Shown here piece by piece: positions 1 to 64,000 of a stretch of 64,000 nt of DNA (its first letter is position 1; every line of letters begins with the position of its first letter). A model generated the notes under the pieces. It saw only the letters and a list, made by a program, of their open reading frames with translations, had not been told where the DNA came from and did not search any database. Position numbers and translations under genes: made by a program. The stretch is taken from positions 310,001 through 374,000 of the forward strand of contig JAVXUO010000939.1 of assembly GCA_033065855.1 (NCBI GenBank), given 5' to 3'. The stretch comes from Escallonia rubra. Taxonomy: Eukaryota > Streptophyta > Magnoliopsida > Escalloniales > Escalloniaceae.

Positions 1-9
1 AATTATTAC

Positions 10-3000
10 CTTGTACCATATCAGGGGCTGCTTTTTGGGCAAGTTAGGCTTAGACACCCAAACTGAGGAACTTCCAGCATACAGGCCTGATTGTTCTCCT
101 TGAAGTCCAATCTGCATTCATGCAAACCATAAATTTTAGACGTTTATGCTTCTAAACAAATCAAACACCACTTTGAAATTTCCAATCTTGAAGTAATATG
201 TTGGATTAGCAATACAGTCTATGTATCTTTAATGACCGCAAATGTTTGATCATTACGAGCATACAACGAACCTGGTAAGTCCACTGCTGCGAGGAGAGAT
301 CAACACTAGAGCCGTTTTTTAAGCCATTAAGCTGCACCGGACCAATAACCCCAGCACCCCATATTTCAAAAAATGCTCCAGAGTTCTACAGACAAAGAAT
401 TGCATCTAATAAGATACTCAATATGGAAAAGATCAAGCAAGGATATTAGAAAATCAGGAAGTCAAACCTGGAGTCCCACTGTCAAACTCAAGAGGTCGAA
501 GGTGTTTCTTCCCGGTGTGAGGGTGATAGGAACCTCCACCAAAACTAGAGCACTGTCACTGTTGCCTTTTCCACTTGCTGAAAAGAAGCAAAATACATGT
601 ATTTACTAACGGCAGCCTTATTCTGACTCGTGACAATTCGTAACTTTTAGCAGCAGCGGCATTATCCAGCATAGATATGTGACATAAAAAACCAGTGCTA
701 GGCGTTCCAACGTAGCAGAGGCATAATCCGACATAGATATGTTGCTACACTTCCTACTAAGGAACAGATCTCAGAACATTGTGCTTAATTCATAAAACCA
801 TAAGTAACACATAACAAAAGCACTCTTTAGAAACTGTTATAAAAGATGATCTAAAAGAGGGAATAACAGTAAATCGTAGTGTAGACAGAAAACGAACAGT
901 ATTAAATGACTTCTTGTTCCTTCCAAAATTTATTTCCAAACCTGCAAACTTTCCGTTGACGAAAGTATATAGGACATGGCCAAGTGACTCCACATGAAGA
1001 ACTGTTTGAGATCCATCTTGAAGGAAAGGCTCGTCACCCTTAATCTCAGTGCTGTCAAAGTAAACATCCAACTCTTGTGAATTACCGGAAAAACGAAATT
1101 TCTCTAGATGGCAATGCCATCAACAGAGTATCTTATACCTTAGCGAATACCACAAATAGTCACTTTTATCAGCTGTTGTATTTATTTGCTCCAACAATCC
1201 AGGTTTCGTGAAGGCATTACTAGTCGAGATACCTACTGGTTCATTCACCCAACTCCAACCTGACGAGAATGCCTTGGAAGAATCAATGTCATCCTCAGAA
1301 GATTGAGTGACGAATCTTGGGATCATTGTCATAGAGTTGATCTGTCAGTAAACTTACAAAATGAGCTTAAGCTGCATGGTTATGGAAATGAGAATATTGC
1401 AACTTTAAAAAAACTCCCAATTAAATAAGCTACTCTTAATTCTGCAATAAGTCGCGATAGCTTAAAAAACACCTTGGATGTGCAGTAAAAATATGGTGGG
1501 AAGTTTGTTCGGATATCTGGGAGGTATCATTTACTCAAATGCAAAATACATATTTTATAACTACCTAATACCTATACATTTACATTTTTTTCAATTATAC
1601 CAGTGTACACATGCAAATAGATGAAAACTGCAGTTCTGAGTTTTCAACCCCAATATGATGACTATTCAACCCCAATATGATCATAGCTGATATTAAAATG
1701 CTGAATGATTCAAATTGGAGAGGGAAAACACATGCAAATCGAGCGTCAGCAAAAATCTACTCAGCATGGAACCACTATGCTATGTTACATGGACTCTTCG
1801 GTTTGCGTGAAGTACCCGTGTCGGACACTCGACACTTGGACATGGGTATGGGATATGTGTCCGACACATCTCATAGGATATGACATTACCAATACTATAT
1901 ATAGTTTTTTCTTTAATTAGTTATTGCTTTGATAGGAGACAAGTTGTCAATGAAAACCAAATGCATCACACAAAACACCTTTTCACCTTCGAAATAACTA
2001 AAAAGCAATAACAAATATGAACATTTTGCCGTGTCCCCGTGTCTTGCATTTTCAAAATTAGACGAGTCCGACACTTGGACATGTATCCGATCTGGACACT
2101 CGTACCGAGTCCATGTAACATAGCCACTATGTTTTCGAAAAGTTGCATGCCATACTTTACAGTCCTCTGGGATACAAAGCAACATTCTGAGTCTTATGAA
2201 AGAGCGTAAATAGTCATCACTGATTCATGACTTTCAGTTTGATGTTATATAACACAAGCGAAAAGGACTACATTGTGACAACAGTGTTAGTAACTCAACT
2301 CAGTAATCTGAGCATCCTCAAACCAAAGTACGAAGAAACAGGCTTAAGATATTTTCTTAATATTGGCCGGCCCAAGTCGACCTCATTTGTTTTTCCTGAC
2401 TTTGAGTCTTGATTATATTTGATCAGAAAATTTTGTGAATTTGCTAAAGAAACAATAAATCTTGAAACCAAGCATGAAAAGAAGAGTCAATATACTCAAG
2501 TTGAAACAGCATGTGACATGTGAGGCAATGGTTCTCATATTCCCAGAAGCACATAACCGATCAGCTAATTTGTAGAAAGAAGGATAGTCTTAACTCTGTT
2601 GTTTTGTATTATCATGCTACAGCTTTTGAGAGTTGAGAGCATAATTACCACCCCTCTTTCGTAACTTGAAGGGAAGTGGCTGATTGCTAGCACTGGGAAA
2701 CAAATCTTGAGATTACTGCATGGAATGGCCATTAAACTCTAAGCTAATTATCATGCATTGAATCAAGTGTAGAAAGTAAATCCCAAGTGAGACTGAAGCA
2801 CCTAATTCTCTTCGGAAATAAATTAACTAAGACTATTATTAACCAATCAGTGGACAAAAGAAGAAGACCTTCATGAAGAGTTGTTGCATTTTACTTTTTT
2901 GACGAAAGACATAGTTTGATAATATATTCACATAAATTCAACAGAAGAGAGGCAAACCTTTGCGGTATTAAGCACTACATTCTTGCAATCAGGTAAGATG

Positions 3001-5928
3001 CTCACAGACCACGCTGGCAAGTGATAGGAATTGCCATTGAAGTTCACGGTTGCATCAGATTGGGTACCCACGTTGGCAAGAAAAGCAGCACATAACCCTG
3101 ATCCTGTTTTATAAACACTAGCCTGAAATAGGAATGGGATCTTGTTAAGGACTTAATAAATACACAAAACTGTAAAAATAGCAGCAGGGCTTCAAGAACC
3201 TTGTGCACATCTGATGCATACGGTTGAGGTTTATTAGAACTTGAATCTCAGCATGTGTGTGTATTTGATGGGAACAAGTCAAGTATATTTCACACCAGAC
3301 CATTATCAGACTGTCTGACTTAGTGGGTAGTGTGTCTGATTCAGACACACTACCCACTAAGTCAGTGCATTTGGAAAATCTCGTGCACAAGTAAGCATCA
3401 TTCTTTGGTCATTTTCCGGTATGTTTACTTTTTTGGAACGGGCACATATGTGAATATTAAGTAGAAAGTGGTGAAGAACACAGAAATGAGAAACAATGAA
3501 GAAGTTCATCTCAAACTAAATGTATATACCCTTGAAACAGGAACGCACAAGAAACATGCAGATCACTATTAAAAGTGAAATAATGTGAACGATGATTCAC
3601 TTCACTCTTGTTCATTGATTAAGAAATGGAGTTCTGTGTATACCTTTAAATTAGATCCCAGAGAAGAGATTGTTGGATCAGTTGCCACCATTGCCTCTTC
3701 ACAAAGCTTTATGGCCTTGTTCACATCTTTCAGATGGCCCCACTTAGGTTGGTTAACAAGTCCTGGAACACAAAAGTAGAATGATGAATCCTTCTACACA
3801 TGAAAGAAAAAGTCTAAATTGTCTTTCTTTCACGAAACAACAAAAAGTGAGGTATAACTGCTTGCCAGACCCTTAAACAGGTCTATAGAACATAATGTAA
3901 ATATATATGGTGCTAGTTATAGACTTTGCACGAGAAAGCAGTTATGAGCACCTGCATTTGGCTGTAGAATAGCAGGTTAAATTTCAATAGATGATCAAAA
4001 AGCATACCATACTCATCGAGTGGAGCATCATAATCATAGCTAGTAGCAATGAAGGGTCCACCAGTAGTCCGGCCAAAGTTAGTTCCACCATGGTACTGTT
4101 AAAATAAAATGAAAGCATCAAGCATCAAGTATTTACACTGATCTGTTATGATTCTCAATTAGGAATCATAACAGATCAGTTGTAAATCATATAAGAACCA
4201 ACAGATTCAATACCATGTAATAATTCTGAAATGTTCCACCTCTCTGGTAAAAGCGTGCTACGGCAAAAGCAAGGTCTTCCACAGGTCTGTAGGGCACAGC
4301 ACCACCAAATGAAAGGTACCTAAAGATCCAAATATTTCAAATGGTTGGAAAACGCAGAAATAGGGACCAACTCCTTGCAATCAAACAACCAAAAGTTAGA
4401 GACTCAAAAGTAAGAGGGCATACCACCCAGTCCAATTCTCAGTCCACATTTTTGGTTTCTTATCAGAATTCGGGGTGAATTGATCACAGTAGAACCCGTT
4501 GCAAGTATTAATCTGCATTTAATTGAAACAAAAGATAAACAGAACATCAATAACTACAAACAACCTTTTCTTGTTGCTTTGTAAACAGAATCTGCTGATA
4601 TAAGTTGGCTACTAGTGAATGTGCGGGATAAAAAAGGATATTGCTGTTAATGAACTCAGAAGTTAGAAATTACTATAGGATCAGGAGCATCTGATTGCCG
4701 GCACATAACCCAGGGAACCCCTGTATCTAGAGATGTTGCCATGGTTGCTGCCCAATTGATATAAGTTTTGGCTGCAGAGCCATAAAACAAATCCATGTTA
4801 CCGTACTCGTTTTCAATCTGGCATTAGGCAAAACTCACAGTAAGATAAAGTTCCCGTTTCTACTTCAAGAATGAGTTAGCAAATTACGTATGCAGAAGCA
4901 AAAGACCACCTGAGATAGGATAATCGGCCCGCCTTGAGATGCATAAAGATTTTCTTGCTTCAGCATGTCCACAATCTTGACCGTAAATCGCTTCATTTCT
5001 GCCTTGAATGGCTCGTTATCAGTCCGAAACTCAATCCCAGGTACAAAACGCAACCAAAGTGGAAAGCCACTGTACGAATGCAACTAAAGTAAATGCAGAT
5101 ACATACTCAAATTAACGAAAACACATGAGAACATGGATAACATCCTTCCTTCATATAGCAAATCATAATTACCCGTAGTTCCACTCAGCACAGACATAAG
5201 GACCAATGCGTATATGAGCATATAAACCAGCTTCCCCAACCAACTTCACGAACTTCACCAAATCTTTCCTTCCTTCAAACTCAAACTGCACTATTTCTTG
5301 TCAATTCACCAATTAAGTCATGGTATTCAATTCTAAAATTACTTTATCAAATCTCTAAGTTAGTAATTTCCGTCTTGGTTCCTGAAATTGGCATTCAAAA
5401 ACTAATTTAACATCAAGTTTCGGTTAACACGGTTAAATTTCGATCATTGACAACTGGGCTTAGAACTTCTTCCATTTTCTCAGCAACCAAGCAAACGCTG
5501 CCTGTAATACCACCTTGTCGCTGAGCAGAAAAAGAGCGCGCAAAAACAACAAAAGCAGAACAAACCTGGTTCCGAACCGGCTCGTGCAAGTTCCAGAAAA
5601 CGTAGGTGTCGATCACATCCAGTCCTCCATCTTTAGATTTCTGAATAAGGTCCGGCCACATCTGCACACCAGTAAGTTCCACAAAATCACACGCAGTTCA
5701 CACACAGACTACGTGAGAGAGAAAAAGAATCGTTAATTAGAAGCTGCCGGCCTTTTTCGGACTTACTTCAGGAGTGCTGCGAGGATAATGAATAGACCCG
5801 GACACCAACACCCTCCGCTTGCCGTCAATAACCAGCGCACGGTGGTCATACGTCACGTTGACACCAAACGCCGTCGTTGCAGCAACGCCGAGCACCAGCA
5901 CCAGCACCGCAAACTCCGCTCCTCTCAT
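10..5928 (-). CDS. BGAL8: Beta-galactosidase (GH35, BGAL8-like), 5' 15 exons, runs off left edge
   Basis: Secreted glycoside hydrolase family 35 enzyme expected to remove terminal beta-galactosyl residues from cell-wall polysaccharides or glycoproteins in the apoplast. Exons (minus): 5928-5767, 5661-5566, 5285-5173, 5069-4910, 4817-4674, 4512-4424, 4319-4214, 4095-4008, 3762-3644, 3122-2958, 1341-1139, 1051-942, 577-468, 385-272, 111-10. All junctions are GT-AG and keep frame, giving 627 residues with no stop. The ATG at 5928 opens a hydrophobic signal peptide (about residues 1-22), followed by [17 protein letters not shown]. The GH35 signature [14 protein letters not shown] contains the probable acid/base Glu181, and WTENWTGW the probable nucleophile Glu250. 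[11 protein letters not shown]-type and [10 protein letters not shown] motifs follow. Family proteins are about 840 aa, so about 200 C-terminal residues lie outside the window. Exon 12 uses the acceptor before CACTGAG, which restores the conserved STEIKGDE reading. Assignment to BGAL8 rather than another paralogue rests on remembered family sequence. Confidence 0.93.
1780..2123. mobile_element. hAT-type MITE in BGAL intron 10
   Basis: Non-autonomous 344-bp element. Its ends are inverted copies starting CTATGTTACATGGACTC at the left and ending with the reverse complement, flanked by a perfect 8-bp direct duplication CCACTATG at 1772-1779 and 2124-2131. The interior is rich in GTGTCCGACAC-like words and has no coding capacity. 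The 8-bp duplication and short terminal repeats fit the hAT superfamily. It lies entirely within the intron between exons 10 and 11 (1342-2957), so it does not interrupt the coding sequence. Confidence 0.82.
3315..3365. repeat. 51-bp perfect palindrome in BGAL intron 9
   Basis: Two 25-bp arms, the left beginning CTGACTTAGTGGGTAG, are exact reverse complements with a single T between them (position 3340). It lies in the intron between exons 9 and 10 (3123-3643) and can form a loop-less cruciform or RNA stem. No transposon ends or target duplication are visible around it. Confidence 0.9.
4131..4187. repeat. Hairpin filling half of BGAL intron 7
   Basis: Arms at 4131-4154 and 4163-4187 are reverse complements apart from one extra T in the right arm, separated by an 8-base loop. 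The whole intron is only 118 bp (4096-4213), so about half of it is stem. The hairpin would bring the two splice sites closer together in the pre-mRNA. Confidence 0.85.
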
Positions 5929-7954
5929 CCTGACTATTTACCTCGTACACAAGTTGTTGCAGTTTCTTCGCTTTATCGTTGCAGTTGCTTTATTGCCAAA
6001 GACATTCCTCGTACGTTGCTTTGCTTTTCTAAGCAGATTTTGTCAAAAGGGGAATCAATGTACGAAGGGAAAACAGAGCGGCGAAGCTATCGTCCGCCGG
6101 TGGCGACGCGCTACTACCCTTGGACCTTGGTTAAAAGGACTGGGACAATGTGGACGCTTTGAATTTCCTGTCACTGCTAAGCGTATATGATGCGCTGCAA
6201 TGCATGATGAGCAGATGCAGTAGCAAAAAAATGAGCTGGTGATTATTGACTTCAGGTCCTGGTGGGAGAAGGTCTTGGTCGCCGGTCGGTGGAGAAAAAA
6301 GTGGCCCTGCATCTGCCCTTTTCGAAGCCTGTAACATCAAATTCAATGTGGAAAACAAACCTACCAAAACTTGTACCATCAATTGAAATTGAACAACTTT
6401 AGCTCTTTCATTTCCAGTCTTTCAATCTCCAGCTCATGCTTTCTTTCTTGTTAAAGTCTGAAGTTGTTGCTCATGGAATTTAGTGCAAAATTACTATAAT
6501 CTCCGATAACGACAAGCGCTATATAAGATTGGTGCCGCATAAAGAACCGATTTTCACCAAGAATCGAGTACATTGTCATCAAAGGTTATTGCGAGTGTTG
6601 ACCACAGTTTTAGCAAGAACTCGTAGTAAACTAAACTGGTGCGTAATGTCAATAATTTTACCCTTTTTGAGTGCTAGATGTTGGAAACTATCGAAATATA
6701 AAAATAGAATTTCATTTACATCATGTTAAGTTGAGTACAAGTACCGAAGTGGAGAGGATAATTCATTTCTACCGATAACTCAACCAAATAATATTATCAC
6801 CAAAGATAATTAATTACTTCTTCTTTAACTTAAAAATTTTAGATTCTGCACAATATGGTGTAGTCTGCTAATGAATAAGGGTAACCTTTTTCCAAACTGA
6901 GATGATCGCAACGATTCTACCGGTTTAATCGGTGGTTCGAGTAAATGATTTTTTGAATTAATTAAGGTTATATAAAAAAGAATTACTTGATTAAAAATAC
7001 ATGAAAATGAATAAATTTCATGTTTAGCGAGAACTACTGCGATATATTTTTAGATCATTAATTTTTTAAACCCAAAAGTTATTACAAAATGATTAACATG
7101 AGTAAATCTAGTGTAAAATCAAAGAGTTAATGTTATAATTTGCTTTGTTGGTTGCTAACAAGGATGTGTGGTTGGTCAAGTGACATTAACATGCCTTATA
7201 AGAACTTCAAGCCGGAAATCTCAGGTTAAATCCTCTCCTCATTATTTAGAAATTTTTAATAGTCTTGTAGAGCTCAATTAGTGACATTAATGCCAATTAA
7301 GGAAATGTTCTTCATTTTTGCTTATTTATCAACATTTTGTTGTTCCCTTTTGCAACATTTTAATAAAATACCAATCTTAAATCATACTCTAACTAGGCAT
7401 AAAACAAAAAATGCTTTCATCACTGTAAAATTTAGCAGATCAAGCACTAGTTAAAACTTTAGGACATGGCATTAAAGAGTAAAGAATATGTTGACTTGTA
7501 CTAATATGATTGTACTTTTGACCAACACACCTTTTCAACGGTAAAAGACTTCTATCATTTCTTTACTCCTTAAGACTTTTTGTCAACGGTAAAAGACATA
7601 AAGTTTATTAGATCCTAGTGCCAATGTAGAAGAAATCAATAATGAGGTTAAATTAGTCATCTTTTATTTATTAAGTGCCCTTTAACCGTTCCTTTAACAC
7701 ACAAATTAATTACTTTAACTGGAACTAGAAAAATTTGCATGATTTTATGAAAGTAAATACAAGTGAAGCTAAGTTAGTCTCCACTGCCCTAAGAGCACAG
7801 GTTAGCATTTGTCGTGTTTCTTTACTATAACATGTTCATACTCACTTAACTGGGGTCACTAAATCAAATGTCTGTAACGATTTTGAAGTGATCAAGGTTC
7901 AATATCTTAGCAACTGCAAAGAGATTAAAGTTTTGGTGGGATTTCACAGCAGAG
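5929..7954. other. Intergenic region upstream of BGAL8
   Basis: This holds the 5' leader and presumed promoter of the minus-strand beta-galactosidase gene (no convincing TATA box seen close to 5928), followed by AT-rich DNA with no reading frame that resembles a protein. A possible SINE at about 7158-7240 is listed separately. Confidence 0.6.
7158..7240 (+). mobile_element. Possible tRNA-derived SINE head
   Basis: A box A-like stretch (TGGTTGGTCAAGTG) is followed about 45 bp later by a box B-like word (AGGTTAAATCC), in the order and spacing of an RNA polymerase III internal promoter. No cloverleaf, poly-A tail or clear target duplication was found, so it is at best a decayed SINE fragment. 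Confidence 0.3.
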
Positions 7955-8055
7955 AGCCCTCTGGAAAAGAAGCCATTGATACATTGTAAGAGACAAATAT
8001 ATATATATGAAAAGAGTCTCTTACAATGTATCAATGGCTTCTTTTCCACAGGGCT
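7955..8055. repeat. Near-perfect 40-bp-arm foldback
   Basis: A perfect 32-bp inverted repeat (7963-7994 versus 8016-8047) surrounds a 21-bp AT-rich loop containing (AT)n. With one mismatch the arms extend to 40 bp (7955-7994 and 8016-8055). The right arm abuts the LTR-like unit starting near 8069. Such short-loop, nearly identical arms indicate a recent inverted duplication. Confidence 0.88.
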
Positions 8056-8366
8056 CCCTATGCCACAAAGGATGCAGTCTGAGTCAGCTTCCAAGTAGGC
8101 AAAGTGGGAGACAGCAAGGATGGAGTAAGGGCTGAGAGCAAGGCTCCCCAGACAGGTCGCGAGGGCTGGCAACGCCGCGCAGGCAGGGTGACGAAGAACA
8201 GGGCCGGCGGTCGACAGTCCGAGTCAAGGGTGCAGCGTTAAGGGTCAGATGTCAGGAGTCCAAATGTATTTCTCTCACTAGAAATCCAAAGAGAATAAGT
8301 TTTTAGAGAGAGAAAGTGAAATGTCAAAAATGAGAGAGAAGTCCTCAAATAAGCTCTGAAGTCCAC

Positions 8367-8374
8367 TATTTATA
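8367..8374 (-). promoter_or_regulatory. TATAAATA box in LTR-like unit 1
   Basis: On the minus strand the sequence reads CCTATAAATAGTGG, a canonical plant TATA box. The equivalent place in copy 2 (10752-10757) reads TATATA. This conserved position supports the minus-strand orientation of the LTR-like units. Confidence 0.5.
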
Positions 8375-8849
8375 GGCATAAATGCGCACGTGTCATCAGC
8401 CGACACGTGTCATCCCCCGAGAGTGACACGTCGCCGGTGGGGGTCCCAAAGTATCATTCTCTGTTGGAGTGTCGGTCCCTGAGTTCGTGTTGTCCTGCCC
8501 TTACAGCATCCTTATCATGTTTGAGAAGACTGACCACACTGCGGCAGCATGATCAGAGTAGCCCGTTGCCCCAGCCTCCAGTCCAAGGCCTTACTAAATC
8601 CCACGAGATGCGTCAAGAGACGCGTAGAGATCTTGACAGCGGCGAGGGTTGCCCCTGTGGGCAACTACCAGGCGGACTAGGCGCGATGCCCTCCGAGGAC
8701 CTGCTCCCATCCCGGAGTGACCCGGGGTTCATTGCCCTGGCGGTGTCGATGCTTAATGCTAACATGAGCAGACATGCTCGCAGCTCAATGCTCAGAATCT
8801 GTGGCGAGGGGTCCTCGTATCGGAGCACCACGAGCGTAACCCCCCGTGA

Positions 8850-9090
8850 TTGTGTCGATGATGGCTTTAGGGTTGTGCGCCCATCCCGCTAGCTGTGAGG
8901 GCCGGAGCCCCCCGTGATTGTGACGGCGATGGCTTTAGGGTTGTGAGCCCATCCCGCTGCGAGGGCCGGAGCCCCCGGTGATTGTGCCGGCGATGGCTTT
9001 AGGGTTGTGAGCCCATCCCGTTTGCGAGGGCTGGAGCCCGTCGGGTGATTGTACCGGTGATGGCTTTAGGGTTATGAGCACATCCCGCTG
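8850..9090. repeat. Minisatellite, about 65-bp period
   Basis: About four imperfect copies of a block containing GGCTTTAGGGTTGTGAGCCC and GAGGGCCGGAGCCC. The same family reappears, differently amplified, at 11236-11665 in copy 2 of the LTR-like unit. Confidence 0.75.
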
Positions 9091-9102
9091 CGAGGAGTCC
9101 TT

Positions 9103-9420
9103 ATGCTGGAGCACTCGGAACGCGTCAAGGTAGCATCCCAGAGGATTCGTCTACCCGAGGTAGCATCCCGTAGGAGCCGTCTACCTGGCGAAAGGGGAGT
9201 TGAAAAGCTCCCTGGCAGAGATAGTGTTCCGGAGGAGTCGCATATCCCCGCGGGTGAGTCCTTGTGCCGGAGAACTCGGAGCGCGTCAAGGTAGCATCCC
9301 AGAGGATCCGTCTACCCGACTGGCCGAGGTAGTATCCCGGAGGAGCCGTCTACCTGGCGGAAGGGGAGTTGAAGAGCTCCCTAGCAGAGATAGTGTCCTG
9401 GAGGAGTCGCCTATCCCCGC
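9103..9420. repeat. Tandem repeat, about 180-bp period
   Basis: Two higher-order copies, each with GGTAGCATCCC, CCGTCTACCTGGCG and GGGGAGTTGAA blocks followed by an AGAGATAGTGT..GGAGGAGTCGC block. Found only in copy 1 of the LTR-like unit. No gene. Confidence 0.7.
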
Positions 9421-9529
9421 AGGATGTTGTACACTCCGGAGAGTGGGTCGAAGCATGTTCCATGACCAAGGCAAGGTGCGCATGGTGTGGTGAATGAGTG
9501 TGGTGCCCGGGGGGCATGTAACATGATTT

Positions 9530-9710
9530 TGGCGCACGGGTACGGCGACTACCGTCGCGAGACAATACCTAGTGCCAGGGTACATATCACGAGAACAATG
9601 CATGAGAGCGGCGACAAGTGTCGCGGGACGATACTTGGTGCATGGGGCACGCATCATGAGAATGGTGCATGAGAGCGGCGACGAGTGTCGCGGGACGATA
9701 CTTGGTGATG
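9530..9710. repeat. Tandem repeat, about 70-80-bp period
   Basis: Successive copies centred on GCATGAGAGCGGCGAC and TGTCGCGGGACGATACTTGG. Internal to LTR-like unit 1. Confidence 0.7.
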
Positions 9711-9814
9711 TAGGCACGTAGTACGACAGAGAGCCAGTGGGATGGATGTATCAGTGGCGCGGCGCATGGGCATGACGAAGTGTGAGAGCAGCGGGAGTCA
9801 CGAAGCTGTCGCGT

Positions 9815-10165
9815 GGACACGAGCGACGAAGGTCGCTGAAATGGCGCGTGGGCGACGAGAGTCGCATAGTTGTCGCGCGGACGTGAGCAACGAAGGTCGC
9901 GCAGATGGAGCGCGGGCGAGGAAGGTCGTGAAGATGGCGCGCGGGCGACGAGAGTCGCGGTGATGGCATGCGGGCGACGAGAGTCGCAGAGATTGCGTGC
10001 GTGCGACGAGAGTCGCCGAGCTGGCGCGCGGACGCGGGCGACGAAGGTCGCGAAGATGGCACACGTGCAACGAGGGTCGCAGAGCTGGCGCGCGGGCGTG
10101 GCGACGAAGGTCGCAGAGCTAGCGCGCGGGCGACGAGAGTCGCGACTACGGCGCGTGACCGCGAG
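9815..10165. repeat. Minisatellite of about 30 bp (GCGACGAGAGTCGC core)
   Basis: More than ten variant copies of a unit containing the near-palindrome GCGACGAGAGTCGC spaced by GCGCGCGGGC-type DNA. The composition creates long open frames on both strands (Arg/Ser-rich) that look like no protein family. Confidence 0.8.
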
Positions 10166-11235
10166 CGACAGTAGTCGGTCGTCAAGGTAGGTGGCCAACC
10201 CCCTAGGGTGGCCGACCCCTTAAGGGGAAGGCACACCAAGGCTACTTCATAAAGGGAAAATGCACGTGACTTGAGCACGCGTCGCTTTGACCGGCTTGTG
10301 AGCGTTGAAAAGTTGACCGTTGAATATGCCGACGTGTCATGAGAATTGTGACCCCCAGTGGGCCTATAGGTGTAGCCAAGATAAGGTGGGAACATATATA
10401 TATATTGTTGCCGAGGAAAGATGGTTCGTTGCCACGTAGAGGTGCCACCACAAAGGATGCAGTCTGAGTTGGCTTCCAAGTAGTCAAAGTGGGAGACAAC
10501 AAGGATGGAGTAAGGGCTGAGAGCAAGGCTTCCCAGACAGGTCGCGAGGGCTGGCAGCGCCGCGCAGGCAGGGTGACGACGAACAGGGCCAGTGGTCGAC
10601 AGTCCATGTCAAGGGTGCAGCGTCAAGAGTCCAATGTCAGGGGTCCAAATGTGTTTCTTTCACTAGAACTCCAGAGAGAATGGGTTTTAGAGAGAGAAAG
10701 TGAAAATGCCAAATGAGAGAGAAGTCCTTGAATAAGCTTCATAATCCACTCTATATAGGCACAAATGCGCGCGTGTCATCAGCCGACACGTGTCGTCCCC
10801 TGGGAGCGACACGTCACCAGGGGTCCAAAGTATTGATTGTCCGTCGAATTGCCGGTCCCCGAGTTTGTGCCGCCCTGCTCTTGCAGCGTCCCTCTGCCTG
10901 TCTGAGGAGACTGACCATACTGCGGTAGCATGGTCAGAGTAGCCCGTTGCCCCAGCCTCCAGTCCAAGTCCTTACTGATTCCCACGAGATGCGTCAAGAG
11001 ACGCGCGGAGATCCTGACAGCGGCGAGGGTTGCCCCTGTAGCCAACTGCCAGGCGGACTAGCCGCGATGCCCTCCGAGGACCTGCTCCCGTCCCAGAGTG
11101 ACCCGGGGGTCATTGCCCTGGCGGTGTTGATGATCAATGATAGCATGAGCGCACATGCTCACAGCTTGATACTCAGAGTCCGTGGCGAGGGGTCCTCGTG
11201 CCGGAGCACTACGAGCGGAGCCCTCCGTGAGTCCG

Positions 11236-11665
11236 TCGAGTGATTGTGCCGGCGATGGCCTTAGGGTTGTAAGCCCATCCTTGTTGCGAAGGCTGGAGCC
11301 TCCGGTTGATTGTGCTCGCGAGGGCCGGAGCCCGTCGGTTGATTGTGCTGGCGAGGGCCGGAGCCCCCGGTTGATTGTGCCGGCGAGGGCTTTAGGGTTG
11401 CGAGCCCGTCCTGCCGTAAGTTTGATTGAGCCGGCGAGGGTTTCATGGTTGCGAGCCCGTCCCGCCGCGAGTTTGATTGAGCCGGCGAAGGCTTCATGGT
11501 TGCGAGCCCGTCCCGCCGCGAGGGCCCGAGCCCCGTCAGTTTAATTGAGCCGGCGAGGGCTTCATGGTTGCGAGCCCGTCCCGCCGCGAGTTTGATTGAG
11601 CTGGCGAGGGCTTCATGGTTGCGAGCCCATCCCGCCGCGAGGGCCCGAGCCCCGTCACTTTGATT
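11236..11665. repeat. Minisatellite (CCGGCGAGGGCTT family)
   Basis: Imperfect copies of a GATTGAGCCGGCGAGGGC..GCGAGCCCGTCCCGCCGCGAG block, with two period classes (about 30 and 60-70 bp) interleaved. Related to 8850-9090. Confidence 0.75.
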
Positions 11666-11764
11666 GAGCCTGCGACAAAGCGTCGTGCTACTGAAGATAG
11701 CGTGTGAGTGTTGTAGGAGCGAGAAGTCAGTGCCGTGCAGCAGGTTCCCCCCCCAAGGACAAGG

Positions 11765-12020
11765 GAGGCCGACCCCCTTACAAAGTGGGTGGTCGACCCC
11801 CTTCTCAGGGGAGTGGCCGACCCCCTTCTTAGGGGGGTGGCCGACCCCCTTACATAGTGGGTGGCCGACCCCCTTCTCAGGGGGGTGGCCGACCCTCTTC
11901 TTCTTAGGGGGGTGGCCGACCCCCTTACAAAGTGGGTGGCCGACCCCCTTCTCAGGGGGGTGGCCGACCCCCTTCTCAGGGGGGTGGCCGACCCCCTTCT
12001 CAGGGGAGTGGCCGACCCCT
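11765..12020. repeat. Minisatellite, about 28-30-bp period (GTGGCCGACCCCCTT)
   Basis: About nine copies of GTGGCCGACCCCCTT followed alternately by CTCAGGGGG or ACAAAGTGG spacers. The regular alternation of two spacer types indicates a higher-order dimer. It reads open on both strands (GWPTPFSG and GVGHPPEK repeats) only because of the repeat. Confidence 0.85.
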
Positions 12021-12212
12021 CGGGGGGAAATGCACTTTCGATCGCCGTCTGAATGCTTTAAGGCGCGGAACGCTCTGACCGAGCAACGATGTTGAGCATC
12101 GGAGCGCTTTGACCGAGCAATGATGTTGAGCATGTTTGACTGCCGAGCGGGTGACGTGTCGTGCCACTGGGGTCTTTTAGCGGGCCCTGGGGTGCGGTCC
12201 GGATAGGTTGTG

Positions 12213-12214
<2 letters not shown>

Positions 12215-12246
<32 letters not shown>
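12215..12246. repeat. (TA)n microsatellite
   Basis: About 16 TA units directly at the right edge of the second LTR-like unit. The region from here to 12653 is otherwise unremarkable upstream DNA of the histone-fold gene. Confidence 0.9.
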
Positions 12247-12247
<1 letters not shown>

Positions 12248-12653
12248 CCAATAAGAATCTAGGATATTTATGACATGAAAGTGCCATTAAAGAGCCAAAA
12301 TGATGAGATGTAACCGTTGAGAAATTTTGAGGGGTCAAGTAATATTCAACTCTCGTCCATGTACTGTACCTTACATCACCTGTTTGTTGAGCAAGAGAAA
12401 ACGTGAGCGTAAAAGCGAACAAAGTTAACACGTTTATTATTAATCCGTGAATACTTTGCCAAGCGGCCCACTTTCCGAAGTTGAGCTACTTCTTCTTGGC
12501 TGGACTGGCCATTATATGGACACTATACAGAGATGAGCCCTAATATAGTGGGCCTGATGAGACTGGAAACCTCGAGCTAGCCCAACGCAGCCCCAGCCCC
12601 GGGCCTGTGCTCTTCAAGCTACACCCCGGCGGCAGCTCGATCGATCGAGAGAG

Positions 12654-15600
12654 ATGGCGAAAACCCAAGTAGCAGAGAGAACCAGAAGCAGAAGCGCTTC
12701 TAAAATGGAACAAAAAGCTCACACGACAACAACAACGAACAAGACTGGCAGCAGCAAGAAGAAGATCACTGCCAAAAACGACGTCGAAGAAGAGATCTTG
12801 GTCCTGTCCAGCTCCGACTCCCCGAACGACGTTGAATCAGAAGGAGAAGAAGAAGAGGAAGAACAAGAACCGAAACAAGTAGAAGACGCCACAGAAGACG
12901 ATGATTTAGACGAAGAAGAAGAAGAAGCGGACAAGAACGTTTCGAAACGGCAAAGCAACGAAAAAACGGACACGAAGAAGAGGAACAAGGAGAAAATGGA
13001 GGAGAAGAAGGAGAGTGTGTTGTATACATTTCCGATGCATCGCGTGAACAAGATGATAAAGGGTGAGAATCCTGATATTCGCATCACTCAAGAGGCTGTT
13101 TTCCTCATCAACAAAGCATCGGTAACTAACTATATGCCCTAAGTTCTTCAATTCTGCAATGGATTGACAATGTTGAATAGTAGTTAAGTGAAATCAGCAG
13201 TTCAAAGATGTGATTACGTGCTCATAAAGAGTATAACGCTTGAAACAATTGCTTGAAATGGCGTAGGAAAACTGTTTCTTCGCTCGAATTTGTATGTTAT
13301 GAGTACGCAGCTAATGACAGGGCATACCTGAATCTTACACTCGATTCTTTTGATGATTTTATTGTTCCCTTTTCACTATTTGAAAAAATCCTAGACTAAG
13401 ATTGAACACGTGGACGTTAACTTTACTCATTGTTTTCTGCCCTTGTTTGACTTGTTAAACAACACTTGTTTGATTTGTATGGGGTTCAATTCACTGGTTT
13501 GATGTCCAAATTATATCCTAAAAATTTTCAAAAACTCGAAGGGAATAAAAATTATGGTACGGAGATTACTGTATAACATATTGTGATCGTTATATAACAA
13601 GCCTAGTGTCGAATGAGGAACGGCTTAGACGAGATGAAGTACATATGCCATCATCAATAGGAAAAGGGGGAAAGAATACATGCAGGATTTATAAAAATTG
13701 ACAAAGTGTTGATGGAATAAGTATGAGAGTTTGACTTGTCAATGACTACTTACCAACAGAGTTTGACTAAATAATTAGCCATGGAATGCAATTTACTGGT
13801 TAGATGTCCAAATTGAATCCTAGCAATTCACAAAAATTTCCAAGGGAACAAAAGTTATACTACGGAGATCGCTATATACCAAATGGTGGTCATTAGCATC
13901 TAGTTATTAGAACAAGCCTAGACTTGAATGAGGAACAGATTAGAGGAGGTGAAATAGATATGCCAAAACAAATGGGAAAAAGGAGATGTATTTTTCAAAG
14001 TGTTAATCAAATAAGTATATGAGTTTGATTTGTTTTCTTACTGTTGTGTGAATTATAAATGGATAATGTGTAAGATGAAGATCAACTCGCACTGTATGCT
14101 CCACGACATCTTCCAATTCGTGGCTAAAGTAGAGCATGTTCACTAAGATGGGAATTGGATACAGGAATGAGTTGAGGAAGAACCTAGCTCTTAGGTATTG
14201 TTGTCATTGCCATAACCTCTGAACAATGTCTCTCTCATTTCTTTTGTTGGTTTGCAGGAGAAGTTTCTCCAACTATTCTGTACAGAGGCTTATTCTTGTT
14301 CTTTTCTGGATAAGAAGAATCATATTGCTTACAAGCACCTCTGTAATATCTCTGACTCTTTCTATGCTTTTAGCGATACTTAAAAGTAAGTCCGATATTC
14401 CAGTATTTTGTACTTGCCATTATTATCGATCTCTGAAGGCTGAATGAACTTTAATAGGTTAGATGTGTTTGCGCGCTGATGTGAACCGCTGAATCAATAT
14501 GTCACCAAAGGTGTAGTAGTTTAATGAAATCAGATCGGGGTTTTTTCAGTGAAGTTTATGATGATTTCAGTTTCAATTGTTTGAATAGGTTCCTTGGTAC
14601 ATTTAGGCATTGTTGTGATTGCTTCTCTTTTTTCCTTGGGTGAACATTCTGGCATTCGTGCAGTCACTTTATAGTTTATTGAGCAATTTGTCAGCCAAAT
14701 AGATAATGCTAACATAGAAAGCTTTTTGTTCTTTTTCTCGCTCTTCCGAGTAGTGAACTGCATGCCAGTATAAAGTGTTAAATAAAACTTACCATATGTT
14801 GGTGACAGTGAAGTTAATGGAATGGATGTCAGCAGACATCGATGGTGTTCCATTTTGGAACTTGGACATTTTTATTGAACATGGAATGACAAAAATCTTT
14901 CCATCGTAAAATGGTTTGTTCTTTTGTGCTGGTTTGGAAACTGCAAAGCAGGCAACTCCCAAAATTATTGCCTGCAAGTTTAGACGATAACCTAATTGTC
15001 TGAGGTTCATTCCTTCCTGCTTTTGGTTTTCTTCCTTTTTTATATTTGCACACGCACGCTGACAACTGGCCGACTGCCGAGCCTAGCACCTAAAATGCCT
15101 AGGTCATTGTTGCCTAGATGGATCTTGATGAAGGCGACTGCCTATTTTTGGATGCTTGCCTATGCACCGCCGATATTTATTTCCCAGTTGAACTGGTCGG
15201 CATAAGCACTGAGGCACTGTGGTGCAGTGCAGTTGTCCTTTACCACATTGTTATCTTATGAAACTAATCTGTTTTTGTCTTCACTTGGCCTTACACGTGT
15301 TTGTAGTATCCAAGAGGCAAGAACCAAGATGAAGCGTGGCTTCAAAAAAAAATTTCAATCAACAATAGATTTCAGAATCATGGATTTGGCTGTACTTTTG
15401 TTGTATATTAAGCATATCTGAATTACATCTTCTGCAAAAAATATTTAGTTTATGGTTATGTCCTTGGAGGCTAATAATTACTATTTGAAAGCTCCTGCCT
15501 GCACCAATGCATATTATAAAGGACTAATTTTCAGACAGGAAATTAGTATTCATTTGCAAGCTGTTGCTGCAGCAGAGCGTATCATATATGCAACATTTGA

Positions 15601-15901
15601 TATTACCGGGGAGAAGGAAAATTGAGGCTGGATTTGATGTACTAAGATGCTTCCTGTTTGTTTTTTCAGCGTCGGTTGTTGGTAAACGAAGGAGATTTGA
15701 CTTTCTCTCAGGTATTCCTTACACCTCCTTCCTGCACAGTTGTACCTTTTCGCGCGCTTGTTAAATTTCTCTTAAGTTACTTACTTTGGTCCGTTATGTT
15801 ACTGATTATGCATCTTAGATTTCGTTCCTGAGAAAGTGAAAGCCGAGGATGCCTTAAAAGAGATCACCTCGTCCTCGACACATGACCAGGCTGAAACCTA
15901 G
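12654..15901 (+). CDS. NF-YC10: Histone-fold protein, NF-YC10 / Dpb3(POLE4)-like, 225 aa
   Basis: Nuclear histone-fold subunit. Relatives pair with an NF-YB/Dpb4-type partner in CCAAT-binding or DNA polymerase epsilon/chromatin complexes. Four exons: 12654-13121, 14258-14342, 15670-15711, 15819-15901, all GT-AG and in phase. Residues 1-125 are basic then highly acidic (runs of Glu/Asp and Lys), typical of a disordered nuclear tail. The histone fold starts at YTFPMHRVNKMIKGENPDIR with QEAVFLINKAS, and continues in exon 2 (EKFLQLFCTEAYSC..KKNHIAYKHL) and exon 3 (SSVVGKRRRFDFLS). The C-terminus DFVPEKVKAEDALKE is in exon 4. Retaining intron 2 would stop translation at TAA shortly after exon 2. 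The ATG at 12654 is the first in frame. The choice between NF-YC10 and Dpb3 naming is by motif memory only. Confidence 0.88.
13446..14030. repeat. Diverged tandem duplication in intron 1 of the histone-fold gene
   Basis: About 290-bp copies (13446-13740 and 13750-14030) share the ordered words GATGTCCAAATT, CGGAGAT, ACAAGCCTAG, GAATGAGGAAC and AATAAGTAT, each ending near TTTGAYTTGT. Divergence is considerable, so the duplication is old. No coding and no transposon ends seen. Confidence 0.7.
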
Positions 15902-16637
15902 ATCCTAAGAGCTACTTCATTATTGGAGCTCAGCACATATGCTTCGTCACCTGTGGCCTTTTGGGTGAGAATGTTGTGGCAAAGCAAAGATACTCTTCTT
16001 TTTGGTTCAACTAGGGAGCCATTGAGCGGTATCGGCATGTCAATGCTCTTATTTAGGTTACATGAATATGTGCTTCATTTCACATTCGCCTGAAAGTTCT
16101 TTGCTCTTCATAGTGTGGCATGATTGGTTGGAATTAGTATGATTATGCTATGATTACTAAAAAGAAAACCATAATTAAGAACAACATTATTCGGGGTGTT
16201 ATTTTTTTCCAATGAAGGGCGTTACGTGATTGGATCATTTTACCTCTTAGTTTGCCAGTCAGCCTGAATCGAAATGAAGAGGACTAACGTGAAGTGTTTA
16301 GAGAAAAGGGACCATTTTGAAACTGACCCTAAAGAAAGTGTCCAACTTGTAAGAAATGAAAGATTCGATATAAGGTGTCTTGTTTTGACCAAACGTTGAA
16401 CTCGGCGACAAACCTTTGCCAGCACTGTAAACTCCTCATATGACAAATCACCAGCATTCACCTCTGTGACACAGGCACAGACGCTGCATGGACAAATCAG
16501 CCAGGGCATATAAATCTTGACTTTTCTTTGACGGATACATATGTTATATACGTATGGTATATATTCAAAATACGGACTAGATGTAACAGGGGATGACAGA
16601 CCCATCCCGTGAATATGTCCCCTGAAAGGCTAAATGC
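15902..16637. other. Downstream flank of histone-fold gene; possible 3' tail of the older LINE
   Basis: No gene is seen. A T-run at about 16201-16208 could be the minus-strand poly-A tail of the older LINE, whose RNase H part is cut by the younger LINE at 16638. This is inference only. Confidence 0.35.
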
Positions 16638-16651
16638 AAAGCAGATTCTAT
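16638..16651. repeat. Target-site duplication, left copy (LINE 1)
   Basis: AAAGCAGATTCTAT, matched exactly at 24357-24370. The last T of a possible 15-bp duplication cannot be separated from the LINE poly-T tail. Confidence 0.85.
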
Positions 16652-16808
16652 TTTTTTTTTTATTGAAAATGAGAATTGCATAGATAATCAAAAGGTTACA
16701 AAGTTTTCGGAGATAAGCCATTCCGGCAATTACAGAAAGTAACCAAAGTGCTGCAAACGAATATATACAAGATTCCCAAAACAAAAGGCAGTAGTAGCTA
16801 CGCAGAAA

Positions 16809-19800
16809 TTAACAAGAATGACTAAAATCCCCTCGTAACAAACCATCATTTGCCCAATCCTGGTATACAGTGATGCATGCATGACGTGCAAAAGAAGCGA
16901 GTGATCTGGCCTCCTTCAGCTGTGGGGCTACAGCCCTGTCAATACTACAAAAGTGCATATCGTTCATAATGTAACATCGGTCATATAATACAGGTGCCAT
17001 GGGGTCGGCAACGTCTTCATTGTTTGTCATCTGAGAAAGAAGGAATTTTGAGTCGGTACATATTTTGAGGTGAGTAATCTTTTTTGTGTGAGCCCATGAT
17101 GCAATAGATAATATGCCCTTTGCTTGAGCAGCCATCCAATTAGAAGCTAGAATATTGATTGCCGCTGAAGCACATCGGATGCCATATTGGTTGAAACAGG
17201 AGATCCCTATACCTGCTCTGAGTAGGTTTTTATCAAAGCAAATGGCTAGATATATTGTTATAGGATCTTTGTTATGACATGTGCACATGTCTGGTTTGCT
17301 ATGTATTATGTAAGGTAGGTCATAGCACTGTTTTATACTCGGTAGTTGACTGCTAACGGTTTTTGTGGCTGCTGGGCTAGTAATGGTTGTGATCAGTTCA
17401 TGAATATTTTGTATAATAAGGTTGGGGTTAAAAGATATTTGTCGGAAAATTTGTTGGTTTCTATGGGTCCAAATACACCAAAGTGTGATGGAGATGGATA
17501 GTGTTTTTCTTAGAAAGGTGCTTTTTAGTCTAGTAGATTCAAACCAAGCTATGAGCCGGCCACTCGCGGAACGGACGCCGAATAGCGTTAACCTTGAGCC
17601 ATGTAGGGCCTCCAAACCAAACTGCTCGCACTTTGGGGTAGTGAAAGAATAAGTGATCTAGAGATTCTGGTGCATGGAGGCATATAGGGCAAAGGTTGGT
17701 ATATGATAAGGTGAATTGACAAAGTTTTGTGAGGAGTGGAAGTCGGTTCCATAGGGCCTGCCAAATGAGGAAGCTTATCTTGAGGGGAATAGGCAGAGAC
17801 CACACTAGGTTCCAAGCTTTCTCTGAGTGCGGGTTTTCCCGGATAGCTCCCTTGCCAAGTAACTCTAACGTTTTCTCTTGATGTAGTTTCTGATAAGCTG
17901 ACTTAGTGGAATAAATATCCATCTTTGTGTGCCTCCAAACCTGTTGGTCTGCAATCAAGTGTGGAGAGATATGAATAGCCTTGATTTTTTGTACCATTTC
18001 AAGGTGGAATAAGTGAGTGAGTCGGCTTTCATTCCAGGAGCCATTAGTATTAAGGTTTTGCACTTTTTCCATTGGGTCAAGGTAAATGCCGGCTTTCGGT
18101 TCGAGTTTGCTGTCAGAGTCTGGGATTCAAAAATCTTACCATACTGATATTTGTGAACCCGTACCAACTTGCCATCTTAGTCCATTTTTTACGACCTGTT
18201 TTCCTGCCATGATACTACGCCATCCCTAGGTGGACTTACCATTCTTTGGACTATTCAAAAAGGATGTGTGATTGCAGTATTTCCCTAGCATGACACGGGC
18301 TAGCAGACTTTCTGGCTCATTCCAAATTCGCCAGCTTATTTTTCCTAAAAGGGCCTGGTTAAGGATGGATATATCTTTGAAGCCCAAACCGCCAGAATGT
18401 TTTGGGGCACATAAGGTATGCCAGTTAATCCAGTGAATTCCTTTCTTGTGTTCGTCACCTGACCATCAAAATCTTGCAAGAATCGAGTTAATCTTTTTAA
18501 CAACGTACTTAGGTAGAAGGAATACCTGCATATGGTATATGAGAAGGGATGTGAGCACAGAGGTAATAAGGGTGGCTCTACCGACTTTATTGAGGATGCG
18601 ACCTTTCCAACCAGCACATCTATTTTCCAGCTTAGTGATGAGCTCTTTAAAGAATATTTTTTTATTTTGGGCTATGTCTAGGGTGCTGCCAAGATAATTG
18701 CCAAAATTGTCCTTTGTCGTAAATCCCGTCCACTGGGCAATGGTGTCGGCGTCATTAGGAGTCGTTGTTGGGCTAAGAGTAATAGAGGATTTCCTGTGAT
18801 TTATTTGTTGGCCAGATTCAGAGCAGTACCGTTTCAAGATTTCCTTTAGATGAAGGCATGAAGAAGGGGTGAACTTTGTGAATATCATCGCATCATCGGC
18901 GAAGAATAAGTGATTTATTGGTGGGCTATGGATGCCAGCTTTAATGCCCGGAATAGAGCCTGACAACTGAGCTTTCTTCAACGATACTGAAAGAACCTCT
19001 GCACATTAAGAGCTATGGTGACAGAGGGTCACCCTATCGGAGTCCACAAGTTGGTTGAAAACGATCCGTTGGTGACCCGTTGAGTAAAATCTCATACGAC
19101 ACACTATTCACACAGTTCATAATTAGCTTTACCATGTGCGTCGGAAACTTCAGCCTGTTTAGAACTGCCTTCAGAAAGGGCCACTGAATACGATCGTATG
19201 CCTTACTCATATCCATTTTGATTGCTCCTAAGATCGTCTTGGAATTTTTTGAAGATCGGATTTTATTTGTGAGTTCTTGGGCAATGAGGATGTTGTCGCA
19301 TATGTGTCTACCGCTAACAAAAACATTTTGCTGATTTGATATGAGGTACTTGAGTAAATGTTTGATCATTTTGGCTAAAGTTTTGGCAATAATTTTATAA
19401 ATGGTATTGCACAGGGAAATGGGTCTGAAATCATTTGGGGTGAGAGGTAATGGGCATTTCGGGATTAGGACTATGAAGGTTTTGTTGGTTGCTCGGAGGA
19501 GGTGGCCAGAACGTAGAAAAGAGAGAACGGCCGCCGTGATAGGTCTATCCAGAAAATCCCAGCATTGTTGGTAGACCAGTGCCGGTATTCCATCCGGGCC
19601 AGGGGCTTTGTAAGGTTTGATTTCAAAAAGAGCCGTTTTGACTTCCCTAGCCGTGAAAGGTTTTGAAAGCCGTTCAATCTGACAGGGTAGGAGGGATGTA
19701 TGAAGATCAAGAACCCCTTGGATAGTTGTCCGTTCTTCGCCTTCTATAGGTGCAGGGCAGAAAATCTTTTTAAAATGTGTAATCAAACAATGTGAAATCT

Positions 19801-20974
19801 CCTAATGCGTGTGGTAAGAATGTCCGTTGTCAGAGGAAAGGGACGAGATTTTGTTTCTATGTCTTCTGATGATGGTGGACGAATGAAAAAACTTTGTATT
19901 ACGATCTCCCAACTGTAGCCATATAATTCTTGATTTTTGTGCCCATAAAGTTTCTTCACAATCTAGCAACCAATCCAGTTTCTTCCTTGCATTCTGTTCT
20001 AGTAGTTGTGCATCTGGCTGGGGGAGGTGACGTTGAAAATGTTCTAGATGGCATTTTGTTTCCTCAATTTGTGCCTTTAGGTTACCAAATCCGTGTTTAT
20101 TCCAAAATGCCAAAAATTGCATCATCTTTCGGCCCAAAAAATCAACCTTAAACAGTGGCGATCCTTCGCACACCAAATTCCAAGTAGATTGAATGATATG
20201 CTTTCCTTGTGGATGTTTTAGCCACATTGCCTCAAATCTTCTCGGCCTTGGTAAAAAGACATGTGAGGGGTTCATATCGAGCAGTAGCGGTGCATGATCT
20301 GAGGTTTGGATCCCCAAGTTTTTTAGAATAGCGTTTGAGAAAAGTAGAAACCAACTTGCAGTCCCCACACATCTATCTATTCGTTCATATGTACAAAATT
20401 CTCCCACCCTGTTATTTGTCCACGTGAACGGGGGGCCTGTCCAGTGAACATCCACTAGGTGATTTTAGTTGAGGAAATCGCGGAGCTGATTGTGTCCAGG
20501 GATACAAGAAAAATTTAAACCAAATTTATCTGAGAGCGACAACACCTGGTTAAAGTCTCCAATCAGCATGATGGGTTTTGAGATATTGGATAAGATTTCC
20601 GAGATACGCCTCCACGTGGCTTGTCTTTTAGCTAAGAAGGGATGACCATAAATAAAACCCGAGATCCAAGGGGGTTCCAAACCACTTCTGAATTCTATTA
20701 AGATAAGATTTTTGTCTTGATAAAGCACAGAACCCTGAACATCATCCGTCCATCCGACCCACAAACCACCTTTGGTGCCTAACACCCCAGTCGGATTTAT
20801 TTCGGTTGATGAAGAGAACCCCAGTTTGAAGAAGAGATTTGAGATAAGCTGATGGTCTTGTTTTGTTTCTTGTAAGAAAACACACCCCGGATGGTGGGTG
20901 CGGGCCAGTTTAAGAGCTGCTCTAACTGTACGGGCCTGGCTTAGCCCCCTACAGTTCCAGCTGAGAAGAATCAT
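16809..20974 (-). pseudogene. LINE 1 ORF2 (endonuclease-RT-RNase H), broken
   Basis: Starts MILLSWNCRGLSQARTVR at 20974, the usual start of plant L1 ORF2. The apurinic-type endonuclease includes QETK, GDFNQVL (about 20540) and SDHAPLLLD (about 20290). The reverse transcriptase shows FRPISLCNTIYKIIAK, MDMSKAYDRIQW and, after a break, HLFFADDAMIF (about 18900). A zinc-binding reverse-transcriptase C-terminus (IWQALWNRLPL..CPICLHAPES) and an RNase H domain with CTDSKFLLSQ (about 17060) follow. Breaks: in-frame stops at 20465 and 19802, a frameshift between 19034 and 18981, stop/frame changes around 18466-18072, and a frameshift at 17615-17539. The domain order is complete, so this was a functional ORF2 at insertion. 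Confidence 0.9.
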
Positions 20975-22230
20975 TTACGGTGTAGGGGTTGCTGCGGGGC
21001 AACACCCAAAACCCGTAATCCTCGCCGATCTTAGGGGGAGAGGTACTTTGGGACAAATGGGTTATCCCTTTCCCCGAGGCTTCTTTTAGCAGATAGACCA
21101 AGGGTAATATCCCTTGGATCAGTAAGCATGTCGAAAAAAGGCCGCTCTAACCAGAGACTCACAGGCCGCCAAAAGTTACTAGAAGGTGAGGATTTTCTCT
21201 TTTTAATACTTGAGAGATAATGGCCTGAAGGATGGTACTGAGAGGGGGTACCAATAAACCGTGTTTGGTAGTTGACAAGGGAGAATTTACGTTTCTTCAA
21301 TTTTTCAGGCCGAGCAAAAACTTGGTCTAACGAAAGTAAAGAACTATCTATAGTTCTCTTTCTTTTTCTTTGTGATTGTTGTATAGAAATATCACTTTTT
21401 GAGTAACAATAGACGACAATAGAAAGTAAGTATCTTAACAACCGGCATGTAAGATATAAGCAGAGGTATTTGTTGTATGTAATTCGCAGCGAAAAGGGTG
21501 GATCACCTGGTGGGTTGTATGACAGATCCATGGGAGAAGATTTCTGTCTTTTTGTCAGCTGTTCTTTAGTCAAGTCAAGTAAGTCCTCTGCCTCCCTTGG
21601 CTTGATTAATTTGTCCCTGTTGGTTTCCTTTGAATCCAGAGGATCGATGTTTACATCTTATGTGGCTACAGAAAAGTTGTCTATCTCGCCACTAGATTCA
21701 TCAAATTCAGGTGCCTTGAAGCTCCTTCCCAGCATAGGTCCATATGAGTGTGCATCAGTGTGAGCGAGTTCTTGTATGGCTGGCCAGAATGGATCTCGGG
21801 CACTGCGCTTGGAGATAGGAAGAGTTGCTACGCCATTAAAAGTAGCTGGTTTTTTTATGGTGAGGATAAGGTCTTGGCTTAGGTGCGAGATACTTTGTTG
21901 AAGGGCTGAGGGTGAAGGGTCAAAGAGTGGTAGTGCTGGTAGTAGGAGAGTGTTCAGGGCTAGAAGATGGTCGTGTAAATTGGGAAGGGGGTTGTGGCAT
22001 TTGACTGCTGCGCTGGGAGAGGGTTAAATGTTGGTATTGTAATGTGAGGGGGGGCAGAGCTAGTATTTGGGTTTTGGTTGAGACTAGGTTCTGGTGTTTC
22101 TATGTGAAGGGTGGGTCGTGGGTTAGAAAACAGATATTGATTAAAGGGATGGGTTAGGATGGATAGTCCTAAGTCGGACAGGCCCAAAATAAACTTTGTG
22201 AGATTGATGGCTGGCATTGGTGGGCTTTCT

Positions 22231-23998
22231 TTAGTCTGGGTATTGAGCCCGGGAGAAAACCCGAGTGGAAGAGTCTACTACCGGTGCAGATGAGACAGAA
22301 CCTGTAAGTGAAGATATTGTTGGCATACCTGCAAGAGGAGAATCAGAGAGATTATGATAAGAGATTTTTGATTTGCCAAATCCAGATATATTGAGTAGAT
22401 CTTCATCCTTTTGCACATCCTGCCACACGTTGATTTCTGGTTGATTTTGGAGGGGGACAGTCATCATCAAGCTAGGCAAGGGATCGTTCCTCATGATTTC
22501 CAAAGGATTTGGTACAGTATTTGTTGTCGGCTCAGGGTTCAGATTTTTTGACTGTGGAAAATTCGATGACGTAGCCATTTCTCCTTCATGTATTTCCTGT
22601 ATCGGAAAGCTGTCGTCATCCGTCGGCCATAGTTCTGCCACCTGAATCATGTTGATGTCGATTTCTTCTGGATCTTCTTCAGTGGAGGTGGAACTGGAAT
22701 CTGTATGTATTATAAAGTTTTGTTCCTCATCAACTACCAGGTCTTCAATTATCTCCTCTATAAAAGCCGGTAAATCTGGGAGAGCTATATCCAAGTCATG
22801 TACTATTGGGTTCGCAGCTGGTTGAGGTTCGTATATATTTGCATGAAATTGTTCCTGTATCGCCGCAGTTCCTTGATTTGCTTGAAGGAAATTTAGGTCC
22901 AGATCTGCAATGATTTCCCCTAATTCCGTCACGCCTTCAGGGACCTCATTTAGTGTTAAGCCATGATCTTCCATGCCATTCTCATCCAAGCCTTGTATTA
23001 TATCATTTTCATCCGTGGCAGAGACAGGTGAAGAGGGTGTAGTTTCAAAGTCATCCTCATTACTAGAGGCTAGTGATGGATTTGGGGAGAAAGCTTCATA
23101 CATGTGGTTCAAGTGTAAACCCGTATTATTGCGAAGGATGGAGATACATGAGGTGCGGTTCCAGTCAGTATTCGGGAGGGCACGGAGGCTCATGCCGAAC
23201 ATTGGGTAGCCTTCAAGAATATATGTTTCATAAAGTGATGGTCCTGGGATGTGCGCAGTTCTCCTGGCGAGTGAAACTACCACATCATGCAGAGATGCCT
23301 TGCACTGAGTGTTCCCATGGCCTATGCACCCACATCGGAAGCATGCCATGAAGATGCGTTCATAAGTGCAACGCAGGAGTTGGACCCCCAGATTGTCAAG
23401 GAGATTGAGGAAAATTCCCGGTAGTAGTGGGTCATCGAGAATCACGCGTACCTTGATTTGAAAATAGTCGCCATTAGCTACTCTATTTGCCGACCAATCA
23501 ATGTCGAGTAGGACACCTGTAGCTAGATTGATCATCTCCGCAAGGTAATATTGGTAGCAATCACTCGGAATGTTGTATACGCGTGTCCATAGATCGACAG
23601 TTTTGAACTTGACTGTGCTATAGACAACATGTGGGTACCATTCATGCAAAACAAAGAGTGCTCCAAAAACGTTCCATGGGCCATTAACAAGAACCAACCT
23701 AGCGTCTGAGGCAAAGGTGAAATGGAAAAGAAAGACATTTGGGACTTTGGTAACTACCACAGGCCCTTGTAACTCCCAGCAAGCATTTATTCTGTTTTGA
23801 TTTTTTTGACTGAGAGAAATTTCTCGAATCGTGAAATTTTCCAATGAGAACATTCTCTTTACCTATTCTGGCATGAAGGACTTCTTGTGCATTCAGTGGG
23901 AGTAATAAAGTTCTCATGTCGATGGAGGCTTCTTCGTAAATGTTTTCCTCGTGAGATAGTGGGGCAGCCATGTGTAGTGGGTAGGGAGCAGGGAGCAA
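22231..23998 (-). pseudogene. LINE 1 ORF1 (DUF4283-zinc knuckle, nucleic-acid binding), one N-terminal frameshift
   Basis: The long frame 23853-22231 (540 codons) encodes a DUF4283-like region (MFSLENFTIREISLSQKNQN..VNGPWNVFGALFVLHEW), then a CCHC zinc knuckle CFRCGCIGHGNTQC (C-x2-C-x4-H-x4-C), then an acidic, low-complexity tail. The natural start is probably MAAPLSHEENIYEEASID near 23971 in another frame, joined by a 1-base frameshift at about 23860. The tail region 22217-20975 holds further shifted pieces (basic KKRKSS segments at about 21200) that may be the original ORF1 C-terminus. The role is RNA binding and chaperoning of the LINE RNP. Confidence 0.82.
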
Positions 23999-25393
23999 TA
24001 AGTTTGCTGGAGAAAAGTGAGTTTGCTGGAGAAAAGTGAGTTAGATGGAGAGTTATTGGGTGAGGAAAGGTTGTGGTCCTAGGTTTTCCGAGTGAGTAGG
24101 TAAGGATTGTTGGTGTTAAAAGAGGCAGCTAGAAATTTCTTGGCCTGATAAGTATAAGTAGAAGGGGGTGACTGAAGAGCAAGTGGGAAAATAAGCTGAC
24201 AGTTTAACCAGTACGCAGTGGAGTTTGTTGATGATGAAAGTTTGGGTTTTCATGATGAGTGAAAGAATTTAGAGAGAAGGCAGAGCGAAATCTTAGAGAG
24301 AGAAAAAAACGAAGCAAAGCTCGTATAATTAAATAAATCTGTTTTTGACATCAAATAAAGCAGATTCTATTGAATTGAAAACATTCTCCTGAATAGTTAG
24401 ATCTATGCAAGCAGCAAAAAGTGGTCAGTTTTGAGTCGAAAAGGACCAAACCAATTCCAAATTGAGAGTCTAGACCCAATGCAGACATTGCGACAGCACA
24501 AAAGATAGGTCGTGAAGGCTGGAAAAAGTGAGTGGACCCGGCGTGAATTACACCACCGTCCAGAGGATTATACGCCAAGGCTTTGGCCTAACTGCTTCGT
24601 GGCTCGAATTTGATCAAAGAGAGTGCGTATGTGTAATCGAAGCCGAGGCAAGGAAAATGGCAGAGAGTCCTGAAGACTGAGTTATATCTTGCTTTCCAGA
24701 TGACCCATATGACTACCACTATCCAGACAGTACAGAATAAGTCTTCCACATGATAATGAAGAGGTAAGGTTAACCAATATTCTATCCACTGCCGAAGCGA
24801 AAGACTATCTATGATGTACTCCTGGCCTTTTGTGTAACAATCGGATAGTCCACTAGTCCTTAATACGGGAGCAATGCAAGAAATAAATGACGATAAGTTT
24901 CAACATAACACAAAGGAGTCCCGTTTAGCTAGTTCATAACACAAAGGTAAGCGCTGATGCAGTAACTGCCAAAGGAAAAATTTTAACTTCTCAGGAATTG
25001 GTAAAGACCACGTCTCTTTCCAAAGGCGAGGAGGCATAAGTAAAGATGAATTGCGCAAGGTTATGGACTTAGCAAGCAAGAATACATAGGCCTTATTCAC
25101 CAAAAATTGCGCGTGCTTGACAAACGACTAGTGAATAGTGTCTGCTGAACGAGAGGGTAAAAACCTAAGTTGAAAGACTTGGGTAACAATCTCCAAAGGT
25201 AATAACCGTGGCACATTCCAGCTGCGGGATGCCAATAGGAACATATCACAAACCTTCCAATGTGCCTAGTACGATAACGTAGTAACAGGGAAGGCAGAAC
25301 ATTTGGCAACCACCCATCCATCCAAATCGAGATCTATCGCCCATCCCTAATATGCCATTGTATACCCTGCGTCAAAACTCGATGACCAACCAA

Positions 25394-25607
25394 TATGCCA
25401 CGCCACACCCAAGAACTAGCTTTGGAACGCTCAATTTGAAGAAAATTATGTCGGCGAAAATATCGACCTTGAAAGACTTGTGCAATTAAGCTTTTAGGCA
25501 TATGCCACGCCACACCCAAGAACTAACTTTGGAACGCCCAATTTGAAGAAAATTACGTCGGCGAAAATATCAACCTTGAAAGACTTGTGCAATTAAGCTT
25601 TTAGGCA
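25394..25607. repeat. 107-bp tandem duplication inside LINE 2
   Basis: 25394-25500 and 25501-25607 are almost identical (both begin TATGCCACGCCACACCCAAG and end TTTTAGGCA), differing at a few positions. It duplicates part of the zf-RVT coding segment and adds to the inactivation of ORF2. Confidence 0.9.
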
Positions 25608-27181
25608 TAGCCCAGATTTTTCAAGCATGTTTACGAAAATTGCGAAAACCCAAGCCACCTAGACGTTTAGGCTAACATAAGATGAGCCAAGCTATCCAAT
25701 GGAAAGATTTATGTAAAGCTCCACTAGACCACCAAAAACGTGCAAGGATTTGGTCCAACTGACAGCAAACTCAAATAGGGAGTTTACAAACAGGCATATA
25801 ATGAGTAAGAAGTGAAAAAAGAACTGAGTGGATGAAGGTGGCCCAACCAGCTTTATTTAAAAGTAACCATATCCAGTTAGCACATCGATCTTGAACTCGG
25901 TGTATGAGATCGGTAAAAGTTTCTTTCCGGTTAGCAACAACATCCAGCTGTATTCCCATATATTTGTCAAAACCCAGTTGGACTTAAAAATCAAGATCAC
26001 CCTCAATTTGATCATGCTACTCAGGAGAGACATTAGGTAGGACTAACAGTGAGACTGGATTTTGACCAATTAATGCATTGGCCGGAGAGATGACAATATA
26101 AGTCTAAGATGGAACGCAACTCCTTAACAACGTTACCAAGGTTCTTTTTGAGACTGAGGAACAAATAGATGTCGTCAGCATATATCAAGTGTGAGATGGA
26201 GGGCGACGTTATTCCAGCCTTAATTCCCCAAATTCGTCCACAGTTTTCAGCATCAACAGAAAGAACCTTGGAACATAGAATAAGAAGAAACGACAATACA
26301 TGATTGCTTTGACGAATGCCACAGGATGGCCGAAAATGAGGAGTCACAGCACCATTAATTAAAACAGAGAAAGAGACAGAGGAAATTCATTGCATGATCA
26401 ACTGAAACCAAGCAGAGGGAAAACCAAGGCCATGAAGGACTTCTTGGATAAAACTCCCGCGAAGACAGTCAAAGGTTTTACTCATATCCAATTTAAGAGC
26501 TGAAAGTATGGAGCCTCTGTTTGTTCGCCTCCAAATCATTCAGCTCTTGAGCCAAGATGACATTGTCAGACAGACAACATTTAGAACGAAGGCATTTTGA
26601 AATGGAGAGACAATGTCACGAAGGAAAGGCTTCATCCGATTAACTAAAATCTTAAAAATAACCTTGTAAATGACATTGCACAAACTGATAGGTCTGAAAT
26701 CTGCCGCGGTCACAGGGGTGGAAACTTTAGGTATCAAAGCAAGGTAGGTTGCATTGACTTTACCAAGCATGCACCCCGAATTAAGAAAAGATAGAGCCCC
26801 CTTAATGATAGCAGGCCCCATAAGATCCCAACATTTATGAATGACCAGGGCCAGAATGCCATCAAGACTAGAGGCTTCAAGTGCATCTATTTGAAAAGCA
26901 GCCGCTTTGACTTCTTCAGCCCTAAAGGCGTGACAAAGATGTTGAATGTGAATAGATGGAAGAGGCCGAATAGGAAAGAATCAGATAGCACACAGGGTAG
27001 AGCATCACCCGGGGGAGGACTGAATGGCGAGCAATAAAGTGTTGTAAAATAAACAACAATAGCCCGACCAATGTCATCCTAATCAGAAAGAAGCTGTCCA
27101 TGTTCATCATTAAGCGACATAATTTGATTATTCCGGCGCCGAATAATGGCGGAAGAATGGAAAAATTTTGTATTACGATCA

Positions 27182-27904
27182 AAGTTATCAATATCGTACC
27201 GGCACCGGTCATACCGGCCGGTACGTACCGTTTTTGCCTTTTACTGGTACGGTATCCCTTAAATTTTGTACAGGTCAAAATACCGCTCTGTACCGGCCGG
27301 TATAGGTGATATCGGCCGAAAATTACGTACCGGCCGAGATATTGTGTTTTGTACCGGGTCCTTTAAAAAATGTAAAAGTAACAAATTTTATTAGAAATTT
27401 TATAAATTGACCATATAAAGACTAAATAGAAAAACACTATAAGTTTTATTATACTAATCAAAGCCTATGTAGCCTCCTGCTCATAAAATTCATTACAATT
27501 TGTAAAATCGTTCCTGATAAGTTTTCAATATTCACTTATCTTTAATTACTTCATACCTGTAAACTTTGATCATATTCTTTCATCTATATGATGTTCTACT
27601 TTACACACACCCGCTCGCGCGCACACATGCACACACATAAAAACAACTTATTCTTGAACCCAAATACATTATTATTTAACAAACTAGCTTATTTGAAAAC
27701 TATGGTGAATCAAGCTCTATAAGATAAAGAGTTTATTTTAGAGGAGCTGTAAGTAAAAAAATATATGTATATATTGTTAGTTTGCCAGTGAATAAATAAT
27801 ACAAATAGATATTGTTGATGAAAATCATGAGACGGTACCGGTACCGATATGTACCTTTTCTTGAAGAAAACGGTACACACTCCAGTACGGTATTCATAAC
27901 TATG
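27182..27904. mobile_element. Mutator-like MITE (723 bp) with 10-bp target duplication
   Basis: Flanked by ATTACGATCA at 27172-27181 and 27905-27914. Terminal inverted repeats AAGTTATCAATATCGTACCGG (left) and the reverse complement of a CATAGTTATGAATACCGTAC end agree at most positions. Sub-terminal GTACCGGTACCG words recur in inverted orientation. The interior is AT-rich and non-coding. The 9-10-bp duplication suggests the Mutator superfamily. It splits LINE 2 ORF2. Confidence 0.78.
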
Positions 27905-28885
27905 ATTACGATCACACAGTTCAAGCCACTTTATTTTGGCACGCTACGCCCAAAAAAGCTCTTCAAAAGTGAGGAAGAAATCATTACATCGGCGAAGTTG
28001 GAAGTGAAAAAGATATGTTAAAGGATCTTGCTCAACTCCCTGTTGAACAACTCTCAATGTTGATCAACACGTATAAGGTCCGACAACTCACTAAAATGAG
28101 CGAAACCCAACAGGTTAAAGTCTTAAGCAAGGCTTAAAACTGGTTCATTAGGATGAGAACAAAGGAGAACCAGCAAAAGGTAATTGCCAAGAGGAAACTA
28201 TAAAGGGAAAACACTTAGGGCTGGACAACCACATTGCTTCAAACCGACGAGGTCTAGGATAAAGCTTACAAAATGGCAATGTCTCACACAATAAGGGAAA
28301 GTGATCAGACCGTTGTATTCCTAGATTGAAAGTAGTGGCATCGGGGAAGAGGATAAGCCACTCTGGCGAAGCCATAACCTATCAAGCTTTTCAAACACAA
28401 AGCCCAGAGACGGAGAACCCCGAGCCCAAGTAAAAGGAGAACCAACCTAAAATAGTGAAGATAAACAAAAGTGAGCTAGGAAATTAAATATGACCTGTTT
28501 TTTTCGTTGAAGACAAGACTTGATTAAAGTCGCCACAAATACAAAGACAGAGAGGCCTAGGATAAGGTTGTAAACTAGAAGCTAGCTGATCCCACGTGCT
28601 CTATCTAAAAGGAACTTGAGGATGTCCATAAACAAAACCAAAAGGGATAATATCATTTTAGTCCCCTGAACTATCCCCGCTTTTTTATTTTGGTCCATGT
28701 ACTTTAAAATTCGTTAAATCAGTCCCCGTACTTTGTTCCGTTATCAAATAGAACCCTCCGTTGGGATTTCCCGTCAAAAGAGACCACGTGACAGGCACGT
28801 GGTCATTTTTTGAAGGGTATTTCCGGCAAATGAAGACAAATGGATGGGATTTTGGGGGGTTTTTTGGTTGAAGAATGAACAGACA

Positions 28886-29425
28886 ATGGAGAATCCAAGG
28901 TCCATTCCCACAACCCTAAGCCGGTACGAGAACCAGCGCCGGGACTGGAACATGTTCGGGCAACACCTGCGCAACCACCGGCCGTCGCTCTCCCTCGCCC
29001 GCTGCAGCGGCGCCTACGTCCTCGAGTTCCTCCACTACCTCAACCAGTTCGGCCACCCTTCCCCACCTGCTAAGGTCCATGCCCACCCCTGCCCTTTCGT
29101 CTGCCACCCTCCCCACCCCCCCCCCGCCCCTGCCCATGCCCCTCCGCCAGGCCTGGGGCAGCCTCGGCGCCCTCATCGGTCGCCTCTGCGCCGCCTTCGA
29201 GGAGAACGAAGGCAAGCCCGAGTCGAACCCGTTCGGGGTGCTGCCGTCCGACTTTACCTCCGTAAAATCCGCGATTCACAGTCCAAAGCACGGGGGATCA
29301 GCTACGAGAAGAAGAAGCGGCGCCCACCCTATTACTCTTCTGATCTCGGCCGTTGGTTTCAAGAACCCTTCCGATCTTGGCGATGGCTGTCGGAGCAACC
29401 AGATGAACCTCCGCAAAATCCGTGA
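28886..29425 (+). pseudogene. Captured ALOG-domain (LSH/G1-like) gene fragment
   Basis: ALOG proteins are plant-specific DNA-binding regulators of organ boundaries and light responses. From ATG 28886 the frame reads [20 protein letters not shown] then [20 protein letters not shown] and [16 protein letters not shown], matching the start of the ALOG domain. The middle ([33 protein letters not shown]) lies in a different frame. The end ([29 protein letters not shown]) is back in the first frame. Two compensating frameshifts therefore leave an open 180-codon frame with a non-ALOG centre. It is intronless, like most ALOG genes. The C-terminal part is duplicated (29257-29407 and 29408-29558). Probably not a functional ALOG protein, but transcription could yield a truncated peptide or antisense/siRNA. 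Confidence 0.85.
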
Positions 29426-29558
29426 TTCGCAGTCCAAAGCACGGGGGATCAGCTACGAGAAAAAGAAGAGGCGCCCACCCTATTACTCTTCTGATCTCGG
29501 CTATTCGTTTCAAGAACCCTTCCGATCTTGGCGATGGCTGCCGGAGCAACCAGATGAA
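29257..29558. repeat. 151-bp tandem duplication within the Pack-MULE
   Basis: Two adjacent copies starting CCTCCGTAAAATCC and CCTCCGCAAAATCC. Each contains the ALOG C-terminal coding piece and the same GATCTCGGC..GGCGATGGCTG downstream sequence. The copies differ at several sites, so the duplication is not recent. Confidence 0.88.
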
Positions 29559-29783
29559 CCAGTGGCTTGCCGGAAATACCCTTAAAAAAATGACCACGTG
29601 CCTGTCACGTGGTCTCTTTTGACGGGAAATCCCAACGGAAGGTTCTATTTGATAACGGAACAAAATACGGGGACTGATTTAACGAATTTTAAAATACAGG
29701 GACCAAAATAAAAAAACGGGGATAGTTCAGGGGACTAAAATGATATTATCCCAAACCAAAATAAACTAAAGTACCAGAAGATA

Positions 29784-29939
29784 GGATCAAGATCCTCTGT
29801 TGTACAGTATTTAGCGACAAAAGATTGTCATTTAAAGTGTTTGTCGCTGTTACTGAAATTTATAGTGACAATTTTTTGTCGCTAAAAAATATTTAGCGAC
29901 ATTTTGTGGGTACAGCACACGGCAGAAGATCTTGATCCC
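29784..29939. mobile_element. Small hAT-type MITE (156 bp)
   Basis: Terminal inverted repeats GGATCAAGATCCTCT (left) and GGGATCAAGATCTTCT (right, reversed). Flanks AGAAGATA and AAAAGATA form an 8-bp duplication with one mismatch. The interior repeats TTTGTCGCTA/TAGCGACA in inverted orientation and is non-coding. Confidence 0.65.
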
Positions 29940-30229
29940 AAAAGATACGGCATAAGAGGTGAGGATAATATGCTTAGTCACAAAAGACAAGCGACAAAGG
30001 CATGAAAGAATGTCAGGCCAACCAAAGCCTGCATTGGCATTAATGGGACTCAGTACCTATAACATGTTGAAACCCTAATTTTCAAAAAATAACAGACATT
30101 TGAGTAAAAGCCATTTTCGTTTCCATCAAGAAAACGACGTCCATGACTTTGCTTACGGATCAAATGGAAAGCTGCCTGAACTGTGGTGGTTTGACCCAGC
30201 CCACCACAGTACCAGTTAAGAATTTTCAT

Positions 30230-31995
30230 AGTCCACTCCGTGGTTGGTTGGGCTCAACTACCAAAGCCAAAGAATCAAGGTTCCCAACATGGCCAATAGT
30301 GCCACTTCACAAATAGCAGTCACCAAGAGCTTGTAATTCCAAAGAAGGCAAAGAACTAACTGCAGAGAATCCAAACAATAGACGAAAGCATGATGTAAAA
30401 ACATGAATAACAGGATAGAAATGAATTGAGCAGAGTCTATTGCATCAGAGCAAAGAAGCAGACCTGGAGGTCGGTGAGTAGCAAAAGGGTGCTTTTTGTA
30501 TGAGCTGATTCCTTCGTCAATGGATCCTTCTGATATACGGCAACACTTCTTGGAATATGTCGACGAGACGGAAGAAAAAGAGGAGCCACATCCGCCACTG
30601 TGACGGCGCAATCTGAACCCCGCTCAGGTACAACATTGTTATGCCATCAAAACCAAGCTGAAAACAGGAAGCGGAAGAAGACTCAAACCACGTCCCAACC
30701 GTGAGGTTATGATTTTCCGGTAGATTGTCCATGACGAGTCCGAAGAAATAACCACCCGAAAGCTAGGACTAAGTTGTAACCGCAACTAAAACCTGGGCCG
30801 AAAGCTAGGACTATGGGCCACCAGAGAAGTTGTAACCGGACTAGGGCCAACAGAGGGGTCATAGTCCATAACCATAAGAACCTTAAGCACCATGTTTCCT
30901 TCGCCTTTAGATTACCCACAACCCATACACAGCTGATACTCTTAACGCACAAAAAAAAACTGATACTCTTATTGGGATTATTTCAACATAATTTGTAAGT
31001 CCAGCTAGGACCGTAAATAAGTCGAGCGAGGCTTGGCCTACGGTTGTTCAAACTTGTTCATTTAACTACTCGAGTTTTAAGAGAGGGTTTGGAATTAATT
31101 CTAGAATGGTCAAACTTGATTATATTAAAATTAAATCGAGCCCAAAATGTTTGGCAAAAAAATAAAGTGATCTGATTAAATGTGCTCGAAACTATCTAAA
31201 TCCAGAATCTTCAGTTCTTGGATTCTGATTTAATCAGTTTTGAAAAATCAGGTTTGACCTAAAGAATTACCATAATATCCTCACATATGAACACACATTA
31301 AATGCTCCCTTTCAATTTGAATAAACTATACGGTAATTTTGTCAAACTAAACTTACTTTAATTCTCTTTTTTATCCAAACACCTTTAACAACTTTTAATT
31401 CATTACGCTCAAAATGAATCAAAACTGATTATAAAACTAATTCAGATTTAATCAAAGTTCACTTTTGAAAATCAATCCTAAATGACCTCTAAGTTTTGCT
31501 TGACTTGTTAATCTCCCGAGCCATCTCAAAGAACCCCGAGTCCAAGTTTTGTACGGCTGTTTGATTATCAAACTGCACTCAATAAGTCAATGAGCTTTAA
31601 AAAGTGTTCAAGCTTGATTCGTTTCCAAGATTCTTACCGAGCACCAAGCCCGAATAGCCGAATATACAACCCTGGAAATGACTAAAAGAAGAAAACTTAT
31701 ACCACACAGAAGTCTCCTAATTTAGCGTATTCATCATCCAGTTTTCGTACTTCCCCTGCTACGAACCAAAACAGAGCATAAAAGGAAGTAATAATCCTTG
31801 CTGTCGGCTCTCCCTCTCTCTCTCTGTGGATGTTGGTATGCGTGACATGCACAACAAACCCAAAGCTCATTTATCTCACAGTTATCACAATTGCAGCATG
31901 AACAAAATAAAGGTGAAAAATGGTATAACCAGCCATATAATGTAAACTAAAATCAAGCTCTATGAAAATTACTTTAGACTACAGCTCCGAATAAA
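30230..31995. other. Spacer between LINE 2 and the WD40 gene
   Basis: No supported gene. At 30933-30971 a 12-bp direct repeat CTGATACTCTTA flanks ACGCAC plus nine A residues. About 31003-31674 has weakly matching ends (GTAAATAAGTCGAGC against the reverse of GCCCGAATAGCCGAATATAC) and interspersed CGAGC words like old plant hAT MITEs, but without a target duplication. A CT-rich run at 31809-31824 and the 3' flank of the WD40 gene follow. Confidence 0.4.
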
Positions 31996-34900
31996 TCATT
32001 TGTAACCAGAACCGCCAACTTTGGTGGGCAGTAACGTTTTCTCTTTTACAACAGAGCTTAAAAGGGCTTCCGAGTTGCTTGCTTGGCTATCACAATGCCC
32101 AGGTCTCATCCAAATCTTGACATGCCCGTCCCGACAGGCAGTGAGGATAGATTCCGGGGCAAAAATTAAGCCAGATAGAGGTTCAGAATGTACGCGATGG
32201 GCGACTAATGGGGAGAGCTTCGGAATGTCTCTCATGCTTGGAGCAGGTTGGAGGGTTCCCACGGGTACTATACCGTCCCAGTGAGAGGACTGGCTCCCGG
32301 TGCTGAAAGTAGGGGACCCACCAGGTGGACACCGGCGAAGTGGCACTACAATCTCATCCATCGCTAGGTCCCAAAGCAACAATTGTGTGTCCTGCTTCAA
32401 CACATTTAATTGCAAGCATCTTTATCTGATTAAATTGATGCAAGAAGATGGCAAGTAGGGATAATCTAATCACAAGGAGAAAAACATTTGTCACCATGAA
32501 GGATAACCACATCAAAGCCATCACTGATTTTAGGTGTTACACACCTTCATACCAGTTATGCAGGCACTTCAGTTGAGTTTGGAATTCAAATGAACATGCA
32601 TTTACAAATCGCTGCCACCTACAAAGCTTTTCATTTTCATATTTATGGGTTCTTTCGTACAGACTTTTTCACTGCTAAGGTTGCACATGACGACAAAACC
32701 TCAAATCAACCTAACAAGTTTGGGAATCTAAAGAATATATGGGCGAAAAGACCTACCACAAAGAATGGGTAGAAGAAACATGCACTTCTCCTAATCAATG
32801 CAATGAAATGGCCACAATTCAACTCCACTCAGTCTTTGCCCACTCTACTTGGCAAGAGAAATCTCTCTTTAATTATAATTCGCCACTAGATCATACATCT
32901 ACTTCTTGTCTAACCCTACCACATTATCTCACCAACTTAACAAACGTCAAAAGGCCTACATGTAAACGTCCAAACCATCTCAAGTAATTGTCTTGCATGT
33001 GCTCTCCAACTTGGTGCCAACCCACCACCACCTTGCATATAACATCATTTCTTTTTTTCTTTTCATTGATAAGTAAAGGTATTCAAAGCTGCCAAGGAGG
33101 CGAACGCAAGATACCCAAGATACAAGAAGAAGCTGAAATCTACCTAAACAGCCATAACATGCCAAAATGCAGTGTTCCTTCTCTTCCTTTTGTAAACGGA
33201 CTAGATCTGTAACAAAGCCACAACCGACTTGGGCATGACCCAAGACACGCCAAAAAGGGAAAAGACCAAGTCCCAAATCAGCTTTGCCAACCTGCAATGT
33301 AGCAAAGATGTCCACTCTCCCTGTCTGACTTAAACATACAGCAAGTAATTTACATAAATCCTTTGCCTTTTCCGCAGCTTGTCCCCTGCACTGCATCCGC
33401 CATCCAGCCTTGCTTCCCAAGCAAAGAAGCTCACCTTAGGATGGGCCATGGTAAACCAAACAACCCTCTAGGCGAAGGGGGAACCATCTTTAGATGCCAG
33501 AGATCAATAGAAGGATTTCGGTGTGAATTTGCCCGAAGAACTGCCAGCCCAAACCGCCTTATCCCCTAACCTTGGATCACACTAAACAGAATAAAGCCGG
33601 CTGAGAATCAGCCACCATGTTTATCTCTCAGTCCTGAAATTTCTGCAAAACAAAGGTCCATCAAGTCACCTCACCACAGCGACTGAGATAATCAACCGTA
33701 AAGGAACTTTTGTCAACAGCCATCCTGAAAAACAAAGGATACTATTTGCTGAGTTCCTCCACCCAACACCAAAGGTCATGCCAAAACCGAACCCTTGAAC
33801 CATTCCCTAAAGAATGAAAGGATAAATTTTCAGAAAGTGGCAACGCCATGGCAAATACCCACCAATAATCTTGCACCATAAGGGCCGTCTTCTGTTTTCG
33901 GCCACCAAGTGGACTCCCCAACTCCATACTTTCTCACAAACCACCGATTTATTTAAGGCACCATTCTCTGACAAGAATCTCCATAACAATTTACCAAGCA
34001 ACAAAGCATTAAAGAGTCAACTTTTTTATCTCTAAACCGCCAAGTTGCATTGGTGAGCAAAACCGATCATGACTCACCAAATGATCACGTTCTACTCTTT
34101 CCAACTTCTTGACAACAGAAACATGAAAAGTAAACGACGTCATGAAATAAGTTGGGAGGGTACTTCTCATCAAGGTAAACCAACCACCTTATTAAAAGTA
34201 CTGTATTTTCCACCCTGCCAATCTTAGCTCATATTGTTTGATAACGGGACCCAACAATTTATGCTTTTATAAGAAGCGCCCAAAGGCAGACCCACATAAG
34301 AACAAGGAAGACCCACAACCCCGCAACCGAAGACCTCAGCTATAAGATTCACATCCGGCACTTCTCCCACGGGGATCAATTCACTTTTGGCAACATTGAA
34401 AAAGGACGTAATATCATCACTTTTACTTTAATGATTGGATGCGTGGGTACTATAATCTAACTTAACATTCTTGACAACAGTTATTACTGTACTCAATACT
34501 TTGACAATGCCTTAATCTTCAGTGGAAGGGATGAGGATCTTCTGTCTCCTTAAGTGCCTCCGCCAGTGTCCCTTAGGTTCTAGGGGTCTACTTCATTTAT
34601 ATGGATGACATGGAAGCAAACAAAAATGAAACACTATTCTCCTAACATATACTCCCTCCGTCCCACATAAATCGCTCATATTTCCTTTTTGGGTTGTCCC
34701 ACAAAAATTGCTCATTTTCATAATTAGGAATTTTTTTTGTGTTTTTCCTTTTCAGCCCTTTCCAAAATATCCTTGTTATCTTTCTCTCTCTCCTCATTTA
34801 CTCGCTGAATCCTCTCTCCCTCTTTTGTCCTTTCATTTCTCTCTCCTCTTCCACTGAACCAATACACCCTTCCTTTCTCACCTCCTAGGTAGCACGGACA

Positions 34901-37900
34901 CGGACACGGTGTCGGTGTCCGACACCGACGGGGACACCGGACACCGCAATTTTCAAAAAATCAGATTTTGGACACCGCAGGACACCGCTATTTTTTAATA
35001 TATTTTTATTTTATATATATATATATATCAAATATATTTCACAATCTAAAATAATAACTAAGTCAAAAAAATATTTCTGAAATGTTCTGGATAAAATAAC
35101 TAAATAAGTAAAAAGAAAAAAAAAACAAAAAAGAAAGAGAGACTTTCTTCACTTAATAGTAGTACTAATGCAAGAAACAGAGGGAGAAAAAATAAAAAGA
35201 AAGAAAGAAAGAAATGAGTCAAATGGCTATTGACGGAATAAAAAGAAAGAAAGAAAGAAAGAGTCTTTCTTTCTTCACGGGTTCACATTTCACAGAGAAA
35301 AGAAACGACGTGAATAGAAGAAAAAGGAGAAGGGATGAGGAAGGAGGATCTGTGTCGGAGGACCTCCGGCGACGATCAAGTGAGCTCCGGCGATGGCGAC
35401 TGCGACTGCGACGGCGACTGCGACGGCGACTGCGACGGCGACTGCGACAGCTGCTTCAGTATCTGGCGACGGCGACAGCTGCTTCAGTATCTGGCGACGG
35501 CGACGGCGACTGGATCTGTCGCTCTCGGCTTCTCCGGCGACTGGATCTGTTGGTGACTGAGCTCCGGCAACTGGATCTGTTGGCGACTGAGCTCCGGCGA
35601 CAGCTCCGAGTCGGTAATGGCTCAGAAGGGCACCTGTGAGGTGAGGGAGAAGGAATCGGCAGTGAGGTAAGAGAAGCAAATGGTCCGACACTGCTCCACG
35701 CCGTGTCCGACACTCCTCGGTGAAGTGTCCGACACGGTGTCGGAAAATTAAAAAAAAAATAAAAAATTCCCGACACCGATCGGCGGTGTCCGACACGTGT
35801 CGGGCGGTGTCCGGAGGGTGTCGGGGTGTCCGTCCGTTTGGGACACCAAACCTCCACCTAGGAGAGGTGTCCGTGCTTCAGAGCTCACCTCTTTCTCCTA
35901 GCTAAAATTTGAAATCAAGCGGATGCGAGGAATTTAGCGTTGATCTTAGTGACAGCTGATGAAAATTTGCAGCAAATCTGAGATGTTCAGATTTTGCTTG
36001 AGGCGGCATGACGGTGGAGGCGAATGGCTAAGGCATGGCATGAAGGCGAACGACATAGGCGTGGAGGCGAACGCCTAAGGCATCGAGGAGACAGCATAGT
36101 CGTTTTGAGGCGAATGGTAGGTGCATAAAACGGCAATGCCTTGATTGGGTGGGAGATCTTCAACCTTCTTAATATTTCTTTTTATCAACTAATAAAACAA
36201 GTCTGTAATGGAAATCAAAAGATGTTTGAGCAGTGATTTTCAAGAACGGAAATCGAGACTAACATTCCTTTTCTTATTGAATTCAGATTGCATAAGAAAG
36301 TGGGAACTAGGAAGTGAAAACCCATATTGAATCCAGATGTGTGTGTACGCGGGGAAGTGAAAAACCATGCCAAAAACTCCTAGACTAAGCAGTTATCATA
36401 GTCGTGATTCACCTTACACAGCAAATCCTGGGAATAGGATAGTTAAACACGTATAATAAAAGCAACGTATACCTGACCAACAGATCCAAACCGATACACA
36501 ACATTCTCCGGTATGTCTTCTGAAGTTGGTTGTGACCAGTAAGAGTCAAAAGCAACTCCACTAACCTGCAACAGTTAAATAATTACGATGGCCTTGTAAA
36601 CAAAAATTTCTAATTACAAGGTTACAATTTAAGCAAAAAACTTACCCAAGAGTTGTGTCCCTCACCCCACGCCACTACTTTCCTGTCCTCCATACTCCAA
36701 ACTTGAACAAGATCATCTTCACCACCAGTCAAAATGTACTTTCCATCCGCACTGATGAAAGGCATGCAAAAGGCAAATATCACATACCCTAAACAATTCA
36801 ATTGTTCATAAAGGGGAAGCTAGAGAACCCAAAACATCCTAATAAGATAGAAGTCGTGGGAAAAACTGTCAGTGTCCTATACACAGATCAAGAAACTATT
36901 TGTTCTTACCTCCAGGCACAACATAGAAGAGCACCATAATAACTTTTGCCACCACATATCAGTTGTTCATTTAAGTAGTCAAAAACTCGTAAATAACCTA
37001 CATTAAGAATAGATATCAGCGCCTGTTTACTATATATACATATGCATGAACTTTTAGGGGCAGCAGATTCAAATCATTACCATCTCTACCAACCGTTGCC
37101 AGATATTTCCCATCATTTGAGAATGTAATGCCATTGATAGAACCTTGGCAAATATGCCATCTAGCTACGGGATTACTCTGCAGATAACAATGATAATTAA
37201 GTAACTATTACAGATTATAGTAAGCAAAACAATAAACTCAACTAACTAGAGAATATCACAACAGTTAAAAAGAGCACAAGGAAAGGTTTCATTGAGAGCA
37301 AAGCCTAAGTAAATTACAGCATGCCTCTGAGAAAACCATACATCAATGTACATGCATACTGAAGTAACACAAAATATGCAACAAAACATTCCAAAATAAT
37401 GCCCCAACAGGGGAAACCCCCAGCAGCACCGCTGTCAAAGAAAGAAAGCTGCAAACTCTATAGCATCTACAATGCCTAACTCCATTACGTAGATGTTAAT
37501 GGGATAAAACAATGAGGCACATAGTTTATTGGGCATATCAGTTAAAGCACCCGCCTGACAAAGAAATAACTCTGGCAGTTCTTTATGAGGGTTGGGATTC
37601 TCAATCTCACCCCCACCCCACCATACCCAATCTTACAAGGAAAAGAAGAACAAAAAGTCCAAGGAACAAACAATTGTCAAGCACATTAATGACAAGGACT
37701 AATCTCATGCTAAATTCTTTGAAAACTAGGCCAACATCAACGAAGTCTCTGTCAGAACTATTCCAGGTCCTCGACACCTCTTCCTGCAGCATAAACGTGC
37801 ACAAGTCACTTTTCCCAACCAGTACTTTATTATTTTACAGAGTTGTGTATGAGCTTTTTATCTTAGAATCCCACATTGCTTGCAATCATTTCCAGACGCG

Positions 37901-40900
37901 CTTCCATTACAAGGAGCTTTTTTTACGTGGATTGAGCCATGAGAGGGGACTGACTATGCAGACTTGGGCTAAGGCATATTTTAGTGCAGCAAATGTGTGG
38001 AGAGGCGTCCCCCCCCCCCAAAAAAAAAAAAAAAAAAAACCACAAAAACCCTCGAAAACAAAAGAAGAATATCATCTCAAGCTGATTCTCCATCTTCTCC
38101 TCATAACCCCCAACTCCTTGAGTTTCTCATTTCTTCAAATTTTGTACAGCCGCTACTCAGCCTTATGATTTGGGTTTCTCATCTTGGGATGTTGCACCTT
38201 TAGCCTAACATTCAGAATCATTGTCGTCGTCGTCATCTAAGCCTATGTGCGAAACTAGTTGGGGTTGGCAACATGAATCATGTTCTTCCATTCCCTATGC
38301 AAGCACAGGTTCTCCAACCCCGTGTTATCCTCAGTCTGCAACTACCTCGTCTTACAAACATGGCAGAAATCACTTCTACAGGGGCATCTGAAGGCCTGCT
38401 TTGGATATGAGCAAACTATCTCCAGCGATGTTCCCTCATCTTTTATGACCAAACCGTCTCAGCCTAAGGTCTAGAAAGCATAAAGACGTAAAATCTACAC
38501 ATCAGTAATAATAGCGTACAATATGAGGACTCAATTAATTACTATAAGAAACGCAAAAACATGAGTTCAGTAACACCTAATTTTTTTCTTAACCTCTTCT
38601 TTTTTATCGTCCTATATCAGCTTCTACCAAAAGAAACTATGCCAAACACGACACAATATACGTAGAAGACTTTGTTTCCTGGCAAAATTCCACCAGGGCA
38701 ACCATCCATTGCACAATTATGTATCAAGAAACCGTTTCGGTATAATGCAAGACCAATACTGCCAATTACCTTACTCGACCGTGCATGTGCAACAGAAAAT
38801 TGACTTTGATCCTTGATGACAGGGAATGAAGTATCACCAGTACCATCCTTGCTCTGAGATAAATCAGAAGCAAATCATATCAATTTCCGTCCCGAAGTAG
38901 AGTGAGAGAGCTAAGGCAGAGAGATTTAGCGAATGCTTCTGAAGTTAAGGCTTGCCTTTTCATATACGTATAAATTCCCATCAGCATGAGCAACAACAAA
39001 AGCACCATCACGTTCAGGTATCCATGTGATACTAGTACATCGACTGTTGAAAAAGAGCTCATTGGATGCATATTAAAACCAACATGTAGGTACTCTTTTC
39101 TCTATATTCATAAAAAAAAGAAGTAGCTGGTTCAAAAAAAAAAAACAGACGACAAGTAAATAAACCGTAAACACATTGAAAGTCCTTATAATACATTTTA
39201 AACCACATCGCAATATGTTGATTGTTATGACTCACAGCATATATAATGTCATGAACATGTTAGTCGTTGAAAGTGTACAAACTAGATTTTGTTGTATGTA
39301 AAGAAAATTGTTCATTCTTTCCATATACAACACTTACAAAGTTGCAGTCACAAAATCAATCTCTCTGATCAATCATATTACTAAGAATCAGCAAAACAAG
39401 AAAGAACCAGTGGGCATTCTAGAACATGCTTATAAAATTAAATACGGAAAGTGAGCATTTCTCCAGACAGCATTATACATGAAAACAAACTTAGAGATTC
39501 TCTGTGATCATCATTGAGATTTTACAAAAGATGTTAGGATACTTGACAGCATTACACATATTTTGCATATATGGACCCCCATCAAAACCCACAAAATTCC
39601 ATACATCTAAGTCATGAGAGCAATTTTGGAGAAAATAGTTCCTCCAATGTGTTTAAACAGGTGAAGCCCATATAATAAGTCATGCAGTATCGCCTAAATG
39701 GTATACAAAGTTCCTGCTCGGGGTCTGAAAGCATTATGATAGGCAACAAGGGAAATGGAAATGAACATACTCTGCAATATGCTATATTAGTTGTATGCTA
39801 TAGCTTACATACATGTATATTGAACGTTTGAGGTACAACTGAACTGATAAAAGCTTGTCTTCTACGTAGTTTGAGAAAACATTCCTTCTACAACCAAGTA
39901 AAAAAAGAAACGGAAGTAGGACATCTATACCATTATAAGAGAATTTAGAGTTACTAAGAATGAGAAGCAATTATTGTTAACTAAAGGCTACATTACTGAA
40001 ACTTTGTTTCCTTCGCAGCTGACTCAGATGGTCTGCTGGGCCTGCACCCAATTATGGCACTTTCTTCATTAGATACAACAACCACGGCCTCAATTAATAG
40101 ACACAACATTTTAGTATATGTATCTCTTGTAAGAATTCGTAAATCAACCTCACAGCTTCATTTATTAGTTAGTTGCTTCTGCATTGTGATGTCCTAAGGC
40201 CCTTGCCTGTTTTTTAACCCAAAAAGCTATTTCCCTTCTTTCATTTCATTAAGTTACTGACATGAGAAAATCAAATTTATGGAAGAAGAAAGAATGTCTC
40301 AGAATCACAGTTCAACATCATATCAATACCAGAGCCACATCGACTTTTGAAGTTAAACGAGCTATGTGGTAGGAGGAATGGAAAGACAAAGGAACTAAAT
40401 GTTGGAGAAAGTCTAGACAAAGGTTACTAAATTTTACCAATCTACCATTTTGGACACAAATTTCAAAGAGCTACCCATCCCACAGACCGATGCATGGAAC
40501 CACAGAAGGTCAATAGATGCACGGAACCACAGAAGATCAATATAAATCGGGAGCAGTACAATGCAATTAATCATTTCAAATGGCATTTGGTTTTAGGGAC
40601 CATATAACAGTGAAAAACGGATGCAAAAGTTCACACAAAGTTGGACAAAAGATTGAGAGAGCAATCTTCCCATGAACCAACTTCACAGGTAGAGTCCATT
40701 GATTTTTCCAAAAAACCCTTTGATGGACAACAGTATCAGCAAAGGAATATATTGGTTGGTTTCCTTGAACATTACGGTGAAAAAATAAAGAAAATCCCCA
40801 AACGTCTCCGCTCTTTAACCTTGAGTTTATTGAGCTATTGATCTCTTATGTGCATCCACACACTGGCGAGCCTAGTATTCACTTTTATAGATCAATTCTG

Positions 40901-43617
40901 CAACACCTCGTCCCTCTTTATTGTAGTCGTACAATCGTGATGAAGCACATGACCAATCTAGACCAGATTTCATAAATTTTGCATATATCATTTTGTCCCA
41001 GCCTTGGTCAACTTTGAAATTATCAGACAAATTCTCGAAACTGCAATAATCGGAACAAGAAAAAGGTCCTTCACAAGCATAATAACTGCGAAGTACCCGA
41101 CAAACTTCCATTTATAGGTCAAACAAATGCATATAATTGATGTACACACTTTGTTGAAATTTTCAATTACGAACATGGACTAAATTTATTTTTTGTGCAT
41201 TGCTCCAGTAATATAGAAAGTAGCTACCCTTAGAGTTGTTATAATAAAACTCCCTCCCTCCCTCCCTCCCTCTCTGCACACAGGCTTGCCTAGTATTCAC
41301 TTTAATAATGCAACACCTCGCCCTTTTTTATTGCGGTCATAAAGTAGAGATGAGGCATGTACGACCACACTAGTCCAGAAATCCTAAAAGTTGTTTATAT
41401 GGGTTTCCGCCTTCGTCAACTTTAATATTTCCGAAAGGTTCCCAACTGCAACAAAAGAGTTGAAAAAAAGGCCTCCAGAACAGCAGTAACTGTGAATCAC
41501 CCTACAAATTTCTATTCAATTAAGCAAATGAAAGTGAACGCAATGGAAGTTAAGGTACTGGTAATGAGACCAACCGACTAGTCCAACAAATTCACCCCTA
41601 CTACCTCCTTTACTACTGCAACCAGATACAATTATCTAAAATGAAAATAATCACCTTCCTGTTGATTGAAGCTTTAATCCGGGTTAAAAAAAAAAAAGAG
41701 CTACTAGTAAAGCTTGAATATGGCAACTCATTCATGTCTAATTTACATTAGAACATATATCACCAACTTCATCTTTTATCCCATTTCAGAACTAAGCAAA
41801 TCAATACTGTCTAGAGCAGTATCTTATTTGCGAAAGCTGCTTCTGACAAAATAGTGCCTTGGCATTCAAGAGCTTGAATATCAATGTAAACACCATGACA
41901 TAGAATTAGAACAAAGTGAACAGCTACAACGGACCAAGACCAAAACAAATCATCATTACTATGACTGCAGAAAGACAGCACCTAAAAAATATCTTGCCTG
42001 TTATTGATAGAACCATCTTTGTTATAATGTTGGGCACCAACTAACTTCTTCCCTACATCCTGTAATTGCTGTCTCAATGACACGGAGTACACTACAAAAC
42101 AAACGCTATCAATAGTCAGGAAGCTAACTTTTTGAAAATTAGAATGATGGAATAAAAAAAGTAAAGAAGTATCACCATCTCCAGAGTTCAATCCAATCAG
42201 TAGATCATGCCCATCTTTAGCCTCGGAATCAAACGCATGACAAACAGGGTTTGAAGTACTAAAGTTTATCGCTTTTACAGGGTCCTGCACATAATACTCA
42301 ATCTCCTGGTCACATATTCACACACAACAGAACCAAACCTCCACGAAAGCACCAAATTACCCAAAATTACCTTATCCTGCGATTTAAGCTCGCTGATGAA
42401 TAAAGTATCTCCCACATTGAAAATTAAATAAGTTCCTTTACCATCACAATTCGAGTTGACCGTGGAATTACAACCATTCAACCCTCCCGTTAAACTACTC
42501 CTACCAACTCCACCATTGGATTTACTCGTCCCTGTCCCTCCCACAAAGCTAAGCACCCGTCCACCATTGCTGCTGCCCCCTCCTAAAAACCTCGACGCCA
42601 CAAACCTAACTCCGCTACTTGCGCTATAGCTCGAGCTCGGCTGCAGGTCCGCCTGTGGCCCTGGCTGGTCCTTTAGGTTCGCTAGCGTTATCTAATCACC
42701 ACAATTACAACGCCTATCACTTCCATATCAATATCTAGAACCAGGTAATTCACATAAATTATGTACATCGTTGCAAATTTCAGGGCTAAAAGTTGAGAAT
42801 TTAAACATTGGATTGAACTCAAATGATAAAAGCTGATCAGGTAATAATGGTTTGAAAAGTCAAACTAGGGCAAAATCAATGAGTAGAGTCAATGTGTACA
42901 TGTTCAAGTCTATTCCAGGAATTCGCCAAAAGTCAAAAGGGAGTTCGGAAAAACCCAATGGAACGGAGGTAATAGTATTTCCGTATCATTAAAATATTGT
43001 TGACAAGTCGAATTACGGTACAAACAGTCAGTAAACTCATTGTTTACACGTTCATATTCTATTCTAGAAGCTTGCAAATAGTCAAATTGAACGAAACGGC
43101 GGGACTCTATGTTTGAGTGAGTGCAAGCCCCAACAGGAGAAAGTGAGCCCGAGCAAATACTACATGTTCAACGCGTTTGAAATGTGCGTTAAAAAGTGCT
43201 TCGATTGCCTTGCTCCCTATTTTGTGTGTGCGCGTGTATAAAAATGTTTACGAGCCCTAGCATGAGCAAGTGACATTAATCGATCACACATACACGAGTC
43301 TCTGTGGGTGAAATTGTGTATAAGCACTACGATGAGGAAGCGACATAAACCAATTACATGTACATGAGTGAGTGTGTGTGCGTGGGTGGAGAGTGAGTGA
43401 CCTGGGTGATTGATTTGGCGAGGGCGTAAGGGAGGAGGGAGGAAGGGTGAGTCTTCTCGTAACGGAGCTTGTAGCGGCCCTCGGGTGTCTTGAAATAGGT
43501 CTTGAGGCCTTGAGATTGACCGGCGGCGGCATTGGTCGAAGATGCAGAGCCGTTGATGCTCGTGGCGGCGTGGCTGCTGTTCATCATATCGACGGCGGAT
43601 GTTGATCGGAAAGGCAC
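31996..43617 (-). CDS. WD40-repeat protein, WDR20/DMWD/creC-like, 563 aa, 11 exons
   Basis: Beta-propeller scaffold. Animal and fungal relatives (WDR20, creC) bind and activate USP12/46-type deubiquitinases, so a similar role is plausible here. Exons (minus): 43617-43402, 42691-42371, 42284-42176, 42091-41998, 39043-38956, 38853-38770, 37177-37081, 36997-36910, 36751-36646, 36565-36473, 32391-31996. All phases agree, total 563 codons plus TGA. Landmarks: [20 protein letters not shown] near the N-terminus, [121 protein letters not shown]. Introns 4 and 5 show AG|GCAAG donors (GC-AG). Intron 10 is about 4.1 kb and intron 4 about 3.0 kb, both with inserted repeats. Start at 43617 is the first in-frame ATG of the family-like N-terminus. 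Confidence 0.92.
33050..34430 (-). mobile_element. 5'-truncated LINE fragment in WD40 intron 10
   Basis: Minus-strand pieces typical of the LINE reverse-transcriptase C-terminus: [14 protein letters not shown] and [10 protein letters not shown] (about 34380-34270), then [15 protein letters not shown] (about 34000), then [14 protein letters not shown] (about 33800). A T-run at 33052-33062 would be its poly-A tail. It contains many stops. It has the same orientation as the host gene. No exact target duplication found. Confidence 0.75.
34652..34890. mobile_element. Stowaway-like fragment (left end only)
   Basis: TA followed by CTCCCTCCGTCCC, the classic plant Stowaway/mariner terminus. The matching right end GGGACGGAGGGAG-TA is not found nearby, so the copy is truncated, perhaps at the junction with the next element at 34891. 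Confidence 0.5.
34891..35877. mobile_element. Non-autonomous foldback-ended element (GTGTCCGACAC family), about 987 bp
   Basis: Starts AGCACGGACAC and ends with its exact reverse complement GTGTCCGTGCT. Both ends carry many CGGACACCG/GTGTCCGACAC words in inverted orientation. Flanks TCCTAGGT and TCAGAGCT match at only 5 of 8 positions, so the target duplication is unclear. The centre (35395-35600) is a (GCGACTGCGACG)n-type repeat that produces Arg-rich open frames. Similar words occur in the MITE at 1780-2123, suggesting a related family. Confidence 0.55.
38190..38480 (-). mobile_element. Possible RTE-type LINE 3' fragment in WD40 intron 6
   Basis: Contains GTCGTCGTCGTC followed by a CTAGTTGGGGTTGGCAACAT stretch, resembling the common plant repeat GTTGGGGTCGGCTACATGAA with its trinucleotide tail. 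Recognition is from memory. Intron 6 (37178-38769) also contains C9 followed by a 20-base A-run at about 38011-38039. Confidence 0.35.
40853..41535. repeat. Diverged tandem duplication in WD40 intron 4
   Basis: About 260-bp copies (40853-41135 and 41275-41535) share GCCTAGTATTCACTTT, TGCAACACCTCG, TTGGTCAACTTT/TCGTCAACTTT, a run of CAACTGCAA-like words and CAAACTTCCATTT/CAAATTTCTATT in the same order. The minus strand of copy 1 has an open 79-codon frame ([20 protein letters not shown]...) that copy 2 does not preserve. I recognise no family, so I treat it as a repeat rather than a gene. Confidence 0.65.
41252..41276. repeat. (CTCC)n microsatellite
   Basis: Six or so CTCC units directly preceding the second copy of the intron 4 duplication. 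Confidence 0.85.
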
Positions 43618-44077
43618 GCGCTCATGGCAAATCGGAGAGCGGCTCTAGCTGAACTATGTTACGGCGGTGGTAGTGGTGGTTCTGTGCGAAGAATCGCAGG
43701 TGGGTTGGGGTAGGGGTGGACTTGGGACTCAGGAGTTGCAGGAAGATCGGGATACCACGTATGTCTTCGTCCGTTTGGGTAACTTACCCCCCATGGGATT
43801 CGGCAATTTACACCTAATGAATTTGTCGCTAAAAGTCACAGCAGTGACAAAATGTTGACTTTAAAATGATAAATCATTATGTCAACAAGCACTTAAAATG
43901 TATTAAATTAATTTTCCTTAGAGTCATTGGTCTAGATTGTTTCGATTGATATTCTACCCGTTATCACCGATGAAAATCTCAACTTTTTTAGACGTTAGGA
44001 TAAACATTACGATATCTTTAACAGGGTAATATATTAGATGGTACTCGACTATTGTTGTCGATGATCGGTTAGAGAGT
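43618..44077. other. 5' flank of the WD40 gene
   Basis: Upstream region of the minus-strand WD40 gene. It includes a GC-richer, GGTGG-containing leader (43640-43760) and then AT-rich DNA. No gene or clear TATA box seen. Confidence 0.45.
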
Positions 44078-44086
44078 TTGAATATA

Positions 44087-45064
44087 GGGCAAATTACATT
44101 TAGAATTCTTAATGTTTATAATAATTATGCTCAGTGCCCTCTAATTATTTTTATCACTCCGTCTAAAAAAATAACATTTTCTCTCATAGTGGTAAAGGTG
44201 CACTGCAGAAAGACATTAATGCCCTCATACACAACTTACACAGCTTCTTCTTGGATTTTGGAAAAGCATCTCGATCCACTATATGACTTCGCGAAACACC
44301 TATAGACCCATCCAAGTTCATTATTTTGTAATGAAATCTCACAAACCCGACCCATGCTTCTCTCTACAAGCTGAACCACCAATATGTCAAGGAGAAGGTT
44401 ACTGAACAGATCGAAGGTCTTCCACGCCCTTTTGAAGAACTCCTGATTTCAACAGTCGAGAGCCCGAATTTATCGGTGGTCGCCAGAGCTCGCTGGTTAT
44501 GGCCGGACAAAGTTGGTTGCTGCTGTTGGTCGTGGTCATTACCTTTGCCGAGGGTCGTTTGGCCTTGTTGGGGTCACCCTTCTGAGATGATGCACTGGGA
44601 AGGTCACTGACCAATCTTTTGCTTCGTTCGACAGTGCCAAAAATCATTTGGTGGTCACCTTCTAAATTTGGGTTTTGTTCGGTGTGACTGACGGGTGATG
44701 GGCAATATGTGTGTGCATGCATGTTTGTGTGTTGCTAGTGGGGGTAGCCAGCGGCAATGTGTGTGCTTGGGTAAGCCAGGTTCTTTCTCGCTGAAGGCTT
44801 GCCGGTGATGATGGGTTTTTGAAATGGATCTTGGCATACGGATGGGCAGAGTGTGTGTGTTTTTTTTTTTTTTTTTTTAGGGCGGGGGTTGAGAAAATTT
44901 TTGGTATAGAAAGAGAAAAAAGTGGAGCATAAGGAAATCTTTTAATAGAGTTGGTATTTTCGGTTAATGTGGGGGTACAAAGCTCAGGGAGCGGAGGGTA
45001 ATAAAAATAGTAGGCCCTGAGCATAATTATGATAAACCTCAGGAGTTCTATGTATAACTTGCCC
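44087..45064. mobile_element. Mutator-like element (978 bp), possible Pack-MULE
   Basis: Terminal inverted repeats of about 70 bp start GGGCAAATTACATTTAG (left) and GGGCAAGTTATACATAG (right, reversed), and share TCATAATTATGCTCAG-like sequence inside. Flanks TTGAATATA (44078-44086) and TTGATTATA (45065-45073) form a 9-bp duplication with one mismatch. The centre (44400-44860) is GC-richer than the ends and reads open on the minus strand in two frames, but I recognise no captured gene there. A 19-20-base T-run lies at 44859-44878. Confidence 0.78.
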
Positions 45065-45303
45065 TTGATTATATTTTGGAGGGTCAATTATGTAATTATG
45101 TCACTCTCGCTCAAAATGAAAAAAATTAGATGTGATGCAACTCACGTTTGGCAAGACAGTCGCTCAAGGATGAAGGATCAGTCCAGGTTTCAAGGAAGAG
45201 CTTTGATTTCTATTTAGCTCAATCTTGGGCCTAAACTTCGCTAAAGCCCACGTAACCTTTCACAAATCTAGGCCACCCAAATATGTCGGGAATTAATTAA
45301 TCA

Positions 45304-45321
45304 TATGTGTGTGTGTGTGTG

Positions 45322-45380
<59 letters not shown>
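45304..45380. repeat. (TG)n(TA)n compound microsatellite
   Basis: About ten TG units followed by CA and then about 25 TA units. Length variation is likely. Confidence 0.95.
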
Positions 45381-45382
<2 letters not shown>

Positions 45383-45394
45383 AGCTGATCCGTT

Positions 45395-45590
45395 GATAAC
45401 GCTAGCAACTTAACCTAAGTTGCTAGCGCGATCTGGCTGTCCACGGGCGAGAATGGACGGCCAGATCGCGCGCCACAACAGCAATTTTTTCACCGTCCGC
45501 TACATTATGTAGCGGACGGTAAATTATCGTCCGCTAGATAATGTAGCGAACGGCCAAACAGCGCTAGCAAGTTGCTAGCGCTATATCTTT
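45395..45590. repeat. Cluster of four GC-rich hairpins, MITE-like
   Basis: In order: perfect 12-bp-arm hairpin 45401-45427 (GCTAGCAACTTA arms), a 17-bp-arm hairpin 45426-45473 (GCGCGATCTGGC arms, small bulge), perfect 13-bp-arm hairpin 45492-45520 (ACCGTCCGCTACA arms) with a degenerate copy to 45553, and a 10-bp-arm hairpin 45561-45581 (GCGCTAGCAA arms). The first and last share TTGCTAGCGC, giving the block inverted ends. No target duplication seen, in part because the left side is a TA microsatellite. Confidence 0.7.
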
Positions 45591-45624
45591 TCTGTTTATT
45601 TAAGTTTATCGACATGCCCATTTT

Positions 45625-46536
45625 TAGGGATGGCAATGGGGCGGGTCGGATGTGGATCTAGTAAAATCCGAACCCGCCCCGCTAGTTATGAAACATCGCC
45701 CCGCCCCGGCACCAGGTCAAAAGATTGGATTACCATCCCCGACCTTAAAGTAATTTTGGAAGCCCGAGCCGCCCCGATCCGCTCCGCTTTACTCGTGGCC
45801 ACAACCACAATCTGAGCCATAGAAGAACAAGGTACATTCGTTAGCATGAGGCTGCTGCTTCAGAGGCTCAACAAAGTCTCACCAGACAAGGAGAAGGTTC
45901 CAAAGCTCTACTTTGGTCCACCATCGGGAGATCAGATCTACAGGATTTGCTGCCGCTACCTTATGTTCTAAGCACGTTCATGGATGAAATCCAGCCCTAA
46001 GCGTACCTGGAGATACCCACCAAAAACTCTCATTTGTTGAAGCGGAGGATGCACGGATTTTGGGATATTGACTTCATCGTGCGAAAGGAAAGGTGGTATT
46101 TGTCTCTTTGGTGGCAGGGAGCATGTGGACGGACGGTGGAGGAATTGGTGCGCCGTTTGGTCGAGGTAGTGGGTGTGGATGGTTTGGTGGTGGCGAGGTG
46201 GAAGTGGTTTGTGGCCATGAGGAGGCCGATCACTGACGGAGTGACGATGGGTGGGAAGTAGCGGTAGCGGCGCAAAATCGGCTGAGAAGGAACGACTGCT
46301 TCTGGGGTTTTTTTTTCATTTATGGCAGCTATATATATATATACACACACACATGGGGTGGGTACGGGTTGGATACCGGGGCGGGTTAGACAAAAAAATC
46401 ATACCCGACCCTAACCCGCTGTGGATTTTAAAAAAAATTACCATACCCGCCCCGTAATCCGGTCAAAGTCAAAATAACCCGCTTCTAACGGGGCGGGGCG
46501 GATATCCGCCGGGTCGGATTTAAGTTGCCATCCCTA
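45625..46536. mobile_element. hAT-like element (912 bp)
   Basis: Terminal inverted repeats TAGGGATGGCAA / TTGCCATCCCTA, with GGGGCGGGTCGGAT-type sub-terminal repeats at both ends. Flanks CCCATTTT (45617-45624) and CGCATTTT (46537-46544) form an 8-bp duplication with one mismatch. The interior (about 45800-46300) contains unrecognised moderately GC-rich sequence, and no transposase is visible. Non-autonomous. Confidence 0.75.
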
Positions 46537-46544
46537 CGCATTTT

Positions 46545-49078
46545 AGCTCATAGGGGTGCAACTTAGGTGGGTTTGGTTGGGTTTGTACCCAACCCAAAAA
46601 ATCAATATGCTTTAAAAGCCCAACAAGTTTTAACCTGACAAAAGATTGAATAAATTGGATTGGGTTGGGTTGGGTGAACTTTTATGAATTTTATTGAGTT
46701 GATCAAAATAAAACAAATTTTTCTTTTTATTTAAACAAAAAGTGGAATGGTGGCCACAAGCAATGGCTGCCAACGGTGGTGATGGTGCTGGCCGCCAGTG
46801 GTGGCTGCCGGCGATGGCAGCTGCTGGAATCGGCGATACTTGCCCAAATAGCAAATGAATTTTCAAAACTCAACCCAAAATAGCCCACTATTATATGAGC
46901 TATGCCCATTCTAACTCATGTTATAATTAGGTCAATTGAGTTGGGTGAAAACTCAAATCTTTTTGGTGTTAGGTTGGTTAAACCTATAAAGTTCAACATA
47001 TAGTCCCACTTTATAGCTCATCATGAGTTTTAAGTTTTTTAGAGAAGTATTCAAGCCAAACTAAGTAATATTTTCGGTAGCCCGAACAAAATATTAAGTA
47101 TTTTAAATATGCATGGTCGAGATTGTACAATTGATTCTGAAGAGATGCGAATCTCGCAAGTGTTAAATCATTGAACTTTTTCGATTAAGAAGATCTTGTA
47201 TTTGTTAATGTATCCAATGTTAGAAATTCTTCAACTAAACATACTTTGATCTCTTTATGCTAAATCAAATAAATCAGGCCGTTGCCTACGTATTTACAAA
47301 GGGAATGGTATAAAGTTTGGCTTATTGAATCTTTGCTGCAAGGAAGCAATAAATCAGCACTTTTAAATGCCTAGAAATTTCAAGATTATCGTGAAACTTT
47401 TCTTTATGAATTTTTTTCTATGTTACTCCCTTCTATTTTGGTAGAAATGAAGTGTCCAAGAAACTAAGAGTCGTTCACTGTGGAACAGTGCACTCCTAAA
47501 GGGAGTAATATGAAGTATTAAATTATGATGTGTATACCACATAAAATCAGTAATATGAAATACTAACATATTAAATATATCCCACAATAAAGTATATTTA
47601 ATACAAATAATTTGTTATTTTTAAACAATCTCATGCTTATTAATTATAACAGAAAAAATATCTAGCTATGTTTATAATTATTTTATGTACGACATATGTA
47701 AATTCTATAAATTGTATCAATAAAGTTGTCTTTCTTTCTTTTTTGTAAGTTCATTAACTAATGGAAAAATGATAAGAAAATACAACAAGTAAAAGACGTG
47801 ATCTTAAAAAAGAACAAATAACAAAAGGCCTCGTTTTCAGGTTAAGGTCCCAAACTCAGAAAGTTACAAGAAAAATTAGGATATAAGCAACTGCAAAAAG
47901 CTCAACACACATTTCAAAGGGATATCACGACCTTTTTGAAATCTTGTATTAGGTTGTATACTTTGACGAAATCGTGTAGATAACCTTGTTTGTGAAAGGA
48001 CCGATGAACAAAAGTTTATGTGTAAATTTTATTAAAAATTAATTTTTTTAACTGTCTCTAGGTTATTAATCAGAAGAGAGTCGACGTAACTTAAAAATCA
48101 ATAACTAGAGGTAGGGGTGAAGAGCTACACCTCACCCTACCTGAAATGAGTAAAAATGCCAAAGGACAGGCTTAAAGTAGGTGTGCTACCATGTCTAAGC
48201 GTAATGATTTCAATGGAACAAACGTCAAAGACAAGAGTGAAAATTGATTTGAATGCTACAGGAAATTATCTTAACAAAATGGCTTTATGGTGCATTTACA
48301 ATTATTGTAAAGTTAAATCAAATAAAGGCTCGGGTTCTGCTACAAGAAAAACTATGACACACAGCTAAATATCCAATACTCATTCAGAGCTTTGCGAAAC
48401 CAAACTAGTTATATTTCTTAGGATTCATTGCATCTATCATCTCCATATTTGGGGTCAATTACACTTAGTACCTTAGATTTCTTAAATCATAATTTCTAAC
48501 TCCAAGGGACTGGCCTTTGACCAGATGCATGTTCAATTATTAAAGACAAAGGTCACCTTTGTCTATTAAACTGACATGGCATCCATGTCACCTCCAATCG
48601 ACACTGATTATAGACAGCACAAACCCTCCATGTCATGTCCCACCAAAAACCATGATGCATTCTCTACTTATACACACATTAGACTAATTCCCCAGTTCCC
48701 TAATTAGTTTCTTGAGGGTTGAACAGTTGACGATGGACAAAGTCATAGAGCCATACTTCATGAGAGATTTGCAAGCTCGATTACGATAAGTAATCTCTAA
48801 ATTCCAATATTCCTAATTACTTTCTTGTTGATTTGCATTTTTCATTTTAGGAGTATAGATAGTTTGATTTCGTTTGACTAATAGTGGTTATATTGTGATT
48901 AAGGTTTACTGTTCGCGTTACGGTTTCATGCATTTTGGGGCTTACTATTGACATATGGAGGTTTGTGCGTAGATGACATTCTTTACTCTTTTGCTTTTCA
49001 AATCTTCACATTATCAATTCTTTACTATTATAAATTGTACCGGGGGTCTGGGTGACAGTTTGATATTCCACTGGTTAC
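46545..49078. other. Repeat-derived spacer without genes
   Basis: 46556-46990 is rich in GGGTTGGGTTGGG and its complement at both ends, like old plant hAT MITEs, but intact ends are missing. 47000-48450 is AT-rich and featureless. At 48456 GGGGTCAATTACACTTAG looks like a Mutator-type end without a partner. The small Stowaway-like copy at 47426 is listed separately. Confidence 0.45.
47426..47505. mobile_element. Tiny Stowaway-like MITE (80 bp)
   Basis: TA-CTCCCTT ... AAGGGAG-TA: short inverted ends flanked by the TA dinucleotide duplication expected for Stowaway/mariner elements. The interior is non-coding. The terminal repeat is only about 8 bp, so chance cannot be excluded. Confidence 0.45.
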
Positions 49079-49083
49079 ATTAT

Positions 49084-50338
49084 TGTAATAACCTAATTTG
49101 AATTAGTGTAGAGTTAAATCGAATAAACCACTTCGTACACAAATAAAAATAATAATAGTTGAGGGGTGGTGGGTTAAACTTTCAAAGTTTGGGGTCATAA
49201 TAGAAATCAATAGGCATTTTGGACAAATCAATTTCTTTGGAGGGGCTGTTTTGTTATTAAATAATTAGTAAATTAGTATAAGCAAAAGGAAAGAAAAGGA
49301 TTTAAAAGAGTGTCATAAAAGAATAGAGTAGTGGGGGAGTTAGGGCAAGAAAATAGGGCTTGGTTGAGAGAAAGCAGAGAGATAGATAGAGTTGGAGATT
49401 GGAGACTAAAGCTTTCATCAAGGAGAGGAGACGAATATGCTGAAGGAAAAGACAAAGGGAAGCAAAAAGTGAAAAGGCCGATGGATGGACAATAGATGAT
49501 GTGCACATCTTCTTGATCAGAGAAATATATTCACCGGTGTAAGCACCCTTTACTTTATTGTACGCTAATAATATTTCGTCGGTGTTTATGTTTGCGATAT
49601 CTTATGCCTCTGGACTCTGTAGACTGCCCTTAAATGGTCTTGACTCTTGACTCTGATACACATTAGTGTTGGCACTGCTTTGGGGCTCTGGAAATGACTC
49701 TGAAATTGCAAAAGAAATGTTATTGTTCATTTATGCTTGTACTCTCCAGTTACGCATGTGAACATTTAGATTTTTAGGAATGACATCTTGGAAGCTACCT
49801 TTTCATTTGTACATTATATGGTTCGTATCCTTGGTTCGTTGACAAAACGTTTGAATTAACATTTATCTTTTATGACCGCATTAGCCTGAAAGGAAGAAAG
49901 GTATTTTCTGGGATTTAGGCTCATGTTTGTTGTTTGTGTCTCAGATGATTGTCCAGCAGACGTCGAGGAATAAAATTTGTTGCAGTCGTTCAGGGCTCGT
50001 TAAGCTTTGTTTGGAAATTAGAGTCTTAAACTCTGTCTCCTTAGATATCTTATATTCTTATTCAAGACTGATGTCTTCTGAATTGTATAATGATTGATGG
50101 GATATCTTATATTCTTATTCAAGACTCTGTCTCCTTAAATGTGTTTGACAAAAATAGTTGAGAATTTTCTACTGTTAAATTTTGTCTGCTAGTGTTTTGT
50201 GATATGAGGTACTCTTTGTACTAGTTTGTTGTATAGGAATCAATAGCTATGAGACCTAGCAGGTTGTATGAAGCTCGGCTTCATGAACTTGCAGTCATTG
50301 TCATATCCGCTATTCGTGTTTCGGGTCGGGGTGTGACA
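49084..50338 (+). mobile_element. Solo LTR (Ty3/gypsy-like), 1255 bp
   Basis: Begins TGTAATAACC and ends GGGTCGGGGTGTGACA (TG...CA). A perfect 5-bp target duplication ATTAT lies on each side (49079-49083 and 50339-50343). The end sequence is characteristic of plant Ty3/gypsy LTRs. No internal domain adjoins, so unequal recombination has left a solo LTR. An internal near-duplicate (GATATCTTATATTCTTATTC at about 50045 and 50100) is present. Confidence 0.85.
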
Positions 50339-50343
50339 ATTAT

Positions 50344-51699
50344 TCTTAACTTTATACATGCCTCTGCAACTTTAGGACCACTATGTTAGTAGACTTCAAT
50401 TTTAGCTTACTTGTAAAGTGAATGTATAAATAAGTCTAGTGTTTTGTTGAAAATAACTCTATTATGTACAACGTAGATCCTATAATACCATACCTCACTC
50501 TAAAAATGCATAGTGGTGGAGGAATGCATAGTTTTTGGAAGAAGATCTGTGTGGGTGGTAGATTGACTTATAGTGATAATGTAGATTCAGAAACAAAGAG
50601 TTTTCTACAAATGATAGTTAGAGACTTAAGATGTTGATTGCAGGGTCTAGATTTGAAAGTTATAATTATAAACCACGATCGAATCTATGGAAGAACGGTA
50701 GTAAAGTAAGCTTCCGTTAGATCGAATAGAGCGAGAAAGACCTAGTAAGACGCGCCCGATCCCATAATGAGGCCTTTTCGGAATGTCATGAATCAAGCTG
50801 CCTTCTCTGAGACAAGACAATGCATGCTCTTCAATGAACATATAATTACAACATACGATGCTTAGGAAGATGGGATATGGTGAATGTTTACGGTTTGTGT
50901 ACTTGACCCCTAGGTATAGTCTTGATTATGACCTAGTGTGTGTGTATATATATAGTGCATGTGTGTGTGTGCGTATATGTTATGTGCCAGTGGCTTCCTA
51001 GGATGGTAGTTGATCGAGATTTATGTCTTTCATCTTAGCTCTTTTCAAGCCTTGCCAGGAGCGAGAGGTGAGTTTGTAGGTGGGATACTAAAGCAAATAT
51101 TGAGGATATATAAGTAGTCTTGATTACATGGATGATGATTCTATTAATGGCAGCATGAAAAATAACATGAGACAATAGATCATGGTAGTATAGAAGGATA
51201 ACATGAGGTTTCTAATGATGCTACTGTCAGGAAAAAAACACATGAGACTACTGGTCATGGTAGTGTACAAGACAACATGATCAATCTAGATGTTAAGAGG
51301 ATTCTGACGGTGATTTGAGGATATTAACTACAACATGGATGAAAATGAGCAGAGTGATGTCGATGTGTTATTTGAGGCAAATATAGAAGAAGATACTGTA
51401 AAAACTATAGAAGATGAACTAAGACATGCTGATGACCTTGACAGTGGCGATGATGATGATGTTAGGAGTTTACAAGGGTCAGATGCTATTGATGACAACA
51501 GTTTGAAGGCTGACTTCGATTCCAGCTTTCAATACAAGATCCATTCATATATCTATATTTTTTTAGTGTTAAAGTTTGCACCACATTCTTTGACACGAAA
51601 ATAGCATTAAACTTTGCATGACCAACTTTCAAAGAATGATGGAAAGGAAATTTTTTATGAATCTACCCATCAAAGGCTTGTTGGATCATTGATGTATAT
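50344..51699. other. Spacer between solo LTR and CACTA remnant
   Basis: No supported gene. 50640-50840 is a block of different composition with an open minus frame of 64 codons (GLSRSIRSNGSLLYYRSSID) whose origin I cannot tell. 50937-50980 has TG/TA microsatellite runs. The 51335-51604 plus frame is acidic (Asp/Glu-rich) and may be an N-terminal or linker relic of the CACTA element. Confidence 0.4.
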
Positions 51700-53280
51700 C
51701 AACAATCCAACAAGTCAAATATCTCCTTATACATAAAGATGGCAAGAATTTAGGTCTTAAGAGTCATTATTGCCATATCCTAATGCAACAACTTCTTCTG
51801 ATAGCAATAAGAAGAGTATTGCTAAAGGATGTATGTTGTGCTGTAGTTGACATATGTCGATTCTTCTAAGACTTTGTTCTAAAAATTACCAAGCAGGAGA
51901 CTTTCAACGACTAATTAGGAAAATAATGTTGACACTTTGTCTTCTTGATATGATACTTCCTCAGGCTTTCCTTGATATAATGGTCCATTTGCCAATTCAT
52001 CTTATCGAGGAGGCAATGATTGTTGGACCTCGACAGTATCTCCCAAATGTTTTCATTTGAAAGGTTAAAAGCTTTTCATTATTTTTTTTGTTTGATAGTA
52101 AATAACAATTAGAGGTTATTGTAATATAAATTACACGGCTAATTGTACATGTTTAAGCTAAAAGGCTAAAATTGATGTAAGAGTCATCCAAAAGGGTTGT
52201 TAGCGGAAGAATGTTTAAGATTTTGCTCAATGTAATTAGAAGATGCTCATCCAACGTGGACGCGAAGGGTTGACTATGGATATGTAAAAGAAGTGACTGA
52301 AAATTTGCCCATTTTTTTTTTGGCAAAAAGGTAGATTTCTAGGTACCCATTCTATGACTGATCTAGATATGAAGGATATAGAGATGGCACATCGCAAATT
52401 TTCGTTCAACTGTGATGACTAAAAGACCATCGAACGTAAGTAGTTTTCTCAAAGCATTGCTAAGTAAATTTTTTTTGGTTTAGTGTATAGATGATACATT
52501 AATGTACGATGTCAATTGCAGCCTTTGTCAAAGTGTGTGCACAATGATGTCAGGAATACGTACAAAACCTGTTACTGATAACTCCTTGAGTAGGCCACAA
52601 AGTGGTATAGTGGTTATATAAGTTTTTTGTGCATTCATAAGTAACTGATGATTAGGTTTTCTGAATTTGCAATATCATATTTATTTATCATTTGTTATGT
52701 AATTGCATAGGTAAAAAAATTGGGGGTTGTGGTTTCAAAGCAAATAACAGTCCTTGGACATGCTCCAAATGATATTGTGAAGAGGGAAATGACTATCCTT
52801 GTCAATTGGAAGAGGTTCACTTATAAAGATAAAGTATTTATGTTGGCCTCTGAAGTGGATCAATTATTCTTCTTCGATCATCTAAGGGGCAATGGTTGAC
52901 GTGTGGTAACTCAAACAAGGCCAAGAGATTTTTATGAAGATGCTGAGGAGGAAGGCAATGATTATGAAGAGTTTTCAGCTCCAAGTGAGTCACAAGAGCC
53001 ACATGTTGGGCAAGATGTAGAAAATATTATAGATGACATCAATTGGGCAAGACATAACGTTGAAGCAGAATAAACGATGTATCTCCAACAAAAGGTCAAA
53101 AACTACATAGCCGATGGATCAAGTTATAGATAGTGGAACTAAAAGGCATAGACTTGAGGTTGCTACAGAAAGTGGTGGGCTAAAGAGAGAAAATTAGACC
53201 TTTATAGATGACGAAAGGAAGAGAAAGATGATGAGGGGAGGAAGAGGAAGCCAAAGAGGAAGAGGAAGGGAAAGAAAGAG
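51700..53280 (+). pseudogene. CACTA (En/Spm) transposase remnant, DUF4218 and DUF4216 parts
   Basis: Plus-strand fragments in the order of TNP2-type transposases: GLKSHYCHILMQQLLLIAIR (51750-51810) and LTLCLLDMILPQAFLDIMVH then LPIHLIEEAMIVGPRQYLPN (51930-52050) belong to DUF4218. MTDLDMKDIEMAHRKFSFNC (about 52355-52415) is the following linker. VNWKRFTYKDKVFMLASEVD, QLFFFDHLRGNG-stop-RVVT and QTRPRDFYEDAEE (52800-52950) belong to DUF4216. Frameshifts and stops are many. The catalytic DDE part is not found upstream and the CACTA termini were not located, so this is a partial, dead copy. Confidence 0.75.
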
Positions 53281-54597
53281 GGTGACTTTATGAGTAGTTA
53301 TTGATTTTTTTCATGCTTACAATGTATTCAACAATAAAATTGTTAAAATGAATCACGTCTTTGTTTGTTCGTACATGCTTGCTTTATAGTGGATGCATGG
53401 AAGGTTAACATTTTCTTCAATGCTTATATCTCCATATACAAGTAGATTTATTATTTATAATACATTATTCATAAAATTTATTGTGTGTTTTTTACAGTGT
53501 ATTCATTGCTAATATATGGTGCCCTCGGGCCCTAAGGGGGCGTAGCGCACAAGTGCCATCATGAGATTCTCCCGATGTTGAGTCCAGTAAATAACCTAAC
53601 GTCGAGATGCATACTGAAGTCAACATCGTAATGAATGTAATACTAACTTTGTGGACAAGGAGCTCGATGATGTGATGATTTGTGATCTTAAGGGGTCACA
53701 AATACACCCACAAACATCCGATCCACACTTGATTAGTGCTTTTATCCTCTAGTTTTATTGCATTTGAAGTTCAATTATCTGAAGAAGAGAACAATGATTA
53801 TGAAGAGTTATCAGCCCCAAGTGAGTCACAAGAGACACTGTTAAGCAAGATGCAAAAAATATTGTAGATGACATCAATTAGGCTAGACATGATGTTGAAG
53901 CAGAAGAGTCAATGAATGTCCAACAAAAAGGTCGAAAACTACATAGCCGAACAAGCAAGTTATAAATAGAGGAACTAAAAGGCATAGACTTGAGGCTGCT
54001 ATAGAAAATAGGGCTAAAGAGCGAAGACTTTAGACCTTTATAGATGATGAAGATGAGGATGAGGATGAGGATGAGGAGTGAGAAGAAGAGGAAAATGGTG
54101 ACTTTGTGAGTAGTGATTTAATTTTTTTTCTTTTCATGCGTTCAATGTATTCAACAATTATTTGTTAAAATAAATCATGCCTTTGTTTGTTCTTATATGT
54201 TTATTTTTTTAAGATGGATGCATGGAAAATCAACGTTCTCTTTCAATGCTTATATCTCCAGATAAACATAGATTTATTCTTTATAATACAATTATCATAA
54301 AATGTATTACATATTTTGTACATAGTATTAATTGCTAATACATGGCGTCCTTGAGCCCTAGGGGGTCGCAGCGAATAAATGCCATCATGAGATTCTCCCA
54401 ATGTTGAGACCAATGAGCAGCCTAAAGTTGAGATGCATACTAATGCCAATGTCACAATGAATATGATGCCAACTTCGTGGACAAAGAGCTCGATTTTGAG
54501 ATGACCTGTGATCTCAAGGGGTCAAAAATCCACCCAACATCCATGCTTGGTTAGTGTTTTTATCCACTAGTTCAACTGCATTTGAAGTTCAATCATT
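52943..54597. repeat. Tandem duplication of about 836 bp at the CACTA 3' side
   Basis: Copy 1 (52943-53777) and copy 2 (53779-54597) share the whole order: NDYEEFSAPSESQE-coding start, the GGAACTAAAAGGCATAGACT segment, TATTCAACAA, the GGTGCCCTCGGGCCCTAAGG block, GCCATCATGAGATTCTCCC and the end GCATTTGAAGTTCAAT. Copy 2 has an expanded GATGAG repeat (about 54044-54078). Divergence of several percent indicates an old event. Confidence 0.88.
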
Positions 54598-54666
54598 TTT
54601 TAATAGCCAATATCGCAAGGAATACATAGTTTGTTTTGTTTGAATACATGTTTTTATAAGTTTTAT

Positions 54667-56596
54667 TGTAACATCCCGGAATTTTTCGGAACGTTAAACA
54701 ATCGATCGATCACAATAATGGCACAAGCTGTCAGAGCAACTAACCATCAATTAAATCATAGTTCTAATAAACCACCATAAATGGAACACCAAAACTAAGT
54801 TCCAAATTTTTTTAAAATAATAATGTCAACCCACGCAGGGGTTCTAGTGATCAACACTAACTTAACTTAATTTAATATCACTCGATCTGCCCTATTCCAT
54901 GCTGGCAACTTCAACCTAATGCTATAACCTACGGAAAGGAAGTCAAAGGAGAATGAGCTTTTGAGAGCCCAGTAAGATCGATCAAAGATTTAAAACAACA
55001 AAAACGATTCGGACGAGTTTTCATATATAGTCAAACAAAACTTTTTAAGAGTATTTTCAATAAAACACAGCATTTCAATATAGATGAACGATTCAAACGG
55101 TTTTACATTCAAGTCAAACAATATCTTTTCGAAACACTTTTAAATGAAATCTCATTTGTTTAGATATAAACACATGGACGAGTATTAACTCAATCCTTCA
55201 ATTAACAGTTATTCAAAACACTTTATGTATAATAAAACATGAATAGAAAACGTTGAACATGAGCAGTACACTTTAGCAAAGCCACCCCAGCAGTGCTCGA
55301 TACACTTTATATATGTATATGTACACTGACTAGTTCATTTAGCTACTAGTTTAACCCAACCAACAGACCATCCTTATAACTCCAACAATACAGACCATCC
55401 TTATAACTCCTAAATTACTAACTCATGTCAACATTTAGAAGGAGTGAGTACAATTGAAAATGCTTTACGATAAGCAATCAATAAACATATCAAATGAACA
55501 ATGAATTCCAAGATGAGATGAAACAGAATTTCAAACGATCGCTATAAGGCTCAATTCAGGGTTTCATGGGCAATTTAAAAACATATTTATGTCAATCATA
55601 AAAATCAACATTCGATCTAGTTTATAAAACTGTTATTATAAGCATTTGAAATAAGAATAATGAAATAGAGTTCAGATAGAATTCCTTACCTCGGTCCAAG
55701 CTAAGCGATGCTACCAAACCTCGATCAATAATTTTTTAATGAACATATATTGACAATTTATTTGTTAGAATATAATCTATGCTACTATACTAATAACCTA
55801 ATATCAGCTACCCATCGCGTGCTTACTCCTAACTCCGAAATCGTTCAACTCAAAGCGCGTCTTGTACGCGTCCAACCTAACCGAGAACTCTGTACGCTCT
55901 TTAATACGTAACGATATCTCAAAATTCATAATAAATTACAATAAAACACGTTTAGTGCTTAAAACATTATAAAAAGTCAAAATATGAATTTCCTGATTTT
56001 TTGAATATTTTTGAATTAAAATAGTTTCTTTAAATGAAATAAAAACTCATAAATTGCCAAAATTTCTTCTAGCTGAAGATAAATTCCCATAATTTTTGTA
56101 ACAGATTAAAAAAAATGTATAAAAATTAAAGAAATTTGAATCAGAAATTAAAAGGCATTAAAATTATTTTTAAATTATTCAATTTGCTAAAACCAATGCG
56201 CTATGGAAACTATAGCAAATCAACTCTAAAATTTACGAAACTGAAACTGAGTTGTCTTTGTGATACAAAAACATTACTGAAATTTTTCCAAAACATTTTC
56301 ATGGGTTTAAAGGCTCTAAAAGAATTTTACAAATCTAAAATTACAGAAAATACTAAAAATACATGTGATTTCAGAAAATTACAAATGTTTTCCAGAAATT
56401 CTAACTTAGTCTAAAGTATCGTACTTTAAAATTTTATGCATTAGCGATCAATGTACGGCACCCCATGCATGTAGCGTACCCAACGCTAATCCGATAACCA
56501 CAAAACACACTGACCTATACACATTCCTATGCACGCAGCTCACACCCACTCATATACACATCACTCACTCACTCACTGCCTCACTCTCACGACACA
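54667..56596 (+). mobile_element. LTR-like sequence beginning TGTAACATCCCGG
   Basis: TGTAACATCCCGGAATTTTT at 54667 resembles the start of plant gypsy-type LTRs. AT-rich sequence follows, grading into a CA-rich stretch (56500-56596) which continues after each hAT insertion (60436-61264 and 63158-63505). A TATA-like TTTATATATATACAC lies at about 60519. The other end and target duplication were not found, so LTR status is tentative. Confidence 0.4.
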
Positions 56597-59500
56597 CAGT
56601 GGCGGAACCAGGATTTCATCCTAGGGGGGCTAAAAATATATCGAAGGAGAAAAATATTTTTATAAGTAAAATAGCACACAAAAACAAAGTGCACTTTTCG
56701 ATAATACACAAAACATACTAAAAAACATCTAAAAGGTCTTATTAAGTTTCATGAGAGCCACTAAGGACTCTTTACAACACAAAAGAAGAGAATCCAAAAT
56801 ACACAATTCAGTGTTTACAAACGAAAGCACTAAATAACTACTCGATGAGGCGCCGAAAATTGGTAGCGTTTGATAATAGCCTCATTTGTAATAGTTTTGA
56901 AGACATTTTTCTCGATATAACAAACCAAGCTATCATTCATCCATTCGTCTCCCATGCGATTCCGAATTCGAGTCTTCATTATCTTCATTGCAGAGAAAGC
57001 TTTTTCTACAGTACCAGTTACAACAGGTAAAAGTAAGACCAATCTCAAAAGCAAGAATACCAAAGGATATATCACATCCTTTTTCAACTCAACTAACTTT
57101 ATAACAAGTTCACCAATTCCCCTGACTTCATAAAGTTCTTCACATGAGCGCACATCCATAATATAAGTCTCGAGCTGACTTTGAAGTATTGTAAGCTCTA
57201 TCGGCGAAAAGTCATATGGATAAAATTGTGCAAGACGTATCAACTTCTGCTTATTAAAAGCAGAAAAATCATCACTTGGATCGAGACATGCCATACATAT
57301 AAGCAACTCCGTGGTTACCTCACTGAAACGATTATTCAACACACTGAAATGATTATCCAACTCACTGATTTACAAATCAACAACCGTTAAAAAAATATCA
57401 ACACGATAATGGTAAAAATTTGTACCTTCCTCAGCATTACGTCTTTGCCTCCCTGGGGCTACAAACCTCGCACTCATGTCCAATACGTCAATATCGTGTT
57501 TTACACAAAATTGTGAGACCTCTTCCAGCAAGTCTTCCAACCCTTGATCTCTAAAGTCCTGCAATCGTTGCTTTGTTATACTTACCAACTTCATTGCATT
57601 CATAATGTTTTGATATTTCTTTTGTAATGCTTGTGAAAGTTCATTCGTCATGCCCAAAATATTTATCATCAAATGCATGTTGAAGACAAAATCATAAGTT
57701 GGCACCGAGTTCAAAAGACCCAATGCTTCACCTCTCTGTTCATAATCTGTAGCATCCTCAATAACCTTATTAAGCACACATATCACTGAAGCAAACATAT
57801 GACTCAAATTCAATAGTGCACCGTAATGTGATCCCCAACGGGTCTCTCCTGCTCTTTTGATGCTAGTTTCTTGATTTAAACCTCGACCACTGACGATATC
57901 ACCACTCTTAAGGTCACGAGCAAGTCTAATGGCTTCACTTTCTCGAATATCATCTCTTCGCTTGCATGAAACTCCCACACTGTTGACTACCTTAGCAACC
58001 AAATTAAAGAGCAATGCAATCTGAGTATGTTTTTTTGCAACGGCTACAAGAGTTAGCTAAAGTTGATGAGCAAAGCAATGAATATAATAAGCACTTTCAT
58101 TCTCCCTCTGAATTAAAGTTTTAAAACCATTGAATTTACCTTGCATATTACTTGCTCCACCATAGCCTTGTCCACGAATTCTTGAAATGCTCAATTCATG
58201 CATTGCAAATAAACTGTCAATCGCATCTTTCAATGATAAGGCAACGGTATTAGCAACATGGACAAGAAAACGTTCAATCACACGTCCTCTTTTGTCCACA
58301 TATCTCAAGACAACCCCCATTTGTTCTTTGACTGAAATATCACGACACTCGTCAACTAAGATAGAAAATAATTCAGTTTTCATGTCCCCAACAATTGCAT
58401 CTCTTATTTCTCCGGCAATGGCACTAACAATTTCTTTATGAACTTTTGGTGATGTCAATTTGAGATTCTGAGGAGCATTCGACAACACGACTTTTTTCAC
58501 ATTTTCATTGTAATCAACAATAAATTCTAACAGTTCTAGAAAATTTCCCTGATTTTCAGATTCATCAGATTCATCGTCCCCACGGAAAGACAAGCCTTGA
58601 CGTAAGAGAAACCGAATAACATCAATTGATGCAGTCAAGCGAATACGGTATTGAACCCTACTTTCATCTGTTTGCTTGGACAAAACTACTTCAATACTCT
58701 GCTGAGGGTTATCAAAGGCTTGACACTTAGTTAAAGCAAGGTTGTGTACACTACCAACTTCTCCAACATGTTTTTGGAATTTCTCCTTCTTTCTCCAATC
58801 GTTAAAACCATGCCTAACAAAAGTACCACCACCCCCTTGCTCCCCATGAGCACTTCCGAACAAGTAGCAACACAAACAATATGCTTCATCTTTTGCTACA
58901 CTATACTCCAACCAACTCGAATAAATGTCAAACCAAGAAGAAACAAATCGACGAGATTGAGTTCCAAATTGTGTAAATGAAAATTTGTGGTGACGAGGTT
59001 GGCAAGGACCTTTCGACCAATACGCTCGTCGAACTTTATCTCGAACATAAGGACCATAATCCAAAATATTCGGACGCAACCCAGGATCCGCAATAAGCTC
59101 GTCAGAATTAAACTCATCGCTAACTCTGCTTGAATGTCCAGAATGAATATCACGATACACAATGGGAGCCTTGTCCGTTACTGTTGGAATCAGAGATTGT
59201 TGAATAGTATCTTGATTTCTACACTCATTCTTATTAGACTGTAATAACTTTTCCACCTTTGGTTTCTTTTGATAGAACCTTTCCATTCTAAAAAAATATA
59301 TTTTATTTTAAGTATAAATCCATCAATTATCAATCAAATAACCTAGTTAATTACAAATATTTTATTCTTTTACTTTTCCAGCCATGTTTTATTATCGCGT
59401 TAACCTAATTAACTTAATTTCAACCCACCATTCAACTAAATCACATATCCGACATCTCAATCCAATTGGGTCTCATCCTCCATCAACCATCTCAATTCTC

Positions 59501-60427
59501 AAATGCTCAATGCACAATTAACAACATATAATCAGCATGAAAATAATCTTAATTTTTAAATGCACAATTAACACAACCTAAAATTATCAATCAAATAATC
59601 AATGCTCAAATGGGATAAAAATCCAATTGGGCCCTATCCTCCATCAACAATCTCAAATCTCAAGTGCTCAATGCACGATTAACATCCATAAAGCATCAAT
59701 TAATAATCTAAATTATCAAATACACAACTAACAACCTAAAATTATTAATCAAATAATCAATTCTCAATAGCAAAATAAATTGTTCAAAATGCACATTGAC
59801 CTCAGTTCTCAGAAATTAGAACGGCGTCGTTGTCGCAATGTCGTCAGTGACTGAAACTCAAAGTCAGATTTGCAAGGTGCCGTGACCGCCGACCGGCAGT
59901 GGCAGAACTTCCTCGGTTCGTCCGCCGGCTCGTAGACGGTAGATCTAAGCTAGATCTGCCAGATCTGATCTGGCCGGAGTCGCCAGAGTTGGGTGGGGAC
60001 TGGCCGGAGTTGGGGTGGGGACCGCCAGACTGGGGAGGGCCTTCGCCGACTTCGAGCTTCAGAATCGGGGGACAGGGCTTCGAGACTTCAGAATCGCGTG
60101 AGACCTTGACTTGACGCCACGGGCCCACGGCAACCGGCGTTACCTTACCGATGAGGTGATGAGCCGAGCCAATGACCGGTGGCCGTGGGTGGTGCCGGCG
60201 TGCGGAGTGCCGCGGTGACTCAGAGAGCCGAGAGAGGAGGAGAGGTGTCGGCGTGCCGCGATGACTGAGAGTTGACTGTGAGAGCCGAGAGAGGAGGAGA
60301 GAGAAAGACATAGAAAGAGAGAGAAAGGGAAAGTTGCAAATGAAAAAAAAAACACTATATATATATAAATTTCAAAATCTGAGGGGGTGCTATAGCCCCC
60401 CCTTGTACATATGTAGTTCCGCCCCTG
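56597..60427 (-). mobile_element. hAT transposon, 3.83 kb, complete ends and target duplication
   Basis: Terminal inverted repeats CAGTGGCGGAAC and CAGGGGCGGAAC (one mismatch), with a perfect 8-bp target duplication ACGACACA (56589-56596 and 60428-60435). It contains one large minus-strand transposase gene (56830-59286) and about 1.1 kb of upstream sequence with (AT)n near 60355-60368 and a GC-rich block 59880-60300 that may hold the promoter. The family is ZMYM1/TTF-zinc-finger-type hAT. The near-intact structure implies a fairly recent insertion. Confidence 0.95.
56830..59286 (-). pseudogene. hAT transposase (TTF-type zinc finger, DUF4371, hAT dimerisation), two in-frame stops
   Basis: An 818-codon frame starting MERFYQKKPKVEKLLQSNKN with no frameshift. 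Domains: TTF-type zinc finger (RFVSSWFDIYSSWLEYSVAK, DEAYCLCCYLFG; about residues 108-140), DUF4371 RNase H-like core with LVDECRDISVKEQMGVVLRY and a GQGYGGASNMQG segment, and a C-terminal hAT dimerisation region (VEKAFSAMKIMKTRIRNRMG). It is interrupted by TAG at 58057-58059 (after CFAHQL) and TAA at 57370-57372 (after TVVDL), in places where Gln would fit, so each could be one C-to-T change. Otherwise the sequence is intact to the stop at 56830. The element could still be mobilised in trans through its intact ends. Confidence 0.92.
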
Positions 60428-60435
60428 ACGACACA

Positions 60436-61264
60436 GATATACAAATATCCTCACACACATTATTGGCATTAGATACACGGAAACCCATTTCACCAACTTC
60501 CATCTTCTCCATCTTCTTTATATATATACACATGCATTTCAACCCACCATTCCCACAACACAGCTACTGCCTCACAACAGTAGCTTCCCCCTTGCTCAAA
60601 ACACCCACATACCCATATTTGCATGCATTTTTACACACTCATCTCACATTCATACACACATGCACTCCATATCTTCCCCATTCCAACAGCTCATTCCATT
60701 TCACCTAGACATAAATCATGGTAGTTCACTCACACACTCACATGAGCACACATGCCTCCATACAGCTGGGTTTAACACACACACACACACACATATATAC
60801 ATATTTCACTACCACATTACACTACACTATTTTTTTTAGTCCACCACAAATACATAAATGTAAACACTAAACACTCACACACATGACAAATCCATCTTGC
60901 ATCTCCTTCTTTTATTCTCTTGTACACACGCACACACCAGCACATCCAAACATATGAACACACAATCAATACACCCACCTACAGTGTTTCCTTCTCTCCC
61001 TCTATTTCTTTCCTACTCACCCACTCACATAATCACACAACTCTCCATGCACCCACATTTCCTCCCTTTCACCATCACTTACACAAGTTAAAAAAAATGA
61101 ATAACACTACCCATTTGCATGCCCACTACTGTAAACCCACCACCTTGCTGCCTCACACACCTACACAATCATGCATACAATTTTCCCACACACACAACCC
61201 GTGGATACTCATTTCAGTTCACTCCATCTCACTCTATCTTGCCTCTTATACCCACTACAACATA
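60436..61264 (+). repeat. CA-rich host segment between the two hAT elements
   Basis: Low-complexity CACACA/CACCCAC sequence continuous with 56500-56596 and with 63158-63505. Internal similarity: 60556-60640 (CTACTGCCTCA..AGTAGC) and 63290-63390 (CACTGCCTCATGGCAGTGGG) share word order, suggesting an internal duplication of the host repeat. Open frames here are compositional. Confidence 0.55.
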
Positions 61265-63047
61265 CAGTGGCGGAACCGGGATTTCTCTCCAGGGGGTGCT
61301 AAAATTATATCGAATTCGCTAATTTTTTTTAGGAGTTAGAGACCAAACTATTTGTTTACGGTCAAGCATTTTTGCTACCTCTTAATTTGATGTGCATTTT
61401 AATGCACATTATGCTTGTTCTAGGTAAACATCTTAATTTAATGTGTTCATTTTCAACTGGGAAGTCCAAACTTAGTGAGCTCTTAACTGATAGCATCACA
61501 TGGATGTTTACTTTCATGTGTGGCTTTACCATGCGATAGCACGCAAGATGAGATTAAAGGTGGACTGTTCTTGATTCATTATATGATAGATACCTTTTTT
61601 TCTTGTTTCATCTGATTGTTTGCTTTTATAAAATATGATTTGCTCCAGATAGTTTCTATCTAAGTATTTATCTGACCCCTATTTTGCTTTGAATTCCAGT
61701 AATTCTAAAGGGGACAAAGTCCTCCTCGAGATAGGCGGTGGACATTTGCACCTTGGCACATGGATATAGTTATGTAATTTTTATCATCTACTATAACTTG
61801 CATCATTTGAGACTTCATTATGCTTTGAGATCCTAGTTCTGTAATTGTGATAGGAATACTGTGTTCTTCTGTCCCCCTATATATTCTTTGACATCCCAAG
61901 TTTATCTTTGTTCTTAGGTGATCAACTGTGAGACCTTTAATCATAATCTTACCAGCCTGCTGTGACTTGTATCTTATTATTTGACTACTTACAACAGGTC
62001 TACTCTTGGTAGTGAAACTATTATTTTGCTTTTGCTGATTCTTCTTCTTCTTGTAGTCTTTATTTAATGGTGGAAATAGATGTATAAATCTGTTGTTCTT
62101 CTCTGTAATGAAATTCCAGATGCTTATAATTTGACTGTTGCCTTTTCTAATACTTGGTCATTAAATGAAAAAAAAAACGTGGGTAGACATGTACTCGGGG
62201 ATAATCAACTAAGCTTTTCTCAATTGTCAATATAGCATCTCAAATTCTCATGATCAGTCAACATATACCCAGGAAATCAAATCCATCAATATATGAATAA
62301 TGAAAATCAAATTAGGAAAGCAAACGATTAATCATCAATCTGAAAATGCATACCTAAATCTGAAATGATGAAGGCAGTTGAATAATTAACCGGTCATGGG
62401 TCACGGTCATCGACGCATCGTCGCCGGTAGAGGGTTGTCAGCCACTCAGCCGGTGGAGTCCTCACCTCGTCGTCACCACTCGTCGGTCACCGCTTCTTCT
62501 TCGGTTGATGGTTGTTCCAGATCTAAAGAAGACCACATTGGCAATCGGCGCCTCCACTCCACTAGTCGGTTGTCCCTCCAAATCTGAGCTGAGCTCTCTA
62601 GAGAGAGTCGACTAGAGGAGCTCATGCCGTGTCGGCGTAAGCCATCGGCCATCACCGATGGGTGTCTACGGTTTGCCTGTCTGGGAGTGGGTGAGAGTTT
62701 GAGAGAGTAGTTGCGCTGTTAGCCGCAGACAGAGAGAGAGAGGTTAGTCATTTCGTGTCTTCGTCTGCCGGCTCGTAGATCTAGGCTAGATCTGGCCGCC
62801 GGTAGGAGTTGGGGTGGGGAGGGCCTTCGGGGCTTTGACCGCCGTCCGTGACTCCGTGAGAGTTGAGACCGTGACCGATGACCGGTCACCGGTGGGCGGT
62901 GACTGAGAGGCGCCGTGACCGGTGAGTGGTGACTGTGAGGTGAGGCGACTGCCGTGCCGTGGCTGGGAGACACTGGGAGGTCGACCGTCAACACCAGTGA
63001 GAGCCGAGAGGAGGAGAGAGAGAGATAAAGTCGCGAGTGAAAAAAAA

Positions 63048-63103
<56 letters not shown>

Positions 63104-63157
63104 CAAAATCTCAGAGGGTGCATTAGCCCCCCTCGTACATATGTAGTTCCGCCCCTG
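61265..63157 (-). mobile_element. Non-autonomous hAT derivative (1.89 kb) of the same family
   Basis: Same terminal repeat pair CAGTGGCGGAAC / CAGGGGCGGAAC and closely similar sub-terminal sequence (right end TCGTACATATGTAGTTCC; GC-rich block 62760-63020 matching 59880-60300 of the larger copy). Perfect 8-bp target duplication ACAACATA (61257-61264 and 63158-63165). No transposase motifs remain. The middle (61330-62390) is unlike the larger copy and could be foreign filler. Same orientation as the 3.83-kb element. Confidence 0.9.
63055..63101. repeat. (TA)n microsatellite in the hAT derivative
   Basis: About 23 TA units, at the position equivalent to a short (AT)n at 60355-60368 in the larger hAT copy, so it expanded after the copies diverged. 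Confidence 0.92.
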
Positions 63158-63505
63158 ACAACATACACCCACACTCACTACTGCACCATATTCTTTCTTG
63201 TTACATACCCCAACCTGCACCACACTCAACACACCCATTATTTCACTTTAATCTCACACACAAATATACTATCAAACATACGCACCTCCCACACCCACTG
63301 CCTCATGGCAGTGGGTCTCTCCTTTTTGTGGTTTACACACTCACACACACTAAAATACCCACATATATTCATGCAAACACACCTATATACACATACGTGC
63401 ACTCAGCCATGGCAGACATTACCCAAACGTGCTTCTGCTTCTTGCACTAACAACGAAGACCATATTATTCTTATCTCTGCACACTGTTAAGGGTTTCTAG
63501 AGTTC
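63158..63505 (+). repeat. CA-rich host segment, right part
   Basis: Continuation of the CA-rich host sequence after the second hAT insertion. It contains a GCCTCATGGCAGTGGG foldback word and many CACACA runs. No gene. Confidence 0.5.
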
Positions 63506-63510
63506 TAGAA

Positions 63511-64000
63511 CTTTTTTTTTTCTAAGCAAATTTGATTAAAACACGTTATCCATTACAACTTAAGGCGATACCCAAACGGGTATCCGTGGAACAACTAAGA
63601 CAATGCATCCAAACAGATGGTCTTGGAAAATGGCCCACATGGCCTTGGAGGAAATAACGGTACACATAAGGGCTACCCGTATTTGGGGTTACCAAATTAA
63701 GGGGTAGCCAGAGACGGGAAGATACAATTTCTTGCACCATATCCCTAGCTCCCACCAAGACAGGGGAGAGAGCCATGAGCCGCTTTAGATGGCAGTTCAC
63801 ATTACTGCCGCGGTTTACATCGGAGCTCCAACAGCTGAAAGAGGGTCCTCCCAAGGCCGGATCAAAACGATCCAAAGCTCGATGAGAGTATGCACCTTCC
63901 AACTCTCGCAAATCCGGCATCTTCAAGCCACAAGTTCTCCATTTCTGATTAACATCGGATGAATCTAACCAAACCAACCGGATCAAAGATCCGGCAACGA
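63511..64000 (-). mobile_element. Probable LINE 3' end, continuing past the window
   Basis: On the minus strand the sequence ends in TTTTAATCAAATTTGCTTAG followed by about ten A (T-run 63511-63520), a typical LINE 3' tail. Upstream is an open 146-codon frame (63986-63546) ending VGHFPRPSVWMHCLSCSTDT..GIALSCNG that looks like degenerate LINE or 3' UTR sequence. No reverse-transcriptase motif is inside the window, so this is inference. Confidence 0.4.

Follow-up and report, generated by a model that had tools for sequence, protein, structure and literature searches.

A 1109-bp element at positions 28644-29752 of the analysed window (the whole 64,000-nt stretch of Escallonia rubra DNA) is very probably a copy of a Pack-MULE family that was founded by a single capture from L034, an ALOG gene of the same genome, and whose cargo was recombined and then amplified. 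Sequence comparison within the window delimited a non-autonomous Mutator-like element (MULE) with the long terminal inverted repeats (TIRs) expected of such transposons: the left (28644-28829, plus strand) and right (29567-29752, minus strand) TIRs, 186 nt each, match at 180 of 186 positions (96.8%). The target duplication AAACCAAAA is identical at 9 of 9 positions on the two sides (28635-28643 and 29753-29761), within the 8-11 bp, usually 9, characteristic of MULEs; the random expectation of one such pair at the local composition is 7.3e-6. The interior of 737 bp has a centre (28891-29330) of 66% GC, compared with 42% and 40% in the two TIRs, and Pack-MULE cargo is likewise GC-rich. Pfam searches of four frames returned only ALOG, plus a Tat match below the cut-off, so that the element is free of transposase, as Pack-MULEs are; Rfam gave no hits over the whole window at gathering thresholds. 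A sequence-only reading of the window had described a Pack-MULE with an ALOG fragment, TIRs of about 185 bp, a perfect 9-bp target duplication and a GC-rich centre, a description borne out by these measurements together with the ALOG homology and the TIR-free parent gene reported below. Each TIR also contains a near-palindrome with two CACGTG (G-box) motifs (28776-28810 and 29586-29620), which could serve as a putative binding site or form a small hairpin.

The captured ALOG coding sequence occupies 28907-29320 on the plus strand. One frame matches the ALOG domain (Pfam PF04852, E 2.6e-20, passing the cut-off) and the solved domain of Arabidopsis LSH3 (AtLSH3, PDB 8p5q, E 7.6e-35), and the middle of the domain is recovered in a second frame (Pfam, E 4.5e-12); the three ALOG motifs from which this homology had been proposed are all present, spread over the two frames. 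Searching the window's own assembly (566 Mb, 3222 contigs) with an ALOG profile yielded 122 matches, merged into 105 loci, which comprise 8 genes with full-length open ALOG frames and 97 non-gene loci. None of the 8 genes has a TIR match nearby (3.4 kb searched per gene, with about 1.5 kb around). The parent that had been predicted to reside in the same genome is L034 (also listed as L050; C1655:110996-111370), whose ALOG frame of 202 codons is intact and which lacks a TIR match. The window copy and L034 agree at 92.6% of 394 aligned sites in the ALOG block, versus 65.3-78.8% for the seven other ALOG genes, and blastn aligned the copy to L034 positions 801-1202 at 86.6%, gaps included. The element thus has the defining feature of a Pack-MULE, MULE TIRs enclosing a piece of a host gene whose parent can be identified. 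Surveys of ALOG genes in this genome could count such transposon pieces as genes, given that 97 of the 105 loci lie outside the 8 genes.

The element is inserted into a decayed LINE, found by tblastn with the frames of the window's first LINE as endonuclease, reverse transcriptase and downstream pieces over 24924-30229 (minus strand). The LINE endonuclease is split by the element, with residues 106-152 at 28639-28493 and residues 1-57 at 30229-30065, both on the minus strand, in agreement with the nesting proposed earlier. When the flanks were joined computationally, both endonuclease pieces aligned in order, with a gap between them and in two different frames, so the host LINE must be decayed or further interrupted. 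The TIRs, the target duplication, the split LINE and the true gene elsewhere exclude an ordinary gene locus at 28644-29752; the sequence-only reading had named a TIR-free ordinary gene as the finding that would overturn it, and the TIR-free gene proved to be the separate parent. Other features of the neighbourhood were observed as well. The segment 27181-27817, devoid of LINE similarity and with a GTACCGG-like sequence near both ends, separates two LINE endonuclease pieces and is probably another insertion in the LINE. A short element-like stretch at 29784-29938, starting 22 bp to the right of the target duplication, is bounded by inverted ends of 16 bp (94%), contains TTTAGCGACAAAA-type inverted repeats further in, and could be a MITE that entered the same LINE. 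Within the decayed LINE, 25393-25609 is tandemly duplicated at a step of 107 bp (96% over 110 nt). A better preserved LINE lies at 16809-23862 on the minus strand, with frames that we take to be ORF1-like (543 codons), endonuclease, reverse transcriptase and RNase H-like; frames of 179, 228 and 416 codons at 56830-59307, also on the minus strand, presumably belong to a hAT-type transposase.

The left part of the element was traced to MULEs lacking ALOG. Element positions 1-255 (28644-28898), i.e. the left TIR and a subterminal leader (28830-28898, plus strand) with a start codon at 28886, match ALOG-less elements and also L097 (89.4%), an element of 4489 bp (4.5 kb) that shares the TIRs and, judging from its flanks, has a duplication of 9 bp. 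One frame of L097 contains a SWIM domain (zinc finger; Pfam E 2.9e-8), which we take to resemble the end of MULE transposases. Pfam matched no MULE (DDE) domain in the two L097 frames submitted, and the N-terminal frames gave no hits, so that no intact transposase with these TIRs was seen. That an element with the same TIRs has a SWIM frame nevertheless favours assignment to the MULEs. Such transposons seem to be very plentiful in the genome, a MULE-domain search having returned 3309 candidates, many of the 150 scored with open frames near 777-782 codons. The similarity of the leader stops sharply at 28898, right after ATGGAGAATCCAA, and 8 bases further on the ALOG reading frame begins, in frame with the MULE leader and its start codon. 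At this leader-ALOG junction (28899-28906, plus strand), pairwise alignment revealed a direct repeat (D5): positions 28897-28911 repeat the ALOG sequence of 29072-29086 at 14 of 15 bases. Because the junction repeats 15 ALOG bases, it suggests template switching.

At the other end of the cargo, we found a 151-bp tandem duplication that the sequence-only reading had missed. Unit 1 (29256-29406), which consists of the ALOG end plus a tail (29321-29406), and unit 2 (29407-29557), both on the plus strand, are 94% alike. The duplicated segment begins and ends at ACC, which would fit a slip at a 3-base match. At site 29278, all two-unit copies having the site carry A in unit 1 (11 of 11) and G in unit 2 (13 of 13). 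The tree of tandem units is poorly resolved, with units 1 and 2 mixed and the window's unit 2 placed among unit 1 rows; site 29278 and the common ends suggest that the duplication arose once. As to the origin of the tail, 42 of its 43 genome matches lie at or beside ALOG loci (three of these, on C2541, C1987 and C2239, were counted without being fetched), and the search for a donor beyond the family gave nothing except a 53-bp match at C939:48421-48473.

The two compensating frameshifts noted earlier are real when the window copy is compared with the parent. The shift near parent base 1119 (net -1) is common to 13 of 13 two-unit copies aligned and also occurs in four one-unit copies (L020, L022, L025 and L027), and the upstream pair (-1 and +5) is, among the copies aligned, found in the window copy only. 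Since 151 equals 3 x 50 + 1, unit 2 restores the ALOG frame after the -1 shift. Two long frames are open on the plus strand, one of 193 codons (28844-29425) that runs through the MULE leader, the N part of ALOG, an out-of-frame proline-rich middle and the C part of ALOG, and one of 168 codons (29079-29585) that covers the ALOG middle and then, via unit 2, the ALOG C part again. The frame shifts within the domain, and the window copy has no intact single-frame ALOG domain such as characterizes an ALOG transcription factor.

We examined 53 of the 97 non-gene ALOG loci, window included. Both TIRs were present in 50 and one TIR in three (L017, L021 and L089); none lacked TIRs altogether. Matching flanking duplications were found in 39 of the 50 two-TIR elements (24 of 29 in one set, window included, and 15 of 21 in the other), counting full matches only and allowing small shifts of the ends; in the 29-element set, lengths of 8-11 and one mismatch were searched. 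Four elements of that set showed no recognisable target duplication and one an 8/9 match, and six of the 21 had none; for L041, the match counted lies 6 bases inside the extrapolated end. By the part of ALOG carried, given in parent coordinates, the elements take at least five structural forms: A (675-700 plus 749-1280), B, to which the window copy belongs (801-1202, with one or two tandem units), C (959-1280), D (959-1147) and E (1011-1202, plus 945-852 in the opposite orientation). The right end at 1280 comes from searches with the whole parent locus, one other query having itself ended there. In a comparison of flanks that set aside L017, L021 and L089, the groups L018/L019, L020/L022/L027 and L024/L026/L028 proved to be duplicates, with one insertion per group.

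The substitutions in the copies bear the mark of cytosine-biased mutation. In 13 pooled pairs of copies, CG and CHG sites underwent transitions 2.4 to 3 times as often as CHH sites did, a pattern of methylated DNA that suggests past methylation of the copies. This observation favours the idea that small RNAs made from the family silence its members and perhaps also modulate the parent ALOG gene, as the sequence-only reading had suggested for such captures; we regard this as unlikely, although a number of the sequence data would accommodate it. Compared with 52 element-bearing sequences, 22 of which are whole loci including flanks, the parent shares exact 21-mers that together span 483 of its 609 coding bases, all of them within the CDS; six other ALOG gene loci share 0-18 21-mers, and the window copy taken by itself shares 39 with the parent. 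Small RNAs from the family could therefore act on the parent. The TIRs are able to pair as a 186-bp stem, and a review describes captured sequences in maize, in its excerpted text, as siRNA reservoirs that act on donor genes (PMC13317346). Against this, the ALOG sequence would sit in the loop, outside the TIR stem, and the CpG observed/expected ratio of the parent block, 1.0, gives no sign of long methylation; the ratio is insensitive and does not discriminate, because the five copies tested are also near 1 (0.92-1.12). A related proposal, on which we would place little weight, is that the leader-ALOG fusion provides dispersed, MULE-driven ALOG microproteins or small-RNA sources that would modulate the parent. 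If it were true, a domain that came from a retroposon and then became a plant regulator would now be used or controlled by a DNA transposon.

The different ALOG ends of the five forms (801-1202; 675-700 with 749-1280; 959-1280; 959-1147; 1011-1202 with 945-852) could also mean that ALOG was captured independently several times, rather than once with later reshuffling. The phylogeny makes this very unlikely. In maximum-likelihood trees, the copies formed one clade with ultrafast bootstrap support of 98 (tree 1: 28 A/B copies with the parent, L049 and L053) and 96 (tree 2: all classes, without L089, the genes L047, L048, L051, L052 and L054, and rows with 150 or fewer sites). The parent lies at the base of the clade on a branch of 0.003-0.005, and the copies share a common stem of 0.023-0.033. 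C and D group with A (support 88), and, in matches against the whole parent locus, A (L035, L030) and C (L076, L083) have the right end at 1280 in common, which again argues against separate captures. Support is weak for the branching order of the single-unit B, E and A copies, and the placement of L026/L028 varies, beside B in one tree (71) and beside A in the other (74). We read these data as one capture followed by amplification and repeated reshuffling.

Are the captured sequences maintained as coding regions? Naive counts over 13 disjoint pairs (26 of the 28 A/B copies, L020 and L029 omitted) gave 123.7 synonymous and 160.3 nonsynonymous changes, with dN/dS of 0.41-0.60 depending on the mutation setting. 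About half of this signal vanished when cytosine context was controlled in the same pairs, with sites at which both members differ from the parent dropped. The transition ratio was then 0.71 for A and B together (p = 0.009; 111 synonymous changes seen versus 93.1 expected), 0.72 for B (p = 0.029), 0.69 for A (p = 0.15) and 0.74 for C/D (p = 0.34), i.e. a nonsynonymous deficit of like size and in the same direction in each lineage tested. The C/D value derives from 8 pairs including 16 of the 19 copies (10 C and 6 of 9 D; the D copies L090, L091 and L081 were omitted, and E copies of the L093 type stayed outside the pairs). Transversion ratios, computed from 4 to 10 synonymous events, were 1.29 in B, 0.98 in A and B together, 0.50 in A and 0.44 in C/D, the last two from 4 such events each. 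The Ka/Ks comparison suggested by the sequence-only reading, carried out here between pairs of copies, hence gave a low ratio in its naive form, of which the context-controlled values retain only part. The data indicate at most weak constraint at some stage, and residual mutation bias could be the source of the leftover deficit. A trap emerges here: where captured coding sequence is GC-rich, cytosine-biased mutation can account for much of a naive dN/dS value under 1, which bears on claims of purifying selection for Pack-MULEs.

The earlier suggestion of a chimeric protein fares poorly in these tests. The proposal is that the window copy is a functional chimeric ALOG protein under selection, with a start codon in the leader, ALOG ends and a new proline-rich middle, and its attractions are the in-frame fusion of leader and ALOG and the open frames of 193 and 168 codons. 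A frame of 180 codons reported before is indeed open, but composition shuffles of the interior reached at least 180 open codons in 150 of 1000 cases and at least the observed 215 in 39 of 1000, and left the GC-rich core fully open in some frame in 287 of 1000. Long frames are expected because the interior is GC-rich and stop-poor, and the window's long open frame, being of a length not unusual for its composition, is weak evidence; long open frames were accordingly set aside as a sign of function. Furthermore, the window copy carries the middle of the ALOG domain out of frame, and stops in the matched frame are listed in 8 of the 13 two-unit copies, the five without being the window, L009, L010, L015 and L021. 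Between the window's tandem units, 5 of 5 differing ALOG codons are synonymous and 3 of 3 differences in the tail nonsynonymous; selection inferred from the former (naive p 3e-4 to 2e-3) was set aside, as it concerned a single copy picked post hoc and the 13-pair context-controlled test gave 0.71. The transition ratios of B, A and C/D and the transversion ratios of A and C/D would agree with selection, whereas the transversion ratios of B, the window's own lineage, and of A and B together stand against it, as do the D-class chimeric frames, which showed no consistent in-frame synonymous excess in 3 pairs (L077 used twice). With the window's ALOG frame broken and constraint weak at most, a functional chimeric protein is very improbable.

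Open frames were observed elsewhere in the family as well. The MULE copy L035/L055 (C1826:66964-67338), 94.4% identical to the parent over 532 bp, has an ALOG frame (Pfam 2.8e-63) that stays open from a Met as far as the stop codon of the parent. The form D copies L077-L081 (on C1674, C358, C333, C1071 and C1395) have open chimeric frames of 298-329 codons that retain a portion of the ALOG domain (in L077, Pfam 4.8e-23); their TIR pairs are 95.5-97.5% alike, which points to recent spread.

The Pack-MULE family would thus go back to one capture event, with the ALOG gene at C1655:110996-111370 as donor, and an early form would have held nearly all of the reading frame (parent positions 675-700 and 749-1280). 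The cargo may then have been recombined into new elements through template switching in the course of gap repair. In the window's lineage, ALOG positions 801-1202 would have been fused, with the reading frame kept, to the 5' leader of a same-TIR but longer MULE; this lineage would subsequently have gained the tail, the -1 frameshift and the 151-bp tandem duplication, and amplified. Mobility was probably provided by a MULE transposase in trans, and the copies look methylated and appear mostly to drift. The window copy is real and well formed, and looks like the decaying cargo of a known kind of element rather than a new working gene.

The kind of element is known; the family is new, high-copy and well preserved in its history. 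With the parent, a near-full-length element, the MULE leader, the junctions and dozens of descendants in one genome, the steps of capture and reshuffling can be read. No paper in the literature searched combined Pack-MULE and ALOG, and the matches listed, several of them excerpts, included no report of this family, whether as an amplified Pack-MULE or as ALOG capture or transduplication; a scan of viral contigs yielded no confirmed relative of the ALOG piece. Rice and maize Pack-MULEs, as presented in excerpts of PMC3903597 and PMC13317346, also combine long-TIR ends, 8-11 bp duplications and host gene fragments. Relative to the elements in those excerpts, the cargo here is an ALOG regulator gene, and one capture appears to have given rise to a large family with traced rearrangements (97 loci, 53 examined). 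Non-autonomous too are the Pack-TYPE clusters of maize, which, according to the excerpted PMC8903248, can pass one hundred members and whose elements can acquire DNA by fusing neighbouring elements; the largest clusters named there are hAT and PIF, whereas ours is a MULE family. KI-MULE (Kaonashi), with its captured ULP1 peptidase domain, is likewise a MULE group with a captured host domain. In the excerpt of PMC13317346, these are non-TIR MULEs that have three coding genes, the captured one among them; unlike them, the present family is bounded by long TIRs and has many broken cargo frames, and the window copy yielded no transposase. ALOG domains themselves are thought to derive from a DIRS1-type retroposon (PMC3537659, in excerpt), and ALOG-bearing DIRS1-type retroposons resemble our family in having an ALOG domain inside a proliferating mobile element. 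According to the same excerpt, the domain there is part of the element's own recombinase, whereas here a piece of a host gene resides in an unrelated DNA transposon, which, in view of the retroposon origin ascribed to ALOG, would amount to a second passage of the domain through mobile DNA.
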